DNA of 42,107 bases. It comes from Lachnospiraceae bacterium. Its GTDB lineage: Bacteria; Bacillota; Clostridia; Lachnospirales; Lachnospiraceae. Both the position numbers and the translations under genes were made by a program. A model generated the notes under the pieces. The model worked only from the letters and a program-made list of their open reading frames with translations. It was not told the origin of the DNA and ran no database searches. Every line of letters starts with the position of its first letter. The first letter of the stretch is position 1. The stretch is from positions 1 through 42,107 of the forward strand of contig JAFZLD010000004.1 of NCBI GenBank assembly GCA_017553505.1. Reading direction: 5' to 3'. Shown here in pieces: positions 1 to 42,107 of the stretch.

Positions 1-20
1 CCAACTGCGCTATAGCCACC
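1..20 (-). tRNA. tRNA, probably His, 5' end only (cut by window edge)
   Basis: On the minus strand the first bases form a tRNA 5' acceptor stem and D-stem start. An extra G precedes GTGGCTA, which fits the G(-1) typical of tRNA-His. The anticodon lies outside the window, so identity is inferred only from the 5' end. It is the last visible member of the tRNA group that starts at 320. Confidence 0.55.
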
Positions 21-40
21 ATGCTCTGGTTAATCCAGAA

Positions 41-114
<74 letters not shown>

Positions 115-140
115 AGATTACGATTCTGAAAATATTCAAT

Positions 141-163
141 TTTCCACGTCGAAGACGTGGAAA
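141..163. repeat. Perfect 10-bp inverted repeat between tRNA genes
   Basis: TTTCCACGTC and GACGTGGAAA are separated by 3 nt in the spacer between tRNA-Gly and tRNA-Arg. It can form a stable RNA hairpin in the tRNA precursor and may guide processing or be one of the short hairpins common in this genome's spacers. It has no T-run on the minus strand that would make it an obvious terminator. Confidence 0.75.
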
Positions 164-164
164 G

Positions 165-235
165 AGCGGGTGATGGGAATCGAACCCACGTATCCAGCTT
201 GGAAGGCTGGTGTTCTACCATTGAACTACACCCGC
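165..235 (-). tRNA. tRNA-Gly (TCC)
   Basis: A 71-nt cloverleaf: acceptor GCGGGTG/CACCCGC, anticodon stem CCAGC/GCTGG around CTTCCAA giving anticodon TCC, and T-arm GGTTCGATTCC. Discriminator T. CCA is not encoded. It is second in the Pro-Gly-Arg-(His) group. Confidence 0.96.
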
Positions 236-245
236 GTGTCTAGGC

Positions 246-320
246 TCGGGGTGACAGGATTCGAACCTGCGACCTCCTGGTCCCAAACCAGGCGCTCTAG
301 CCAAGCTGAGCCACACCCCG
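246..320 (-). tRNA. tRNA-Pro (TGG)
   Basis: A 75-nt cloverleaf: acceptor CGGGGTG/CACCCCG with discriminator A, anticodon stem CCTGG/CCAGG around TTTGGGA giving anticodon TGG, and T-arm GGTTCGAATCC. It is the promoter-proximal member of the group. Confidence 0.96.
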
Positions 321-352
321 TAATAGGACCGCGCCCTTGTGACGCAAGAAAG

Positions 353-381
353 ATTATATAATAGGGTTTTTCATATGTCAA
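353..381 (-). promoter_or_regulatory. Consensus sigma-A promoter of the tRNA group
   Basis: On the minus strand a perfect TTGACA (376-381) and a perfect TATAAT (353-358) are separated by exactly 17 nt. They sit 33 nt upstream of tRNA-Pro, as expected for a highly expressed stable-RNA operon. Confidence 0.92.
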
Positions 382-390
382 CAAAAACTT

Positions 391-876
391 TTACAAATAA
401 TTTACGGTAAAATGAACTTCCGAGGAAGCGTCTGTTTCCATGATTAAATAGCTTGCCTGATGCCCGTTCTGACGCGGTAAAGACAGGCTTCCCGGGTTCA
501 CTGCCCAGATACCCAATTCCTCGTCGTACTCAATCGCAGGCACATGTGTGTGACCATAAATCACAATGTCGGCACCCTTCTCCGAAGCTTTATAGATGAG
601 TCTGTCGGTTCCGTAATAAACCCCGTCCCTGTGACCGTGCGTAAGCAATATGGTATGACCGTCGAATTCAAAAAGTTCTTCCTGCTTAAGCATCGAGCCC
701 CAGTCGTTGTTACCCGTGACCATCATAAGCGCGCAGTTAAGCTCTCTTCTGAAGTCTCTCTCGCTTCCGGACAGGTCTCCCGCGTGAATCACCATATCTA
801 CGGGGCCGACCTTTTCTATTACTTCATAGAAGTTTTTGTCATATCCGTGAGTATCACTTACAATCAGGGCTTTCAT
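391..876 (-). CDS. YfcE/MJ0936-type metallophosphoesterase
   Basis: A 161-residue single-domain metal-dependent phosphodiesterase of the MJ0936/YfcE family. The metal and catalytic motifs are all visible in order: DTHG near residue 8, GDLSG near 33, GNND near 55, THGHRDG near 79 and GHTHVP near 107. Family members hydrolyse phosphodiesters with two metal ions in the cytosol; the natural substrate is usually unknown. The start overlaps the end of rdgB by 23 nt and has only a weak ribosome site, so translation is probably coupled to rdgB. It is last in the operon that begins at 3723. The tRNA promoter lies just downstream on the same strand, and no clear terminator is seen between them. Confidence 0.9.
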   Translation of the reverse strand: MKALIVSDTHGYDKNFYEVIEKVGPVDMVIHAGDLSGSERDFRRELNCALMMVTGNNDWGSMLKQEELFEFDGHTILLTHGHRDGVYYGTDRLIYKASEKGADIVIYGHTHVPAIEYDEELGIWAVNPGSLSLPRQNGHQASYLIMETDASSEVHFTVNYL

Positions 877-1483
877 ACTCTGCTATCACTTTCCTCATCA
901 TTCTGAGAGCGTTGCCTCTGTGACTGATGGCGTGCTTCTCTTCGGGCTTAAGCTGAGCTGTGGTGCATCCGAGTCTCGGTACATAGAAAATCGGGTCGAA
1001 ACCAAAGCCGTTCTCTCCGTATTCTTTGTCCGCTATCTCACCGTCTACAGTGCCGCGTACCACCTTGCCGGTTCCGTCGGGGAACACTGCGGCGATGCAG
1101 CATACGAACTGAGCGTTGCGGTTACCGTTTCCTTCTTTATTTACACGCTCGATAAGGTTAGCGTTCTTTATCCTATAGGAAGTGTCCTTGCCCATATATC
1201 TTGCGGAATAAATGCCGGGCTCGCCGTTTAAAGCTTCCACGCAAAGTCCCGAGTCATCGGCAAGCACCAGTACATCCTTCATGCCCTTAGCCACTGCCGC
1301 ATCGTATACCGCACGGGCTTTGATCATTGCATTCTCTTCAAATGTCGTACCATTTTCTTCTATATCTATGTCGACTCCGGCTTCCTTCATCGACTGCACA
1401 GTGTCAATTACGTGCATACCGTCGAGAATCTCGCGAATCTCCGACATTTTGTCCTTGTTGCCTGTTGCAAATATTACGTTCAT
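854..1483 (-). CDS. rdgB: RdgB/HAM1 non-canonical purine NTP pyrophosphatase
   Basis: Hydrolyses dITP, XTP and ITP to the monophosphate plus pyrophosphate, cleansing the nucleotide pool. Family signatures are clear: the N-terminal ATGNKDKMSEI, the DDSGLCV motif followed by PGIYSARY, the NGFGFDPIF motif and the C-terminal SHRGNAL. The chosen ATG at 1483 gives the usual N-terminus and 209 residues. An in-frame ATG at 1516 overlaps the amidase stop as ATGA and would add 11 basic residues, so coupled initiation there cannot be excluded. A GAAGGAG site lies 13 nt before 1483. The gene sits between the amidase and the phosphodiesterase in one tight operon. Confidence 0.94.
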   Translation of the reverse strand: MNVIFATGNKDKMSEIREILDGMHVIDTVQSMKEAGVDIDIEENGTTFEENAMIKARAVYDAAVAKGMKDVLVLADDSGLCVEALNGEPGIYSARYMGKDTSYRIKNANLIERVNKEGNGNRNAQFVCCIAAVFPDGTGKVVRGTVDGEIADKEYGENGFGFDPIFYVPRLGCTTAQLKPEEKHAISHRGNALRMMRKVIAEYESPDCK

Positions 1484-1512
1484 TTTCTTAGTATATCTCC
1501 TTCGCGACCGTC

Positions 1513-2577
1513 TCATTTTGTGTAGCTTCCGACCGCAGTCTCAAGAGCATCCACGATGCCCTGCGCTATCTTATTTAAGTATTCCGAATTGTTCAAAAGC
1601 CTTGCTTCATCTGTATTGGAAAGAAAACCCGCATACAGATACATAGCGGGCATATCAAGTACTTTAAGCACCGCTTCCTCGTCTCCCGCTTCGTTGATTC
1701 CGAGAGCCTTGTTGCTCGCCGAAACTGCTGCCGACTTAAGTATCATATCCGCGAACTCCGCGTTCTCAAGCCCGTTGTGATAATAAAGCGAGTTATACGA
1801 TGCAGACATTCCGAACTTCTTCACATCATCAACATCCGTCGACAAATGTATGCCCACGAAATAATCCGCCGATACCGCCTTAATCGCCTTGATACGTTCC
1901 TCAGTCGTAAGCGCCTCGTCGTCTTCTCTGGTAAGCAGCACCGTAAAGCCCTTGCCCTCCGCCAGCGCACGCACCTTCTCGGCCAAAGAAAGCGTTATAT
2001 TCTTTTCCACAATATCGCCTACCCTGGTACCGCTCTGCGCTCCGCCGTGACCGGGATCTATCATAACAATGGGACGCTCTATCTCCGAAACAGGCGTGAA
2101 TATCAACTCCAGCGCGCGTCCTTTTCGCTCCATTTCACACGTGCAAGCTTCATCAAGCTCGAAAACTATCGTAGTATCCTTGCCGTCAAAGATTCCTCTC
2201 GCCACATCAACATGCTTGTAATTGCCTCTGGGCGGGTCCGAAAGAAAGTATGACTCTCGCGTATCCTTTAAACGGACACTTACAGTCTTTTTGTCATATC
2301 TCACACTCATGGAAATGTCCGACATAGGCGTATCCGAAGGCACAAATACCTTCAAAGCCGCAGCCTTCTCTTCCGATAAGTTCTTGGTATCTATCGCCCA
2401 TTCGAGGTTGTCGTAGCCGTACAAGTAGGTTTCTTTTTCCTCCGACTCCTCGCTGACGATAATGGTCTTCTGAGACGCATAAGCAATCATCACGGAAAAA
2501 GAAAGCACGCTTGCGATGATGGTAAGTATCAAAGAAGCCTTTATTAAGTTGCCTCTGTCTCTCCACTTTTCGTTCAA
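1513..2577 (-). CDS. Membrane-anchored N-acetylmuramoyl-L-alanine amidase (Amidase_3), catalytic Glu apparently lost
   Basis: A 354-residue envelope protein. Residues 11-35 form a hydrophobic signal/anchor segment. Residues 50-165 look like a beta-rich AMIN-like wall-binding region, and residues 168-350 are Amidase_3. The zinc ligands are present: H177 in IDPGHGG, E191 in VEKNITL and H244 in GIHLS. Family members cut the amide bond between MurNAc and L-Ala. The usual catalytic Glu of the (L/V)VExGF(L/I)SN motif is replaced by Y315 in YLYAGFLSN, so the enzyme may be weak, inactive or use another base. It starts 3 nt after the methyltransferase stop and overlaps or abuts rdgB, so it is second in the operon. 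Confidence 0.88.
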   Translation of the reverse strand: MNEKWRDRGNLIKASLILTIIASVLSFSVMIAYASQKTIIVSEESEEKETYLYGYDNLEWAIDTKNLSEEKAAALKVFVPSDTPMSDISMSVRYDKKTVSVRLKDTRESYFLSDPPRGNYKHVDVARGIFDGKDTTIVFELDEACTCEMERKGRALELIFTPVSEIERPIVMIDPGHGGAQSGTRVGDIVEKNITLSLAEKVRALAEGKGFTVLLTREDDEALTTEERIKAIKAVSADYFVGIHLSTDVDDVKKFGMSASYNSLYYHNGLENAEFADMILKSAAVSASNKALGINEAGDEEAVLKVLDMPAMYLYAGFLSNTDEARLLNNSEYLNKIAQGIVDALETAVGSYTK

Positions 2578-2580
2578 ACT

Positions 2581-3723
2581 TTACTTCTTTCCGGGCTTCT
2601 TGCCCATGAAGGAATAGAAATAGGTCTTCATCATTCCGTTGTAAATCTTACGGTTCTTATCGGCCTTCCTATTAATAGCCGCCTCAACGCCGTCATACGC
2701 GGTAATGATGTACATCGACCAGTCCTCAAGATTCTTAAAACGGTCGCCGAGCGTCGCATAAAGCTTGGGAAGCGCCGCCTTCTCTTCAAGTCGCTCACCG
2801 TAAGGGGGATTGGTAATGATGAACCCGTATTTTTTGGCATGACTTAAGTCCTTGACATCGCGCTGCTGGAAGTGAATAAGCTTCTCGACTCCCGCAAGCT
2901 TGGCATTGGCTCTGGCAGCCTCCACCATTTCTCTGTCAAGGTCATAGCCCTGAATATCCGTTTCTATATTTAAATCCACAAGGTCACGCGCCTCATCAAA
3001 AGCATCCTTCCAAATCTGAGGTGCCACGATTCCCTGCCAGTCCATCGCCGTGAACTCTCTGTTCATGCCGGGTGCCATATTGGCCGCCTTCATCGCCGCT
3101 TCAATAGGAAATGTTCCCGAACCGCAGAAAGGATCCACAAGGATTCTATCCTTATTCCAAGGCGTAAGGTCCAAAAGCGCCGCCGCAAGATTCTCTGCAA
3201 TGGGAGCCTTGGACACAAGCTTTCTGTATCCTCTCTTATGAAGACTCACACCCGTAGTATCAAGTCCCACGGTCACCTCATCCTTCATAAGAGTAACTCT
3301 TACCGGATAATCGTCGCCGCTTTCCTCAAACCAGCTGATGTTGTAAACCGCCTTAAGCCTCTCCACCATCGCTTTCTTCATAATAGACTGAATGTCTGAA
3401 GGTGAGAACAGCTTACTTTTGATAGAAGCAGCCTTAACAACATTGAATCGTCCGTCCACCGGAATATAGGACTCCCAATCCAGCGCCTTAGTACCCTCGA
3501 AAAGCTCCTCATAAGTAGTCGCGGTAAAAGAACCTACCTTAATAAGAACACGTTCCGCGGTCCTAAGCCCGATATTGGCTCTCGCAATAGCCTCATCGTC
3601 GCCGATAAACGTAACTCTTCCGTCCAAAACCTCCGATACATCGTATCCGAGATCCGTTATTTCTCTTTTTAATACGCTCTCCAGCCCAAAGTGGCAGGGA
3701 GCAATCAGCTCAAATTTTCTCAT
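2581..3723 (-). CDS. THUMP-domain class I RNA methyltransferase (RlmL/YpsC type)
   Basis: A 380-residue SAM-dependent RNA guanine-N2 methyltransferase, related to the RlmL N-terminal half and to YpsC. Residues 1-50 carry the usual MxxFELxAxCxFGLE start, about 50-155 is the THUMP RNA-binding domain, and about 160-375 is the Rossmann methyltransferase. The SAM loop DPFCGSGTFPIEAA and the catalytic TNPPYGERLEE motif are both present. Probable target is 23S rRNA; this is inferred from the family. The start matches the family N-terminus exactly, yet there is no Shine-Dalgarno sequence and the promoter puts +1 on the A of ATG. It is the first gene of the four-gene operon. Confidence 0.93.
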   Translation of the reverse strand: MRKFELIAPCHFGLESVLKREITDLGYDVSEVLDGRVTFIGDDEAIARANIGLRTAERVLIKVGSFTATTYEELFEGTKALDWESYIPVDGRFNVVKAASIKSKLFSPSDIQSIMKKAMVERLKAVYNISWFEESGDDYPVRVTLMKDEVTVGLDTTGVSLHKRGYRKLVSKAPIAENLAAALLDLTPWNKDRILVDPFCGSGTFPIEAAMKAANMAPGMNREFTAMDWQGIVAPQIWKDAFDEARDLVDLNIETDIQGYDLDREMVEAARANAKLAGVEKLIHFQQRDVKDLSHAKKYGFIITNPPYGERLEEKAALPKLYATLGDRFKNLEDWSMYIITAYDGVEAAINRKADKNRKIYNGMMKTYFYSFMGKKPGKK

Positions 3724-3729
3724 AAGGAA

Positions 3730-3758
3730 ATAATAGATTAGCAGAAATATTATGTCAA
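3730..3758 (-). promoter_or_regulatory. Sigma-A promoter giving a predicted leaderless mRNA
   Basis: Minus strand: TTGACA at 3753-3758, 17-nt spacer, TATTAT at 3730-3735. Only six bases (TTCCTT) separate the -10 box from the ATG at 3723, so the expected +1 is the A of the start codon. No ribosome site exists in that gap. Confidence 0.8.
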
Positions 3759-3772
3759 GGAATCAGATAACC

Positions 3773-3841
3773 GGAAAGCATGGACAGTATGCCCATGCTT
3801 TCCTTAAAGTAGAAAAAGCACCGCGCCCTGCGATGCTTTTT
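3773..3841. repeat. Two adjacent hairpins upstream of the operon promoter
   Basis: The first is a perfect 11-bp stem, GGAAAGCATGG (3773-3783) with CCATGCTTTCC (3793-3803). The second is AAAAAGCA (3813-3820) with TGCTTTTT (3834-3841) around a GC-rich loop that can pair further; it resembles a bidirectional terminator. They could insulate the 3723 operon from read-through of the lacI gene. A third short stem, CCAAGT/ACTTGG, lies at 3886-3902. Confidence 0.7.
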
Positions 3842-3923
3842 CCTGAGGGGAGTATAATACCTGTTAAATAGGGTATTGATTAAGTCCAAGTGGAGAACTT
3901 GGCTTTATCGATGATTCTATATT

Positions 3924-4012
3924 AGTACCTTGGTACCAATTTTGCAACATGAAATAGTACCAAAGTACCAATTGATTTATTGTGCAGGTTGCATAATTAG
4001 TACCTTGGTACT
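3924..4012. repeat. Three AGTACC-type palindromes (candidate operator array)
   Basis: AGTACCTTGGTACC (3924-3937), AGTACCAAAGTACC (3956-3969) and AGTACCTTGGTACT (3999-4012). The first and third are near-perfect 14-bp dyads and the middle one is a direct-repeat variant. Start-to-start distances are 32 and 43 bp, close to three and four helical turns. The binding protein is unknown. Confidence 0.7.
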
Positions 4013-4061
4013 ATAAGGAATCATGGATTTGTCCTTTACATTCATGCTTTTGCCCCCCAAT

Positions 4062-4289
4062 TTATCCCAATACAAAAAAAATACCTAATTGGGATAAAAT
4101 CAGTACCGTTTCAGTGGCGTTATGTCAACCTATTATCCCAATATCAAAAAATTACCAAATTGGGATAAGTTTTCAGCCTTTTCTTATCCCAATTCTTCGT
4201 TTTTTTCATATTGGGATAAACTCCCCTAATTAGGTTTACATAATTCACATTTTTTATCCCAATTTTTACTTTTTTTCATATTGGGATAA
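4062..4289. repeat. Symmetric array of four 36-bp dyads
   Basis: Four copies of TTATCCCAAT, exactly 16 nt, ATTGGGATAA lie at 4062-4097, 4133-4168, 4184-4219 and 4254-4289. All eight 10-bp arms are identical. The 16-nt centres share an A-tract consensus starting ATG followed by seven A, read on the plus strand in copies 1-2 and on the minus strand in copies 3-4. Gaps between copies are 35, 15 and 34 nt, so the whole array is mirror-symmetric about position 4176. It lies between the 3' end of lacI and the promoter of the 3723 operon. It is not coding. Confidence 0.92.
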
Positions 4290-4305
4290 ATATAGTTTAA
4301 AATCA

Positions 4306-4341
4306 TGACAAAAGAAAAGGAGCAAGTCCCTAGAGACTTGC
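4306..4341 (-). terminator. Probable terminator downstream of lacI
   Basis: On the minus strand GCAAGTC (4335-4341 complement) pairs with GACTTGC (4322-4328 complement) around a 6-nt loop and is followed by the T-rich stretch TCCTTTTCTTTT. It lies about 90 nt past the lacI stop and before the dyad array. Confidence 0.55.
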
Positions 4342-4393
4342 CCATTTTCATAAATGAGAAAAGAGTATGAAAAAGAAAAATTTCATTAGTAAT

Positions 4394-4430
4394 CATGGAT
4401 TTGCTTCTAAATCCATGCGGAGCGTTCCGC
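4394..4430. repeat. Word hairpin plus GCGGAGCGTTCCGC element
   Basis: CATGGATTT (4394-4402) and AAATCCATG (4409-4417) form a 9-bp stem, followed at once by the 14-bp hairpin GCGGAGCGTTCCGC (4417-4430). The same 14-mer recurs at 41935-41948, again next to a word hairpin. It starts 2 nt beyond the lacI stop, so it also forms the 3' UTR of lacI. Confidence 0.7.
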
Positions 4431-4431
4431 T

Positions 4432-5448
4432 TTACTTGTTAATCTCTGCCACAGACTTGCCCGGTACCAGGGTACCGTCTACTACTATCTGCTCGAGCGC
4501 CTCGGTCCTCGGGTGCTCTATAAGATTAAGAAGCTTGATGGCGGCGTGCTCACCGATTGCCTGAGTGTCCTGCTTGATGGTGGTAAGCGAGGGCTGTAGC
4601 TTGGCAGCTAAGGTGATGCCGTCGTAGCCGGCGATTGAGATGTCCTCGGGAACGCTTAAACCGTGACGGCGAACTGAGTTGATGCCGCCCATAGCCGAGT
4701 AGTCGTCACTGTAAAGGATACAGGTAGGTCTGTTGGGACGATCGAGAAGCGCGTCCGTAAACTTCTCGGTACGGTTGATGCTACGGTATGCGCCGTGCAT
4801 TACGTAGTCGTCGGGAATCTCTATGTTGTTCTCCTCAAGGACTTTGTAAAAAGCTGCCAGACGGTTTCTTGTAACCGCTGTGTCTTCACCGCATACGTAA
4901 GCAATCTTGCGATGTCCCTTGGAGACGATATATCTTACTAACTCCATCATGCCCGCATAGTTATTGGAAACAACGCCGGAATGATTGTTAAACATATAGT
5001 CGATTGTAACGAGAGGAATATCCGAATTGGCAAGCTCGATAACTTCGGGGTCCGAGAAATCGATACAGGCAATAACTACGCCGTCATAGCCTCTGTATCG
5101 GCTGTGCTCAAGATATGAAAGCCTGGGCTCGCGTTTCTTGGAGCAGTTAATGAAGGTAAGATCGTAACCGTGATCCTCTACCACTGCCTTGAAGCTGTCA
5201 AGCACATTGGCGAAATAATCATGGGTAAGTCCGCTTCGACCTTCATCTACAAAAAGAACGCCTATGTTGTAAGAACGGTTGGTTCTTAAGGCTCTTGCAA
5301 GGGAATTCGGGGAGTAGCCCATTTCCTTGGCCGTCTTTTTGATGTATTCGCGTGTCTCTTCACCAACATCGTTGCGATCGTTGAGTGCCTTGCTCACAGT
5401 TGCGACAGAAACATTGCATTTCGTCGCAATATCCTTCATGGATACCAT
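4432..5448 (-). CDS. LacI-family transcriptional regulator, probable regulator of cellobiose phosphorylase
   Basis: A 338-residue repressor. Residues 1-55 form the LacI DNA-binding domain: VSMKDIATKCNVSVATVSKA is the helix-turn-helix and SPNSLARAL the hinge. Residues 60-335 are the periplasmic-binding-protein-like effector domain, with the usual VTRNRLAAFY and YDGITLAAKLQP segments. It is divergent from the GH94 gene at 5693, so it most likely senses cellobiose or a related glucoside and controls that gene; effector and sign are inferred. The GGAGG site is 4 nt before the first ATG and 13 nt before an in-frame second ATG at 5439. A candidate operator lies on its own predicted transcription start, which suggests autoregulation. 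Confidence 0.93.
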   Translation of the reverse strand: MVSMKDIATKCNVSVATVSKALNDRNDVGEETREYIKKTAKEMGYSPNSLARALRTNRSYNIGVLFVDEGRSGLTHDYFANVLDSFKAVVEDHGYDLTFINCSKKREPRLSYLEHSRYRGYDGVVIACIDFSDPEVIELANSDIPLVTIDYMFNNHSGVVSNNYAGMMELVRYIVSKGHRKIAYVCGEDTAVTRNRLAAFYKVLEENNIEIPDDYVMHGAYRSINRTEKFTDALLDRPNRPTCILYSDDYSAMGGINSVRRHGLSVPEDISIAGYDGITLAAKLQPSLTTIKQDTQAIGEHAAIKLLNLIEHPRTEALEQIVVDGTLVPGKSVAEINK

Positions 5449-5511
5449 AAATCCTCCGTCTGACTAAGGAAAAGAAAGTCGCACACCCTCAAAAAACGCG
5501 TCTAAAGTCTT

Positions 5512-5562
5512 CCTTAATCGTTTTCGCAATTTTAGTATAATATTATTTATTTAAAAATTCAA
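5512..5562 (-). promoter_or_regulatory. lacI promoter with CTTAATCGTTTTC operator at +1
   Basis: Minus strand TTGAAT (5557-5562), 17-nt spacer, TATACT (5534-5539). The predicted +1 is near 5527, which falls on a LacI-type half-palindrome with central CG, CCTTAATCGTTTTCGC (5512-5527). The same word recurs at 5648 and 28163. Confidence 0.6.
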
Positions 5563-5647
5563 CATGGAATTTTCTATTGATTTTATGTGTATTTTTTTAT
5601 AATATATAGAAAACGGCTTAGTTTCCGTTAATCTTTTACCCGTTTTT

Positions 5648-5663
5648 ACTTAATCGTTTACTT
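5648..5663 (+). promoter_or_regulatory. Candidate LacI operator in the cbp leader
   Basis: ACTTAATCGTTTACTT with a central CG, 30 nt before the GH94 start. It matches 13 of 16 positions of the perfect palindrome ACTTAAACGTTTAAGT at 27823. A TATAAT at 5598-5603 upstream may be the -10 box, but its -35 partner (TTGATT, 15-nt spacing) is poor. The AAAGGAG ribosome site is at 5680-5686. Confidence 0.55.
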
Positions 5664-5692
5664 TAACGTAAATCAAGCAAAAGGAGACAGAT

Positions 5693-8125
5693 ATGAAGTT
5701 TGGTTACTTCGATGACGCCGCCAAAGAATACGTCATCACTACCCCCAAGACACCTCTGCCTTGGATTAACTACCTTGGCACGAACGATTTCTTTTCCCTT
5801 ATTTCGAATACTGCGGGAGGTTACAGTTTCTATAAGGATGCAAAGTTATTAAGACTTACCCGTTTCCGTTACAACAACGTACCCGGAGACTCCAACGGTA
5901 AGTACTATTATATCAAGGATGGTAACACCGTATGGAATCCCGGCTGGATGCCTACCAAGACCGATCTTGATTCTTACGAGTGCCGTCACGGTATCGGATA
6001 CAGCAAGTGGAACTCCTCCAAGAATGGTGTGAGCGCTTCCGTTCTTGCTTTTGTCCCTACCGATGATACATGTGAAATCAATCAGCTTAAGCTTACCAAC
6101 AACACAGATTCCGTTAAGGAACTTAAGCTCTTCTCTTATGTTGAGTGGTGTCTCTGGAATGCTGCTGACGATATGCAGAACTTCCAGCGTAACTTCTCTA
6201 CCGGTGAGGTAGAAGTTATCGATTCCACCATTTATCACAAGACCGAGTACAGAGAGCGTCGTAATCACTACGCAATCTTCACCGTTAATACCAAGATTGA
6301 CGGTTTCGATACTCAGAGAGAAAACTTCCTCGGCGCATATCGTGACAACCACGATCCCGAAGTAGTATTCGAAAAGGGCGCCTGCACAGGCTCTATCGCT
6401 CACGGCTGGTCACCCGTTGCGGTTCACGAAATCTCTGTGAAGCTTGAACCCGGTGAGACCAAGTCCTATGTATTCTTGCTCGGATATTGTGAGAATCCCG
6501 ACAATGATAAGTGGGAATCCAAGAATGTAGTCAACAAGAAGCCCGCCAAGGCTCTTATTACAAAATATCAGACAGATGCCGATGTTGACAAGGCTTTTGC
6601 TAAATTAAAGACATATTGGGACAATTTGTTGTCTATTTATACACTCGAAAGCTCCAACGACAAGGTTAACCGTATGGTTAACATCTGGAACCAGTACCAG
6701 TGTATGGTTACCTTCAACATGTCACGTTCCGCTTCTTACTACGAGTCCGGTATCGGCCGCGGTATGGGCTTCAGAGATTCCAACCAGGACCTTCTCGGTT
6801 TCGTACACCTCATTCCCGAGCGTGCGCGTGAGCGTATCATCGATATCGCTTCCACTCAATTTGAGAACGGTTCCGCATATCACCAGTACCAGCCTCTTAC
6901 CAAGCGCGGTAACTCCGACATCGGTTCAGGCTTCAACGACGATCCGTTGTGGCTCATCGCAGGTACTTCCGCATATGTTCGCGAGACAGGTGACGTATCT
7001 ATATTAAAAGAAATCGTACCTTACGACAACGATATGTCCGTTGCCACCACTTTGATGGAGCACTTAAAGCGTTCTTTTGACTTTACCGTTAATAACAAGG
7101 GACCTCACAAGCTTCCTCTTATCGGTCGTGCAGACTGGAATGACTGCCTTAACCTTAACTGCTTCTCAGAGCATCCCGGTGAATCCTTCCAGTGCTTCGG
7201 TCCTTCGGAAGGCCCCGTTGCAGAGTCCGTATTCATCGCAGGTATGTTTGTTAAGTACGGTGAAGAGTACGCTCAGCTTGCAGAGCTTCTTGGCGATACC
7301 GCTGAGGCAGAGCGTGCCCGCAAGGAAGTTAAGATTATGTATGATACAGTCCTTGAAGCAGGTTGGGACGGCGACTGGTTCGTAAGAGCTTATGATGCTT
7401 ATTCTAACAAGATTGGTTCCAAGGAATGTGAAGAAGGTAAGATTTTCATCGAGAGTAACGGTTTCTGTTCTTTGGCCGGCATTGGTGTCAAGGAAGGACT
7501 TGCCGAGAAGGCACTCGATTCAGTTAAGAAGTATCTTGACTGCAAGTACGGCGTAATGATTTTACAGCCCGCTTACACAGTTTACCACTTAGAGCTTGGT
7601 GAAATTTCCTCATATCCTCCGGGATACAAGGAGAATGCCGGAATCTTCTGCCACAACAACCCTTGGGTATCCATCGCAGAGACAGTTATCGGCCGTGGCG
7701 ACAGAGCATTCGAAATTTACAAGAAGACCTGTCCCGCTTACACCGAAGAGATTTCCGAGATTCACAAGACCGAGCCTTACGTATACTGCCAGATGGTAGC
7801 AGGTAACGATGCTTACATCCCCGGCGAAGGCAAGAACTCCTGGCTTACAGGTACCGCTGCCTGGACATTTGTAAACATCTCACAGTACATCCTCGGCGTA
7901 TATCCTACTCACAAGGGACTTTCCGTAGACCCTTGCGTACCTTCCGACTTCGGCGACTTCAAGGTTACCCGTAAGTTCCGCGGCGCTTCCTACGAGATTT
8001 CCGTTAAGACAAACGGTTCTCAGAAGGGCGTTAAGAAGCTTATCGTAGACGGTCAGGAAGTTGAAGGAACCGTAATTCCTTTCGTAGAAGGCAAGAAGAA
8101 TTATAAGGTAGAAGTGGTTATGTAA
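5693..8125 (+). CDS. cbp: Cellobiose phosphorylase (GH94)
   Basis: An 810-residue cytosolic enzyme that splits cellobiose with phosphate into alpha-glucose 1-phosphate and glucose, saving ATP. The N-terminal start ([17 protein letters not shown]) and the conserved [53 protein letters not shown] and [11 protein letters not shown] (residues 480-490) segments match the cellobiose-specific branch of GH94; the last motif holds the general-acid Asp. Length equals that of characterised cellobiose phosphorylases. Ribosome site AAAGGAG and ATG spacing are good. Codon use is strongly biased, suggesting high expression. It ends in its own terminator at 8153, so it is monocistronic; no sugar transporter is encoded nearby. 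Chitobiose or cellodextrin phosphorylase is less likely. Confidence 0.95.
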
Positions 8126-8152
8126 TCGCTTCGATCCTTCCACAAAAAGTTT

Positions 8153-8180
8153 GGGTCATCCCGGTTGGGATGGCCCTTTT
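8153..8180 (+). terminator. Intrinsic terminator of cbp
   Basis: GGGTCATCCC (8153-8162) and GGGATGGCCC (8167-8176) form a 10-bp stem with one G-U and a 4-nt loop, followed by TTTTGTTGT. It lies 28 nt after the cbp stop. Confidence 0.9.
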
Positions 8181-8258
8181 GTTGTGGTGAACTGCTTTCT
8201 TCTGTCGCAATATAATGGTATAGTTCTTGTTGAAGAGATTGTCTTGGGGGCATGAAAT

Positions 8259-8912
8259 ATGAAAGCTGATATTGATTATTCCGAATATTGGGAGCGTTGC
8301 TGGAATGAGGAGGATGCCGAAGCGCTTGAAAAGTGGCTTGAAGACTGGAATCACGCCGGCAGCGAAGAGATAGAGTATTTTAAGGCGCAGGGTGTTAGGA
8401 CTATATGCGATGCTGCGTGTGGGTTCGGTGCGCATACGCTTGCTTTTGCCTCTAATGGGTTCGATGTGGCGGCGTTTGATGTGTCGCCTAAGGCTGTGGA
8501 GTTAACGCGTGCAGGTCTCGCCCGTTATGGATACGGCGATGTCTCGGTGCAGGTGGCTTCTATAACCGATATCGGCTATGATGATGAGACTTTCGATGCA
8601 GCGACAGCTTATGCTGTCTTCGATCACTTGACGGAGGATGATGCCAAGCGTGCTTTGGCTGAGATGCTTCGCATTGTTAAGCCGGGCGGGTTTATTTTGC
8701 TGTCATTCGATGCACCCGAGGAGGATGATTTCTTGTGTCCTCATGAGTTACTTGCGGGCGGAAGTATGGTTTATGGGGCTGAGTCTGAGCGCGAAGGCCT
8801 GATTTTCAGACCTTTCGACGATGCAAAAGTCGTGGCTCTCACCGCAGGACATACGGTAGCGCGTCAGTGGCGCAATCGCAAGGGAGATTTACTTGTTCTT
8901 TTGCAAAAATGA
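8259..8912 (+). CDS. Class I SAM-dependent methyltransferase, substrate unknown
   Basis: A 217-residue cytosolic methyltransferase of the Methyltransf_11/25 type. Motif I is TICDAACGFGAHTLAFA (about residues 47-63), the acidic residue after beta-2 is in AAFDVSPKAVEL, the post-I region is ATAYAVFDHLTEDDA, and motif III is VKPGGFILLSFD. The N-terminal SEYWERCWNEEDAEALEKWL resembles the lid helix of small-molecule methyltransferases. The ATG at 8259 has a G-rich but weak ribosome site (GGGGG). It is a single gene; a terminator-like stem lies at 9252. More GC-rich and with different codon choice from cbp, but nothing proves transfer. The substrate cannot be read from the sequence. Confidence 0.85.
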   Translation: MKADIDYSEYWERCWNEEDAEALEKWLEDWNHAGSEEIEYFKAQGVRTICDAACGFGAHTLAFASNGFDVAAFDVSPKAVELTRAGLARYGYGDVSVQVASITDIGYDDETFDAATAYAVFDHLTEDDAKRALAEMLRIVKPGGFILLSFDAPEEDDFLCPHELLAGGSMVYGAESEREGLIFRPFDDAKVVALTAGHTVARQWRNRKGDLLVLLQK

Positions 8913-9316
8913 GCTTGCTCTTGTCCATAATACTTTCCTTGTTGTCTAATTCCGGCCGATTTCAACCATATTGGTCATCCTTTTTGCATCAGCAAAAAAG
9001 TTGCTATGGTTATTTTTGATGATTTCATAATTAATTAGACATCATATGATAACAGCAAAGTTGAGTGTGATGTTTAAAATGTTGCTTTTCGTGATTAATT
9101 AGATATCTTTTCTTTTTACAAACGCGTCGTCACGAGGCAATTCGTTGGTTCGTCACAAAAAACAATGACTAGAAAGAAGCGTTTGCTCTATTTCTAGTCA
9201 TTACTGCAATTTCCATGTTCTGTTATTGATGTCTAAAATCGACGATTACCGCCTGATTTAGACAATCAGGGCTTTTTGAAGATTTTCGGCTCGTTGTGGT
9301 ACCGGGCTCGGTCACG
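8913..9316. other. Gene-free AT-rich stretch between convergent genes
   Basis: No credible ORF. It holds a 12-bp perfect stem, AATGACTAGAAA (9164-9175) with TTTCTAGTCATT (9191-9202) and a 15-nt loop, four copies of TTAGACA in either orientation (8943, 9035, 9229, 9258) with a near-copy at 9097, and a terminator-like stem at 9252-9277. Confidence 0.7.
9252..9277 (+). terminator. Terminator-like stem for the methyltransferase transcript
   Basis: CCTGATT and AATCAGG around 5 nt, followed by GCTTTTT on the plus strand. It lies 340 nt past the methyltransferase stop and just before the 3' end of the convergent XRE gene. Confidence 0.6.
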
Positions 9317-9847
9317 TTATTTCTTCCCCGTGAGTTTCTTAACCATGCGCAGCTTCGCTTCGCGCAGCTTATACGCGCCCACGCCGGTGAAGATGAAGCC
9401 GACGATAAGCATGCCGAAGGATATGCCTAGGGTCATGCCCTGAAGGAAGTCGTACCAGAAGACGCCTTCATAGGCGGCAAGTGAGTCGATGAAAATAGTC
9501 GCAAGGTATATCGCGAATACGATGCAGGCTACCAGGTACAAATAGTGGAAGCGCCTCGTAACTTTAAGTTTCTCTTCGTTGCTGTACTCGGCAACCGCCA
9601 GTGCGGTTTCTTTGATTTCTCTATCCATAGGTTCCTCCTCCGCGTTACCGGTGAGCATGTCCCTAAGGTCGACGTCATAGAAATCGGAAAGTTCTATCAA
9701 TATGTCAAGGTCGGGAAGGTTCGAGCCGGTCTCCCATCTGGAGACGCTGCGACGCGACACACCGAGTTTCTCGGAGAGTTCCTCCTGCGTTAAACCTTTA
9801 GACTTACGAAGTTCTTTAAGATAGTTACCGATTTTGGATTGATCCAT
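9317..9847 (-). CDS. XRE-family regulator with two membrane segments
   Basis: A 176-residue protein. Residues 6-62 are a helix-turn-helix of the XRE/Cro type (LKELRKSKGLTQEELSEKLG, then SRRSVSRWETG). Residues 72-98 are a charged linker. Two hydrophobic segments follow, YLYLVACIVFAIYLATIFI and the LGISFGMLIVGFIFTGVGAY region, before a basic tail. The regulator is therefore probably tethered to the inner membrane. The ATG is preceded by AAGGAG at 6-7 nt. It is second in a two-gene unit with the small membrane protein at 9881-10066, which starts 33 nt upstream. The signal and targets are unknown; proteins of this layout often respond to envelope stress or peptides. Confidence 0.88.
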   Translation of the reverse strand: MDQSKIGNYLKELRKSKGLTQEELSEKLGVSRRSVSRWETGSNLPDLDILIELSDFYDVDLRDMLTGNAEEEPMDREIKETALAVAEYSNEEKLKVTRRFHYLYLVACIVFAIYLATIFIDSLAAYEGVFWYDFLQGMTLGISFGMLIVGFIFTGVGAYKLREAKLRMVKKLTGKK

Positions 9848-9880
9848 GCCGTTCTCCTTAGATGAATTACCGACCGGATG

Positions 9881-10066
9881 CTATGCCTCTTTGTTCTTTC
9901 TTACTCGGTTCCAATGAAAACTTGATAGAAGGCAAGAGATTGCAAAGCAACCTGTATAGCACCAAATGGGTAAAGAAAGTGTGTGCGTAACTTCTACTAA
10001 GATAAGAAGTACAATTCCCAATACTAAAATTGTTCCGCTGATGATTAATACGATGTTCTTTTTCAT
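9881..10066 (-). CDS. Small two-segment membrane protein
   Basis: 61 residues: basic MKKN start, a hydrophobic segment at about 5-26 (VLIISGTILVLGIVLLILV) and a second, Cys-containing one at about 32-48, ending in a basic RNRVRKNKEA-like tail. It has a good ribosome site (AAAGGAG, 7 nt before ATG), which supports real translation. No family is recognised. It is co-directional with and 33 nt from the membrane-linked XRE regulator, so the pair may work together, for instance as sensor and regulator or as a target and its control; this is only inference. Confidence 0.72.
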   Translation of the reverse strand: MKKNIVLIISGTILVLGIVLLILVEVTHTLSLPIWCYTGCFAISCLLSSFHWNRVRKNKEA

Positions 10067-10167
10067 GATGTTTCTCCTTTGTGAGTGGTTTTCGTTACAC
10101 CCTCATTATGGAAAAAGAACACGTCTCATTAAAGGACACAAAACGTCCAAAAGTCCTAAATATCAAA

Positions 10168-10182
10168 TGAGACACAACTGTC

Positions 10183-10185
<3 letters not shown>
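10168..10185. promoter_or_regulatory. 18-bp perfect dyad TGAGACA-caac-TGTCTCA
   Basis: A 7-4-7 palindrome that overlaps the stop codon of aguB and lies 102 nt upstream of the small membrane protein. A further half-site GTCTCATT is at 10123-10130. It may be an operator of the XRE unit or a weak terminator for the polyamine operon, since the minus strand continues TTTGATATTT. Confidence 0.5.
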
Positions 10186-11058
<873 letters not shown>

Positions 11059-11190
11059 AACCGAACTCCTTATTTAACAAGGTACCAATCCATTTGTGAA
11101 GTACCAACCGGATTGCGGAACTCTCCGCGTGGCGGCCATTTTAGTGCTAATGCCCGCCATCATAAACCTACAATACAGGTTCATGATTCC
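11059..11190. other. 132-nt spacer inside the polyamine operon with small repeats
   Basis: It holds GTACCAA twice (11082 and 11101), the hairpin GCGGAACTCTCCGC (11115-11128), which differs at two positions from the complement of the 14-mer at 4417, and AAACCT/AGGTT around 7 nt near 11166-11182. The aguB ribosome site is at 11065-11070. No T-run marks a terminator. Confidence 0.55.
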
Positions 11191-12273
11191 TTATACCTGC
11201 TGCGTCACACAATGTATATTTCCCCCACCCACAATAATATCTCTTGCGGGCACGGGCACCACTGTTCTTTGTTTACATAACTTAGTCATGATATCTACTG
11301 CTCTCTTATCGCTCTCAGCGTTAACTCCGCCGAATTGCGGCAAAAGAACATAATCGTTGCAAAAATAGAAGTTGACATAACTCGCAGCCAATCTCTCTCC
11401 GACTTCACGCACGTCTTCACCTTCCTCGAAGATGTATCCCTCCAAATCCTCAGGCGTTACCGTCACGGGCACCGAAGGAATCGGAAGTTTGTGAACCTTC
11501 ATTCCTGCTGCCTCAAGCACCTTAAGACATCCAAGCGACATCTCATACTGCGGGTCGTTCTCATCGTCGGTCCACGCAAGCACTACTTCATCGACATCTA
11601 TAAAAGCGCACACATTATCAACGTGCTCATTGGTCTCATCGTTATAAATTCCACGGGGAAGCCAGATTACGCGCTCAGCACCGAGAAAAGTCTTCAGACG
11701 TTCTTCAATCTGAGCCTTCGTAAGCGCCGGATTGCGCCCCTTACTTAACAGGCAGCTCTCCGTAACCATCAAAGTCCCCGCACCGTTAGAGTGCACGGAA
11801 CCACCTTCCAGTACGAAATCGCCGGCATCATAATAATCATAACCGACCGCATCGCAAAATGCTACAGCCAGAGCATCGTCACGCTCCCAGTGCGCATACA
11901 AACCGTCCACTTCACCGCCCCAGGCATTAAAGCGCCAGTTTATACCACGCACGACACCGTCGGCATTCTTAACAAAAGTAGGTGCCGTATCCCGCGCCCA
12001 TGCATCATCGGTAGGAATCTTTACAAACCGAACAGCCACTAAGTCACCGAGCATATCGCGCGCCACAGACTCAGTATTGTCGCTTACCACAACATACACA
12101 GTCTCGCACTCCGCTATCTTTCTGATAATCGAAGCAAACACCTTCTGCGCGGGCTTAGCACCATGCGGCCATGAACCGGGACGCTCCGGGAATATCATTA
12201 TCGTGGCATCATGAGGCTCGAACTCAGCCGGCATCCTGAAGCCGTCCTTCTTAGGCTTTGAATCTATCCTCAT
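11191..12273 (-). CDS. aguA: Agmatine deiminase
   Basis: A 360-residue enzyme of the guanidino-modifying (pentein) fold that converts agmatine to N-carbamoylputrescine and ammonia. Family marks: [21 protein letters not shown] at the N-terminus, [44 protein letters not shown] and the catalytic Cys355 in [11 protein letters not shown] at the extreme C-terminus. Its ATG overlaps the nspC stop as ATGA (12270-12273), so translation is coupled. It acts directly between SpeA and AguB, and all three genes lie in one transcript. Confidence 0.96.
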
Positions 12274-13400
12274 GAAAGCCTCTCCTTAAAATCATTATAT
12301 CCAAAACTCTTTATAACTTTATACTGACCATTCGAGTCAATCACCGAAATATCCGGCAATCCCATACCGTTAAAGGTATTGTTCTTAACCATCGAGTAAA
12401 TCGCCATGTCCTCGAACACCAGCGTATCCCCTACTTCCAAGGGCTTGTCAAAAGAATAATCTCCAATCACATCTCCCGCCAGGCAAGTACACGAAGAAAG
12501 CCTGTAATCATAAGCCTTCTCACCCTTCTTACCCGAAGCACAAAGCGGAGGTCTGTAAGGCATCTCAAGCACGTCAGGCATATGGCAAGCCGCTGAAGCG
12601 TCTAGAATAGCCACATCTATACCGTTATGAACAATATCCAACACGCATGTCACAAGGTATCCCGCGTTCAAAGCAATAGCCTCGCCCGGCTCAAGATACA
12701 CTTCCACACCGTAACGTTCCTTAAACTCGCGCACCAGCTTAACAAGCAAATCTCTGTCGTAATCATCTCTCGTAATATGATGGCCGCCGCCGAAATTCAC
12801 CCACTTTAAGCCCTTTATATACTGCCCGAACTTTTCCTCAAAAGCCTTCATGGTAACTTCAAGCGCATCCGAACCCTGCTCACACAAGGTATGAAAATGA
12901 AGCCCATCGACATACTCAAGCACCGCCGGGTCAAAATTGGCCAAAGTTGCACCAAGCCTTGAACCTGCCGCGCAGGGGTCGTAAATAGCCGTCTCCTGTG
13001 TAGAGCACTCAGGATTTACACGAAGTCCGATACTCTTACCGACACACTTGTCTTTATAGCGCATCACTTCAGCTACGGAGTTAAACACAATATGGTCCGA
13101 CACCGCCACAATCTCATCAATCTCCGAAGGCTTATAAGCCGGCGAAAAAACATGCACCTCGCCCTTAAACTCTTCGCGACCCAGCTTAGCCTCGAAAAGC
13201 CCGCTGGCAGTCGTACCGTCAAGGTACTTCTCAATCACAGGGTACAAAGAAAACATCGAGAAGGCCTTCTGCGCAAGCAAAATCTTGCAGCCCGCAGCTT
13301 CCTTGACCGATTTAAGAATCTCGAGGTTCTTAACGAGCTTAGCCTCGTCAACCACATATGCAGGTGTTTTAATCTTTTCAAAAACAGGAAAATTAACCAC
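12270..13400 (-). CDS. nspC: Carboxynorspermidine/carboxyspermidine decarboxylase
   Basis: A 376-residue PLP enzyme of the alanine-racemase fold (group IV decarboxylase) that converts carboxyspermidine to spermidine. The PLP lysine is K45 in [10 protein letters not shown]. NspC-type segments follow: [64 protein letters not shown] and the [18 protein letters not shown] substrate Cys/Asp motif. It pairs with the dehydrogenase encoded 35 nt upstream, and it overlaps aguA by 4 nt. Confidence 0.95.
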
Positions 13401-13435
13401 TACAAATCTCCAATAAAACGCGAGCCCGGCAAGCG

Positions 13436-14689
13436 TTAGTCTACTTTAACAGGATTCTCATCCACAACCCAAGGCAAACCATACTTATTAAGTGCCTCCA
13501 TATAAGGGTCGGGATCGAACTCTTCCACATTAAATACGCCGGCCTTGTTCCATGTTCCGCTTGCTACCATAGCAGTTCCGATCATAGCAGGAACGCCTGT
13601 GGTGTAGCTGATAGCCTGCGCGCCGGTTTCTTTGAACGCTTCCTGATGGTCGCAGACGTTATAAATATAGATAGTCTTCTCAACTCCGTCCTTAACACCG
13701 GTGAAGATGCATCCGATGTTGGTCTTACCTACGGTTCTGGGACCGAGAGACGCAGGATCGGGCAATAATGCCTTTAAGAACTTGATGGGAACTATCTTTT
13801 GACCTTCAAAGTCAACAGGTGTTGTGCCGAGCATACCCACATTTTCAAGACACTTCATGTGAGTTAAGTAGCTCTGGCCGAAAGTCATAAAGAAACGAAT
13901 TCTCTTAATTTTGGGGATGTTCTTCGCAAGGGACTCAATCTCCTCATGGTGAAGAAGGTACATATCCTTCTGACCCACCTGGTCAAAATCGTACACTCTC
14001 TTAATTTCCATAGGCTTGGTCTCTACCCAGTGGCCGTCTTCCCAGTAAGAACCGTTCGCGGAAACCTCACGAAGGTTAATCTCGGGATTGAAGTTAGTCG
14101 CAAAAGGATAACCATGGTCACCGCCGTTGCAATCAAGAATATCTATATAATGAATTTCATCAAAATAATGCTTGAGCGCATAAGCCGAGTACACCTGAGT
14201 TACTCCGGGATCGAAACCGGTTCCGAGAAGAGCGGTAAGTCCTGCCTTCTTAAACTTCTCGTCATAAGCCCACTGCCAGCTGTAATCAAAGTACGCGGTG
14301 AAGCCTTTCTCCTTACAACGCTTCTCATAAATAGCGCGCCACTCGGGATCGTCTGTATCCTCGGCCTCGTAATTGGCTGTATCCACATAATTGGCACCGG
14401 CCTCAAGGCAAGCATCCATAATTGTTAAGTCCTGATAAGGAAGCGCCACATTAAGCACTGTATGAGGCTTAAACTCCTTCATAAGAGCTACCAGAGATTC
14501 CTTGGAATCTGCATTGACCGTAGCGGTCGTAATCTTGGCCTGAGTCTTGTCTCTTAACTTCTCAGCCAAAGCATCGCACTTGGATACGGTTCTGCTTGCA
14601 AGCAAAATCTCCGTAAACAAAGGATTCTCACAACATTTGTAAATTGCAACGGTAGCAACACCGCCACATCCGATAACCATTAACTTCAT
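13436..14689 (-). CDS. Carboxynorspermidine/carboxyspermidine synthase (saccharopine dehydrogenase family)
   Basis: A 417-residue NADPH-dependent enzyme that condenses putrescine (or diaminopropane) with aspartate semialdehyde to give carboxyspermidine (or carboxynorspermidine). The N-terminal Rossmann motif is VIGCGGVATVAIYKC. NVALPYQDLTIMDACLEAG, GANYVDTANYE and GTGFDPGVTQVYSAYALKHY are typical of the CASDH branch rather than of lysine-degrading saccharopine dehydrogenases. Length fits the family. It sits between speE and nspC, whose product decarboxylates its product. Which diamine is preferred cannot be decided from sequence; the adjacent agmatine route points to putrescine. Confidence 0.93.
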   Translation of the reverse strand: MKLMVIGCGGVATVAIYKCCENPLFTEILLASRTVSKCDALAEKLRDKTQAKITTATVNADSKESLVALMKEFKPHTVLNVALPYQDLTIMDACLEAGANYVDTANYEAEDTDDPEWRAIYEKRCKEKGFTAYFDYSWQWAYDEKFKKAGLTALLGTGFDPGVTQVYSAYALKHYFDEIHYIDILDCNGGDHGYPFATNFNPEINLREVSANGSYWEDGHWVETKPMEIKRVYDFDQVGQKDMYLLHHEEIESLAKNIPKIKRIRFFMTFGQSYLTHMKCLENVGMLGTTPVDFEGQKIVPIKFLKALLPDPASLGPRTVGKTNIGCIFTGVKDGVEKTIYIYNVCDHQEAFKETGAQAISYTTGVPAMIGTAMVASGTWNKAGVFNVEEFDPDPYMEALNKYGLPWVVDENPVKVD

Positions 14690-14714
14690 AATTCTGTATC
14701 CTCCATAACTTAAT

Positions 14715-15584
14715 TCACTTCTTAGATTCTTCTTCTCTTAACAAATCTTCCACATACTTAGGCAGCATAAACGCTCCCATATGCAAATTCGTCGTGTAAT
14801 ACCACGTCTTAATGCCACGCTCGTTCCAGCGCTTCGCATCCAAATCTTTAATCGGATGGTACTTCTTACTTGCAAATCCGAACAGCCAGTAGCCGGACGG
14901 GCACGTAGGAATATGCGCCTGATATACACGGCTTACAGGGAAGCTCTTAAACGCTTTCTTGTGCATCGCGCGACAGGTCTCTTCGTCTTCGTCAAAAAAA
15001 GGACTTCCGTGCTGATATACCATAATTCCGTCATCTTTAAGTGCTTTGTAACACGAGCCGTAGAACTCCTTCGTAAATAAACCTGCCGTATGGCCCAAGG
15101 GGTCCGTGGAATCGTTGATAATCAAATCGTACTCATCGGTCTTACCGCGCAAGAACCTAAGTCCGTCACGGTTATGAAGCCTTACGCGCGGGTCATCGAG
15201 ACCGCAGGCGTTATCCGGAAAGAACTCGCGACATACGCTTACGAACATTTCGTCGGGCTCCACCACATCGATTTCTTCTATTTCATCATAGTAACTAAGC
15301 TCTCTTGCCACACCGCCGTCACCGCCGCCGATTACAAGAACCTTGCGCACGTGAGGGTGCACCGCCATGGGCACATGAACTATCATTTCATCATAAGTAA
15401 ATTCGTCTTTCTCAGAGAAAATAACGCTTCCGTCCGACGTAAGGAATCTTCCGAACTCCGCCGAATCAAAAACATCAATCTTCTGAAAATCGCTTGTACC
15501 GCTGAAAAGCTGCCTGTCCACACGAATCGACATCTTTACATTGTCCGTGTGCATCTCGGAAAACCAAAACTCCATCGCTTCCAT
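14715..15584 (-). CDS. speE: Spermidine synthase (putrescine aminopropyltransferase)
   Basis: A 289-residue aminopropyltransferase that transfers aminopropyl from decarboxylated SAM to putrescine. The N-terminal beta domain has the usual FQKIDVFDSAEFGRFL, SEKDEFTYDEMIVH and HPHVRKVLVIGGGDGGVARE segments. The catalytic Asp lies in DLIINDSTDPLGHTAG, and YQHGSPFF follows. Start: the first ATG (15584) has GGAAGG very close, and an ATG at 15575 is an alternative. No speD (SAM decarboxylase) is in the operon although the gene sits beside a complete SAM-independent route, so it either uses dcSAM made elsewhere or has a different acceptor or donor. Confidence 0.94.
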   Translation of the reverse strand: MEAMEFWFSEMHTDNVKMSIRVDRQLFSGTSDFQKIDVFDSAEFGRFLTSDGSVIFSEKDEFTYDEMIVHVPMAVHPHVRKVLVIGGGDGGVARELSYYDEIEEIDVVEPDEMFVSVCREFFPDNACGLDDPRVRLHNRDGLRFLRGKTDEYDLIINDSTDPLGHTAGLFTKEFYGSCYKALKDDGIMVYQHGSPFFDEDEETCRAMHKKAFKSFPVSRVYQAHIPTCPSGYWLFGFASKKYHPIKDLDAKRWNERGIKTWYYTTNLHMGAFMLPKYVEDLLREEESKK

Positions 15585-15607
15585 TTCCTTCCCAAATCAA
15601 CCAAACA

Positions 15608-17056
15608 CTACTTAAGTACATTTAACTTCTCTAAGCTTCCGTCCTCGGGACCCTGCATTGAGCAGCCCTTTTCTTTGGCATAGAGGGTATAATCTATAAT
15701 CTCTTCGGTAATCATCTCACCCGGTGCAAGAATCGGTATACCCGGCGGATAACACATCACAAACTCACCGCAGATGCGACCGACGGTCTCCCTTATCGGC
15801 ACGAGTTCTTTGTCCGAATAGAAGGCTTTCTGGGGCGTAGCTGCCACGATAGGCGCGATATACTCGGCATTGTGAAGCTTGGACGTGGGCTTCGAGTACA
15901 AACGCTTAATATCCTCAAGCGCACCCACAAGTCTCTCGATATCCTGCATACGGTCACCAATCGAAATGTACGCAAGGATGTTGCCGATATCGCCGAACTC
16001 TATCTGAATATCGTACTCATCACGCAGCAAATCGTAGACCTCAATGCCCGTAAGACCGATATCCCTTGTATATACGGAAAGCTTCGTTACATCGTAGTCA
16101 TAAATACTGCTGCCGTTCACAAGCTCCTTACCGTACGCGTAGTAGCCGCCGATTGAATTAATCTCGGACCTTGCATACTCCGCCATATTCTTAACCTTCT
16201 CGAATGACTCGCGCCCGCGAAGCGCCAGATTACGCCTCGATATATCCAGACTCGACAAAAGAAGGTAGCTCGCGCTTGTAGTCTGCGTGAGGTTAATAAT
16301 CTGCTCCACGTATCGTGTATTAACGTTCTCACCCAGCAAAAGAAGGGAACTCTGTGTCAAGCTTCCTCCCGACTTGTGCATACTTACCGCCGCCATATCG
16401 GCTCCTGCCTCCATGGCACACACCGGAAGGTTCTCATTAAAATAAAGATGTGTTCCGTGCGCCTCGTCCACAAGCACCATCATGTTATGCTCGTGAGCAA
16501 GCTTAACGATAGAGCGAAGGTCCGAACATATTCCGTAATAAGTAGGATTGTTTACAAGAATGGCCTTGGCTTCGGGATGTTTCTCGATTGCTTCTTTGAC
16601 CTTGGAAATCTCCATACCGAGGGCGATTCCGATATGCTCCTCCACCTCGGGATTCACATACACAGGCTCCGCGCCGCACAACACCAGCGCATTGATAACA
16701 CTTCTGTGCACGTTTCGGGGAAGTATAATCTTATCACCCGCCTTGCACGCAGTAAGCACCATACTCTGCACCGCCGATGTGGTACCGCCCACCATGAAAT
16801 ACGCATGCGCCGCTTTAAAGGCCTCTGCCGCCAGCATCTCCGCATCCAGAATAACCGACACGGGATGGCACAGATTATCGAGGGGCTTCATTGAATTGAC
16901 ATCCAAGCCTACGCACTTCTCACCAAGAAGCGTCACAAGCTCCGGGTTACCCCTTCCTCTCTTATGCCCCGGCACATCAAAGGGCACCACTCTCTGCTTT
17001 CTGAATCTTTCCAGCGCCTCGTATACCGGCGCCGACTTCTGCTTTTCTAAATCCAT
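15608..17056 (-). CDS. speA: Arginine decarboxylase, PLP fold type I (Orn/Lys/Arg decarboxylase family)
   Basis: A 482-residue enzyme, short like Bacillus SpeA, that converts arginine to agmatine and CO2. Residues 29-35 are PGHKRGR; the PLP-binding lysine is K228 in VSMHKSGGSLTQSS; the PLP-phosphate and cofactor Asp motifs are GGTTSAVQ and LVDEAHGTHL. The C-terminal domain (about 380-482) has the YPPGIPILAPGE segment. The ATG at 17056 matches the family N-terminus; a GTG 36 nt upstream would start inside the terminator and is rejected. The ribosome site is weak (GGTTGGAG close to ATG). It leads the six-gene polyamine operon, and agmatine passes to AguA and AguB encoded at the far end. Lysine or ornithine decarboxylation is less likely given aguA and aguB. 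Confidence 0.92.
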   Translation of the reverse strand: MDLEKQKSAPVYEALERFRKQRVVPFDVPGHKRGRGNPELVTLLGEKCVGLDVNSMKPLDNLCHPVSVILDAEMLAAEAFKAAHAYFMVGGTTSAVQSMVLTACKAGDKIILPRNVHRSVINALVLCGAEPVYVNPEVEEHIGIALGMEISKVKEAIEKHPEAKAILVNNPTYYGICSDLRSIVKLAHEHNMMVLVDEAHGTHLYFNENLPVCAMEAGADMAAVSMHKSGGSLTQSSLLLLGENVNTRYVEQIINLTQTTSASYLLLSSLDISRRNLALRGRESFEKVKNMAEYARSEINSIGGYYAYGKELVNGSSIYDYDVTKLSVYTRDIGLTGIEVYDLLRDEYDIQIEFGDIGNILAYISIGDRMQDIERLVGALEDIKRLYSKPTSKLHNAEYIAPIVAATPQKAFYSDKELVPIRETVGRICGEFVMCYPPGIPILAPGEMITEEIIDYTLYAKEKGCSMQGPEDGSLEKLNVLK

Positions 17057-17074
17057 AACTCCAACCCTACCAAC

Positions 17075-17122
17075 AAAAAAACGCAGGTGCACGGACGCTC
17101 GTAAGCATCCTCCTACACCTGC
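17075..17122 (-). terminator. Intrinsic terminator in the speA leader (attenuator-like)
   Basis: On the minus strand GCAGGTG (17116-17122) pairs with CACCTGC (17083-17089), with an inner stem GGATGC/GCGTCC, followed by seven T (17075-17081). The T-run ends 18 nt before the speA ATG. A complete terminator so close to the start of the operon's first gene fits an attenuator controlled by the leader upstream. Confidence 0.85.
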
Positions 17123-17400
17123 AAAATTGTCGTACTGTTATCTTATTGCTCCCGAATTACTACAGGGGTTACCGATGTCTATTGACCGTTTCACAAGTGA
17201 TTTGATTGTAAAGTTATCATCTTATAAAATTTGAGCCTGGCTTACGCCTTCTCAATCAATATTGCGATTGCTCGCATTCATTCGGCTTTCGACCCGCCTG
17301 TCCGTCCGGGCATATCTTTTTGACTGAATCTATGATTCAGCAAAAAGCGGTCGTATCCTGTATTACGGGATATATCCATATTGTTGTATCATACTTTCTT
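17123..17400 (-). ncRNA. Candidate structured leader RNA of the polyamine operon
   Basis: Read on the minus strand, the 280 nt before the terminator hold several strong hairpins. They are a bulged stem CTTTTTG-TGAATC/GATTCA-CAAAAAG (17316-17347), TGCGA-GCAA-TCGCA capped by a GNRA loop, and TTGAG..GGC-GTAA-GCC..CTCAA, also GNRA-capped. A GC-rich stretch with CCCG/CGGG sits between. No known riboswitch class is recognised. Together with the terminator this looks like an aptamer plus expression platform, but that is inference. No protein gene is seen. Confidence 0.5.
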
Positions 17401-17674
17401 CTTTTATACAATGATTTTTTCAATTTTTTCGCCCCGGATTTTTTCGTGTTTTTAGACGTTTTTCGAAACATCTCGAAAAATTAACCAATAATTATACGCT
17501 CACCCCCTATTCTTTCTTCCACCCCCGCCGATATATATAGTGTCAGGGAAAATGAAACGGATTTCACAAATGTTAACGATTTATTATCTTAACAACGCGA
17601 ACCGACAACCGCTAGACGGTAGTCTTAATAGGCAAAGATGAATAAAGCGTTAACCCATCCACGGAGGAAAAAAG
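17401..17674. other. AT-rich divergent spacer, no gene
   Basis: It must hold promoters for the leftward speA leader and the rightward gene at 17675, but no box pair is convincing; TATTAT at 17582-17587 lacks a good -35. The strong GGAGG ribosome site at 17663-17667 precedes the ATG at 17675. Confidence 0.6.
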
Positions 17675-19624
17675 ATGAGAAGACTTAACAGAGTAGCAAA
17701 CATCACAACCAAGGCAATCGCAACCGTATTAAGCCTTTCATTAATGTTCGGAAATACACTTGGCTCTTACGCCGAGGAATTAAATACAGCAACAGCCCTC
17801 TACGAAGAAGGCATTGCACAGCTTGAAAGCGCGGAAGCTGAAACTGCACCCATCGCATTTGGCGATACCGAAGAGACAGCACCCACGCTTGATTCTTATG
17901 CAGAAGCAGCATCTGAACTTGACACCGCAGCTGAAGCAGCTTGCGACAACGCAGGAATCGCTAACACTAACGACGACAAGGACGTAGCATACGCAGCTAA
18001 GGACGAAGCAGTATCAAACCTTTCTACAGCAGAAGAAAAGCTTGCAGAATCCATCTCCGCTTTAGAAGCAGCTCAGGCTGAATACGCAGAAGCAGACGCA
18101 GCTCAGCAGGCAGCACAGGAAGCATACGACACCGCAGCAGCTGAACTTGCAACCGCTACCACCGATACCGCAACCGCAAGAGCAACTCTTGAAGCAGCTC
18201 AGAAGCAGATTGAAGTACAGGAAGAGAAAAAGAACGCACTCGAGAAGATTGAAGAACAGTACTACGGCGAACTCGTATACTTCTTCTACCTTTCCGTAGG
18301 CGAGAACAATATCGTATTTGACGAAGACGGTCGTCTCAACGTTGAAGCAACCGCAGCTAACATGACCGAAGATCAGGCAGCTAACGCAGGCAAGATTGAC
18401 AACGAATACTTATTCAGATTCGGCAGAAAGCTCACCAAAGAACTCGTAGAATACATGGTTTTAAACAGAGACGACGTTGATCCCGAAACCGCAGAATTCA
18501 CCTTCGGAACCACCGGCTCCATCAGCACCAAGAAGAAAGCTCAGGAAGCAGTTGTATTCACCAACCAGTACGGTCACGACATGGTTGTTAACAAAGAGCC
18601 CAACCAGTACAAGAAAGACATCAGCGGCAACGAAGTATACGGTGGCGAAACCGAAGAATATCGTTGGGGCACCACCAACTACAACAGCGGCCGTGGCAAC
18701 CACACCGAAGTTACTTACAAAGACGTAAGCGGCAACCTTCACACCGAGTATTACAACTACGTTAGAAAGAACGCATCCGCAGGCGATGTAACCGATTACG
18801 AAAGCGGAAACCTCTTCCTTGCAGTAATTACCCAGGGCGAAGACGGCAAGTGGTATCCCGCAAGAGTTGAAGACGAAAACAACTACGATGACTACAACAA
18901 GCTTACCGCAGCCATCGAAGCACTTAACCAGATTGAAGATTACAACAAGGCAAAAGCAGACGTTGCTGCAGCACTTGCAAGAGTAGAAGCTCTCGAAGCA
19001 ACACTTGCAACCTTAAGCGCTAACGCATCCGCAGAAAGCACCCGCCTTACCACATTGAAGAACGCACTTATCGATGCTAAGGCAGACCTTGACGCAGCAG
19101 AAGCTAACAAGGCTAACCTTCAGGCTACTTACGATAACGCTAAGGCAGTTGTTGAAGCAATCGACCTTTCCAGATTCGACATCGTAGTAGTTCCCGCTCC
19201 CGCAGCTAACGAAACTCCTGCAGCAGAGCCCGCAGTTGTTGAAATCGTTCCCGCAGAGACCCCCGCAGCAGCAGCTCCCGTAGTTGCACCCGCTCCCGTA
19301 GCAGAAGTACCTGCAATCTCTGAAGAAGTTACAGAAGCAATCGAAGATATCGTTACCGCAATCGCAGCAGCTCCCGTAGTTGCAGCTTCCGAAACTCCCG
19401 TTGAAGTTACCGAAGTTATTGCAGAAGAAATCACCGAAGCTCCCGTAGAGACTTCTTACGAACTTACAGAAGCAGACATCGACGCAGACCTTACTCCTCT
19501 TGCTAACTTACCTCTCCTTGTTGAAAACATGAAGAGCGTATGGTGGATCTGGATTGTAATCGCTGTAACAGTCATCACAATGTACATTTTTTACAAAAAG
19601 ACAAAGAAAGAAGAAACTCATTAA
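17675..19624 (+). CDS. Ala-rich secreted coiled-coil protein with C-terminal membrane anchor
   Basis: A 649-residue protein of unknown family. A signal peptide occupies about 1-33 (basic RRLNRVANITTK, hydrophobic core, cut near SYA-EE). Residues 35-200 are Ala/Glu-rich with heptad patterns typical of long coiled coils. Residues 205-400 are a Tyr/Asn-rich globular part. Residues 405-500 are a second coiled coil, and about 505-600 is a Pro-Ala-Glu-Val stalk. One membrane segment (WWIWIVIAVTVITMYIFY) is followed by KKTKKEETH. No LPxTG motif is present, so sortase attachment is unlikely and the protein is probably membrane-anchored with a stalk reaching through the wall. Codon use is very narrow (Ala mostly GCA), pointing to high expression. 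Single gene with its own terminator. Function not known. Confidence 0.88.
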   Translation: MRRLNRVANITTKAIATVLSLSLMFGNTLGSYAEELNTATALYEEGIAQLESAEAETAPIAFGDTEETAPTLDSYAEAASELDTAAEAACDNAGIANTNDDKDVAYAAKDEAVSNLSTAEEKLAESISALEAAQAEYAEADAAQQAAQEAYDTAAAELATATTDTATARATLEAAQKQIEVQEEKKNALEKIEEQYYGELVYFFYLSVGENNIVFDEDGRLNVEATAANMTEDQAANAGKIDNEYLFRFGRKLTKELVEYMVLNRDDVDPETAEFTFGTTGSISTKKKAQEAVVFTNQYGHDMVVNKEPNQYKKDISGNEVYGGETEEYRWGTTNYNSGRGNHTEVTYKDVSGNLHTEYYNYVRKNASAGDVTDYESGNLFLAVITQGEDGKWYPARVEDENNYDDYNKLTAAIEALNQIEDYNKAKADVAAALARVEALEATLATLSANASAESTRLTTLKNALIDAKADLDAAEANKANLQATYDNAKAVVEAIDLSRFDIVVVPAPAANETPAAEPAVVEIVPAETPAAAAPVVAPAPVAEVPAISEEVTEAIEDIVTAIAAAPVVAASETPVEVTEVIAEEITEAPVETSYELTEADIDADLTPLANLPLLVENMKSVWWIWIVIAVTVITMYIFYKKTKKEETH

Positions 19625-19648
19625 TAACCTCCTCTTTTTCCCATCATA

Positions 19649-19677
19649 AAAACAGCGGGTCTACGGCCCGCTGTTTT
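19649..19677. terminator. Bidirectional terminator between convergent genes
   Basis: AAAACAGCGGG (19649-19659) and CCCGCTGTTTT (19667-19677) form an 11-bp stem with a 7-nt loop. It serves the coiled-coil gene on the plus strand and the uxaB-uxaA-DUF6171 operon on the minus strand. Confidence 0.92.
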
Positions 19678-19694
19678 GCTGTCTGTAAATATTC

Positions 19695-19955
19695 TTACCA
19701 TTTCTTGTAAGGGCAGTAATTAGCGCTCTTGGCAGCCCTAAGCTCCACATAGCAGCCGCAGGCTCCGCACATACCGTCCGCAAGTCTCTCGCACTCCGTA
19801 CATTTCTTAAGACGCTCCTCATAAAGCTCCGGCACCGTCTTAATATCCTCCGGAATGTTTGCAATCAGTTCCTGTAAAGTTTTAAAATACTCGTCCTTGC
19901 TGATCATGTCCCTTGTAAGACACTTTCTGCAAAAGCGAAAATTCTTATCATCCAT
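19695..19955 (-). CDS. Small Cys-rich protein, DUF6171-like
   Basis: 86 residues with eight or more cysteines in paired motifs: CRKC near residue 9, CTEC near 52, CGACGC near 63 and a C-terminal YCPYKKW. The spacing suggests one or two zinc sites. It resembles the DUF6171 proteins seen in Lachnospiraceae, by recall only. The start lies 1 nt after the uxaA stop, so it is translated together with uxaA as the last gene of the hexuronate operon and is followed by the terminator at 19649. There is no signal peptide. Function unknown; the tight linkage to uxaA is suggestive but could be chance. Confidence 0.82.
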   Translation of the reverse strand: MDDKNFRFCRKCLTRDMISKDEYFKTLQELIANIPEDIKTVPELYEERLKKCTECERLADGMCGACGCYVELRAAKSANYCPYKKW

Positions 19956-19956
19956 G

Positions 19957-21456
19957 CTACAGCGTTACGCCCTTCTTAAATATCGCCATATCATGATACC
20001 CCGATTTCTCGGCGTTGACAAGGCGCCCCTCCGCAACATCAAGCACATAATTGTAAAGCTCCACTGCTAAGTCTCCCGCCGCCACATCGCTAAGAAGCTG
20101 CCCCGCATTAAAGTCAATCCATTTGCTCTTATGCTCCGACAGCGCCGTATTGCTCGATATCTTAACCGTCGGCACCGGTGAAGCGAAAGGTGTTCCCCGT
20201 CCTGTTGTAAAAAGAACAATATTCGCACCACTCGCCGCAAGCGCAGTAGCCGCCACAAGATCATTGCCCGGCGCACTCAAAAGGTTAAGTCCCGCCTCAC
20301 AGGCCTTCTCGCCATACCCAAGCACTCCGCACACCGGCGAAGAGCCCGACTTCTGCGTACAGCCGAGGGACTTATCTTCAAGTGTCGATATTCCGCCTGC
20401 TTTGTTGCCGGGAGAAGGGTTCTCATAAACAGTCTGCCCATGGCTCTTAAAGTAATTCTTGAAATCATTTATAAGTTTAACCGTCTTCTCAAACAGATTA
20501 CGGTTCTTGCACCGATTCATAAGAAGCGTCTCAGCACCGAACATCTCCGGCACTTCCGTAAGAATCGTAGTACCGCCGTGACCCGTCAGTAAGTCCGAAA
20601 ACAGTCCCACCAAAGGATTGGCCGTGATACCCGAAAATCCGTCGGAGCCGCCGCATTTAAGGCCCACCGTAAGCTTGGACACAGGAAGCTCGATACGCTT
20701 GTCTTCCGCCGCTCGATCGATAAGCTCACGTACTATCTTAACGCCTTCTTCCACCTCATCTTCCACATCCTGAGCCACCAGAAACTTAACTCGCGATTCA
20801 TCGAAATCCCCAAGATAAGGCTTAAGTACGGGTATATTGCTGTTCTCGCATCCAAGTCCCAGCACCAGCACACCGCCCGCATTGGGATGTGTAATCAAAT
20901 CTGCGAGAATCTGTCTCGTATCCTCCTGATCACCGCCCATCTGAGAGCAACCGTATGGATGGGGAAAAGAAACCACCGTTTCAACCGCCCCATGCACGAA
21001 AGGGCGCGTGAGCTCAGCGATTCTGTCCGCCACGTTATTAACGCAGCCGACCGTGGGAATTACCCAGATTTCGTTGCGTACGCCGGCCTTACCGTTATGA
21101 CGCAGGTAACCTTTAAAGGTATCGCGTACTTTAACGCCTGCCATGGGGCTTTCTCTCTCCACAGGGTCATATGTGTATTCAAACTCTTCATCCAAACGGG
21201 TAGCGAGATTATGTACATGAACATGGCTGCCGGCCGCAATGTCGACCTTAGCCTTGCCGATAGGCTCGCCGTACTTGATGACAGACTCGCCTGCCGAAAT
21301 GTCTTTAAGCGCTATCTTATGGCCCGCCGGAATGTCGTCCCGCGCAGTAATCAAAGCGCCGTCAACAGCAACACAGTCGCCGCTTTTAACCGCCTCAAGC
21401 ACAACCGCCACCGAATCCGAAGGATGAATTTTAATAATCTTACGAGTATCGCTCAT
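19957..21456 (-). CDS. uxaA: Altronate dehydratase
   Basis: A 499-residue enzyme that dehydrates D-altronate to 2-keto-3-deoxygluconate. Residues 1-95 form the SAF-like UxaA N-domain (IKIHPSDSVAVVLEAVKSGD, HKIALKDISAG, HVHNL). The rest is the UxaA/GarD catalytic part with GYLRHNGKAGVRNEIWVIPTVGCVNNVA, FPHPYGCSQMGGD, GLGCENSN, GLKCGGSDGFSGITANPL and the C-terminal FTTGRGTPFASPVPTVKISSN. The conserved Cys/His residues that hold the metal are present. The ATG shares one base with the uxaB stop (TGATG), so expression is coupled. Galactarate dehydratase is an alternative within the family, but the neighbours fix the role. Confidence 0.95.
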   Translation of the reverse strand: MSDTRKIIKIHPSDSVAVVLEAVKSGDCVAVDGALITARDDIPAGHKIALKDISAGESVIKYGEPIGKAKVDIAAGSHVHVHNLATRLDEEFEYTYDPVERESPMAGVKVRDTFKGYLRHNGKAGVRNEIWVIPTVGCVNNVADRIAELTRPFVHGAVETVVSFPHPYGCSQMGGDQEDTRQILADLITHPNAGGVLVLGLGCENSNIPVLKPYLGDFDESRVKFLVAQDVEDEVEEGVKIVRELIDRAAEDKRIELPVSKLTVGLKCGGSDGFSGITANPLVGLFSDLLTGHGGTTILTEVPEMFGAETLLMNRCKNRNLFEKTVKLINDFKNYFKSHGQTVYENPSPGNKAGGISTLEDKSLGCTQKSGSSPVCGVLGYGEKACEAGLNLLSAPGNDLVAATALAASGANIVLFTTGRGTPFASPVPTVKISSNTALSEHKSKWIDFNAGQLLSDVAAGDLAVELYNYVLDVAEGRLVNAEKSGYHDMAIFKKGVTL

Positions 21457-22916
21457 CAGAAGTTTTTCTCCATAGCCGCTCTCATGCCGAGAGTCCTGAT
21501 ATCGTCAAGATATCCGCATACAAGTTTATAAGTGTTGCTGAGCACCGATAAGTCCTGTCCCCAGAAGCTTTCTTTGGCCAGAAATGCCTTAACGAACTCT
21601 TCCGTAGGCTTGCCGGAATTGTCTTTAAAGAACTCAAGTACCGCAAGGTCGTCCATAATCTTGTATTCCTCGCCGTTACGGTTACCGATCAAAGCATTGC
21701 CTTCAAGCTTCTCCGATGAATAGAACGCCATAAGCGCCGCCAAAGAAAACGTCAGATGCTTAGGATTCTCGCCCTTAAGCCTGATGTACTCGGTGAAGCT
21801 CGGCATACAACGAGCCTTCCACTTCGAAACGCTGTTAAGGGAAATGGACAGAAGCGCATGATCCACATAAGGATTGTTGAATCGTCCGATTACCGCATCC
21901 GCAAAGTCCAGAAGGTCCTGCTTGGGAAGAGTCAGCGTGGGAATTACCTCATCAAAAATCGTAGCATTCATAAAGTCGCGAATAAGCTTGTCTTCCATGG
22001 ATTCCCTTACGATATTGTTGCCGCAGAGATATGAAGCAAGCACAAAAGAAGTATGCGCGCCGTTAAGAATGCGCACCTTTCTTTGCTTGTAAGGCTTCTG
22101 ATTGTCTGTATAAATTACGGGAAGGCCCGCTTTCACAAAAGGAAGCTCCTCGCTTAAGTCCTTTTGGGACTCGATAACCCAAAGTGCAAAGGGCTCTGCG
22201 GTCACCACAAGTCTGTCTTCGTAACCGAGTTCCTGCCAAATCTCCTCTTCATGTCCGCGGGGATATCCGGTAACTATACGGTCTACAAGGGTGGAACAGA
22301 AGTTGCAAGACTCCTTAACCCAGGTTCTGAAGTCCTCCGGCAATTTCCAGAGGGTGATAAATTCATTGACGCATCTTTCAAGCTCGATACCGTTGTCATC
22401 GATAAGTTCCACGGGAAGGATAACAAGGCCTTTGTCGGTCGCTCCCTTAAAAGCATTGAATCTTTCATATAAGAATTTTGTAAGCTTACCGGGATAGGTC
22501 TTGGGAGGTTTTGCGTCCAAAGAATCCGTTTCGTCATATACGATGCCCGCTTCGGTGGTATTGGACACGATGTATCTTAAAGTATCAAGGCGAGCATACT
22601 CCATAAATCTGTCGTATTCTTCATAAACGCCTACCGTATCCGCTACGGAAGTAACTATTCGATTAATAACCTTAGGCTCACCGTCCACGCGGCCGCGAAG
22701 GGAAACCGTGTAAATATTGTCCTGCTTTTTAAACTGCTCGAGGTTACCGAACTCTATGGGCTTGGCAAGTACTATGCTTCCGTCAAAAAGCCCCTTTTCA
22801 TTGCAAATATCAAACATATAATCAACGAAGGCTCTAAGGAAATTGCCCTCGCCAAACTGAAGTACCTTAATGGGGCGCTTCTTAACTTCAACCGATTTTG
22901 CGCTTAATTGTTCCAT
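21456..22916 (-). CDS. uxaB: Tagaturonate reductase (altronate oxidoreductase)
   Basis: A 486-residue NADH-dependent polyol-type dehydrogenase that reduces D-tagaturonate to D-altronate. The start VLQFGEGNFLRAFVDYMFD is the typical UxaB nucleotide-binding region. Further marks are SNTTEAGI, PAKLTKFL-like YPGKLTKFLYERF, LPVELIDDNG, VDRIVTGYPR and KVRILNGAHTSFVLASYL. It is the first gene of the minus-strand hexuronate operon, starts 53 nt downstream of a 20-bp operator, and shares a base with uxaA. Its substrate comes from UxaC, encoded across the divergent promoter region. Confidence 0.96.
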   Translation of the reverse strand: MEQLSAKSVEVKKRPIKVLQFGEGNFLRAFVDYMFDICNEKGLFDGSIVLAKPIEFGNLEQFKKQDNIYTVSLRGRVDGEPKVINRIVTSVADTVGVYEEYDRFMEYARLDTLRYIVSNTTEAGIVYDETDSLDAKPPKTYPGKLTKFLYERFNAFKGATDKGLVILPVELIDDNGIELERCVNEFITLWKLPEDFRTWVKESCNFCSTLVDRIVTGYPRGHEEEIWQELGYEDRLVVTAEPFALWVIESQKDLSEELPFVKAGLPVIYTDNQKPYKQRKVRILNGAHTSFVLASYLCGNNIVRESMEDKLIRDFMNATIFDEVIPTLTLPKQDLLDFADAVIGRFNNPYVDHALLSISLNSVSKWKARCMPSFTEYIRLKGENPKHLTFSLAALMAFYSSEKLEGNALIGNRNGEEYKIMDDLAVLEFFKDNSGKPTEEFVKAFLAKESFWGQDLSVLSNTYKLVCGYLDDIRTLGMRAAMEKNF

Positions 22917-22968
22917 GATTGTCCTCTTTCTTCATTCTTTTGCAAAGTATGCCGCAACAAACACAATT

Positions 22969-23020
22969 TTATGTAAGTGCTTACATAACGTATAATACTC
23001 TACGATACCAGCAAAGTCAA
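22969..23020 (-). promoter_or_regulatory. uxaB promoter with a perfect 20-bp operator at +1
   Basis: Minus strand TTGACT (23015-23020), 17-nt spacer, TATTAT (22992-22997). The expected start near 22985 falls inside the perfect dyad TTATGTAAG-TG-CTTACATAA (22969-22988), a position where a LacI-type repressor would block initiation. Confidence 0.82.
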
Positions 23021-23021
23021 C

Positions 23022-23076
23022 TTGCTTTTTGTGCCTCCTTTGGGTATAATCATTGTGAGTTTTGTAAACGCTTACA
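23022..23076 (+). promoter_or_regulatory. Promoter and operator of the lacI-uxaC unit
   Basis: Plus strand TTGCTT (23022-23027), 17-nt spacer, TATAAT (23045-23050). A second operator TGTAAACGCTTACA (23063-23076), sharing the TGTAA/TTACA arms, lies just after the predicted start. The -35 box is only 1 nt from that of the uxaB promoter, so the two promoters stand back to back. Confidence 0.8.
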
Positions 23077-23098
23077 TTTTGTTGATTGAGGCGCACGC

Positions 23099-24124
23099 AT
23101 GAGTGACAAGAAAGATAAACTTACAATTTACGACATATCGGAGAAATCCGGTGTTTCCATCGCAACGGTATCAAGAGTTCTTAACGGATACAGCAACGTT
23201 AACGAGAAGACCCGCGACAAAGTGCTCGCAGTCATGAGCGAAATGGGTTACAAGCCCAATGCTTTTGCCAGAGGCTTGGGTCTCGACAGCATGAAGACCA
23301 TAGGCATACTCTGTGCCGATTCTTCGGACGCATATCTTGCCAAGGCCGTCTACTACATAGAAGAAGCTTTAAGAGCGGCTCAGTACAACGCGCTTCTAAT
23401 CTGTACCGGCTACAGCTTTGAGGACAAGAAAAACGCTCTCGAGCTGCTCCTTGAGAGAAAAGTGGATGCCGCCATACTCGTCGGTTCCAATTTCGTAAGT
23501 TCCAAGGCGTCGGAGAACGTTTATATTAAGGATGCGGCCGCTTCGATTCCCGTAATGCTGCTTAACGCATGTTTCGAGTGCGATAACGTATATTCTCTGT
23601 ACTGCAATGATTACGCTGCGGTTAAGGCTGCGGTGGAGTTTCTTTATACAAAAGGACGTAAGAAGATTTTGTACCTGTACAACTCCAAGTCCTATTCCGG
23701 CACTAAGAAATTAAACGGTTTTAAAGACGCGCTTAAGGAGCATGGGGTAAGTTCTTCGACCGACTACGCGGTATACGTGCAGGGCGGTCCGGATGATACG
23801 GACAATTTCGTTAACATACTCAATAATCTTTGCGAGAACGGACTTGATTTTGACGCAGTCATGGCAAGTGAAGACTATCTTGCCATCGCCGCTTTAAAAT
23901 ATGGTATAAAGAAAGGGATGCGTATTCCCGAGGACCTTGCGGTTATAGGGTACAACAATTCATCTCTGTCTACGATTTTTGAGCCGGAACTTACAAGTGT
24001 GGACAACAAGCTTAAGCCCTTGTCGGAGCAGCTTGTCAACACTCTGTTAGGCGTTTTGAAAGGTGCCGAAATGCCCGGCAAGACCGAATATTCCGCGGAG
24101 CTTATAGAGCGCCGCACCACCTGA
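23099..24124 (+). CDS. LacI-family regulator of the hexuronate genes
   Basis: A 341-residue repressor. The DNA-binding domain (residues 7-60) contains LTIYDISEKSGVSIATVSRV and the hinge YKPNAFARGL. Residues 65-335 are the sugar-binding domain with the usual IGILCADSSDAYLAKA, VAVIGYNN-type and LTSVDNKLKPL segments. It is the first gene of the plus-strand unit and is followed 34 nt later by uxaC. Two matching operators flank the back-to-back promoters at 22969-23076, so it probably represses both units and itself, with a hexuronate or an intermediate as inducer. The inducer is inferred. Start chosen by the family N-terminus; the ribosome site upstream is weak (GAGGCG). Confidence 0.93.
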   Translation: MSDKKDKLTIYDISEKSGVSIATVSRVLNGYSNVNEKTRDKVLAVMSEMGYKPNAFARGLGLDSMKTIGILCADSSDAYLAKAVYYIEEALRAAQYNALLICTGYSFEDKKNALELLLERKVDAAILVGSNFVSSKASENVYIKDAAASIPVMLLNACFECDNVYSLYCNDYAAVKAAVEFLYTKGRKKILYLYNSKSYSGTKKLNGFKDALKEHGVSSSTDYAVYVQGGPDDTDNFVNILNNLCENGLDFDAVMASEDYLAIAALKYGIKKGMRIPEDLAVIGYNNSSLSTIFEPELTSVDNKLKPLSEQLVNTLLGVLKGAEMPGKTEYSAELIERRTT

Positions 24125-24158
24125 TTTAACATCTGCCACTACCAAGGAGGATTAACTT

Positions 24159-25574
24159 ATGAACACTTTCATGGATAAGGACTTTATCCTTACCACCAAG
24201 ACCGCAAGAAAGCTCTTCCACGATTATGCCGAGAAGATGCCCATTCTTGACTATCACTGCCATATCAATCCCGAGGAAATCGCTCGCGACAGACACTTTG
24301 AGAATATCACTCAGGTATGGCTCGGCGGCGACCATTATAAATGGCGCTTCATGCGTTCCTGTGGTGTTGAAGAGAAATATATTACAGGTGATGCTTCCGA
24401 CCACGATAAGTTTATCGCGTGGGCCAAGTGCCTCGGCCGTGCCATCGGTAACCCGCTTCACCACTGGAGCCATCTTGAACTTCAGAGATACTTCGGCTAC
24501 AACGGCGCTCTTAACGAGAAGACTGCCGAGGAAGTCTGGAACCTTTGCAATAAGAAGCTTGCAAGCCCCGAAATGTCGGCCCGCAACATCATTAAGAAGT
24601 CCGGTGTTACCTTAATCTGCACCACCGATGACCCTGTTGATGCTCTCAATTTCCATGATGAGATTAAGAACGACAAGTCATTCGACGTTCAGGTGCTTCC
24701 CGCATGGCGTCCCGATAAGGCCATGAATCTTGAGAAGCCCGACTATCTTGAATATATCGACAAGCTTTCAGAGGCTACCGGTTTTAAAATCGGTACTTAC
24801 GAGGAGCTTATAAAGGCTTTGCGTGCGCGTATGGATTATTTTGCCGAGAAAGGCTGCGTGCTCTCCGACCACGGACTCGACTTTGTAATGTACAATCCCG
24901 CTTCCCGCGAGGAAATCGCAGGCATCTTCGAGAAGCGTTTAAACGGCTTAACCGTATCTTACGAGGAAGAGCTTAAATTTAAGACCGCTTTCATGCTCGA
25001 TATGGGCAAGGAATACAAGAAGAAAAACTGGGTAATGCAGCTCCACTACGGCTGTAAGAGAAACAACAACACCAAGATGTTTGACAAGATCGGTCCCGAC
25101 ACCGGCTTTGACTGCATCAAGTCCGAGACTTCGTCCACTGCACTTGCGAACTTCTTGAACGCACTTAACAATGAGGACGCTCTTCCCAAGACCATTCTTT
25201 ATTCGCTCAATCCTAATGACAACGAAGCTATCGGCACCATCTTAGGATGCTTCCAGGATTCCACCGCCGTTTCCAAGATTCAGCACGGCTCCGCATGGTG
25301 GTTCAACGACCACAAGATCGGTATGGAAAGACAGTTAATGAGTCTTGCAAGTCTCGGTAACCTTTCAGGCTTTGTGGGAATGCTTACCGACTCGAGAAGC
25401 TTCTTATCATACACAAGACACGAGTACTTCAGACGTATTCTTTGCAATTTAATCGGTCAGTGGGTTGAGGATGGCGAGTTCCCCTACGACGAGGACATTC
25501 TCCGCGACATCGTTAAAGATATTTCCTACAACAACGCGGTAAGATACTTCGGATTTAACCTTGAGACCAAATAG
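24159..25574 (+). CDS. uxaC: Uronate (glucuronate/galacturonate) isomerase
   Basis: A 471-residue amidohydrolase-fold isomerase that converts D-glucuronate to D-fructuronate and D-galacturonate to D-tagaturonate. Metal and substrate motifs: LDYHCHINPEEIA near residue 30, the ITQVWLGGDHYKWR segment, HHWSHLELQRYFG, VLPAWRPDKA, WVMQLHYGCKRNNN and GMLTDSRSFLSYTRHEYFRRI at the C-terminal end. AAGGAGG precedes the ATG by 8 nt. It shares a transcript with the regulator and ends in a strong terminator. With UxaB and UxaA it completes the galacturonate route to 2-keto-3-deoxygluconate. KdgK, KdgA and a fructuronate reductase are not in the window. Confidence 0.96.
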   Translation: MNTFMDKDFILTTKTARKLFHDYAEKMPILDYHCHINPEEIARDRHFENITQVWLGGDHYKWRFMRSCGVEEKYITGDASDHDKFIAWAKCLGRAIGNPLHHWSHLELQRYFGYNGALNEKTAEEVWNLCNKKLASPEMSARNIIKKSGVTLICTTDDPVDALNFHDEIKNDKSFDVQVLPAWRPDKAMNLEKPDYLEYIDKLSEATGFKIGTYEELIKALRARMDYFAEKGCVLSDHGLDFVMYNPASREEIAGIFEKRLNGLTVSYEEELKFKTAFMLDMGKEYKKKNWVMQLHYGCKRNNNTKMFDKIGPDTGFDCIKSETSSTALANFLNALNNEDALPKTILYSLNPNDNEAIGTILGCFQDSTAVSKIQHGSAWWFNDHKIGMERQLMSLASLGNLSGFVGMLTDSRSFLSYTRHEYFRRILCNLIGQWVEDGEFPYDEDILRDIVKDISYNNAVRYFGFNLETK

Positions 25575-25589
25575 ATAAATATGTGCATT

Positions 25590-25628
25590 AAGAAACCCGG
25601 TGAGAATAATCCCACCGGGCTTCTTTTT
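25590..25628. terminator. Terminator between uxaC and the CBM protein gene
   Basis: CCCGGTG (25596-25602) and CACCGGG (25613-25619) extended by AAGAA/TTCTT, followed by TTTTTA on the plus strand and flanked by A-rich sequence on the other side. It can act for both convergent genes. Confidence 0.88.
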
Positions 25629-25658
25629 ATAGTAAATCCTTCTCAATCACTGAGTAAA

Positions 25659-27779
25659 TTACTCTAAGATGTAATCGATTGTGGTTCCGATTGCGCCGGA
25701 GCCCTGGATTCCGAAGTATGCGCCGCCACCTGCGTATAAGGTGGAATTCCATGATTCGGGAGTGATTACGTAATAGTTGCCTTCCTCGGCAATCTTTACG
25801 CACCAGCTTGAATCGATTCTTACATCGTTCTTGTTGAGTTTAAGCTTCCAGCCTTCAACTGTGCTTCCGCTTGTGTTAAGCACTGTTAAGTTGACTGTGT
25901 AACCGGTTCCCCAGCTGTTAATCTGGTATTCGAACTTAAGGTTCTCGTTGGGCTGAGGTTCGGGTTCAGGTTCAGGGTCGGGGTCGGGCTCGGGTTCGGG
26001 CACAGGATCGGGCTTTACGGGTCCCTTTAAGGCGATCCAGGAATCAAAGTCCACTTCACCTAACTTGCCTACGAAGCATATATTTTTAGTACCTTCTACA
26101 CCTTCAAATGCAACATACTTGGTTACGAATTCGCCGTTTGTTGCGCTTAACTTAATATTCGCGAGTAATTCTCCTCCGATACCGCCTTCGCGTACTTCTA
26201 CGATTGCGGCGCCATCGGTTCTGTATGTAAGGCCGATTAACTTAGAGCCTGTAAATACAACGTTCTTAAACTCTACAAGGCATCCTGACTGAAGATTGTC
26301 AACGTATGTTACATTGCCTTCTGTCTTAACTTCAGATCTCACCACATTACCGGACTCTGCCTGTACTGCAGTGTAAGGATCGATTGCTACGGGTTCGGGT
26401 TCGGGTTCAGGTTCGGGTTCGGGCTCAACTTCTGCCTTAACTACCGACCAGGAGTCGATATCTACTTCGCCCATCTTACCTACGAAGCAGATCTTCTTGG
26501 TGCCGGATACATTGGCAAACTGGAAGCTCTTGGTAATGAACTCACCGTTTGTGGTTCCGATCTTTAATGTGCCGAGTAATTCACCGCCGATACCGTTCTC
26601 TCTTACTTCAACCATAGCAGCGCCTGAAGCTCTGTATGTCAAAGTAAATGACTTGGTGCCGTCAAATTCTACGTTATCAAATGCTACAAGCTTTCCTGAA
26701 GCAAGTCCTGCAACGTATTTAACGTCGCCATCGTTCTGAATTTCCACACCGACGAGCTGGCCGTCTTCAGCCTGTACTGTAGCGTAAGGATTGAACTTAG
26801 TAGGCTGAGGTTCAGGTTCAGGCTCGGGTTCAGGCTCGGGTTCGGGCTGAGGGTCGGGCTTCTCAGGTGCCTTCATAACAATCCAGGAATCGATGTCTGC
26901 GGAACCCATCTTGCCAAGGAATGTAATATCCTTAACGCCTTCTACGTCCACAAATGCAACGTATTTGGTAGTGAACTCGCCGTTGGTGTTGGCAAGCTTA
27001 ACGGAAGCGAGTAAATCACCGCCGATCCCGCCTGCTCTGATTTCAACGATTGAAACCTCGCTTGTTCTGTAAGTGATACCGATAGTCTTGGAACCGTCAA
27101 AAGAAACATTCTTGTAAGTAACAAGGCATGCGGGTGCAAGACCGGATACGAATGTAACATCACCTTCAGTCTTAACTTCAGCTCTTACTACGTTGCCGGA
27201 TTCTGCCTCTACTGTAGAGTAGGGGTTAATCTCAGGCTGCGGTTCGGGCTCGGGCTGAGGTTCGGGTTCAGGTTCAGGTTCGGGTTCGGGATCGGGCTTA
27301 TTGGGACCTAACTTAGCGGTCCAGTAGTCAAGATCCACGCTTCCTACCTTACCTACGAAATAAATATCATGTTTACCTTCAACATTTGCCATGCTTGAGT
27401 AAACTGTCTTAAATTCACCGTTTGTGTTGCTTGCCTTGATAGAACCTAACTTCTCTCCGTCCAAAGCATCAACTCTAACTTCCACAAGGCCTGCGCCGGA
27501 AGCTTTATAGCAAGCTCCGATTAATGTCAAGCCTTCTGTAAAATCAACATCTTTAACCATTACATAGTCGCCTGCTTCAATGCCGGCCACATATGTAACG
27601 TCACCTTCAGTCACAACTTCAACTCCGGACTTGCCGAAATTAAATTCTGCCTGAACTATACCATAAGGGTTTACCTTAGGTGCTGCATACGACGCCATAG
27701 ATGGTGTCAACGTCCCTATAACAACAGCAGATGACAGCAAAACCCCACTAAGTGCAGATAAAACTCTCCTATTCTTCAT
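25659..27779 (-). CDS. Secreted module-only carbohydrate-binding protein (four CBM6-like repeats plus CBM2-like)
   Basis: A 706-residue protein. The signal peptide spans about 1-33 (cut near YAA-PK). Four homologous modules of about 120 residues lie at 37-156, 184-303, 329-448 and 467-586. Each has the CBM6 pattern: an early QAE/EAE, a middle VEVR..GIGGELL, then NGEF and [21 protein letters not shown] near the end. Linkers are Pro-Glu repeats. The last module, 612-706, looks like CBM2, with SWGTGY, GWKLKL, SSW and [12 protein letters not shown] giving surface Trp residues. No catalytic domain is present, no dockerin, no sortase motif. It probably coats cellulose or xylan, or tethers cells to fibre. 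AAGGAGG precedes the ATG by 4 nt. A perfect LacI-type dyad lies 44 nt upstream. Confidence 0.9.
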
Positions 27780-27822
27780 ATAACCTCCTTGAATCTTTGC
27801 TGCTTTTAGTTGCGTTGTGGTT

Positions 27823-27838
27823 ACTTAAACGTTTAAGT
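27823..27838 (-). promoter_or_regulatory. Perfect 16-bp LacI-type operator upstream of the CBM gene
   Basis: ACTTAAACGTTTAAGT is a perfect palindrome with central CG. It resembles the site in front of cellobiose phosphorylase (13 of 16 identical) and lies 44 nt before the CBM gene start, where a repressor would act. Confidence 0.7.
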
Positions 27839-28230
27839 TGGCTCGAGTAACTTCACTTTAACATCACAGAAAACGGTTCACTTCCCATTTATTGCTGTGT
27901 ACTGCCCACTCGTTGCTAATTTCTGAATATTTTGAGAGGTTAATATTGTTTTCTGTTTATATATAATTACACTTTGAGTTGTTCCATTAATGTATCAATA
28001 AATGCATATTTAGCGTACCAATTTTCACCCCATAAACCGCTATTTTTGTGGTGTTGTCGACACTTTAGCAGACCAAATTGCTCTGTGCTTACTTCTAAAG
28101 ACGATTGAATATTAATACAGCGATATATCTATAAAACCACGTGTTATTATTTACTAAATTTTACTTAATCGTTTTCTTTATTTACCGCATCTGTATCATT
28201 GTTTCAATTTGCTTACGAACCGATAAAATA
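27839..28230. other. AT-rich gene-free stretch with a second operator-like word
   Basis: No credible ORF. ACTTAATCGTTTTCTT at 28163-28178 repeats the word seen at 5512 and 5648. A TATATAAT-like run near 27958-27966 may belong to a promoter, but no -35 partner is convincing. Nothing else is seen. Confidence 0.55.
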
Positions 28231-28266
28231 AAAAGAGCCGCTCATCATATATTGGGCAGCTCTTTT
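28231..28266 (-). terminator. Terminator of the chemoreceptor gene
   Basis: AAAAGAGC (28231-28238) and GCTCTTTT (28259-28266) close a 36-nt stem-loop with further inner pairing, 24 nt past the stop of the gene at 28290. The T-run is present on either strand. Confidence 0.8.
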
Positions 28267-28289
28267 ATATATGCTTAATCCGTTATAGA

Positions 28290-30374
28290 TCAGTTAAGCT
28301 TAAAGTTATTAACTATTTCCGCAAGTGTGCTTGCGGTAAACTGCTGGCTGGTGGCAAGCTCGGCAACGGATTCGATAGCGTGTGATACGTTCTCAACCGC
28401 CCCCGTAACATCTGCGCTTCTTGAAGCGGTATCTTCGGTACCTTCCGCAATGTTCTGAACCGCAGTGTTGACCTCTTCCATGGTGCGACGGATGTTCTCT
28501 ATCATTTCAGCCATTGTGCGTGACAATTCTCCGAACAATCCTGCGTCCTCGCCGTACTGGCGGCCGATTTCCGTGAACTTGCTATAATCCGGTGTCGCTG
28601 TCTCATTGACAAAAGCAAGAAGCTTCTCCGAGCTTTCTGTCAGGTCTGTGAAAGCTAGTTGCACGCTCGATGTGGTCTCCTGAATCTTACGAACCGTTGT
28701 GGCAGTCTCTGTAGCAAGCTTACTTATCTGCTGAGCCACTACCGCGAATCCTCTTCCCGCATCGCCGGCTCTTGCAGCCTCGATGGAAGCATTAAGACTT
28801 AAGAGGTCTATTTCATCGGCTATTTCGTTAATCATGTCCGCAAGCTTGGAGATTTCTTTGACCACCATTGCTTTCTCGCGGGCGGCGTTCAATTCGTCTT
28901 CTCGCTCCTTGGCTACCTTGATGGCGCTGTCGTGAGCCACAAGGCTTTCTTTTTGCACCCGAGCTGCTCTCTCTGCTATAACCTTAACTTCTTCGGTAAC
29001 GCGTGCCGTCTCTTCCGCAAGCTTATTGACTGAATTGTTGACCTCCGTTACCGACGCGGAAACTTCCTCGGTTGCGGCACTTGAGTTCATCATCGCTTCG
29101 TTGACATTTGTCATGTTGTCCTGAATGCGTCCAAACTCGGCGGAAAGCTCCTGGCTCATGGCGCTTAATGTGGTAGATGCCTCATTGATATTGACAGCTT
29201 CCTTGGAGATGTTGCCGATAATGCCTTTGTTGTTACGATACATTTCGTTAAGAGAACGGCTCATCTCGCCGACTTCATCGCCTGACTTAACAGTAAGCTC
29301 GTCAACCGTAAAGTCGCCTTCGGCAAGCTCTCCCGCAAAAGTATTAACCTTCTTAACGTTCTTAGCTATACTGCGGGCAATTATAATTACCACGAGCGCG
29401 CTCACTATCATTACGCCGATACTGATAGGCACCGTGACGGTTGTCATGGCAGTTGATGCGGCGTTGATTTCCTTGTAAGGCATATATACTATAAGCTTCC
29501 AGTTTACATTGGGAATAGTGCCGAAATATGCGTATACCTTGCCCATGGAGTCGGTGTACTGAGCAATACCGGCGTCCCGGGTAACTACATCGTGTGAAAT
29601 AGTGTTGATGGGGTCGGTATCGGCCGCAATATTGACACCGTTCTGAGCCTTGGTAATGTCGGCTGTGTAGATATATGTACCGTCTGCCGTAACCATGCGT
29701 GCCTTGCCGGTCTCTCCCACCTTGATGTTATCAAGCATGTTCGTGATGGTCTTTAAATCGATGTCCACGGTTACGCAGCCTATATATTCGTTCTTGTTGT
29801 TATAGATTGCGGCGGCGCAGGTCGCCATTATGGTGCCGGATACCTCATCATAGTAAGGGTCGGTGATAACGGCTGCATTGGTCTTCTGCGCTTTGGCAAG
29901 CTTATAATAATCTTGACTGAAGTAGTCATAACTTGCGTTGGAATAGCTCCAGTCTTCTATTATGTTCTTACCGTCTCTGTACCAGTAGGGGCCGACGTAC
30001 TGCTCGCCCTTATATCTGATGTCGCCTTCGTATACCTTAGGTTCGAACCAGATACCGCTTCCTCTGACAAAATCATTCTTGGAGACAAAGTCGCCGAAAA
30101 TTTTCTTGTAGACAAGCATGTCATCGTTTTTGTAAGTGTTGGAAACAAGCACTGCAAGAGTCTCAGCCGAAGATCTTACTGACTGAAGCTTAGCATCGAT
30201 GCTGTTGATGTTGCCGTTTAACTCGGCACTCATATACTTGTCGGTAGTGTCAAGAAGGGCGTTGGTTGCCAGCTGCCCGCTTAAGAAAGATACCGCATTG
30301 ATACCTAAGATTACTACCGGAAGAATTCCTAAGAGTAGTTTTGCTTTAATACCCGGTCTTTTCTTCTTTTTCAT
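28290..30374 (-). CDS. Methyl-accepting chemotaxis protein with dCache sensor
   Basis: A 694-residue chemoreceptor. The first membrane segment is at about 11-33. An extracytoplasmic dCache_1-type sensor covers about 35-300 ([45 protein letters not shown] are typical). The second membrane segment is at about 308-333 and HAMP about 334-388. The cytoplasmic signalling rod reaches the hairpin tip [20 protein letters not shown], which binds CheA and CheW, and ends near 694. dCache domains bind amino acids or organic acids; the ligand is unknown. Good GGAGAG ribosome site and a clear promoter. Single gene; no che or flagellar genes are nearby. Confidence 0.94.
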
Positions 30375-30424
30375 AAAATACTCTCTCCGCTATAAAGTAT
30401 TTTCCGAAAAAGTCCCCGAGGATG

Positions 30425-30454
30425 ATTATAGCACAGAGCATACATTTATGTAAA
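30425..30454 (-). promoter_or_regulatory. Sigma-A promoter of the dCache chemoreceptor
   Basis: Minus strand TTTACA (30449-30454), 18-nt spacer, perfect TATAAT (30425-30430), with predicted start about 45 nt before the ATG. No sigma-D (motility) type box is seen. Confidence 0.78.
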
Positions 30455-30480
30455 CCTGATATTATGTTTTCTTTTGCAAT

Positions 30481-30511
30481 AAAGAAAGGGCCATCCCCGT
30501 GAGGATGACCC
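30481..30511 (-). terminator. Terminator of deoD
   Basis: On the minus strand GGGTCATCC pairs with GGATGGCCC around a 6-nt loop, followed by TTTCTTT. It lies 23 nt after the deoD stop. The stem is nearly the same as that of the cbp terminator at 8153. Confidence 0.88.
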
Positions 30512-30533
30512 GTATAGTCAATATGGTTTATTC

Positions 30534-31262
30534 TTACATCTTGTCCATCTGAACTGCGGTGTTAAGAGCAACTTCCATCATCTGGGTGAAGGATGTCTGA
30601 CGCTCCTCGGCTGTGGTAGCCTCGCCGGTCATGATGTTGTCGGAGATGGTAAGGATTGCAAGTGCACGCTTCTTAGCCTTAATAGCGTTCATGTAGAGGG
30701 CTGCTGCCTCCATTTCAACCGCCATGGCACCCATGGAAGCCCAACGGTCGTTAACGGTAGGATCTGCATCGTAGAAGGTGTCGGAAGATACTACGTTACC
30801 TACGTGATATCTTACCTTAAGGTTGTCAGCCTCGGCGATTGCGGTCTTAAGAAGTGTGTAATCTGCGGTGCATGCAAGTGTACCGGGGAGGTTGAACTGA
30901 CGAGCGTAGTCGGAATTGGTGCAAGCGCCCATACCGAATACGATGTCACGAATCTTAATGTCCTTACTAAGAGAACCTGCGGAACCGATTCTGATAATGT
31001 TCTCTACGCCGAAGAAGTTGAAAAGCTCATAGCTGTAGATACCGATGGAAGGCATACCCATGCCGCTTGCCATAACGGTAACCTTGGTGCCCTTGTAGGT
31101 ACCGGTGTAACCCTGAACGCCACGTACATTATTAACAAGTACGGGATTCTCAAGGAAATTCTCTGCAATGAATTTAGATCTTAAGGGATCGCCGGGCATA
31201 AGCACTGTCTTGGCGAAGTCCTCGGGTTTGGCATTGATGTGAGGTGTCGGATAATTGGCCAT
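30534..31262 (-). CDS. deoD: Purine-nucleoside phosphorylase DeoD
   Basis: A 242-residue trimeric/hexameric-type enzyme that phosphorolyses purine (deoxy)nucleosides to base and (deoxy)ribose 1-phosphate. Marks: HINAKPEDFAKTVLMPGDPLRSKF at the N-terminus, VMASGMGMPSIGIYSYELF, IRIGSAGSL, VSSDTFYD, MGAMAVEMEAAALYM and the catalytic Asp in ILTISDNIMTGE. AAAGGAG sits 6 nt before the ATG, inside the end of the response-regulator gene 12 nt upstream, so both are on one transcript. The link between a signalling protein and a purine salvage enzyme is odd but may be only positional. Confidence 0.97.
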   Translation of the reverse strand: MANYPTPHINAKPEDFAKTVLMPGDPLRSKFIAENFLENPVLVNNVRGVQGYTGTYKGTKVTVMASGMGMPSIGIYSYELFNFFGVENIIRIGSAGSLSKDIKIRDIVFGMGACTNSDYARQFNLPGTLACTADYTLLKTAIAEADNLKVRYHVGNVVSSDTFYDADPTVNDRWASMGAMAVEMEAAALYMNAIKAKKRALAILTISDNIMTGEATTAEERQTSFTQMMEVALNTAVQMDKM

Positions 31263-31273
31263 ATTATACTCCT

Positions 31274-32392
31274 TTATTTCTCTTTATTTTTATTATATTC
31301 CTCCATTACCGTCTTATCGAAGGTGTCTGATAACACTTCGAATACTTCCAGTAAATCGGGATTATATGCTTTGTACTCGGCTTCCTGAATCTTACGCATT
31401 ACGCTCTTGTGGGGCTTAACGGTGCCGTCTTTGAGGAAGCGGATTTCATCGTATCTGTGGCACAGGCTTACTACCTGAGCACAAATCGGTATCTCATCGC
31501 CCGCAACGCCTATGGGGTAGCCCTTGCCGTCGTACTGCTCGTACATGTAGCGGGCAATCTCGTAAGCGTACTTGCGCTCGAGCTGGTGAGTGGAATTGAC
31601 AAACATAAGATTAATAAGCTCGGAACCCGCGATGGGGCGCTTCTTAATCTGTACCATCGCTCTGCCGGCGGAAGCTCTGTGTCCGTCGAAAAGCGAGTCG
31701 GGAATGATGACGTTGCCGATATCGTGAAGAAGTGTCGCGTCGGAAATCGCCTTGTTGATGCTCTTGGAAAGACCGTACTTGGGGTATCTTTCCATGAGGC
31801 CGTCAAGGAGAAGCTCCGTACCCACCCTGATACGACCGCTGTGAGCCTCATTACCGGGCAGAAGCTTATTCATAAGACTCTTTATATTATCTTCCCATTT
31901 GACGCGTCTTAACGCCTTAGCGGCCTTCTTAAGCGCCTCATACTGATTGGTAAAATAAACCGATTTCTCTTCAATGATGCTCTCAAGACTGGTCTCAAGC
32001 TTACAAATCTGCACAAGATTATCGACAATCTTACGTATCTCTGCTGCTCTGAAAGGCTTATAGACTATGTCAACTGCGTGGTTTTTCTTGGCCTGAACTA
32101 AGACATCGGCGGACTTGTCGGATGTTGTTACCACTACAGGAATCTTATTGTTAAGCCCCGTCTCCTGCAGGTACTCCATTACTCCGAAGCCGTCAAGCTT
32201 GGGCATGTGAATATCAAGAATGATAAGAGCAATTTCAGTCTCCTCGGCCTGAATGCAAAAAACAGCCTGATGACCGTTCTCGGCCTCAAGAATCCTGTAC
32301 TTGTCCTTGAGAATTTCCCTTAGAATCGCTCTGTTGATTTCTTCGTCCTCCGCTATAAGTACAGCGGGTTTGTTATCTTTGGCGGCAGACAA
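31274..32392 (-). CDS. Response regulator with degenerate HD-GYP output domain
   Basis: A 372-residue protein. Residues 9-130 are a receiver: acidic pair in IAEDEEINR, phosphoacceptor Asp in LIILDIHMPKLDGFG, the TTSDK Thr/Ser and the KPF Lys. Residues 140-175 are a coiled linker and about 180-365 an HD-GYP-like domain. HDIGN is kept but the canonical following Lys is Asn, and HHExxDGxGYP has become MYEQYDGKGYP, so two metal-binding His are gone. c-di-GMP hydrolysis is thus doubtful and the domain may bind partners instead. Start is TTG, supported by the AGGGGG site 8 nt upstream; an ATG 8 nt earlier is out of frame. It is first in an operon with deoD. No cognate kinase is adjacent. Confidence 0.88.
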   Translation of the reverse strand: MSAAKDNKPAVLIAEDEEINRAILREILKDKYRILEAENGHQAVFCIQAEETEIALIILDIHMPKLDGFGVMEYLQETGLNNKIPVVVTTSDKSADVLVQAKKNHAVDIVYKPFRAAEIRKIVDNLVQICKLETSLESIIEEKSVYFTNQYEALKKAAKALRRVKWEDNIKSLMNKLLPGNEAHSGRIRVGTELLLDGLMERYPKYGLSKSINKAISDATLLHDIGNVIIPDSLFDGHRASAGRAMVQIKKRPIAGSELINLMFVNSTHQLERKYAYEIARYMYEQYDGKGYPIGVAGDEIPICAQVVSLCHRYDEIRFLKDGTVKPHKSVMRKIQEAEYKAYNPDLLEVFEVLSDTFDKTVMEEYNKNKEK

Positions 32393-32425
32393 TTCTTCAT
32401 CCCCCTTAAAGGTGTTTGTATTAAT

Positions 32426-32454
32426 ATTTTAGTAGATTTTAGCAACGATTTCAA
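32426..32454 (-). promoter_or_regulatory. Sigma-A promoter of the response regulator-deoD operon
   Basis: Minus strand TTGAAA (32449-32454), 17-nt spacer, TAAAAT (32426-32431). Next to the -35 box lies the small dyad AACTGT-ttag-ACAGTT (about 32453-32468). Confidence 0.75.
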
Positions 32455-32506
32455 CTGTTTAGACAGTTAAAGCGTAACGGTAATCGATTTCGAATTGCAT
32501 AGGAAT

Positions 32507-32534
32507 GGCTCGCGATGTTTTCGCACCGCGAGCC
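32507..32534. terminator. Terminator-like hairpin after the second chemoreceptor gene
   Basis: GGCTCGCG (32507-32514) and CGCGAGCC (32527-32534) with an inner GTGCG-type pairing. The T-rich run TGTTTTCTTTT follows on the plus strand; the minus strand has only ATTCC. It lies just after the 32549 stop and may work as a processing or weak termination site. Confidence 0.6.
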
Positions 32535-32548
32535 TGTTTTCTTTTGTC

Positions 32549-34999
32549 TTAAACGTTGAAGAAATCAAGGTCTTCGCTGAGTTCTGCGGAGAGTCTCTTT
32601 AATTCCTGAGCGGTCTTGGCAAGCTGTACCGTTGATTCGTTAAGATCGTGCATCGCTTCACTGGTGGTCTCGGCCGATGCCGCGTTCTCTTCCGAAATTG
32701 CGGAAAGATTGGTCATAAGATCAACAAGCTGTTCGCCCGCACTGCCCGATGCTTCCGCCTGTTTAAGTACTCCTCGAACAGCATCTTCTGTATATCTGAT
32801 ACCGTCACTGACTCCGTCGAACTTCTCTCTGGTCTCGTCCACCTTAACCTTCTGGTCCTCAATCATGGCGGTTACTTCATTGATGGTCTCAACCGTCTGC
32901 TTGGACTCTTCGGAAAGGTTCGTAATGATTCCCGCAATGATGTTGGTAGACTCGTTGGTCTGCTCGGCAAGCTTGGAAATCTCACCTGCAACTACTGCAA
33001 ATCCCTTACCCATTTCGCCGGCTCTTGCTGCCTCAATCGACGCATTAAGTGAAAGAAGGTTGGTCTGCTCTGCGATGGAAGATATCAGTTCTACGGCTTC
33101 CGAAATCTTCTTAACCGATTCGTCGGTCTTGCGAACCTGATCCGCTATGCCCGAGAATGCGGCCGTCGTCTTGTCGCTTGATGCTGTAAGCGAAGTCATG
33201 ATGCCTGTCGCTTCGCTTTCTTTTTCACTCATCTCCTTGGAAGTGCCGGAAAGAGTGGATACGCTTTCGATAATGTCGTTGATGTTACCGCGCATGTTAA
33301 GAATCTTGTGCGAGGAATCTTCTATATCGCGAGCCTGCTCGGCCGCGCCCTTGGTAATCTCGCCGACGGTTGTATTGATTTCGCCCGCTACGTCTCTTGT
33401 CTTATTTGCACTTTCTTCAAGAAGTGCGCCGGACTCGGCAAGCACCTTGGTCACGTCTTTAAGCTTTACGATAGTGCCTTCGAGGTTGTCCATGAATCCG
33501 TTAAGGCTTCGTGAGAACTCTGCAAATTCGTCTTTACCGCTGTCGTCCGCTCTTACGGATACATTACCTTCGGCAATCTGTCCGAGGGCCTCGTCGAAGG
33601 AGTTTACGCTCTTGGTGATGCTGCGGCTTACAATTATCACGATGACCGCAAGGATAGCTACGGATACTACAAGCACTGCCAGGATAATTGCGGAAACGCT
33701 CTTTTTAACCGCTTCCATGTTGGCTGTTGCCGCGCTCTGAACCTTGGCACAGGTTTCGGATATGCTTGCTTTGATGTTTGCGTTGTCTGCCTTGATTTCA
33801 AGGGTCTTTAAGTCTTCTTCTTTTAACTTGTCAAAGAGGGCCTTCTTGGTCTGAAGCTTGGCAAGTGAATCTTCGGCCAAAGAAGGATCTGTGGTGTACT
33901 TGGGTATGTTGGCTTCAAGCTCGGCAAAGAGAGCTTCTATTTCCGCGATGTTAGCGGTGACGTCTTTACCTTCGACTACGAGTTTGCTGTATTCTTTGAC
34001 TAAGCTGTCAAGATTGGTAAGCGACGTCGAGAAGCCGTATACGCCGGAAATGGAGCCGCCGTACTTGTATTCATAAGTGACGCCGTCTGTGGGCTCAAAG
34101 TATAACTCGTAATAGAGTCTGGGATACTGCTCGAGGTCGTAGTCCTCAATCGGTATGCCTACTGCCGTCTCTTCCCAGCCCTGATTGGCCGCGTTGAACT
34201 TACCTGTAACCTTGATTGCGGGGGCTCCGTTAAATTCGGTTACCTCGGCTGTTGCCAGACCGTCACCGGATAACTGAAGTGCCGATACCTGAGAAAGGTC
34301 TATGCTGCACTTGTCGGTGTCGCTTACAAGGGTAACATTGGTGATGTAGTAATTCTTATCGTAAGTTAGAGTTCCGCCCACGCGGAAGCCCATGTTGTTT
34401 CTTTTGCCTACTGCGGGAAGCTCACGCTCGTAGATTACCTTAACGTATTCTGCGCCGCCGATTTCAAGCTTCTCGCCGACCCACATTGCGGTGTCGATCC
34501 ATTTTATTTCTACCCAGTCGTTGTTGTTGACAAGGACTTTAAAGCTGTCGTTTAAGTCTGCGCTGGCGTCGATAAACTGCTTGTACACGCCCGAGCCCGC
34601 ATCGTAGCCGCGGCTGTTGTGGATATTTAAAATCTCAGCGTAGTTGGCGCTGCCTTGGTTGATGTTCTCAATTATTGAGTTGATGGAAGCGCTGTAGGAC
34701 GCGTCGGCAATAGACTTAAGCTTATTGGCATTCGTGTTCATGCCGCTTAAGTTATCGATAGTTGTGTCGATATAGCTTTTTTCTACGTAATACTGGTACA
34801 GTGCGTCGTTGGCAAGGTTCTCCGCCTGCTTAACGCTGATTTCGTCTACCAGTGCTACGATTTCGCTGTTCTTGGAATTTCTGGAAATTGAAGTGATTCC
34901 TACGACTCCTATGATAAGAGCGGCGATTACGCCGAGGGCTCCGGTAAGTATGAACTTACCTCTTACAGAACCGAAAAATGAGCTTTTCTTGTTATTCAT
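32549..34999 (-). CDS. Methyl-accepting chemotaxis protein with long novel sensor region
   Basis: An 816-residue chemoreceptor. The first membrane segment is about 12-34 and the second about 436-462 ([23 protein letters not shown]). The 400-residue extracytoplasmic part between them begins with a helical 4HB-like region, continues with a beta-rich stretch about 150-320 ([41 protein letters not shown]) and returns to helices. No known sensor family is recognised for the beta-rich part. HAMP follows at about 463-515, then the signalling rod with the tip [20 protein letters not shown]. Single gene, with direct repeats of ATAACAATT upstream. Ligand unknown. Confidence 0.92.
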
Positions 35000-35056
35000 T
35001 ATTTTCCCCCTCTGATTGGCCGGTCTATTAGATTAACGTGCCCGAATCAAAATTAG

Positions 35057-35092
35057 GATAACATTTAACAATTACAATATTGATAACAATTA
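35057..35092. repeat. Direct repeats of TAACAATT upstream of the chemoreceptor
   Basis: GATAACATT (35057), TAACAATTA (35066-35074) and TAACAATTA (35084-35092), the last two exactly 18 bp apart, in the promoter region of the gene at 34999. A regulatory role is possible but AT-richness makes chance likely. Confidence 0.45.
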
Positions 35093-35146
35093 AACTGTGC
35101 GTCTAGGTACCGCTGTCACCACGCTGCCAAAGAAAGCCACACAAGC

Positions 35147-35181
35147 AAAAAGACCCGCGCACCGCTCAGTGCACAGGTCTT
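35147..35181 (-). terminator. Terminator of the L,D-transpeptidase gene
   Basis: Minus strand AAGACC pairs with GGTCTT, with an inner GCAC/GTGC stem, followed by TTTTTGC. It lies 11 nt after the stop at 35192. Confidence 0.87.
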
Positions 35182-35191
35182 AACTATTTCC

Positions 35192-36634
35192 TTATTCCCA
35201 GACGATAATCGGAACATCGTCTTCCATGTTGTTATATACGGTCTCGGCTGTTGCAAGTCTTAAGTTAACGCAGCCGTGAGAGCCGTTACCGTAGCGGTTG
35301 TCGCCGCCGAACTCTTCCTCGGTACGCCAGGTAGCGTCGTGAAGTCCGATACCGCCGTCAAAAGGCATCCAGAAGTATACGAAGTCTTCCCATGTGGGGC
35401 CTCTTAATACTCTGTTGGTGGTCTTGTATGTGAGTCTGAAAGTACCTACATTGGTGTGACACTCGGGGTCGCCTACCATACCGGTGGTGCAATCGTCGGA
35501 AACAATCAGCTGACCGTCCTTGTACATCCAGATACGCTGGTCACGAAGACTGACCTCAACGTATGTATTGGATATCTCGTCGTCAGCAGGTCTCTGGCCC
35601 TGAACCTTGTAAGCCGCTTCGGTCTTAACAGTGGACTTGTCGGAAGCAAGTGCTTTCTTAATCTTACCTGCTGTTCCCGCATCATCGATAAGCCATCCGT
35701 AGTTACCTCCGGGAATCATAATCGATTCGCCCGTCGAAGTGGTGAAAGGTCTGCTGTCACCGTATGTGTTGAATCGTCCGCAGACTTTCTTAACATAGGC
35801 CTGCATAGCGTCGTCGGAAAGACCGTCCTCCGCGTCAACATCAATAAAGGTTCTGATGTCTTCATTGTCTATCGTGATGCCCATGCCGCAGAGCGAAAGC
35901 TCAACGGTTTTGTCGAGGTAGTTCTCAATGGTTGCTTTCTTTTGCAGGAAAGCTTCGTCATCGGCGGTTACCTCAGGCAGAATGTAGTCTTCTTTGTCAA
36001 AAGAAAGTGTGTCGGCGCCCTCAAGTATAGCCGCGGAAAGCTTGTCCTTAAATACGTCTTCTTTGAAGATGTTGCCGTATACTTCCTCAACGATATCTAC
36101 CTTGCCGGACTTGATGTCGTATGTAAGTGCCGCGTCGCTTGAAGGAACCAAAAGTTCCTCGTTAACAACCGAAATGCCCGTAAGGTCGGCCTTGGCAAGG
36201 TCTATGTCCTTGGTGATGTCGTAGCTTAATTCGTTAACGTAGGTCTTCTCCGCAAATTGTTCCTCAGTCATGTTGCGGGTGTCAAAAGAAGCATTTATGA
36301 AAGCCTTAAGGTTGGAAAAATCAATGTTTAAGTTCTTGTAGGGTAATGTGTCCACGGTATCGTTCCATGGATTGGTAATGGTGAGGGTCTTGCTTTCGAA
36401 CTCGTCTGTAAGCTTCTGCAAAGCTCCGGCGCTGTCAAGGCCGGCTACATCAATACCGTTAACAGTGGTGCCTTCGTAAAATCCTGTATTCGATTCAAGG
36501 AAATTTTCATATGCCACGTCAAGGTTGTGACGGGATATGCTTTCCGTAATCCGCTTAATTGCCCCGGGTGCCATGCAGATAAGGCATATAACCGCCGCGC
36601 CCGCAAGTGTAATGATTATGTGTTTCTTATTCAT
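35192..36634 (-). CDS. L,D-transpeptidase with peptidoglycan-binding (PG_binding_4) domains
   Basis: A 480-residue envelope enzyme that makes 3-3 peptide cross-links in peptidoglycan or attaches proteins to it. Residues 5-27 are a signal-anchor. About 35-330 holds two PG_binding_4/VanW-like repeats (NGIDVAGLDSAGALQKL is their typical start). The catalytic YkuD domain is at about 350-480, with DQRIWMYKDGQL at its start and the active-site motif GNGSHGCVNLRLA, Cys included, near the end. The ATG at 36634 has GGAG 8 nt upstream and gives the correct signal-anchor; an upstream TTG/ATG extension to 36658 is less likely. Single gene with its own promoter and terminator. Confidence 0.94.
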   Translation of the reverse strand: MNKKHIIITLAGAAVICLICMAPGAIKRITESISRHNLDVAYENFLESNTGFYEGTTVNGIDVAGLDSAGALQKLTDEFESKTLTITNPWNDTVDTLPYKNLNIDFSNLKAFINASFDTRNMTEEQFAEKTYVNELSYDITKDIDLAKADLTGISVVNEELLVPSSDAALTYDIKSGKVDIVEEVYGNIFKEDVFKDKLSAAILEGADTLSFDKEDYILPEVTADDEAFLQKKATIENYLDKTVELSLCGMGITIDNEDIRTFIDVDAEDGLSDDAMQAYVKKVCGRFNTYGDSRPFTTSTGESIMIPGGNYGWLIDDAGTAGKIKKALASDKSTVKTEAAYKVQGQRPADDEISNTYVEVSLRDQRIWMYKDGQLIVSDDCTTGMVGDPECHTNVGTFRLTYKTTNRVLRGPTWEDFVYFWMPFDGGIGLHDATWRTEEEFGGDNRYGNGSHGCVNLRLATAETVYNNMEDDVPIIVWE

Positions 36635-36673
36635 GAATAAATCTCCGATTGCACACAATACGTGCCATCAACG

Positions 36674-36701
36674 AGTGTAGCAAAAATACAGTAAAAGTCA
36701 A
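36674..36701 (-). promoter_or_regulatory. Promoter of the L,D-transpeptidase gene
   Basis: Minus strand TTGACT (36696-36701), 16-nt spacer, TACACT (36674-36679), with a predicted start about 33 nt before the ATG. Confidence 0.68.
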
Positions 36702-36745
36702 TGTAATTAAGCCAAAAATAAGACTTTCTTTCGTTTTGGTTTCTG

Positions 36746-37972
36746 TTACTTTTGAATAACGGCAGCCAGACTGCCTCTTGCCCCGTTTGAGTACCTGTGG
36801 GAGTAATAAAGCTCGGGGTGACACATTGTACAGCCGCCTGTAAGCTCTATGTTGTCGGGCTTAAGGCCTAACTGAATCAGGCGTTCACGTACCACGTCGC
36901 GAAGGTTAAGCATGTACTTGCCGTTTTCTTTGGCAGTGATGTGGGCGGTGGCAGGGTTGTTAAGAAGCTTCTGTACCGCCTCTATGACCTCGGGACCCAC
37001 CTCAAAGCAACATGCGTCAATTGCGGGGCCGATGGCTGCGTGAATGTCCGCGGGGTCGGAATTGAGCTCTTTAAAACGGGCTATGGCGTTGCCCTCTATG
37101 TCAGCGACGGTGCTGCGCCATCCGCAGTGAATAGCACCTACCACTCCCGCCTTCTCATCCTGCAAAAGCAGGGGCACGCAATCCGCCGTAAATATCGCAA
37201 GGGGAAGGTTCGGCTCATTGGTCACGTAGCCGTCCGCCTCTATAAGCTCGCCGGGGCCGTAAGAGGGGCGCGCGTCGGCGTGTGTGGCAATGTGTACGTT
37301 GTTTCCGTGTACCTGGGCACCACAGACAAATTCACGGGCCGTTATGCCGGTTGCTTCAAGGAAGCGGCGCCAGTTTTCTTTGACCCTGTTTATATCGTCG
37401 CCACGGTTCATACCAAGGTTCAAGGTTGCGTATACATCGTCGCTTACGCCGCCTACTCTGGTGGAAAAGCCGTGGGGCGCTGTGAGCTTGGTTGAAGTGT
37501 GAATCTTCACAGGCTCCGTGTCGTCCTTAAACTCCGTGAGAACGTCGTTCTCATAGCGAACGGTCATGTTTAAGTTGCGAGCGCCTTTAAGCAGGGGCTC
37601 GATGAAGAAATGGTCGCCTTCCCATGTAGGAAGATCAAGTACCTTGTCGGCATCCACCCAGAGAAGCTCGCCCTCGGGACAATCTTTGATAAGCTCGCCC
37701 GTAAAGTCTGTGCCCTTAAACAGGTACATGTCCTGGTCTCCGCCGGCATTATCGTAGAACTTGATTACGCCCGCGAGATAGTACTCCGTAAGCGTAAGGC
37801 CTGTCTCCTCGTACACTTCTCTTACAAGGCACTCCTCGGCGGTCTCACCGGGCTCGAACTTACCGCCCACTCCGATCCATTTGTCATGGTTTATATCGTT
37901 TTTCTTTTTCACTCTGTGCAAAAGAAGGTATTTACCGTTTTTCTCTATATAACAAAGGGTTGTGCTAAGCAT
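36746..37972 (-). CDS. Fusion of Nudix hydrolase (MutT-like) and PgeF/YfiH laccase-fold purine nucleoside enzyme
   Basis: A 408-residue two-domain protein. Residues 1-145 are a Nudix hydrolase with the box GGKFEPGETAEECL then VREVYEETGL (about 36-59), of the 8-oxo-dGTP diphosphatase type. Residues 155-408 are PgeF (YfiH, formerly polyphenol oxidase, LACC1 family) with the metal ligands in CGAQVHG, FTADCVPLLL and GAIHCGWRST and the C-terminal TGGCTMCHPELYYSHR. PgeF-family enzymes cleave purine nucleosides, and YfiH has also been tied to correct peptidoglycan synthesis. The ATG at 37972 has CGGAG 6 nt upstream; a TTG at 38008 is rejected. Joining pool cleansing with purine nucleoside breakdown in one chain is uncommon. 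Confidence 0.92.
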   Translation of the reverse strand: MLSTTLCYIEKNGKYLLLHRVKKKNDINHDKWIGVGGKFEPGETAEECLVREVYEETGLTLTEYYLAGVIKFYDNAGGDQDMYLFKGTDFTGELIKDCPEGELLWVDADKVLDLPTWEGDHFFIEPLLKGARNLNMTVRYENDVLTEFKDDTEPVKIHTSTKLTAPHGFSTRVGGVSDDVYATLNLGMNRGDDINRVKENWRRFLEATGITAREFVCGAQVHGNNVHIATHADARPSYGPGELIEADGYVTNEPNLPLAIFTADCVPLLLQDEKAGVVGAIHCGWRSTVADIEGNAIARFKELNSDPADIHAAIGPAIDACCFEVGPEVIEAVQKLLNNPATAHITAKENGKYMLNLRDVVRERLIQLGLKPDNIELTGGCTMCHPELYYSHRYSNGARGSLAAVIQK

Positions 37973-38017
37973 CTGCGTCTCCGAATGTAATAATTTCTTT
38001 AATTCCAAGCAGACAGC

Positions 38018-38046
38018 ATTATATCAAGAAACGTAAACAAATGCAA
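38018..38046 (-). promoter_or_regulatory. Promoter of the Nudix-PgeF gene
   Basis: Minus strand TTGCAT (38041-38046), 17-nt spacer, perfect TATAAT (38018-38023). The -35 box lies at the T-run of the upstream gene's terminator. Confidence 0.78.
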
Positions 38047-38071
38047 AAATCCCGGGGCTCTTCGCCCCGGG
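38045..38071 (-). terminator. Terminator of the diguanylate cyclase gene
   Basis: CCCGGGGC (38051-38058) and GCCCCGGG (38064-38071) form an 8-bp GC-only stem with a 5-nt loop, followed on the minus strand by ATTTTT. It lies 18 nt after the stop at 38089. Confidence 0.92.
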
Positions 38072-38088
38072 AAAATATTGCTGTGTCC

Positions 38089-39936
38089 TTATTTTCTCGC
38101 GTTTTTCTTACCTGACTTTTCTACATACATTTTCTCGTCAGCTTTATTAATGCAGGCAACGATTCCTTCCATAGGATCGAATTTTTCATACCCTATGCTG
38201 GCCGAGAGTTCATACTCTTTATTTCTGACAGTATTGAATTTCGTAATCTTGCCTCTTATGTATTTGCAAATTTTCTTCGTATCATCTTCATTGCCCAGAA
38301 CAATTATCAGAAACTCATCACCGCCGGTTCGTGCGGCTCCGACCCTATCGTTCTGAACGCTCTTTAGGTACTTACTCAGTTCCTTGATAGCCACATCGCC
38401 TTCCGCATGACCGAAATTGTCGTTAATATACTTAAGGCCGTCCATGTCTACGCTTACGACATGAAGCCCATGCTCATCAATCTTGTCGAGAGCCTTCTGA
38501 ATGTAGAGATCCAATCCTCTCCTGTTCATAAGGCCGGTAAGGCTGTCCATATTGCTTTCTTCTCGGTACCTTAAGAGCTCTTTGTTCTTTTCGTACATCT
38601 TTATTTTGTCAAGATAGTTGGACAGTGCGCTGGACCACAGAATGAATCCTTCTTTCAATCTGCTCATGTCTTCAAAAGTAAGTGCCAGGTAGCCCATGCA
38701 GTGACCTCTGAAATGAAGCGGGAATATCGAAAGAAGTGATATCTTATCCTTATACCTATCCGGAAGGATTTCCACCCTGTCAAAGCGTTCATCGCATTTC
38801 ACATACCCGTCTGCTTTGGAGAATATGGCAACGAGCCGCATCTTTTCGGTGTAATCTCCCAAATTGGCTACGTCCTCATCCTCTCGGTCTTCACACAGGC
38901 ACACGTACATCTCCTTGTGCCCGAATGTCTTTGAGTACAAAAAAGCCTCGTTCAAAACGTCTTCGACCGTCTCGCAGTTTTCAAGTGCCCCGCTTAGAGC
39001 AAGCTGTGTATGTACGGAGTCCTTAAGATAATTAAGGCCCTCATACGCTCTTTCATTAATCCTCTGCTTGTATTCTGAGTGACATCCGCATGTTCCTTCC
39101 ATTATTGGCAGTGCCGAAACGGAAACTGTTCGCGGAACTTTCTTTTTACTCAATATGTCGGTCAGCATTTTGACGGCCTTGCGGGCGAGCTCTTCTACCG
39201 GTACTTCCGCGGATGCCAGTCGCCTGTCGAGAAGTTGACCCTCGACTATGTTGTCATAGCCGGAAAGCTTTATACCTTCGGGTATTGCCACGCCACGTTC
39301 CGAAAGCTCTCTGTACAAAGAAAGTGCCATATAGTCATTGGCGCATACTATTGCCTCCGGTTGGTCCTTGTCTTCCGCAAACCACTCAAGACATTGCTTG
39401 GCCTTTGTAGTCCAATAATTGCCATGGTAGATCATGCTTTTTCTTACGGGAAGGCCGTGGCGTTTCATGACGTTCTTATATGCATCGAGACGGATTTTGG
39501 CATCTTTCATTCCTTGTGTGCCGGACATGTAGAAAATCTTTTTAAGCCCGTGCTTCACAATAAAGTGTTCCACTATTTGTTCCATGGATACGGAATCGTC
39601 CACCAGGACATTGTAGTACTCTTCTTTTTCCGCACGGATGCAAACTATCGGACAGGAACACTCTTGCTGGATCTTCTCATGAAGTTCCTCATACATTCCG
39701 TCAACAGTAAGTGTATCCGGTGCTATTATTACTCCGTCATATCTTTCAAGATTGGGGATGGTTATGACATTTATCTCGCCTCGGGTATGAAGATAGTTAG
39801 TGGCATAGACACCATAATTGGTAAAGATATCTATCTTAACTCCATATTCTGCTACAGCTTCTTTGATTCCTTCATACAGTCGTGACTGATAGTCCATGAA
39901 TAATTCGCCGGCAAACAAAGCCAACCGTTTTTGCAT
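38089..39936 (-). CDS. Diguanylate cyclase with LacI-type sugar-sensor domain
   Basis: A 615-residue cytosolic protein. Residues 1-275 are a periplasmic-binding-protein-like domain of the LacI/GalR effector type (GVIIAPDTLTVDG, KIFYMSGTQGMKDAKIRLDAYK, AIVCANDYMALSLYREL, KLSGYDNIVEGQL) but without the helix-turn-helix. Residues 290-450 are a GAF-like or linker region with a coiled coil. Residues 455-615 are GGDEF: NMDSLTGLMNRRGL starts it and GGDEF at 538-542 is intact, so cyclase activity is expected. The RxxD inhibitory site is absent. There is no signal peptide, so the sugar is sensed inside the cell. Divergent from the cNMP-domain gene at 40135. It converts a sugar signal to c-di-GMP; this is inferred. 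Confidence 0.92.
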   Translation of the reverse strand: MQKRLALFAGELFMDYQSRLYEGIKEAVAEYGVKIDIFTNYGVYATNYLHTRGEINVITIPNLERYDGVIIAPDTLTVDGMYEELHEKIQQECSCPIVCIRAEKEEYYNVLVDDSVSMEQIVEHFIVKHGLKKIFYMSGTQGMKDAKIRLDAYKNVMKRHGLPVRKSMIYHGNYWTTKAKQCLEWFAEDKDQPEAIVCANDYMALSLYRELSERGVAIPEGIKLSGYDNIVEGQLLDRRLASAEVPVEELARKAVKMLTDILSKKKVPRTVSVSALPIMEGTCGCHSEYKQRINERAYEGLNYLKDSVHTQLALSGALENCETVEDVLNEAFLYSKTFGHKEMYVCLCEDREDEDVANLGDYTEKMRLVAIFSKADGYVKCDERFDRVEILPDRYKDKISLLSIFPLHFRGHCMGYLALTFEDMSRLKEGFILWSSALSNYLDKIKMYEKNKELLRYREESNMDSLTGLMNRRGLDLYIQKALDKIDEHGLHVVSVDMDGLKYINDNFGHAEGDVAIKELSKYLKSVQNDRVGAARTGGDEFLIIVLGNEDDTKKICKYIRGKITKFNTVRNKEYELSASIGYEKFDPMEGIVACINKADEKMYVEKSGKKNARK

Positions 39937-40025
39937 ATAAGCCTCCGCTCGTGCTTTATTCTTTAACTTTTATCATACTTTTGTCACAATAACCGCAAAT
40001 TAATCATAAGAAATCTGTTTATTTC

Positions 40026-40054
40026 TTGACAATAATATAATATTATAATAATAG
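40026..40054 (+). promoter_or_regulatory. Promoter of the cNMP-binding/condensation-like gene
   Basis: A perfect TTGACA (40026-40031), 17-nt spacer and TAATAG (40049-40054) within an ATAATATAAT run that offers other -10 registers. The strong GGAGGAGG ribosome site is at 40118-40125. Confidence 0.68.
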
Positions 40055-40134
40055 GGTTAGGATAATCTGTTTCGATATGCTTACAGAAATTATAAAAAGT
40101 GCTTAAGCGATTAACCCGGAGGAGGATTACAGAA

Positions 40135-41667
40135 ATGTATCAGGATATTTTCATTTACCGATGCAGTAAGAACACCTCCATAAGTGAACTTGAAGGGCTC
40201 TTCGATAGATTGGGCAACTCTGTCAATGTGCGTGTGCGTGATATTTCTCACGGTGCTTTTGACGAGCGTGCCAATGTCTTCAGTTCGATTATCGCGGCGC
40301 TTCATAAACGTGATGCTTATCACGATGAAACGCCTCTTTTGACTGTTCTTAAAACTTCTGATGTTGAATATTACCTTCTTCTGTCCATAAATGCTATGTT
40401 GCCTGACGATGAGGTCGAGTCGTTTCTTGCCAAGGTGTTCCGCAGCAACAATTTCGAAACGTTACGGCTTTTGGGCGGTTCGCCGCACTCCAAGGAAGAA
40501 AGTGAAAAGTACTGGGCCGGAATCCTCGAGGACGAAGAAGTGCTTCCCGTGGGAATGGTGGCAAATGCCAGATGCACCAAGGAACGTATGGAAGAAGTTC
40601 TCACCGTCAGCCCGGACATTACAGGTGCGTTAAGGAATCCTGCCAATAGCAATATCAATTTGTCGTCACTCTGCGCTACTATTTGGGGCTCCATTGCCTG
40701 CAAGTATTTTGAGTCCGAAAGCCTTTTGATTGAGTCCAAACACGAAAACGGTAAGCTTTTCAGGATTCCGCTCAGGGTTGATACAACCTCCAAATTTATA
40801 GATTCTTATGCTTTTACTGAGATGCAGTTCAGAAATGCTCTCGATTACGATAATTTATTCTTTGACGAACTGGAAACGGCTACGTCCTGCGATTTTTCGT
40901 CTTCCATGGCGTTCTCTGTGGGTTTTTACAATCGTTATCGATACGCGCCGCTCCTTCGTACGCTGCACGCCGGAATTCCTTACAAGTTAAGACACTTAGA
41001 GAGTTCCGATATGCCTATGCGTATCTACTGTCATTATTCGGATACCATAATGCGTATCAGATATAATTACGATGTGGGAATTGTTAAGAGTGCAGGCATC
41101 TTCTCACTTCACAAAGCGTTTTCTGAGACGCTTGAACGCTTTCTTTCGTCCAGCAGAGATGTTAATGTCAATAAGATTGTGCTACGTCCCGACAAAGAAA
41201 GTCCGTTGCAGCGCAGCACCGATTATATCAGCTCGACATTGGCCAAAAGCGAAATGTTCAAGCTGTACAATCCCAAAGACCTCGAGAAGTTTAGCTCTAA
41301 CTGTTCGAGAGTATGGAAGTTCTCGGAAGAAACCATTCTTGAGGACGGAAAGCTCGCGGATGCGTTATATATGCTTACTTCCGGTAAGATTGTGGTTGAG
41401 ACTGTGGGTAAGGACAGAAATGTTAAGATAATCCATGTATTAAGGCCCGGCAACATATTCGGTATAGAGTGTCTGCTTAACGATCCTACCGTAGACTTTA
41501 CTTACAGAGCCGTTACAGAAATGGTGGAGCTTATAAAGATTCCCAAGAATCTGCTTAAAGATGAGCTGACGCTTCACCCTAAGCTAAATACCATCATAAT
41601 GAATATTCAGAGCAATCAGCTTAATAAGCTGGCTAAGCTTCTGGCTACCAAAGATGTAAATTCATAG
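40135..41667 (+). CDS. Degenerate NRPS condensation-like domain fused to a cyclic-nucleotide-binding domain
   Basis: A 510-residue cytosolic protein with no signal peptide. Residues 372-495 are a CRP/PKA-type cNMP-binding beta-roll (LADALYMLTSGKIVVE, LRPGNIFGIECLLND) without a DNA-binding domain. Residues 1-355 follow the order of a condensation domain: DETPLLTVLKTSDVEYYLLLSI before the active-site loop, YWAGIL at 126-131, NLSSLCATIWGSIACKYF at 175-192, FRIPLRVD, ALDYDNLFFDEL at 235-246, and MRIYCHYSDTIMRIRYNYDVGI then FSETLERFLS near the end. The HHxxxDG site has become NAMLPDD (86-92), so catalysis is unlikely, and the first 80-90 residues of a full domain are missing. ATG chosen for the GGAGGAGG site 9 nt upstream. 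The ligand and role are unknown. Confidence 0.75.
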   Translation: MYQDIFIYRCSKNTSISELEGLFDRLGNSVNVRVRDISHGAFDERANVFSSIIAALHKRDAYHDETPLLTVLKTSDVEYYLLLSINAMLPDDEVESFLAKVFRSNNFETLRLLGGSPHSKEESEKYWAGILEDEEVLPVGMVANARCTKERMEEVLTVSPDITGALRNPANSNINLSSLCATIWGSIACKYFESESLLIESKHENGKLFRIPLRVDTTSKFIDSYAFTEMQFRNALDYDNLFFDELETATSCDFSSSMAFSVGFYNRYRYAPLLRTLHAGIPYKLRHLESSDMPMRIYCHYSDTIMRIRYNYDVGIVKSAGIFSLHKAFSETLERFLSSSRDVNVNKIVLRPDKESPLQRSTDYISSTLAKSEMFKLYNPKDLEKFSSNCSRVWKFSEETILEDGKLADALYMLTSGKIVVETVGKDRNVKIIHVLRPGNIFGIECLLNDPTVDFTYRAVTEMVELIKIPKNLLKDELTLHPKLNTIIMNIQSNQLNKLAKLLATKDVNS

Positions 41668-41674
41668 AAACAAC

Positions 41675-41703
41675 AAAAAAGACAGTCGATTGACTGTCTT
41701 TTT
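41675..41703 (+). terminator. Terminator of the cNMP-domain gene
   Basis: AAAGACAGTC and GACTGTCTTT around a 4-nt loop, followed by TTT, 10 nt after the stop at 41667. Flanking A-rich and T-rich runs also allow termination of the minus-strand tRNA transcript. Confidence 0.9.
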
Positions 41704-41706
41704 AAA

Positions 41707-41790
41707 TGCACGTGGCCGGACTTGAACCGGCACGGTGTTGCCACCGAGGGATTTTAAGTCCCTTGCGTCTGCCTATTCCGCCACACGTGC
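41707..41790 (-). tRNA. tRNA-Leu (TAA)
   Basis: An 84-nt class II tRNA with a long variable arm. Acceptor GCACGTG/CACGTGC with discriminator A, anticodon stem AGGGA/TCCCT around CTTAAAA giving anticodon TAA, and T-arm GGTTCAAGTCC. CCA is not encoded. Confidence 0.96.
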
Positions 41791-41795
41791 ACAAG

Positions 41796-41868
41796 TGGGG
41801 CCTATAGGGCTCGAACCTATGACCCTCTGCTTGTAAGGCAGATGCTCTCCCAGCTGAGCTAAGACCCC
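41796..41868 (-). tRNA. tRNA-Val (TAC)
   Basis: A 73-nt cloverleaf: acceptor GGGGTCT/AGGCCCC (with G-U), discriminator A, anticodon stem TCTGC/GCAGA around CTTACAA giving anticodon TAC, and T-arm AGGTTCGAGCCCT. It lies 5 nt upstream of tRNA-Leu in the same transcript. Confidence 0.96.
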
Positions 41869-41875
41869 ATTAGGA

Positions 41876-41976
41876 ATCACAAGTCGATAGTTGCGACTTG
41901 TGATAAAAAGCTGAAGCTTTAATCAGCTTTTTACGCGGAGCGTTCCGCTGTCATTGAGGTTCTGTCGAAATGACAG
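41876..41976. repeat. Four consecutive hairpins in the tRNA-Asp to tRNA-Val spacer
   Basis: ATCACAAGTCG/CGACTTGTGAT (41876-41904), AAAAAGCTGA/TCAGCTTTTT (41905-41932), GCGGAGCGTTCCGC (41935-41948) and CTGTCATT/AATGACAG (41948-41976) follow each other almost without gap. The third is identical to 4417-4430. They would lie in the tRNA precursor. Confidence 0.85.
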
Positions 41977-42039
41977 TAGCTCAATCTTGCGTGTACTCCA
42001 CCGCGATCATGAGTTGGTATTAAATTTGTGTAGCAAAAA

Positions 42040-42107
42040 CGACCCCGGCGGGACTCGAACCCGCGACCTCCGCCGTGACAGGGCGGCGCTCTAACCAACT
42101 GAGCCAC
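42040..42107 (-). tRNA. tRNA-Asp (GTC), 5' end cut by window edge
   Basis: The D-arm, anticodon arm, T-arm and 3' acceptor half are present. The anticodon stem CCGCC/GGCGG encloses CTGTCAC giving GTC, the T-arm is CGGGTTCGAGTCCCG and the discriminator is G, as usual for Asp. The 5' acceptor strand lies outside. Confidence 0.93.

Follow-up and report, generated by a model that had tools for sequence, protein, structure and literature searches.

Near one end of the 42,107-nucleotide stretch of DNA from a rumen Lachnospiraceae bacterium analysed here (the window) lies a gene for a protein of 510 amino acids, at 40135..41667 on the + strand (the last codon ends at 41664 and the stop extends to 41667), which the initial annotation had read as an inactivated condensation domain of nonribosomal peptide synthetases (NRPSs) joined to a cyclic-nucleotide (cNMP)-binding domain. 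The question that it raises is whether a truncated condensation (C) domain and a cNMP domain are indeed encoded together in this one frame, and what such a protein might do. The observation of a gene with a C-domain-like part and a cNMP part was confirmed, while the interpretation placed on it was supported in part, as set out below.

The ATG at 40135 is 9 nt downstream of a strong ribosome-binding site, GGAGGAGG (40118..40125, + strand). Directly 3' of the gene is a terminator-like stem-loop (41676..41703), listed on the - strand, which by eye also ends in a T run on the + strand, and beyond it stand tRNA-Leu and tRNA-Val genes on the strand opposite to that of the 510-aa gene. Given its own ribosome-binding site, the stem that follows it and the opposing tRNA genes, the gene is probably transcribed alone. 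A 99% identical protein is encoded by Lachnospiraceae bacterium YSD2013, and an 87% identical orthologue (L003) by a Lachnospiraceae metagenome-assembled genome from sheep rumen; the gene is present in three of the 18 genomes of the window's genus, its own genome counted.

When the window protein was searched as a single sequence, residues 1-360 had no Pfam or NCBIfam match, and the best 60 of its 85 matches in the PDB all fell at residues >=358. The first part of the protein was thus invisible to single-sequence searches, and any claim about its fold needed relatives. With residues 1-360 as the query, matches were found in 6 of 299 family genomes, including its own, at identities down to 19%. 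The relatives L004, L005 and L006 have the same short length as the window protein, and L007 and L008 are longer at the N-terminus and carry a Pfam Condensation match (4.8e-17 over residues 52-435 in L008, and 7.7e-9 in two stretches in L007) followed by the cNMP domain; the cNMP matches of L004, L006 and L007 were below the Pfam cut-off. Profile searches raised the family to 15 members.

A profile of five short homologues (the short-form profile, 356 positions) had NRPS chains in the first five places of its PDB matches, headed by 9rde (bacitracin synthase 3; 1.2e-8, positions 22-337) and continuing with chains of tyrocidine synthase 2 and surfactin synthetase. Among the 21 matches listed, 15 were regulators of HTH/PadR type and one was a further NRPS chain, at E 1.1; unrelated chains were found only from E 0.16. 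This PDB search is free of the enrichment bias that touches the C domains drawn from genomes, which lie in frames fetched by profiles containing family members and are enriched for similarity. The best NRPS match of the short-form profile was 6.1e-10 compared with 0.11 for the best of 700 shuffled sequences, and 29 of 35 frames and all ten long family members outscored that shuffle. Run against eight genomes, the same profile gave 11 matches at E<=1 in six of them (frames of 480-5703 aa) and none in the other two; these genomes had been picked for hits with earlier profiles, and nine of the 11 matches are places already found.

Approached from the opposite side, a profile made only of C domains (58, from the fetched frames, with some overlapping copies) scored the window protein at 1e-7 and reached 2.3e-4 or better for 14 of the 15 members, as against 0.27 for the best of 750 shuffles. 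The exception was L006, which at 0.25 was inside the shuffle range. The scores fell stepwise, from 3e-89 and 1e-84 for the two members that keep the catalytic motif to 5e-46 for L019 and 1e-35 to 4e-15 for other long members, with L021 (1.7e-6) and the short forms (2e-8 and weaker) at the low end. At E<=0.01 Pfam recognized cNMP_binding in all 15 members and Condensation (PF00668) in ten, at best with 1.9e-69; PF00668 is absent from the window protein's own Pfam matches, and its homology to solved C domains runs through the profiles. A structure prediction with the window protein, L002 and L003 as rows returned a mean pLDDT of 33.4 and a pTM of 0.23, too low for the model to lend the fold any support. 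Judged by the profiles, residues ~32-350 (40228..41184, + strand) are a degenerate descendant of an NRPS condensation domain.

The motif order of a condensation domain had been claimed for residues 45-350, and the motifs do stand at the expected positions of the alignment, named C1 to C7 in condensation domains. They comprise YW at residues 126-127 (40510..40515, + strand), whose W is invariant in all 15 members; the WG helix, NLSSLCATIWGSIACKY, at residues 175-191 (40657..40707, + strand); IPLRVD at residues 211-216 (40765..40782, + strand), which ends the C5 position; and FFDELE at residues 242-247 (40858..40875, + strand), at the C6 position. The start of the fold is missing, as had been suggested. 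HMM homology of the window protein and the short forms to the long members begins at about residue 32, corresponding to position 111 of 456, and the C1 and C2 motifs are absent or unrecognizable. The stretch in front, residues 1-31 (40135..40227, + strand), is left unaligned to the long members by the HMM; in the MAFFT alignment residues 1-26 fall on the strand and helix that precede C2, a pairing that the HMM does not make.

The second His of HHxxxDG is the catalytic residue of condensation domains. Its loss from the window protein was borne out by the family alignment, in which NAMLPDDEV (residues 86-94; 40390..40416, + strand) fills the slot. Across the family the slot reads PHINSDG and PHINTDG in L020 and L030, and the pattern is lost in the 13 others of the 15. 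A His still occupies the slot of two pattern-less members, L008 (YHDLCKS) and L004 (KHSSDG, one residue short), the latter being a short form and odd, against the general decay, in keeping so much. Among the 58 C domains from fetched frames, xHxxxDG occurs in 48 and HHxxxDG in 44, and ten are without xHxxxDG. Thirteen columns before the C5 position are filled only in the two PHxxxDG members and are empty in all others, including the window protein. An [LM]W motif closes the sequence in 12 of the 15 members; the window protein, L003 and L064 are without it.

Comparison with the 87% orthologue gave a dN/dS of 0.04 (0.05 over residues 1-355). Although dS was saturated, at about 2, a pseudogene is rejected on that ratio. 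Changes affect 64 of 509 residues, and eight of these are consecutive, at 87-94 in the dead slot. Eight of the nine slot residues (86-94) differ, and the run is the only one in which eight of eight are changed; it was reached in none of 20000 shuffles, although a pair of small indels could contribute to it. The window gene is under purifying selection, and its former active site is not kept.

Purifying selection over the C part is also what would be expected were the protein still an enzyme with some other chemistry on the same fold, and D36, Y79, S84, E154 and H326 are among the polar residues invariant in the five short forms, while L004 keeps KHSSDG in its slot. However, only W127, P212 and G417 are invariant in the 15-member alignment, the catalytic slot is the window protein's most variable stretch, and the C1/C2 part is missing, all of which leaves continued catalysis decidedly unlikely in our estimation. 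A role as docking platform or regulator is the more probable one for the window protein.

Of 397 Lachnospiraceae genomes sampled, 25 gave matches at E<=1e-6, and the two-domain protein was present in 12 of these, as 14 genes; the remaining matches were to other frames, of 474 to 6359 aa. Sampling at the level of the order (295 genomes) and of the class (196 genomes) also gave matches outside the family, but none of the frames retrieved from these shows the family's cNMP domain. A profile of that domain found all 15 members and none of 326 other frames of >=300 aa in the loci, where a locus takes in ~1.5 kb either side, not every match became a locus, and a distant cNMP domain in a very long frame would escape. 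Phage and plasmid records held no relatives at E<=1e-3, and genome searches around G187 and G135 turned up no two-domain gene beyond those known.

A tree of the C part with the first 40 of the 58 C domains, which has long branches and comes from a short search, joined the five short forms in one group (SH-aLRT 90, below the program's star) and the 12 eroded and short members in another (SH-aLRT 98), with L019 and the two motif keepers placed in an unresolved fork with NRPS rows. Constraining all 15 members together gave a better tree, by 6.97 log-likelihood units (p-AU 0.78), which does not reject a single origin and stops short of showing a clade. The tree agrees with a single fusion and later decay along several lineages, in an order of events read from long branches. 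As judged from these alignments, the window protein belongs to a Lachnospiraceae family of C domain plus cNMP domain that extends from PHxxxDG members in NRPS clusters to eroded, truncated orphans. The initial annotation had supposed that such an architecture would be new, and a full-text literature search on both domain names (with preprints and most papers in subscription journals outside it) found no paper naming it; one review mentions condensation and cNMP domains, but in separate places.

The C-terminal part was as predicted, a cNMP roll without a DNA-binding domain. The cNMP-binding-fold domain covers residues ~365-500 (41227..41634, + strand; Pfam and PDB matches), PF00027 (cNMP_binding) scores 45.7 bits over residues 398-476 relative to a cut-off of 27.5, no HTH match was found in the window protein, and the chain ends, at residue 510, soon after the beta-roll. 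What ligand the roll might accept depends on the phosphate-binding-cassette position, FGIECLLNDPTVDFTYRAV (residues 442-460; 41458..41514, + strand), which is without the cassette Arg and has its Glu at best one residue late. The cassette Glu and Arg correspond to Glu72 and Arg82 of CRP, and CRP-like proteins have this Arg. The alignment to 2pqq is gapless and puts Ile444 and Val453 opposite Glu and Arg; with 4byy, 4cyd and 3r6s HMMER opens a one-residue gap, by which Glu445 meets Glu and Asp454 meets Arg; three of the five alignments listed thus pair the shifted Glu with that of the cassette. In neither register does the window protein have a cassette Arg. Across the family, the gapless register gives Glu in 0/15 and Arg in 0/15, and the register one residue later gives Glu or Asp in 12/15 and Arg in one, L016 (L066), whose cassette has Glu and, nine residues on, Arg-Thr, and which is likewise odd beside the general decay.

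A search with PF00211 found no class III cyclase match in the window's own genome; such a match is present in nine of the 13 family-bearing genomes, including G304, which is of the same genus and carries the gene. Given the changed cassette and the lack of a PF00211 match in its own genome, the window protein is doubtful as a classical cyclic-nucleotide switch, which L016 might still be. The proposal of a dead acyltransferase switched by a nucleotide held as regards a dead C domain fused to a cNMP fold, and is in doubt as regards a cyclic nucleotide as the switch. Gating by cAMP or cGMP, as in CRP or mycobacterial Pat, might still be argued from the margin by which cNMP_binding exceeds the Pfam cut-off, from the cyclase matches of the other genomes, from the acidic residue one past the cassette Glu position in most members and from the Glu and Arg-Thr of L016; with an Arg-less window protein, an Arg in at most one relative and an own genome lacking PF00211, we hold it to be highly improbable.

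NtcA, too, aligns to the cassette without gaps: FGVLSLL..YHAV of the window protein faces FGIECLL..YRAV, and in either sequence the Gly is followed by a hydrophobic residue. The ligand of NtcA is 2-oxoglutarate, and it could be imagined that a metabolite is sensed here in the same manner while the dead C domain holds a partner. The two Arg of the NtcA loop, however, lie opposite Thr452 and Phe455, and the overall similarity is weak (5.9e-5), so an NtcA-style sensor appears unlikely.

The gene is divergent from a diguanylate cyclase, as had been stated: a 615-aa protein with a periplasmic-binding fold and a GGDEF domain (Pfam) is encoded at 38089..39936 on the - strand. A GGDEF gene is within 2.5 kb at three of the 15 loci (the window, L005 and L016), with 0.53 expected (Poisson P 0.017, uncorrected and post hoc); within 6 kb the count is four with 1.17 expected (P 0.03), and within 9 kb four with 1.68 expected (P 0.09), again over 15 loci and uncorrected. 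At the 87% orthologue, 133 bases separate the gene from a NUDIX-laccase gene and there is no cyclase between them. The GGDEF neighbour was dropped as an obligate partner on account of this orthologue and of the fading at 9 kb, and the link to the cyclase is weak, a hint at most. A GGDEF protein at 3308-5188 of L060, at a distance of four genes from the L004 member, has by eye the same kind of opening as the periplasmic-binding-fold cyclase of the window, and its gene adjoins genes that by eye resemble an ABC transporter. In the window itself, 36746-38008 (- strand) encodes NUDIX and multi-copper polyphenol oxidoreductase (laccase) domains in one frame, and the frame in the 87% relative has a similar length and the same opening; farther away, 25659-27779 (- strand) encodes a 706-aa protein that combines CBM6 and CBM2 modules with a repetitive linker.

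A receptor for c-di-GMP or another cyclic dinucleotide, paired with the divergent cyclase, binding its ligand in the beta-roll and using the dead C domain as output, would account for the short-range excess and for the GGDEF-EAL gene that follows L005 on the same strand, and all 13 genomes examined have GGDEF matches, 11-35 in each. Considering that the orthologue has no cyclase at the site, and that the test was devised post hoc on few loci and yields P 0.09 at 9 kb, we think such a receptor quite unlikely.

The two motif keepers, both from one genome only, lie in NRPS-type clusters, each directly after a gene of PP-binding domains and near AMP-binding genes. The paralogues with PHINxDG lie at 8815-10722 of L070 and 9252-11231 of L071, in one genome; with a full C domain and the cNMP domain, in NRPS-type clusters, they are candidates for condensation enzymes gated by a sensor. 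L018 has an acyltransferase-3 gene two genes away and a gene with AMP-binding and PP-binding domains three away; L021 is behind a SpoIIE phosphatase and an HATPase_c_2 protein, and L016 behind a two-component pair and its GGDEF gene. The neighbours of the orphan members form no common pattern. In the window's own genome a 2804-aa frame (G000:C14:152135-152869, L127) has a C domain with FHHILMDGW and might supply the window protein with partners.

We lean, without pressing the point, to the view that the window protein, as the most reduced member of a Lachnospiraceae family of C domain plus beta-roll, is a non-catalytic docking or regulatory protein whose ligand is rather not cAMP or cGMP. Profiles and alignment show that the family joins an NRPS condensation domain, standing alone, to a beta-roll of CRP type. 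Because the two PHxxxDG members adjoin carrier-protein genes, the ancestor was likely a condensation enzyme that acted in trans in an NRPS cluster, on a carrier protein, and was gated by the sensor domain. The orphans lost the catalytic motif, probably more than once, together with the segment before C5, the range of states being present in living members and their order in time presumed; the short forms lost the C1/C2 region in addition. Kept by purifying selection, the window protein would most likely act as a non-catalytic docking or regulatory protein, in which the sensor domain, perhaps dimeric through the last helix, could alter how the pseudo-condensation scaffold meets a partner protein. 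The changed cassette makes cAMP or cGMP a less likely ligand, if there is one, than a metabolite or a different nucleotide. Against this account, the patternless neighbours of the orphans could also fit an enzyme.

A broader reading, offered tentatively and as a possibility that may well fail, is that a sensor-bearing domain for peptide-bond formation left NRPS biosynthesis, lost catalysis and gave rise in Lachnospiraceae to a family of cytoplasmic, signal-responsive scaffolds, tuned to something other than a classical cyclic mononucleotide and with stages of the conversion still extant. If true, it would offer a workable example of how an enzyme domain becomes a scaffold for signalling, and in the two PHxxxDG members a ligand might directly control a step of nonribosomal condensation.

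Several known systems share one part or the other with this protein. The best NCBIfam model for the window protein is that of family 2B encapsulin (NF041163), which is also the one matched by most members, 11 of the 15 at E<=0.01; the likeness is in the CNB part only, and an encapsulin identity was rejected at 29.9 bits relative to a cut-off of 400. CRP/FNR regulators and NtcA have the beta-roll and the following helix in common with the window protein, which is without their HTH and has another domain in front. To the NRPS condensation domain the likeness is one of profile homology, over positions 22-337 of 356, and of the YW, WG-helix, C5 and C6 positions; the window protein differs in being without HHxxxDG and the C1/C2 region, in standing outside an NRPS and in its added cNMP domain.

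Dead C domains inside assembly lines and sensor-gated acyltransferases are each known, and what is new, as not found in print by the full-text search, is a C domain with a CRP-type sensor in forms from motif-keeping to truncated within one bacterial family. In function, the closest parallel is the X domain of glycopeptide-antibiotic NRPSs, described in PMC8949500 as a C domain inactive by changes in HHxxxDG and reused as a platform that recruits P450s; it sits in the termination module of the NRPS, whereas the window protein is a separate, truncated chain that has a sensor domain and is encoded outside an NRPS cluster. In architecture, the closest parallel is mycobacterial Pat/Kat, which PMC5861322 describes as a GNAT acetyltransferase activated by cAMP via a fused cNMP domain. 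The window protein has no Pfam match to a GNAT domain, and the NCBIfam Pat model meets it at residues 373-462 only, with 12.4 of 460 bits. Both combine an acyltransferase-type fold and a cNMP domain in one chain, but in Pat the cNMP domain is N-terminal and the fold is GNAT, whereas in the window protein the cNMP domain is C-terminal, the fold is another, the catalytic motif is lost and the cassette is changed.
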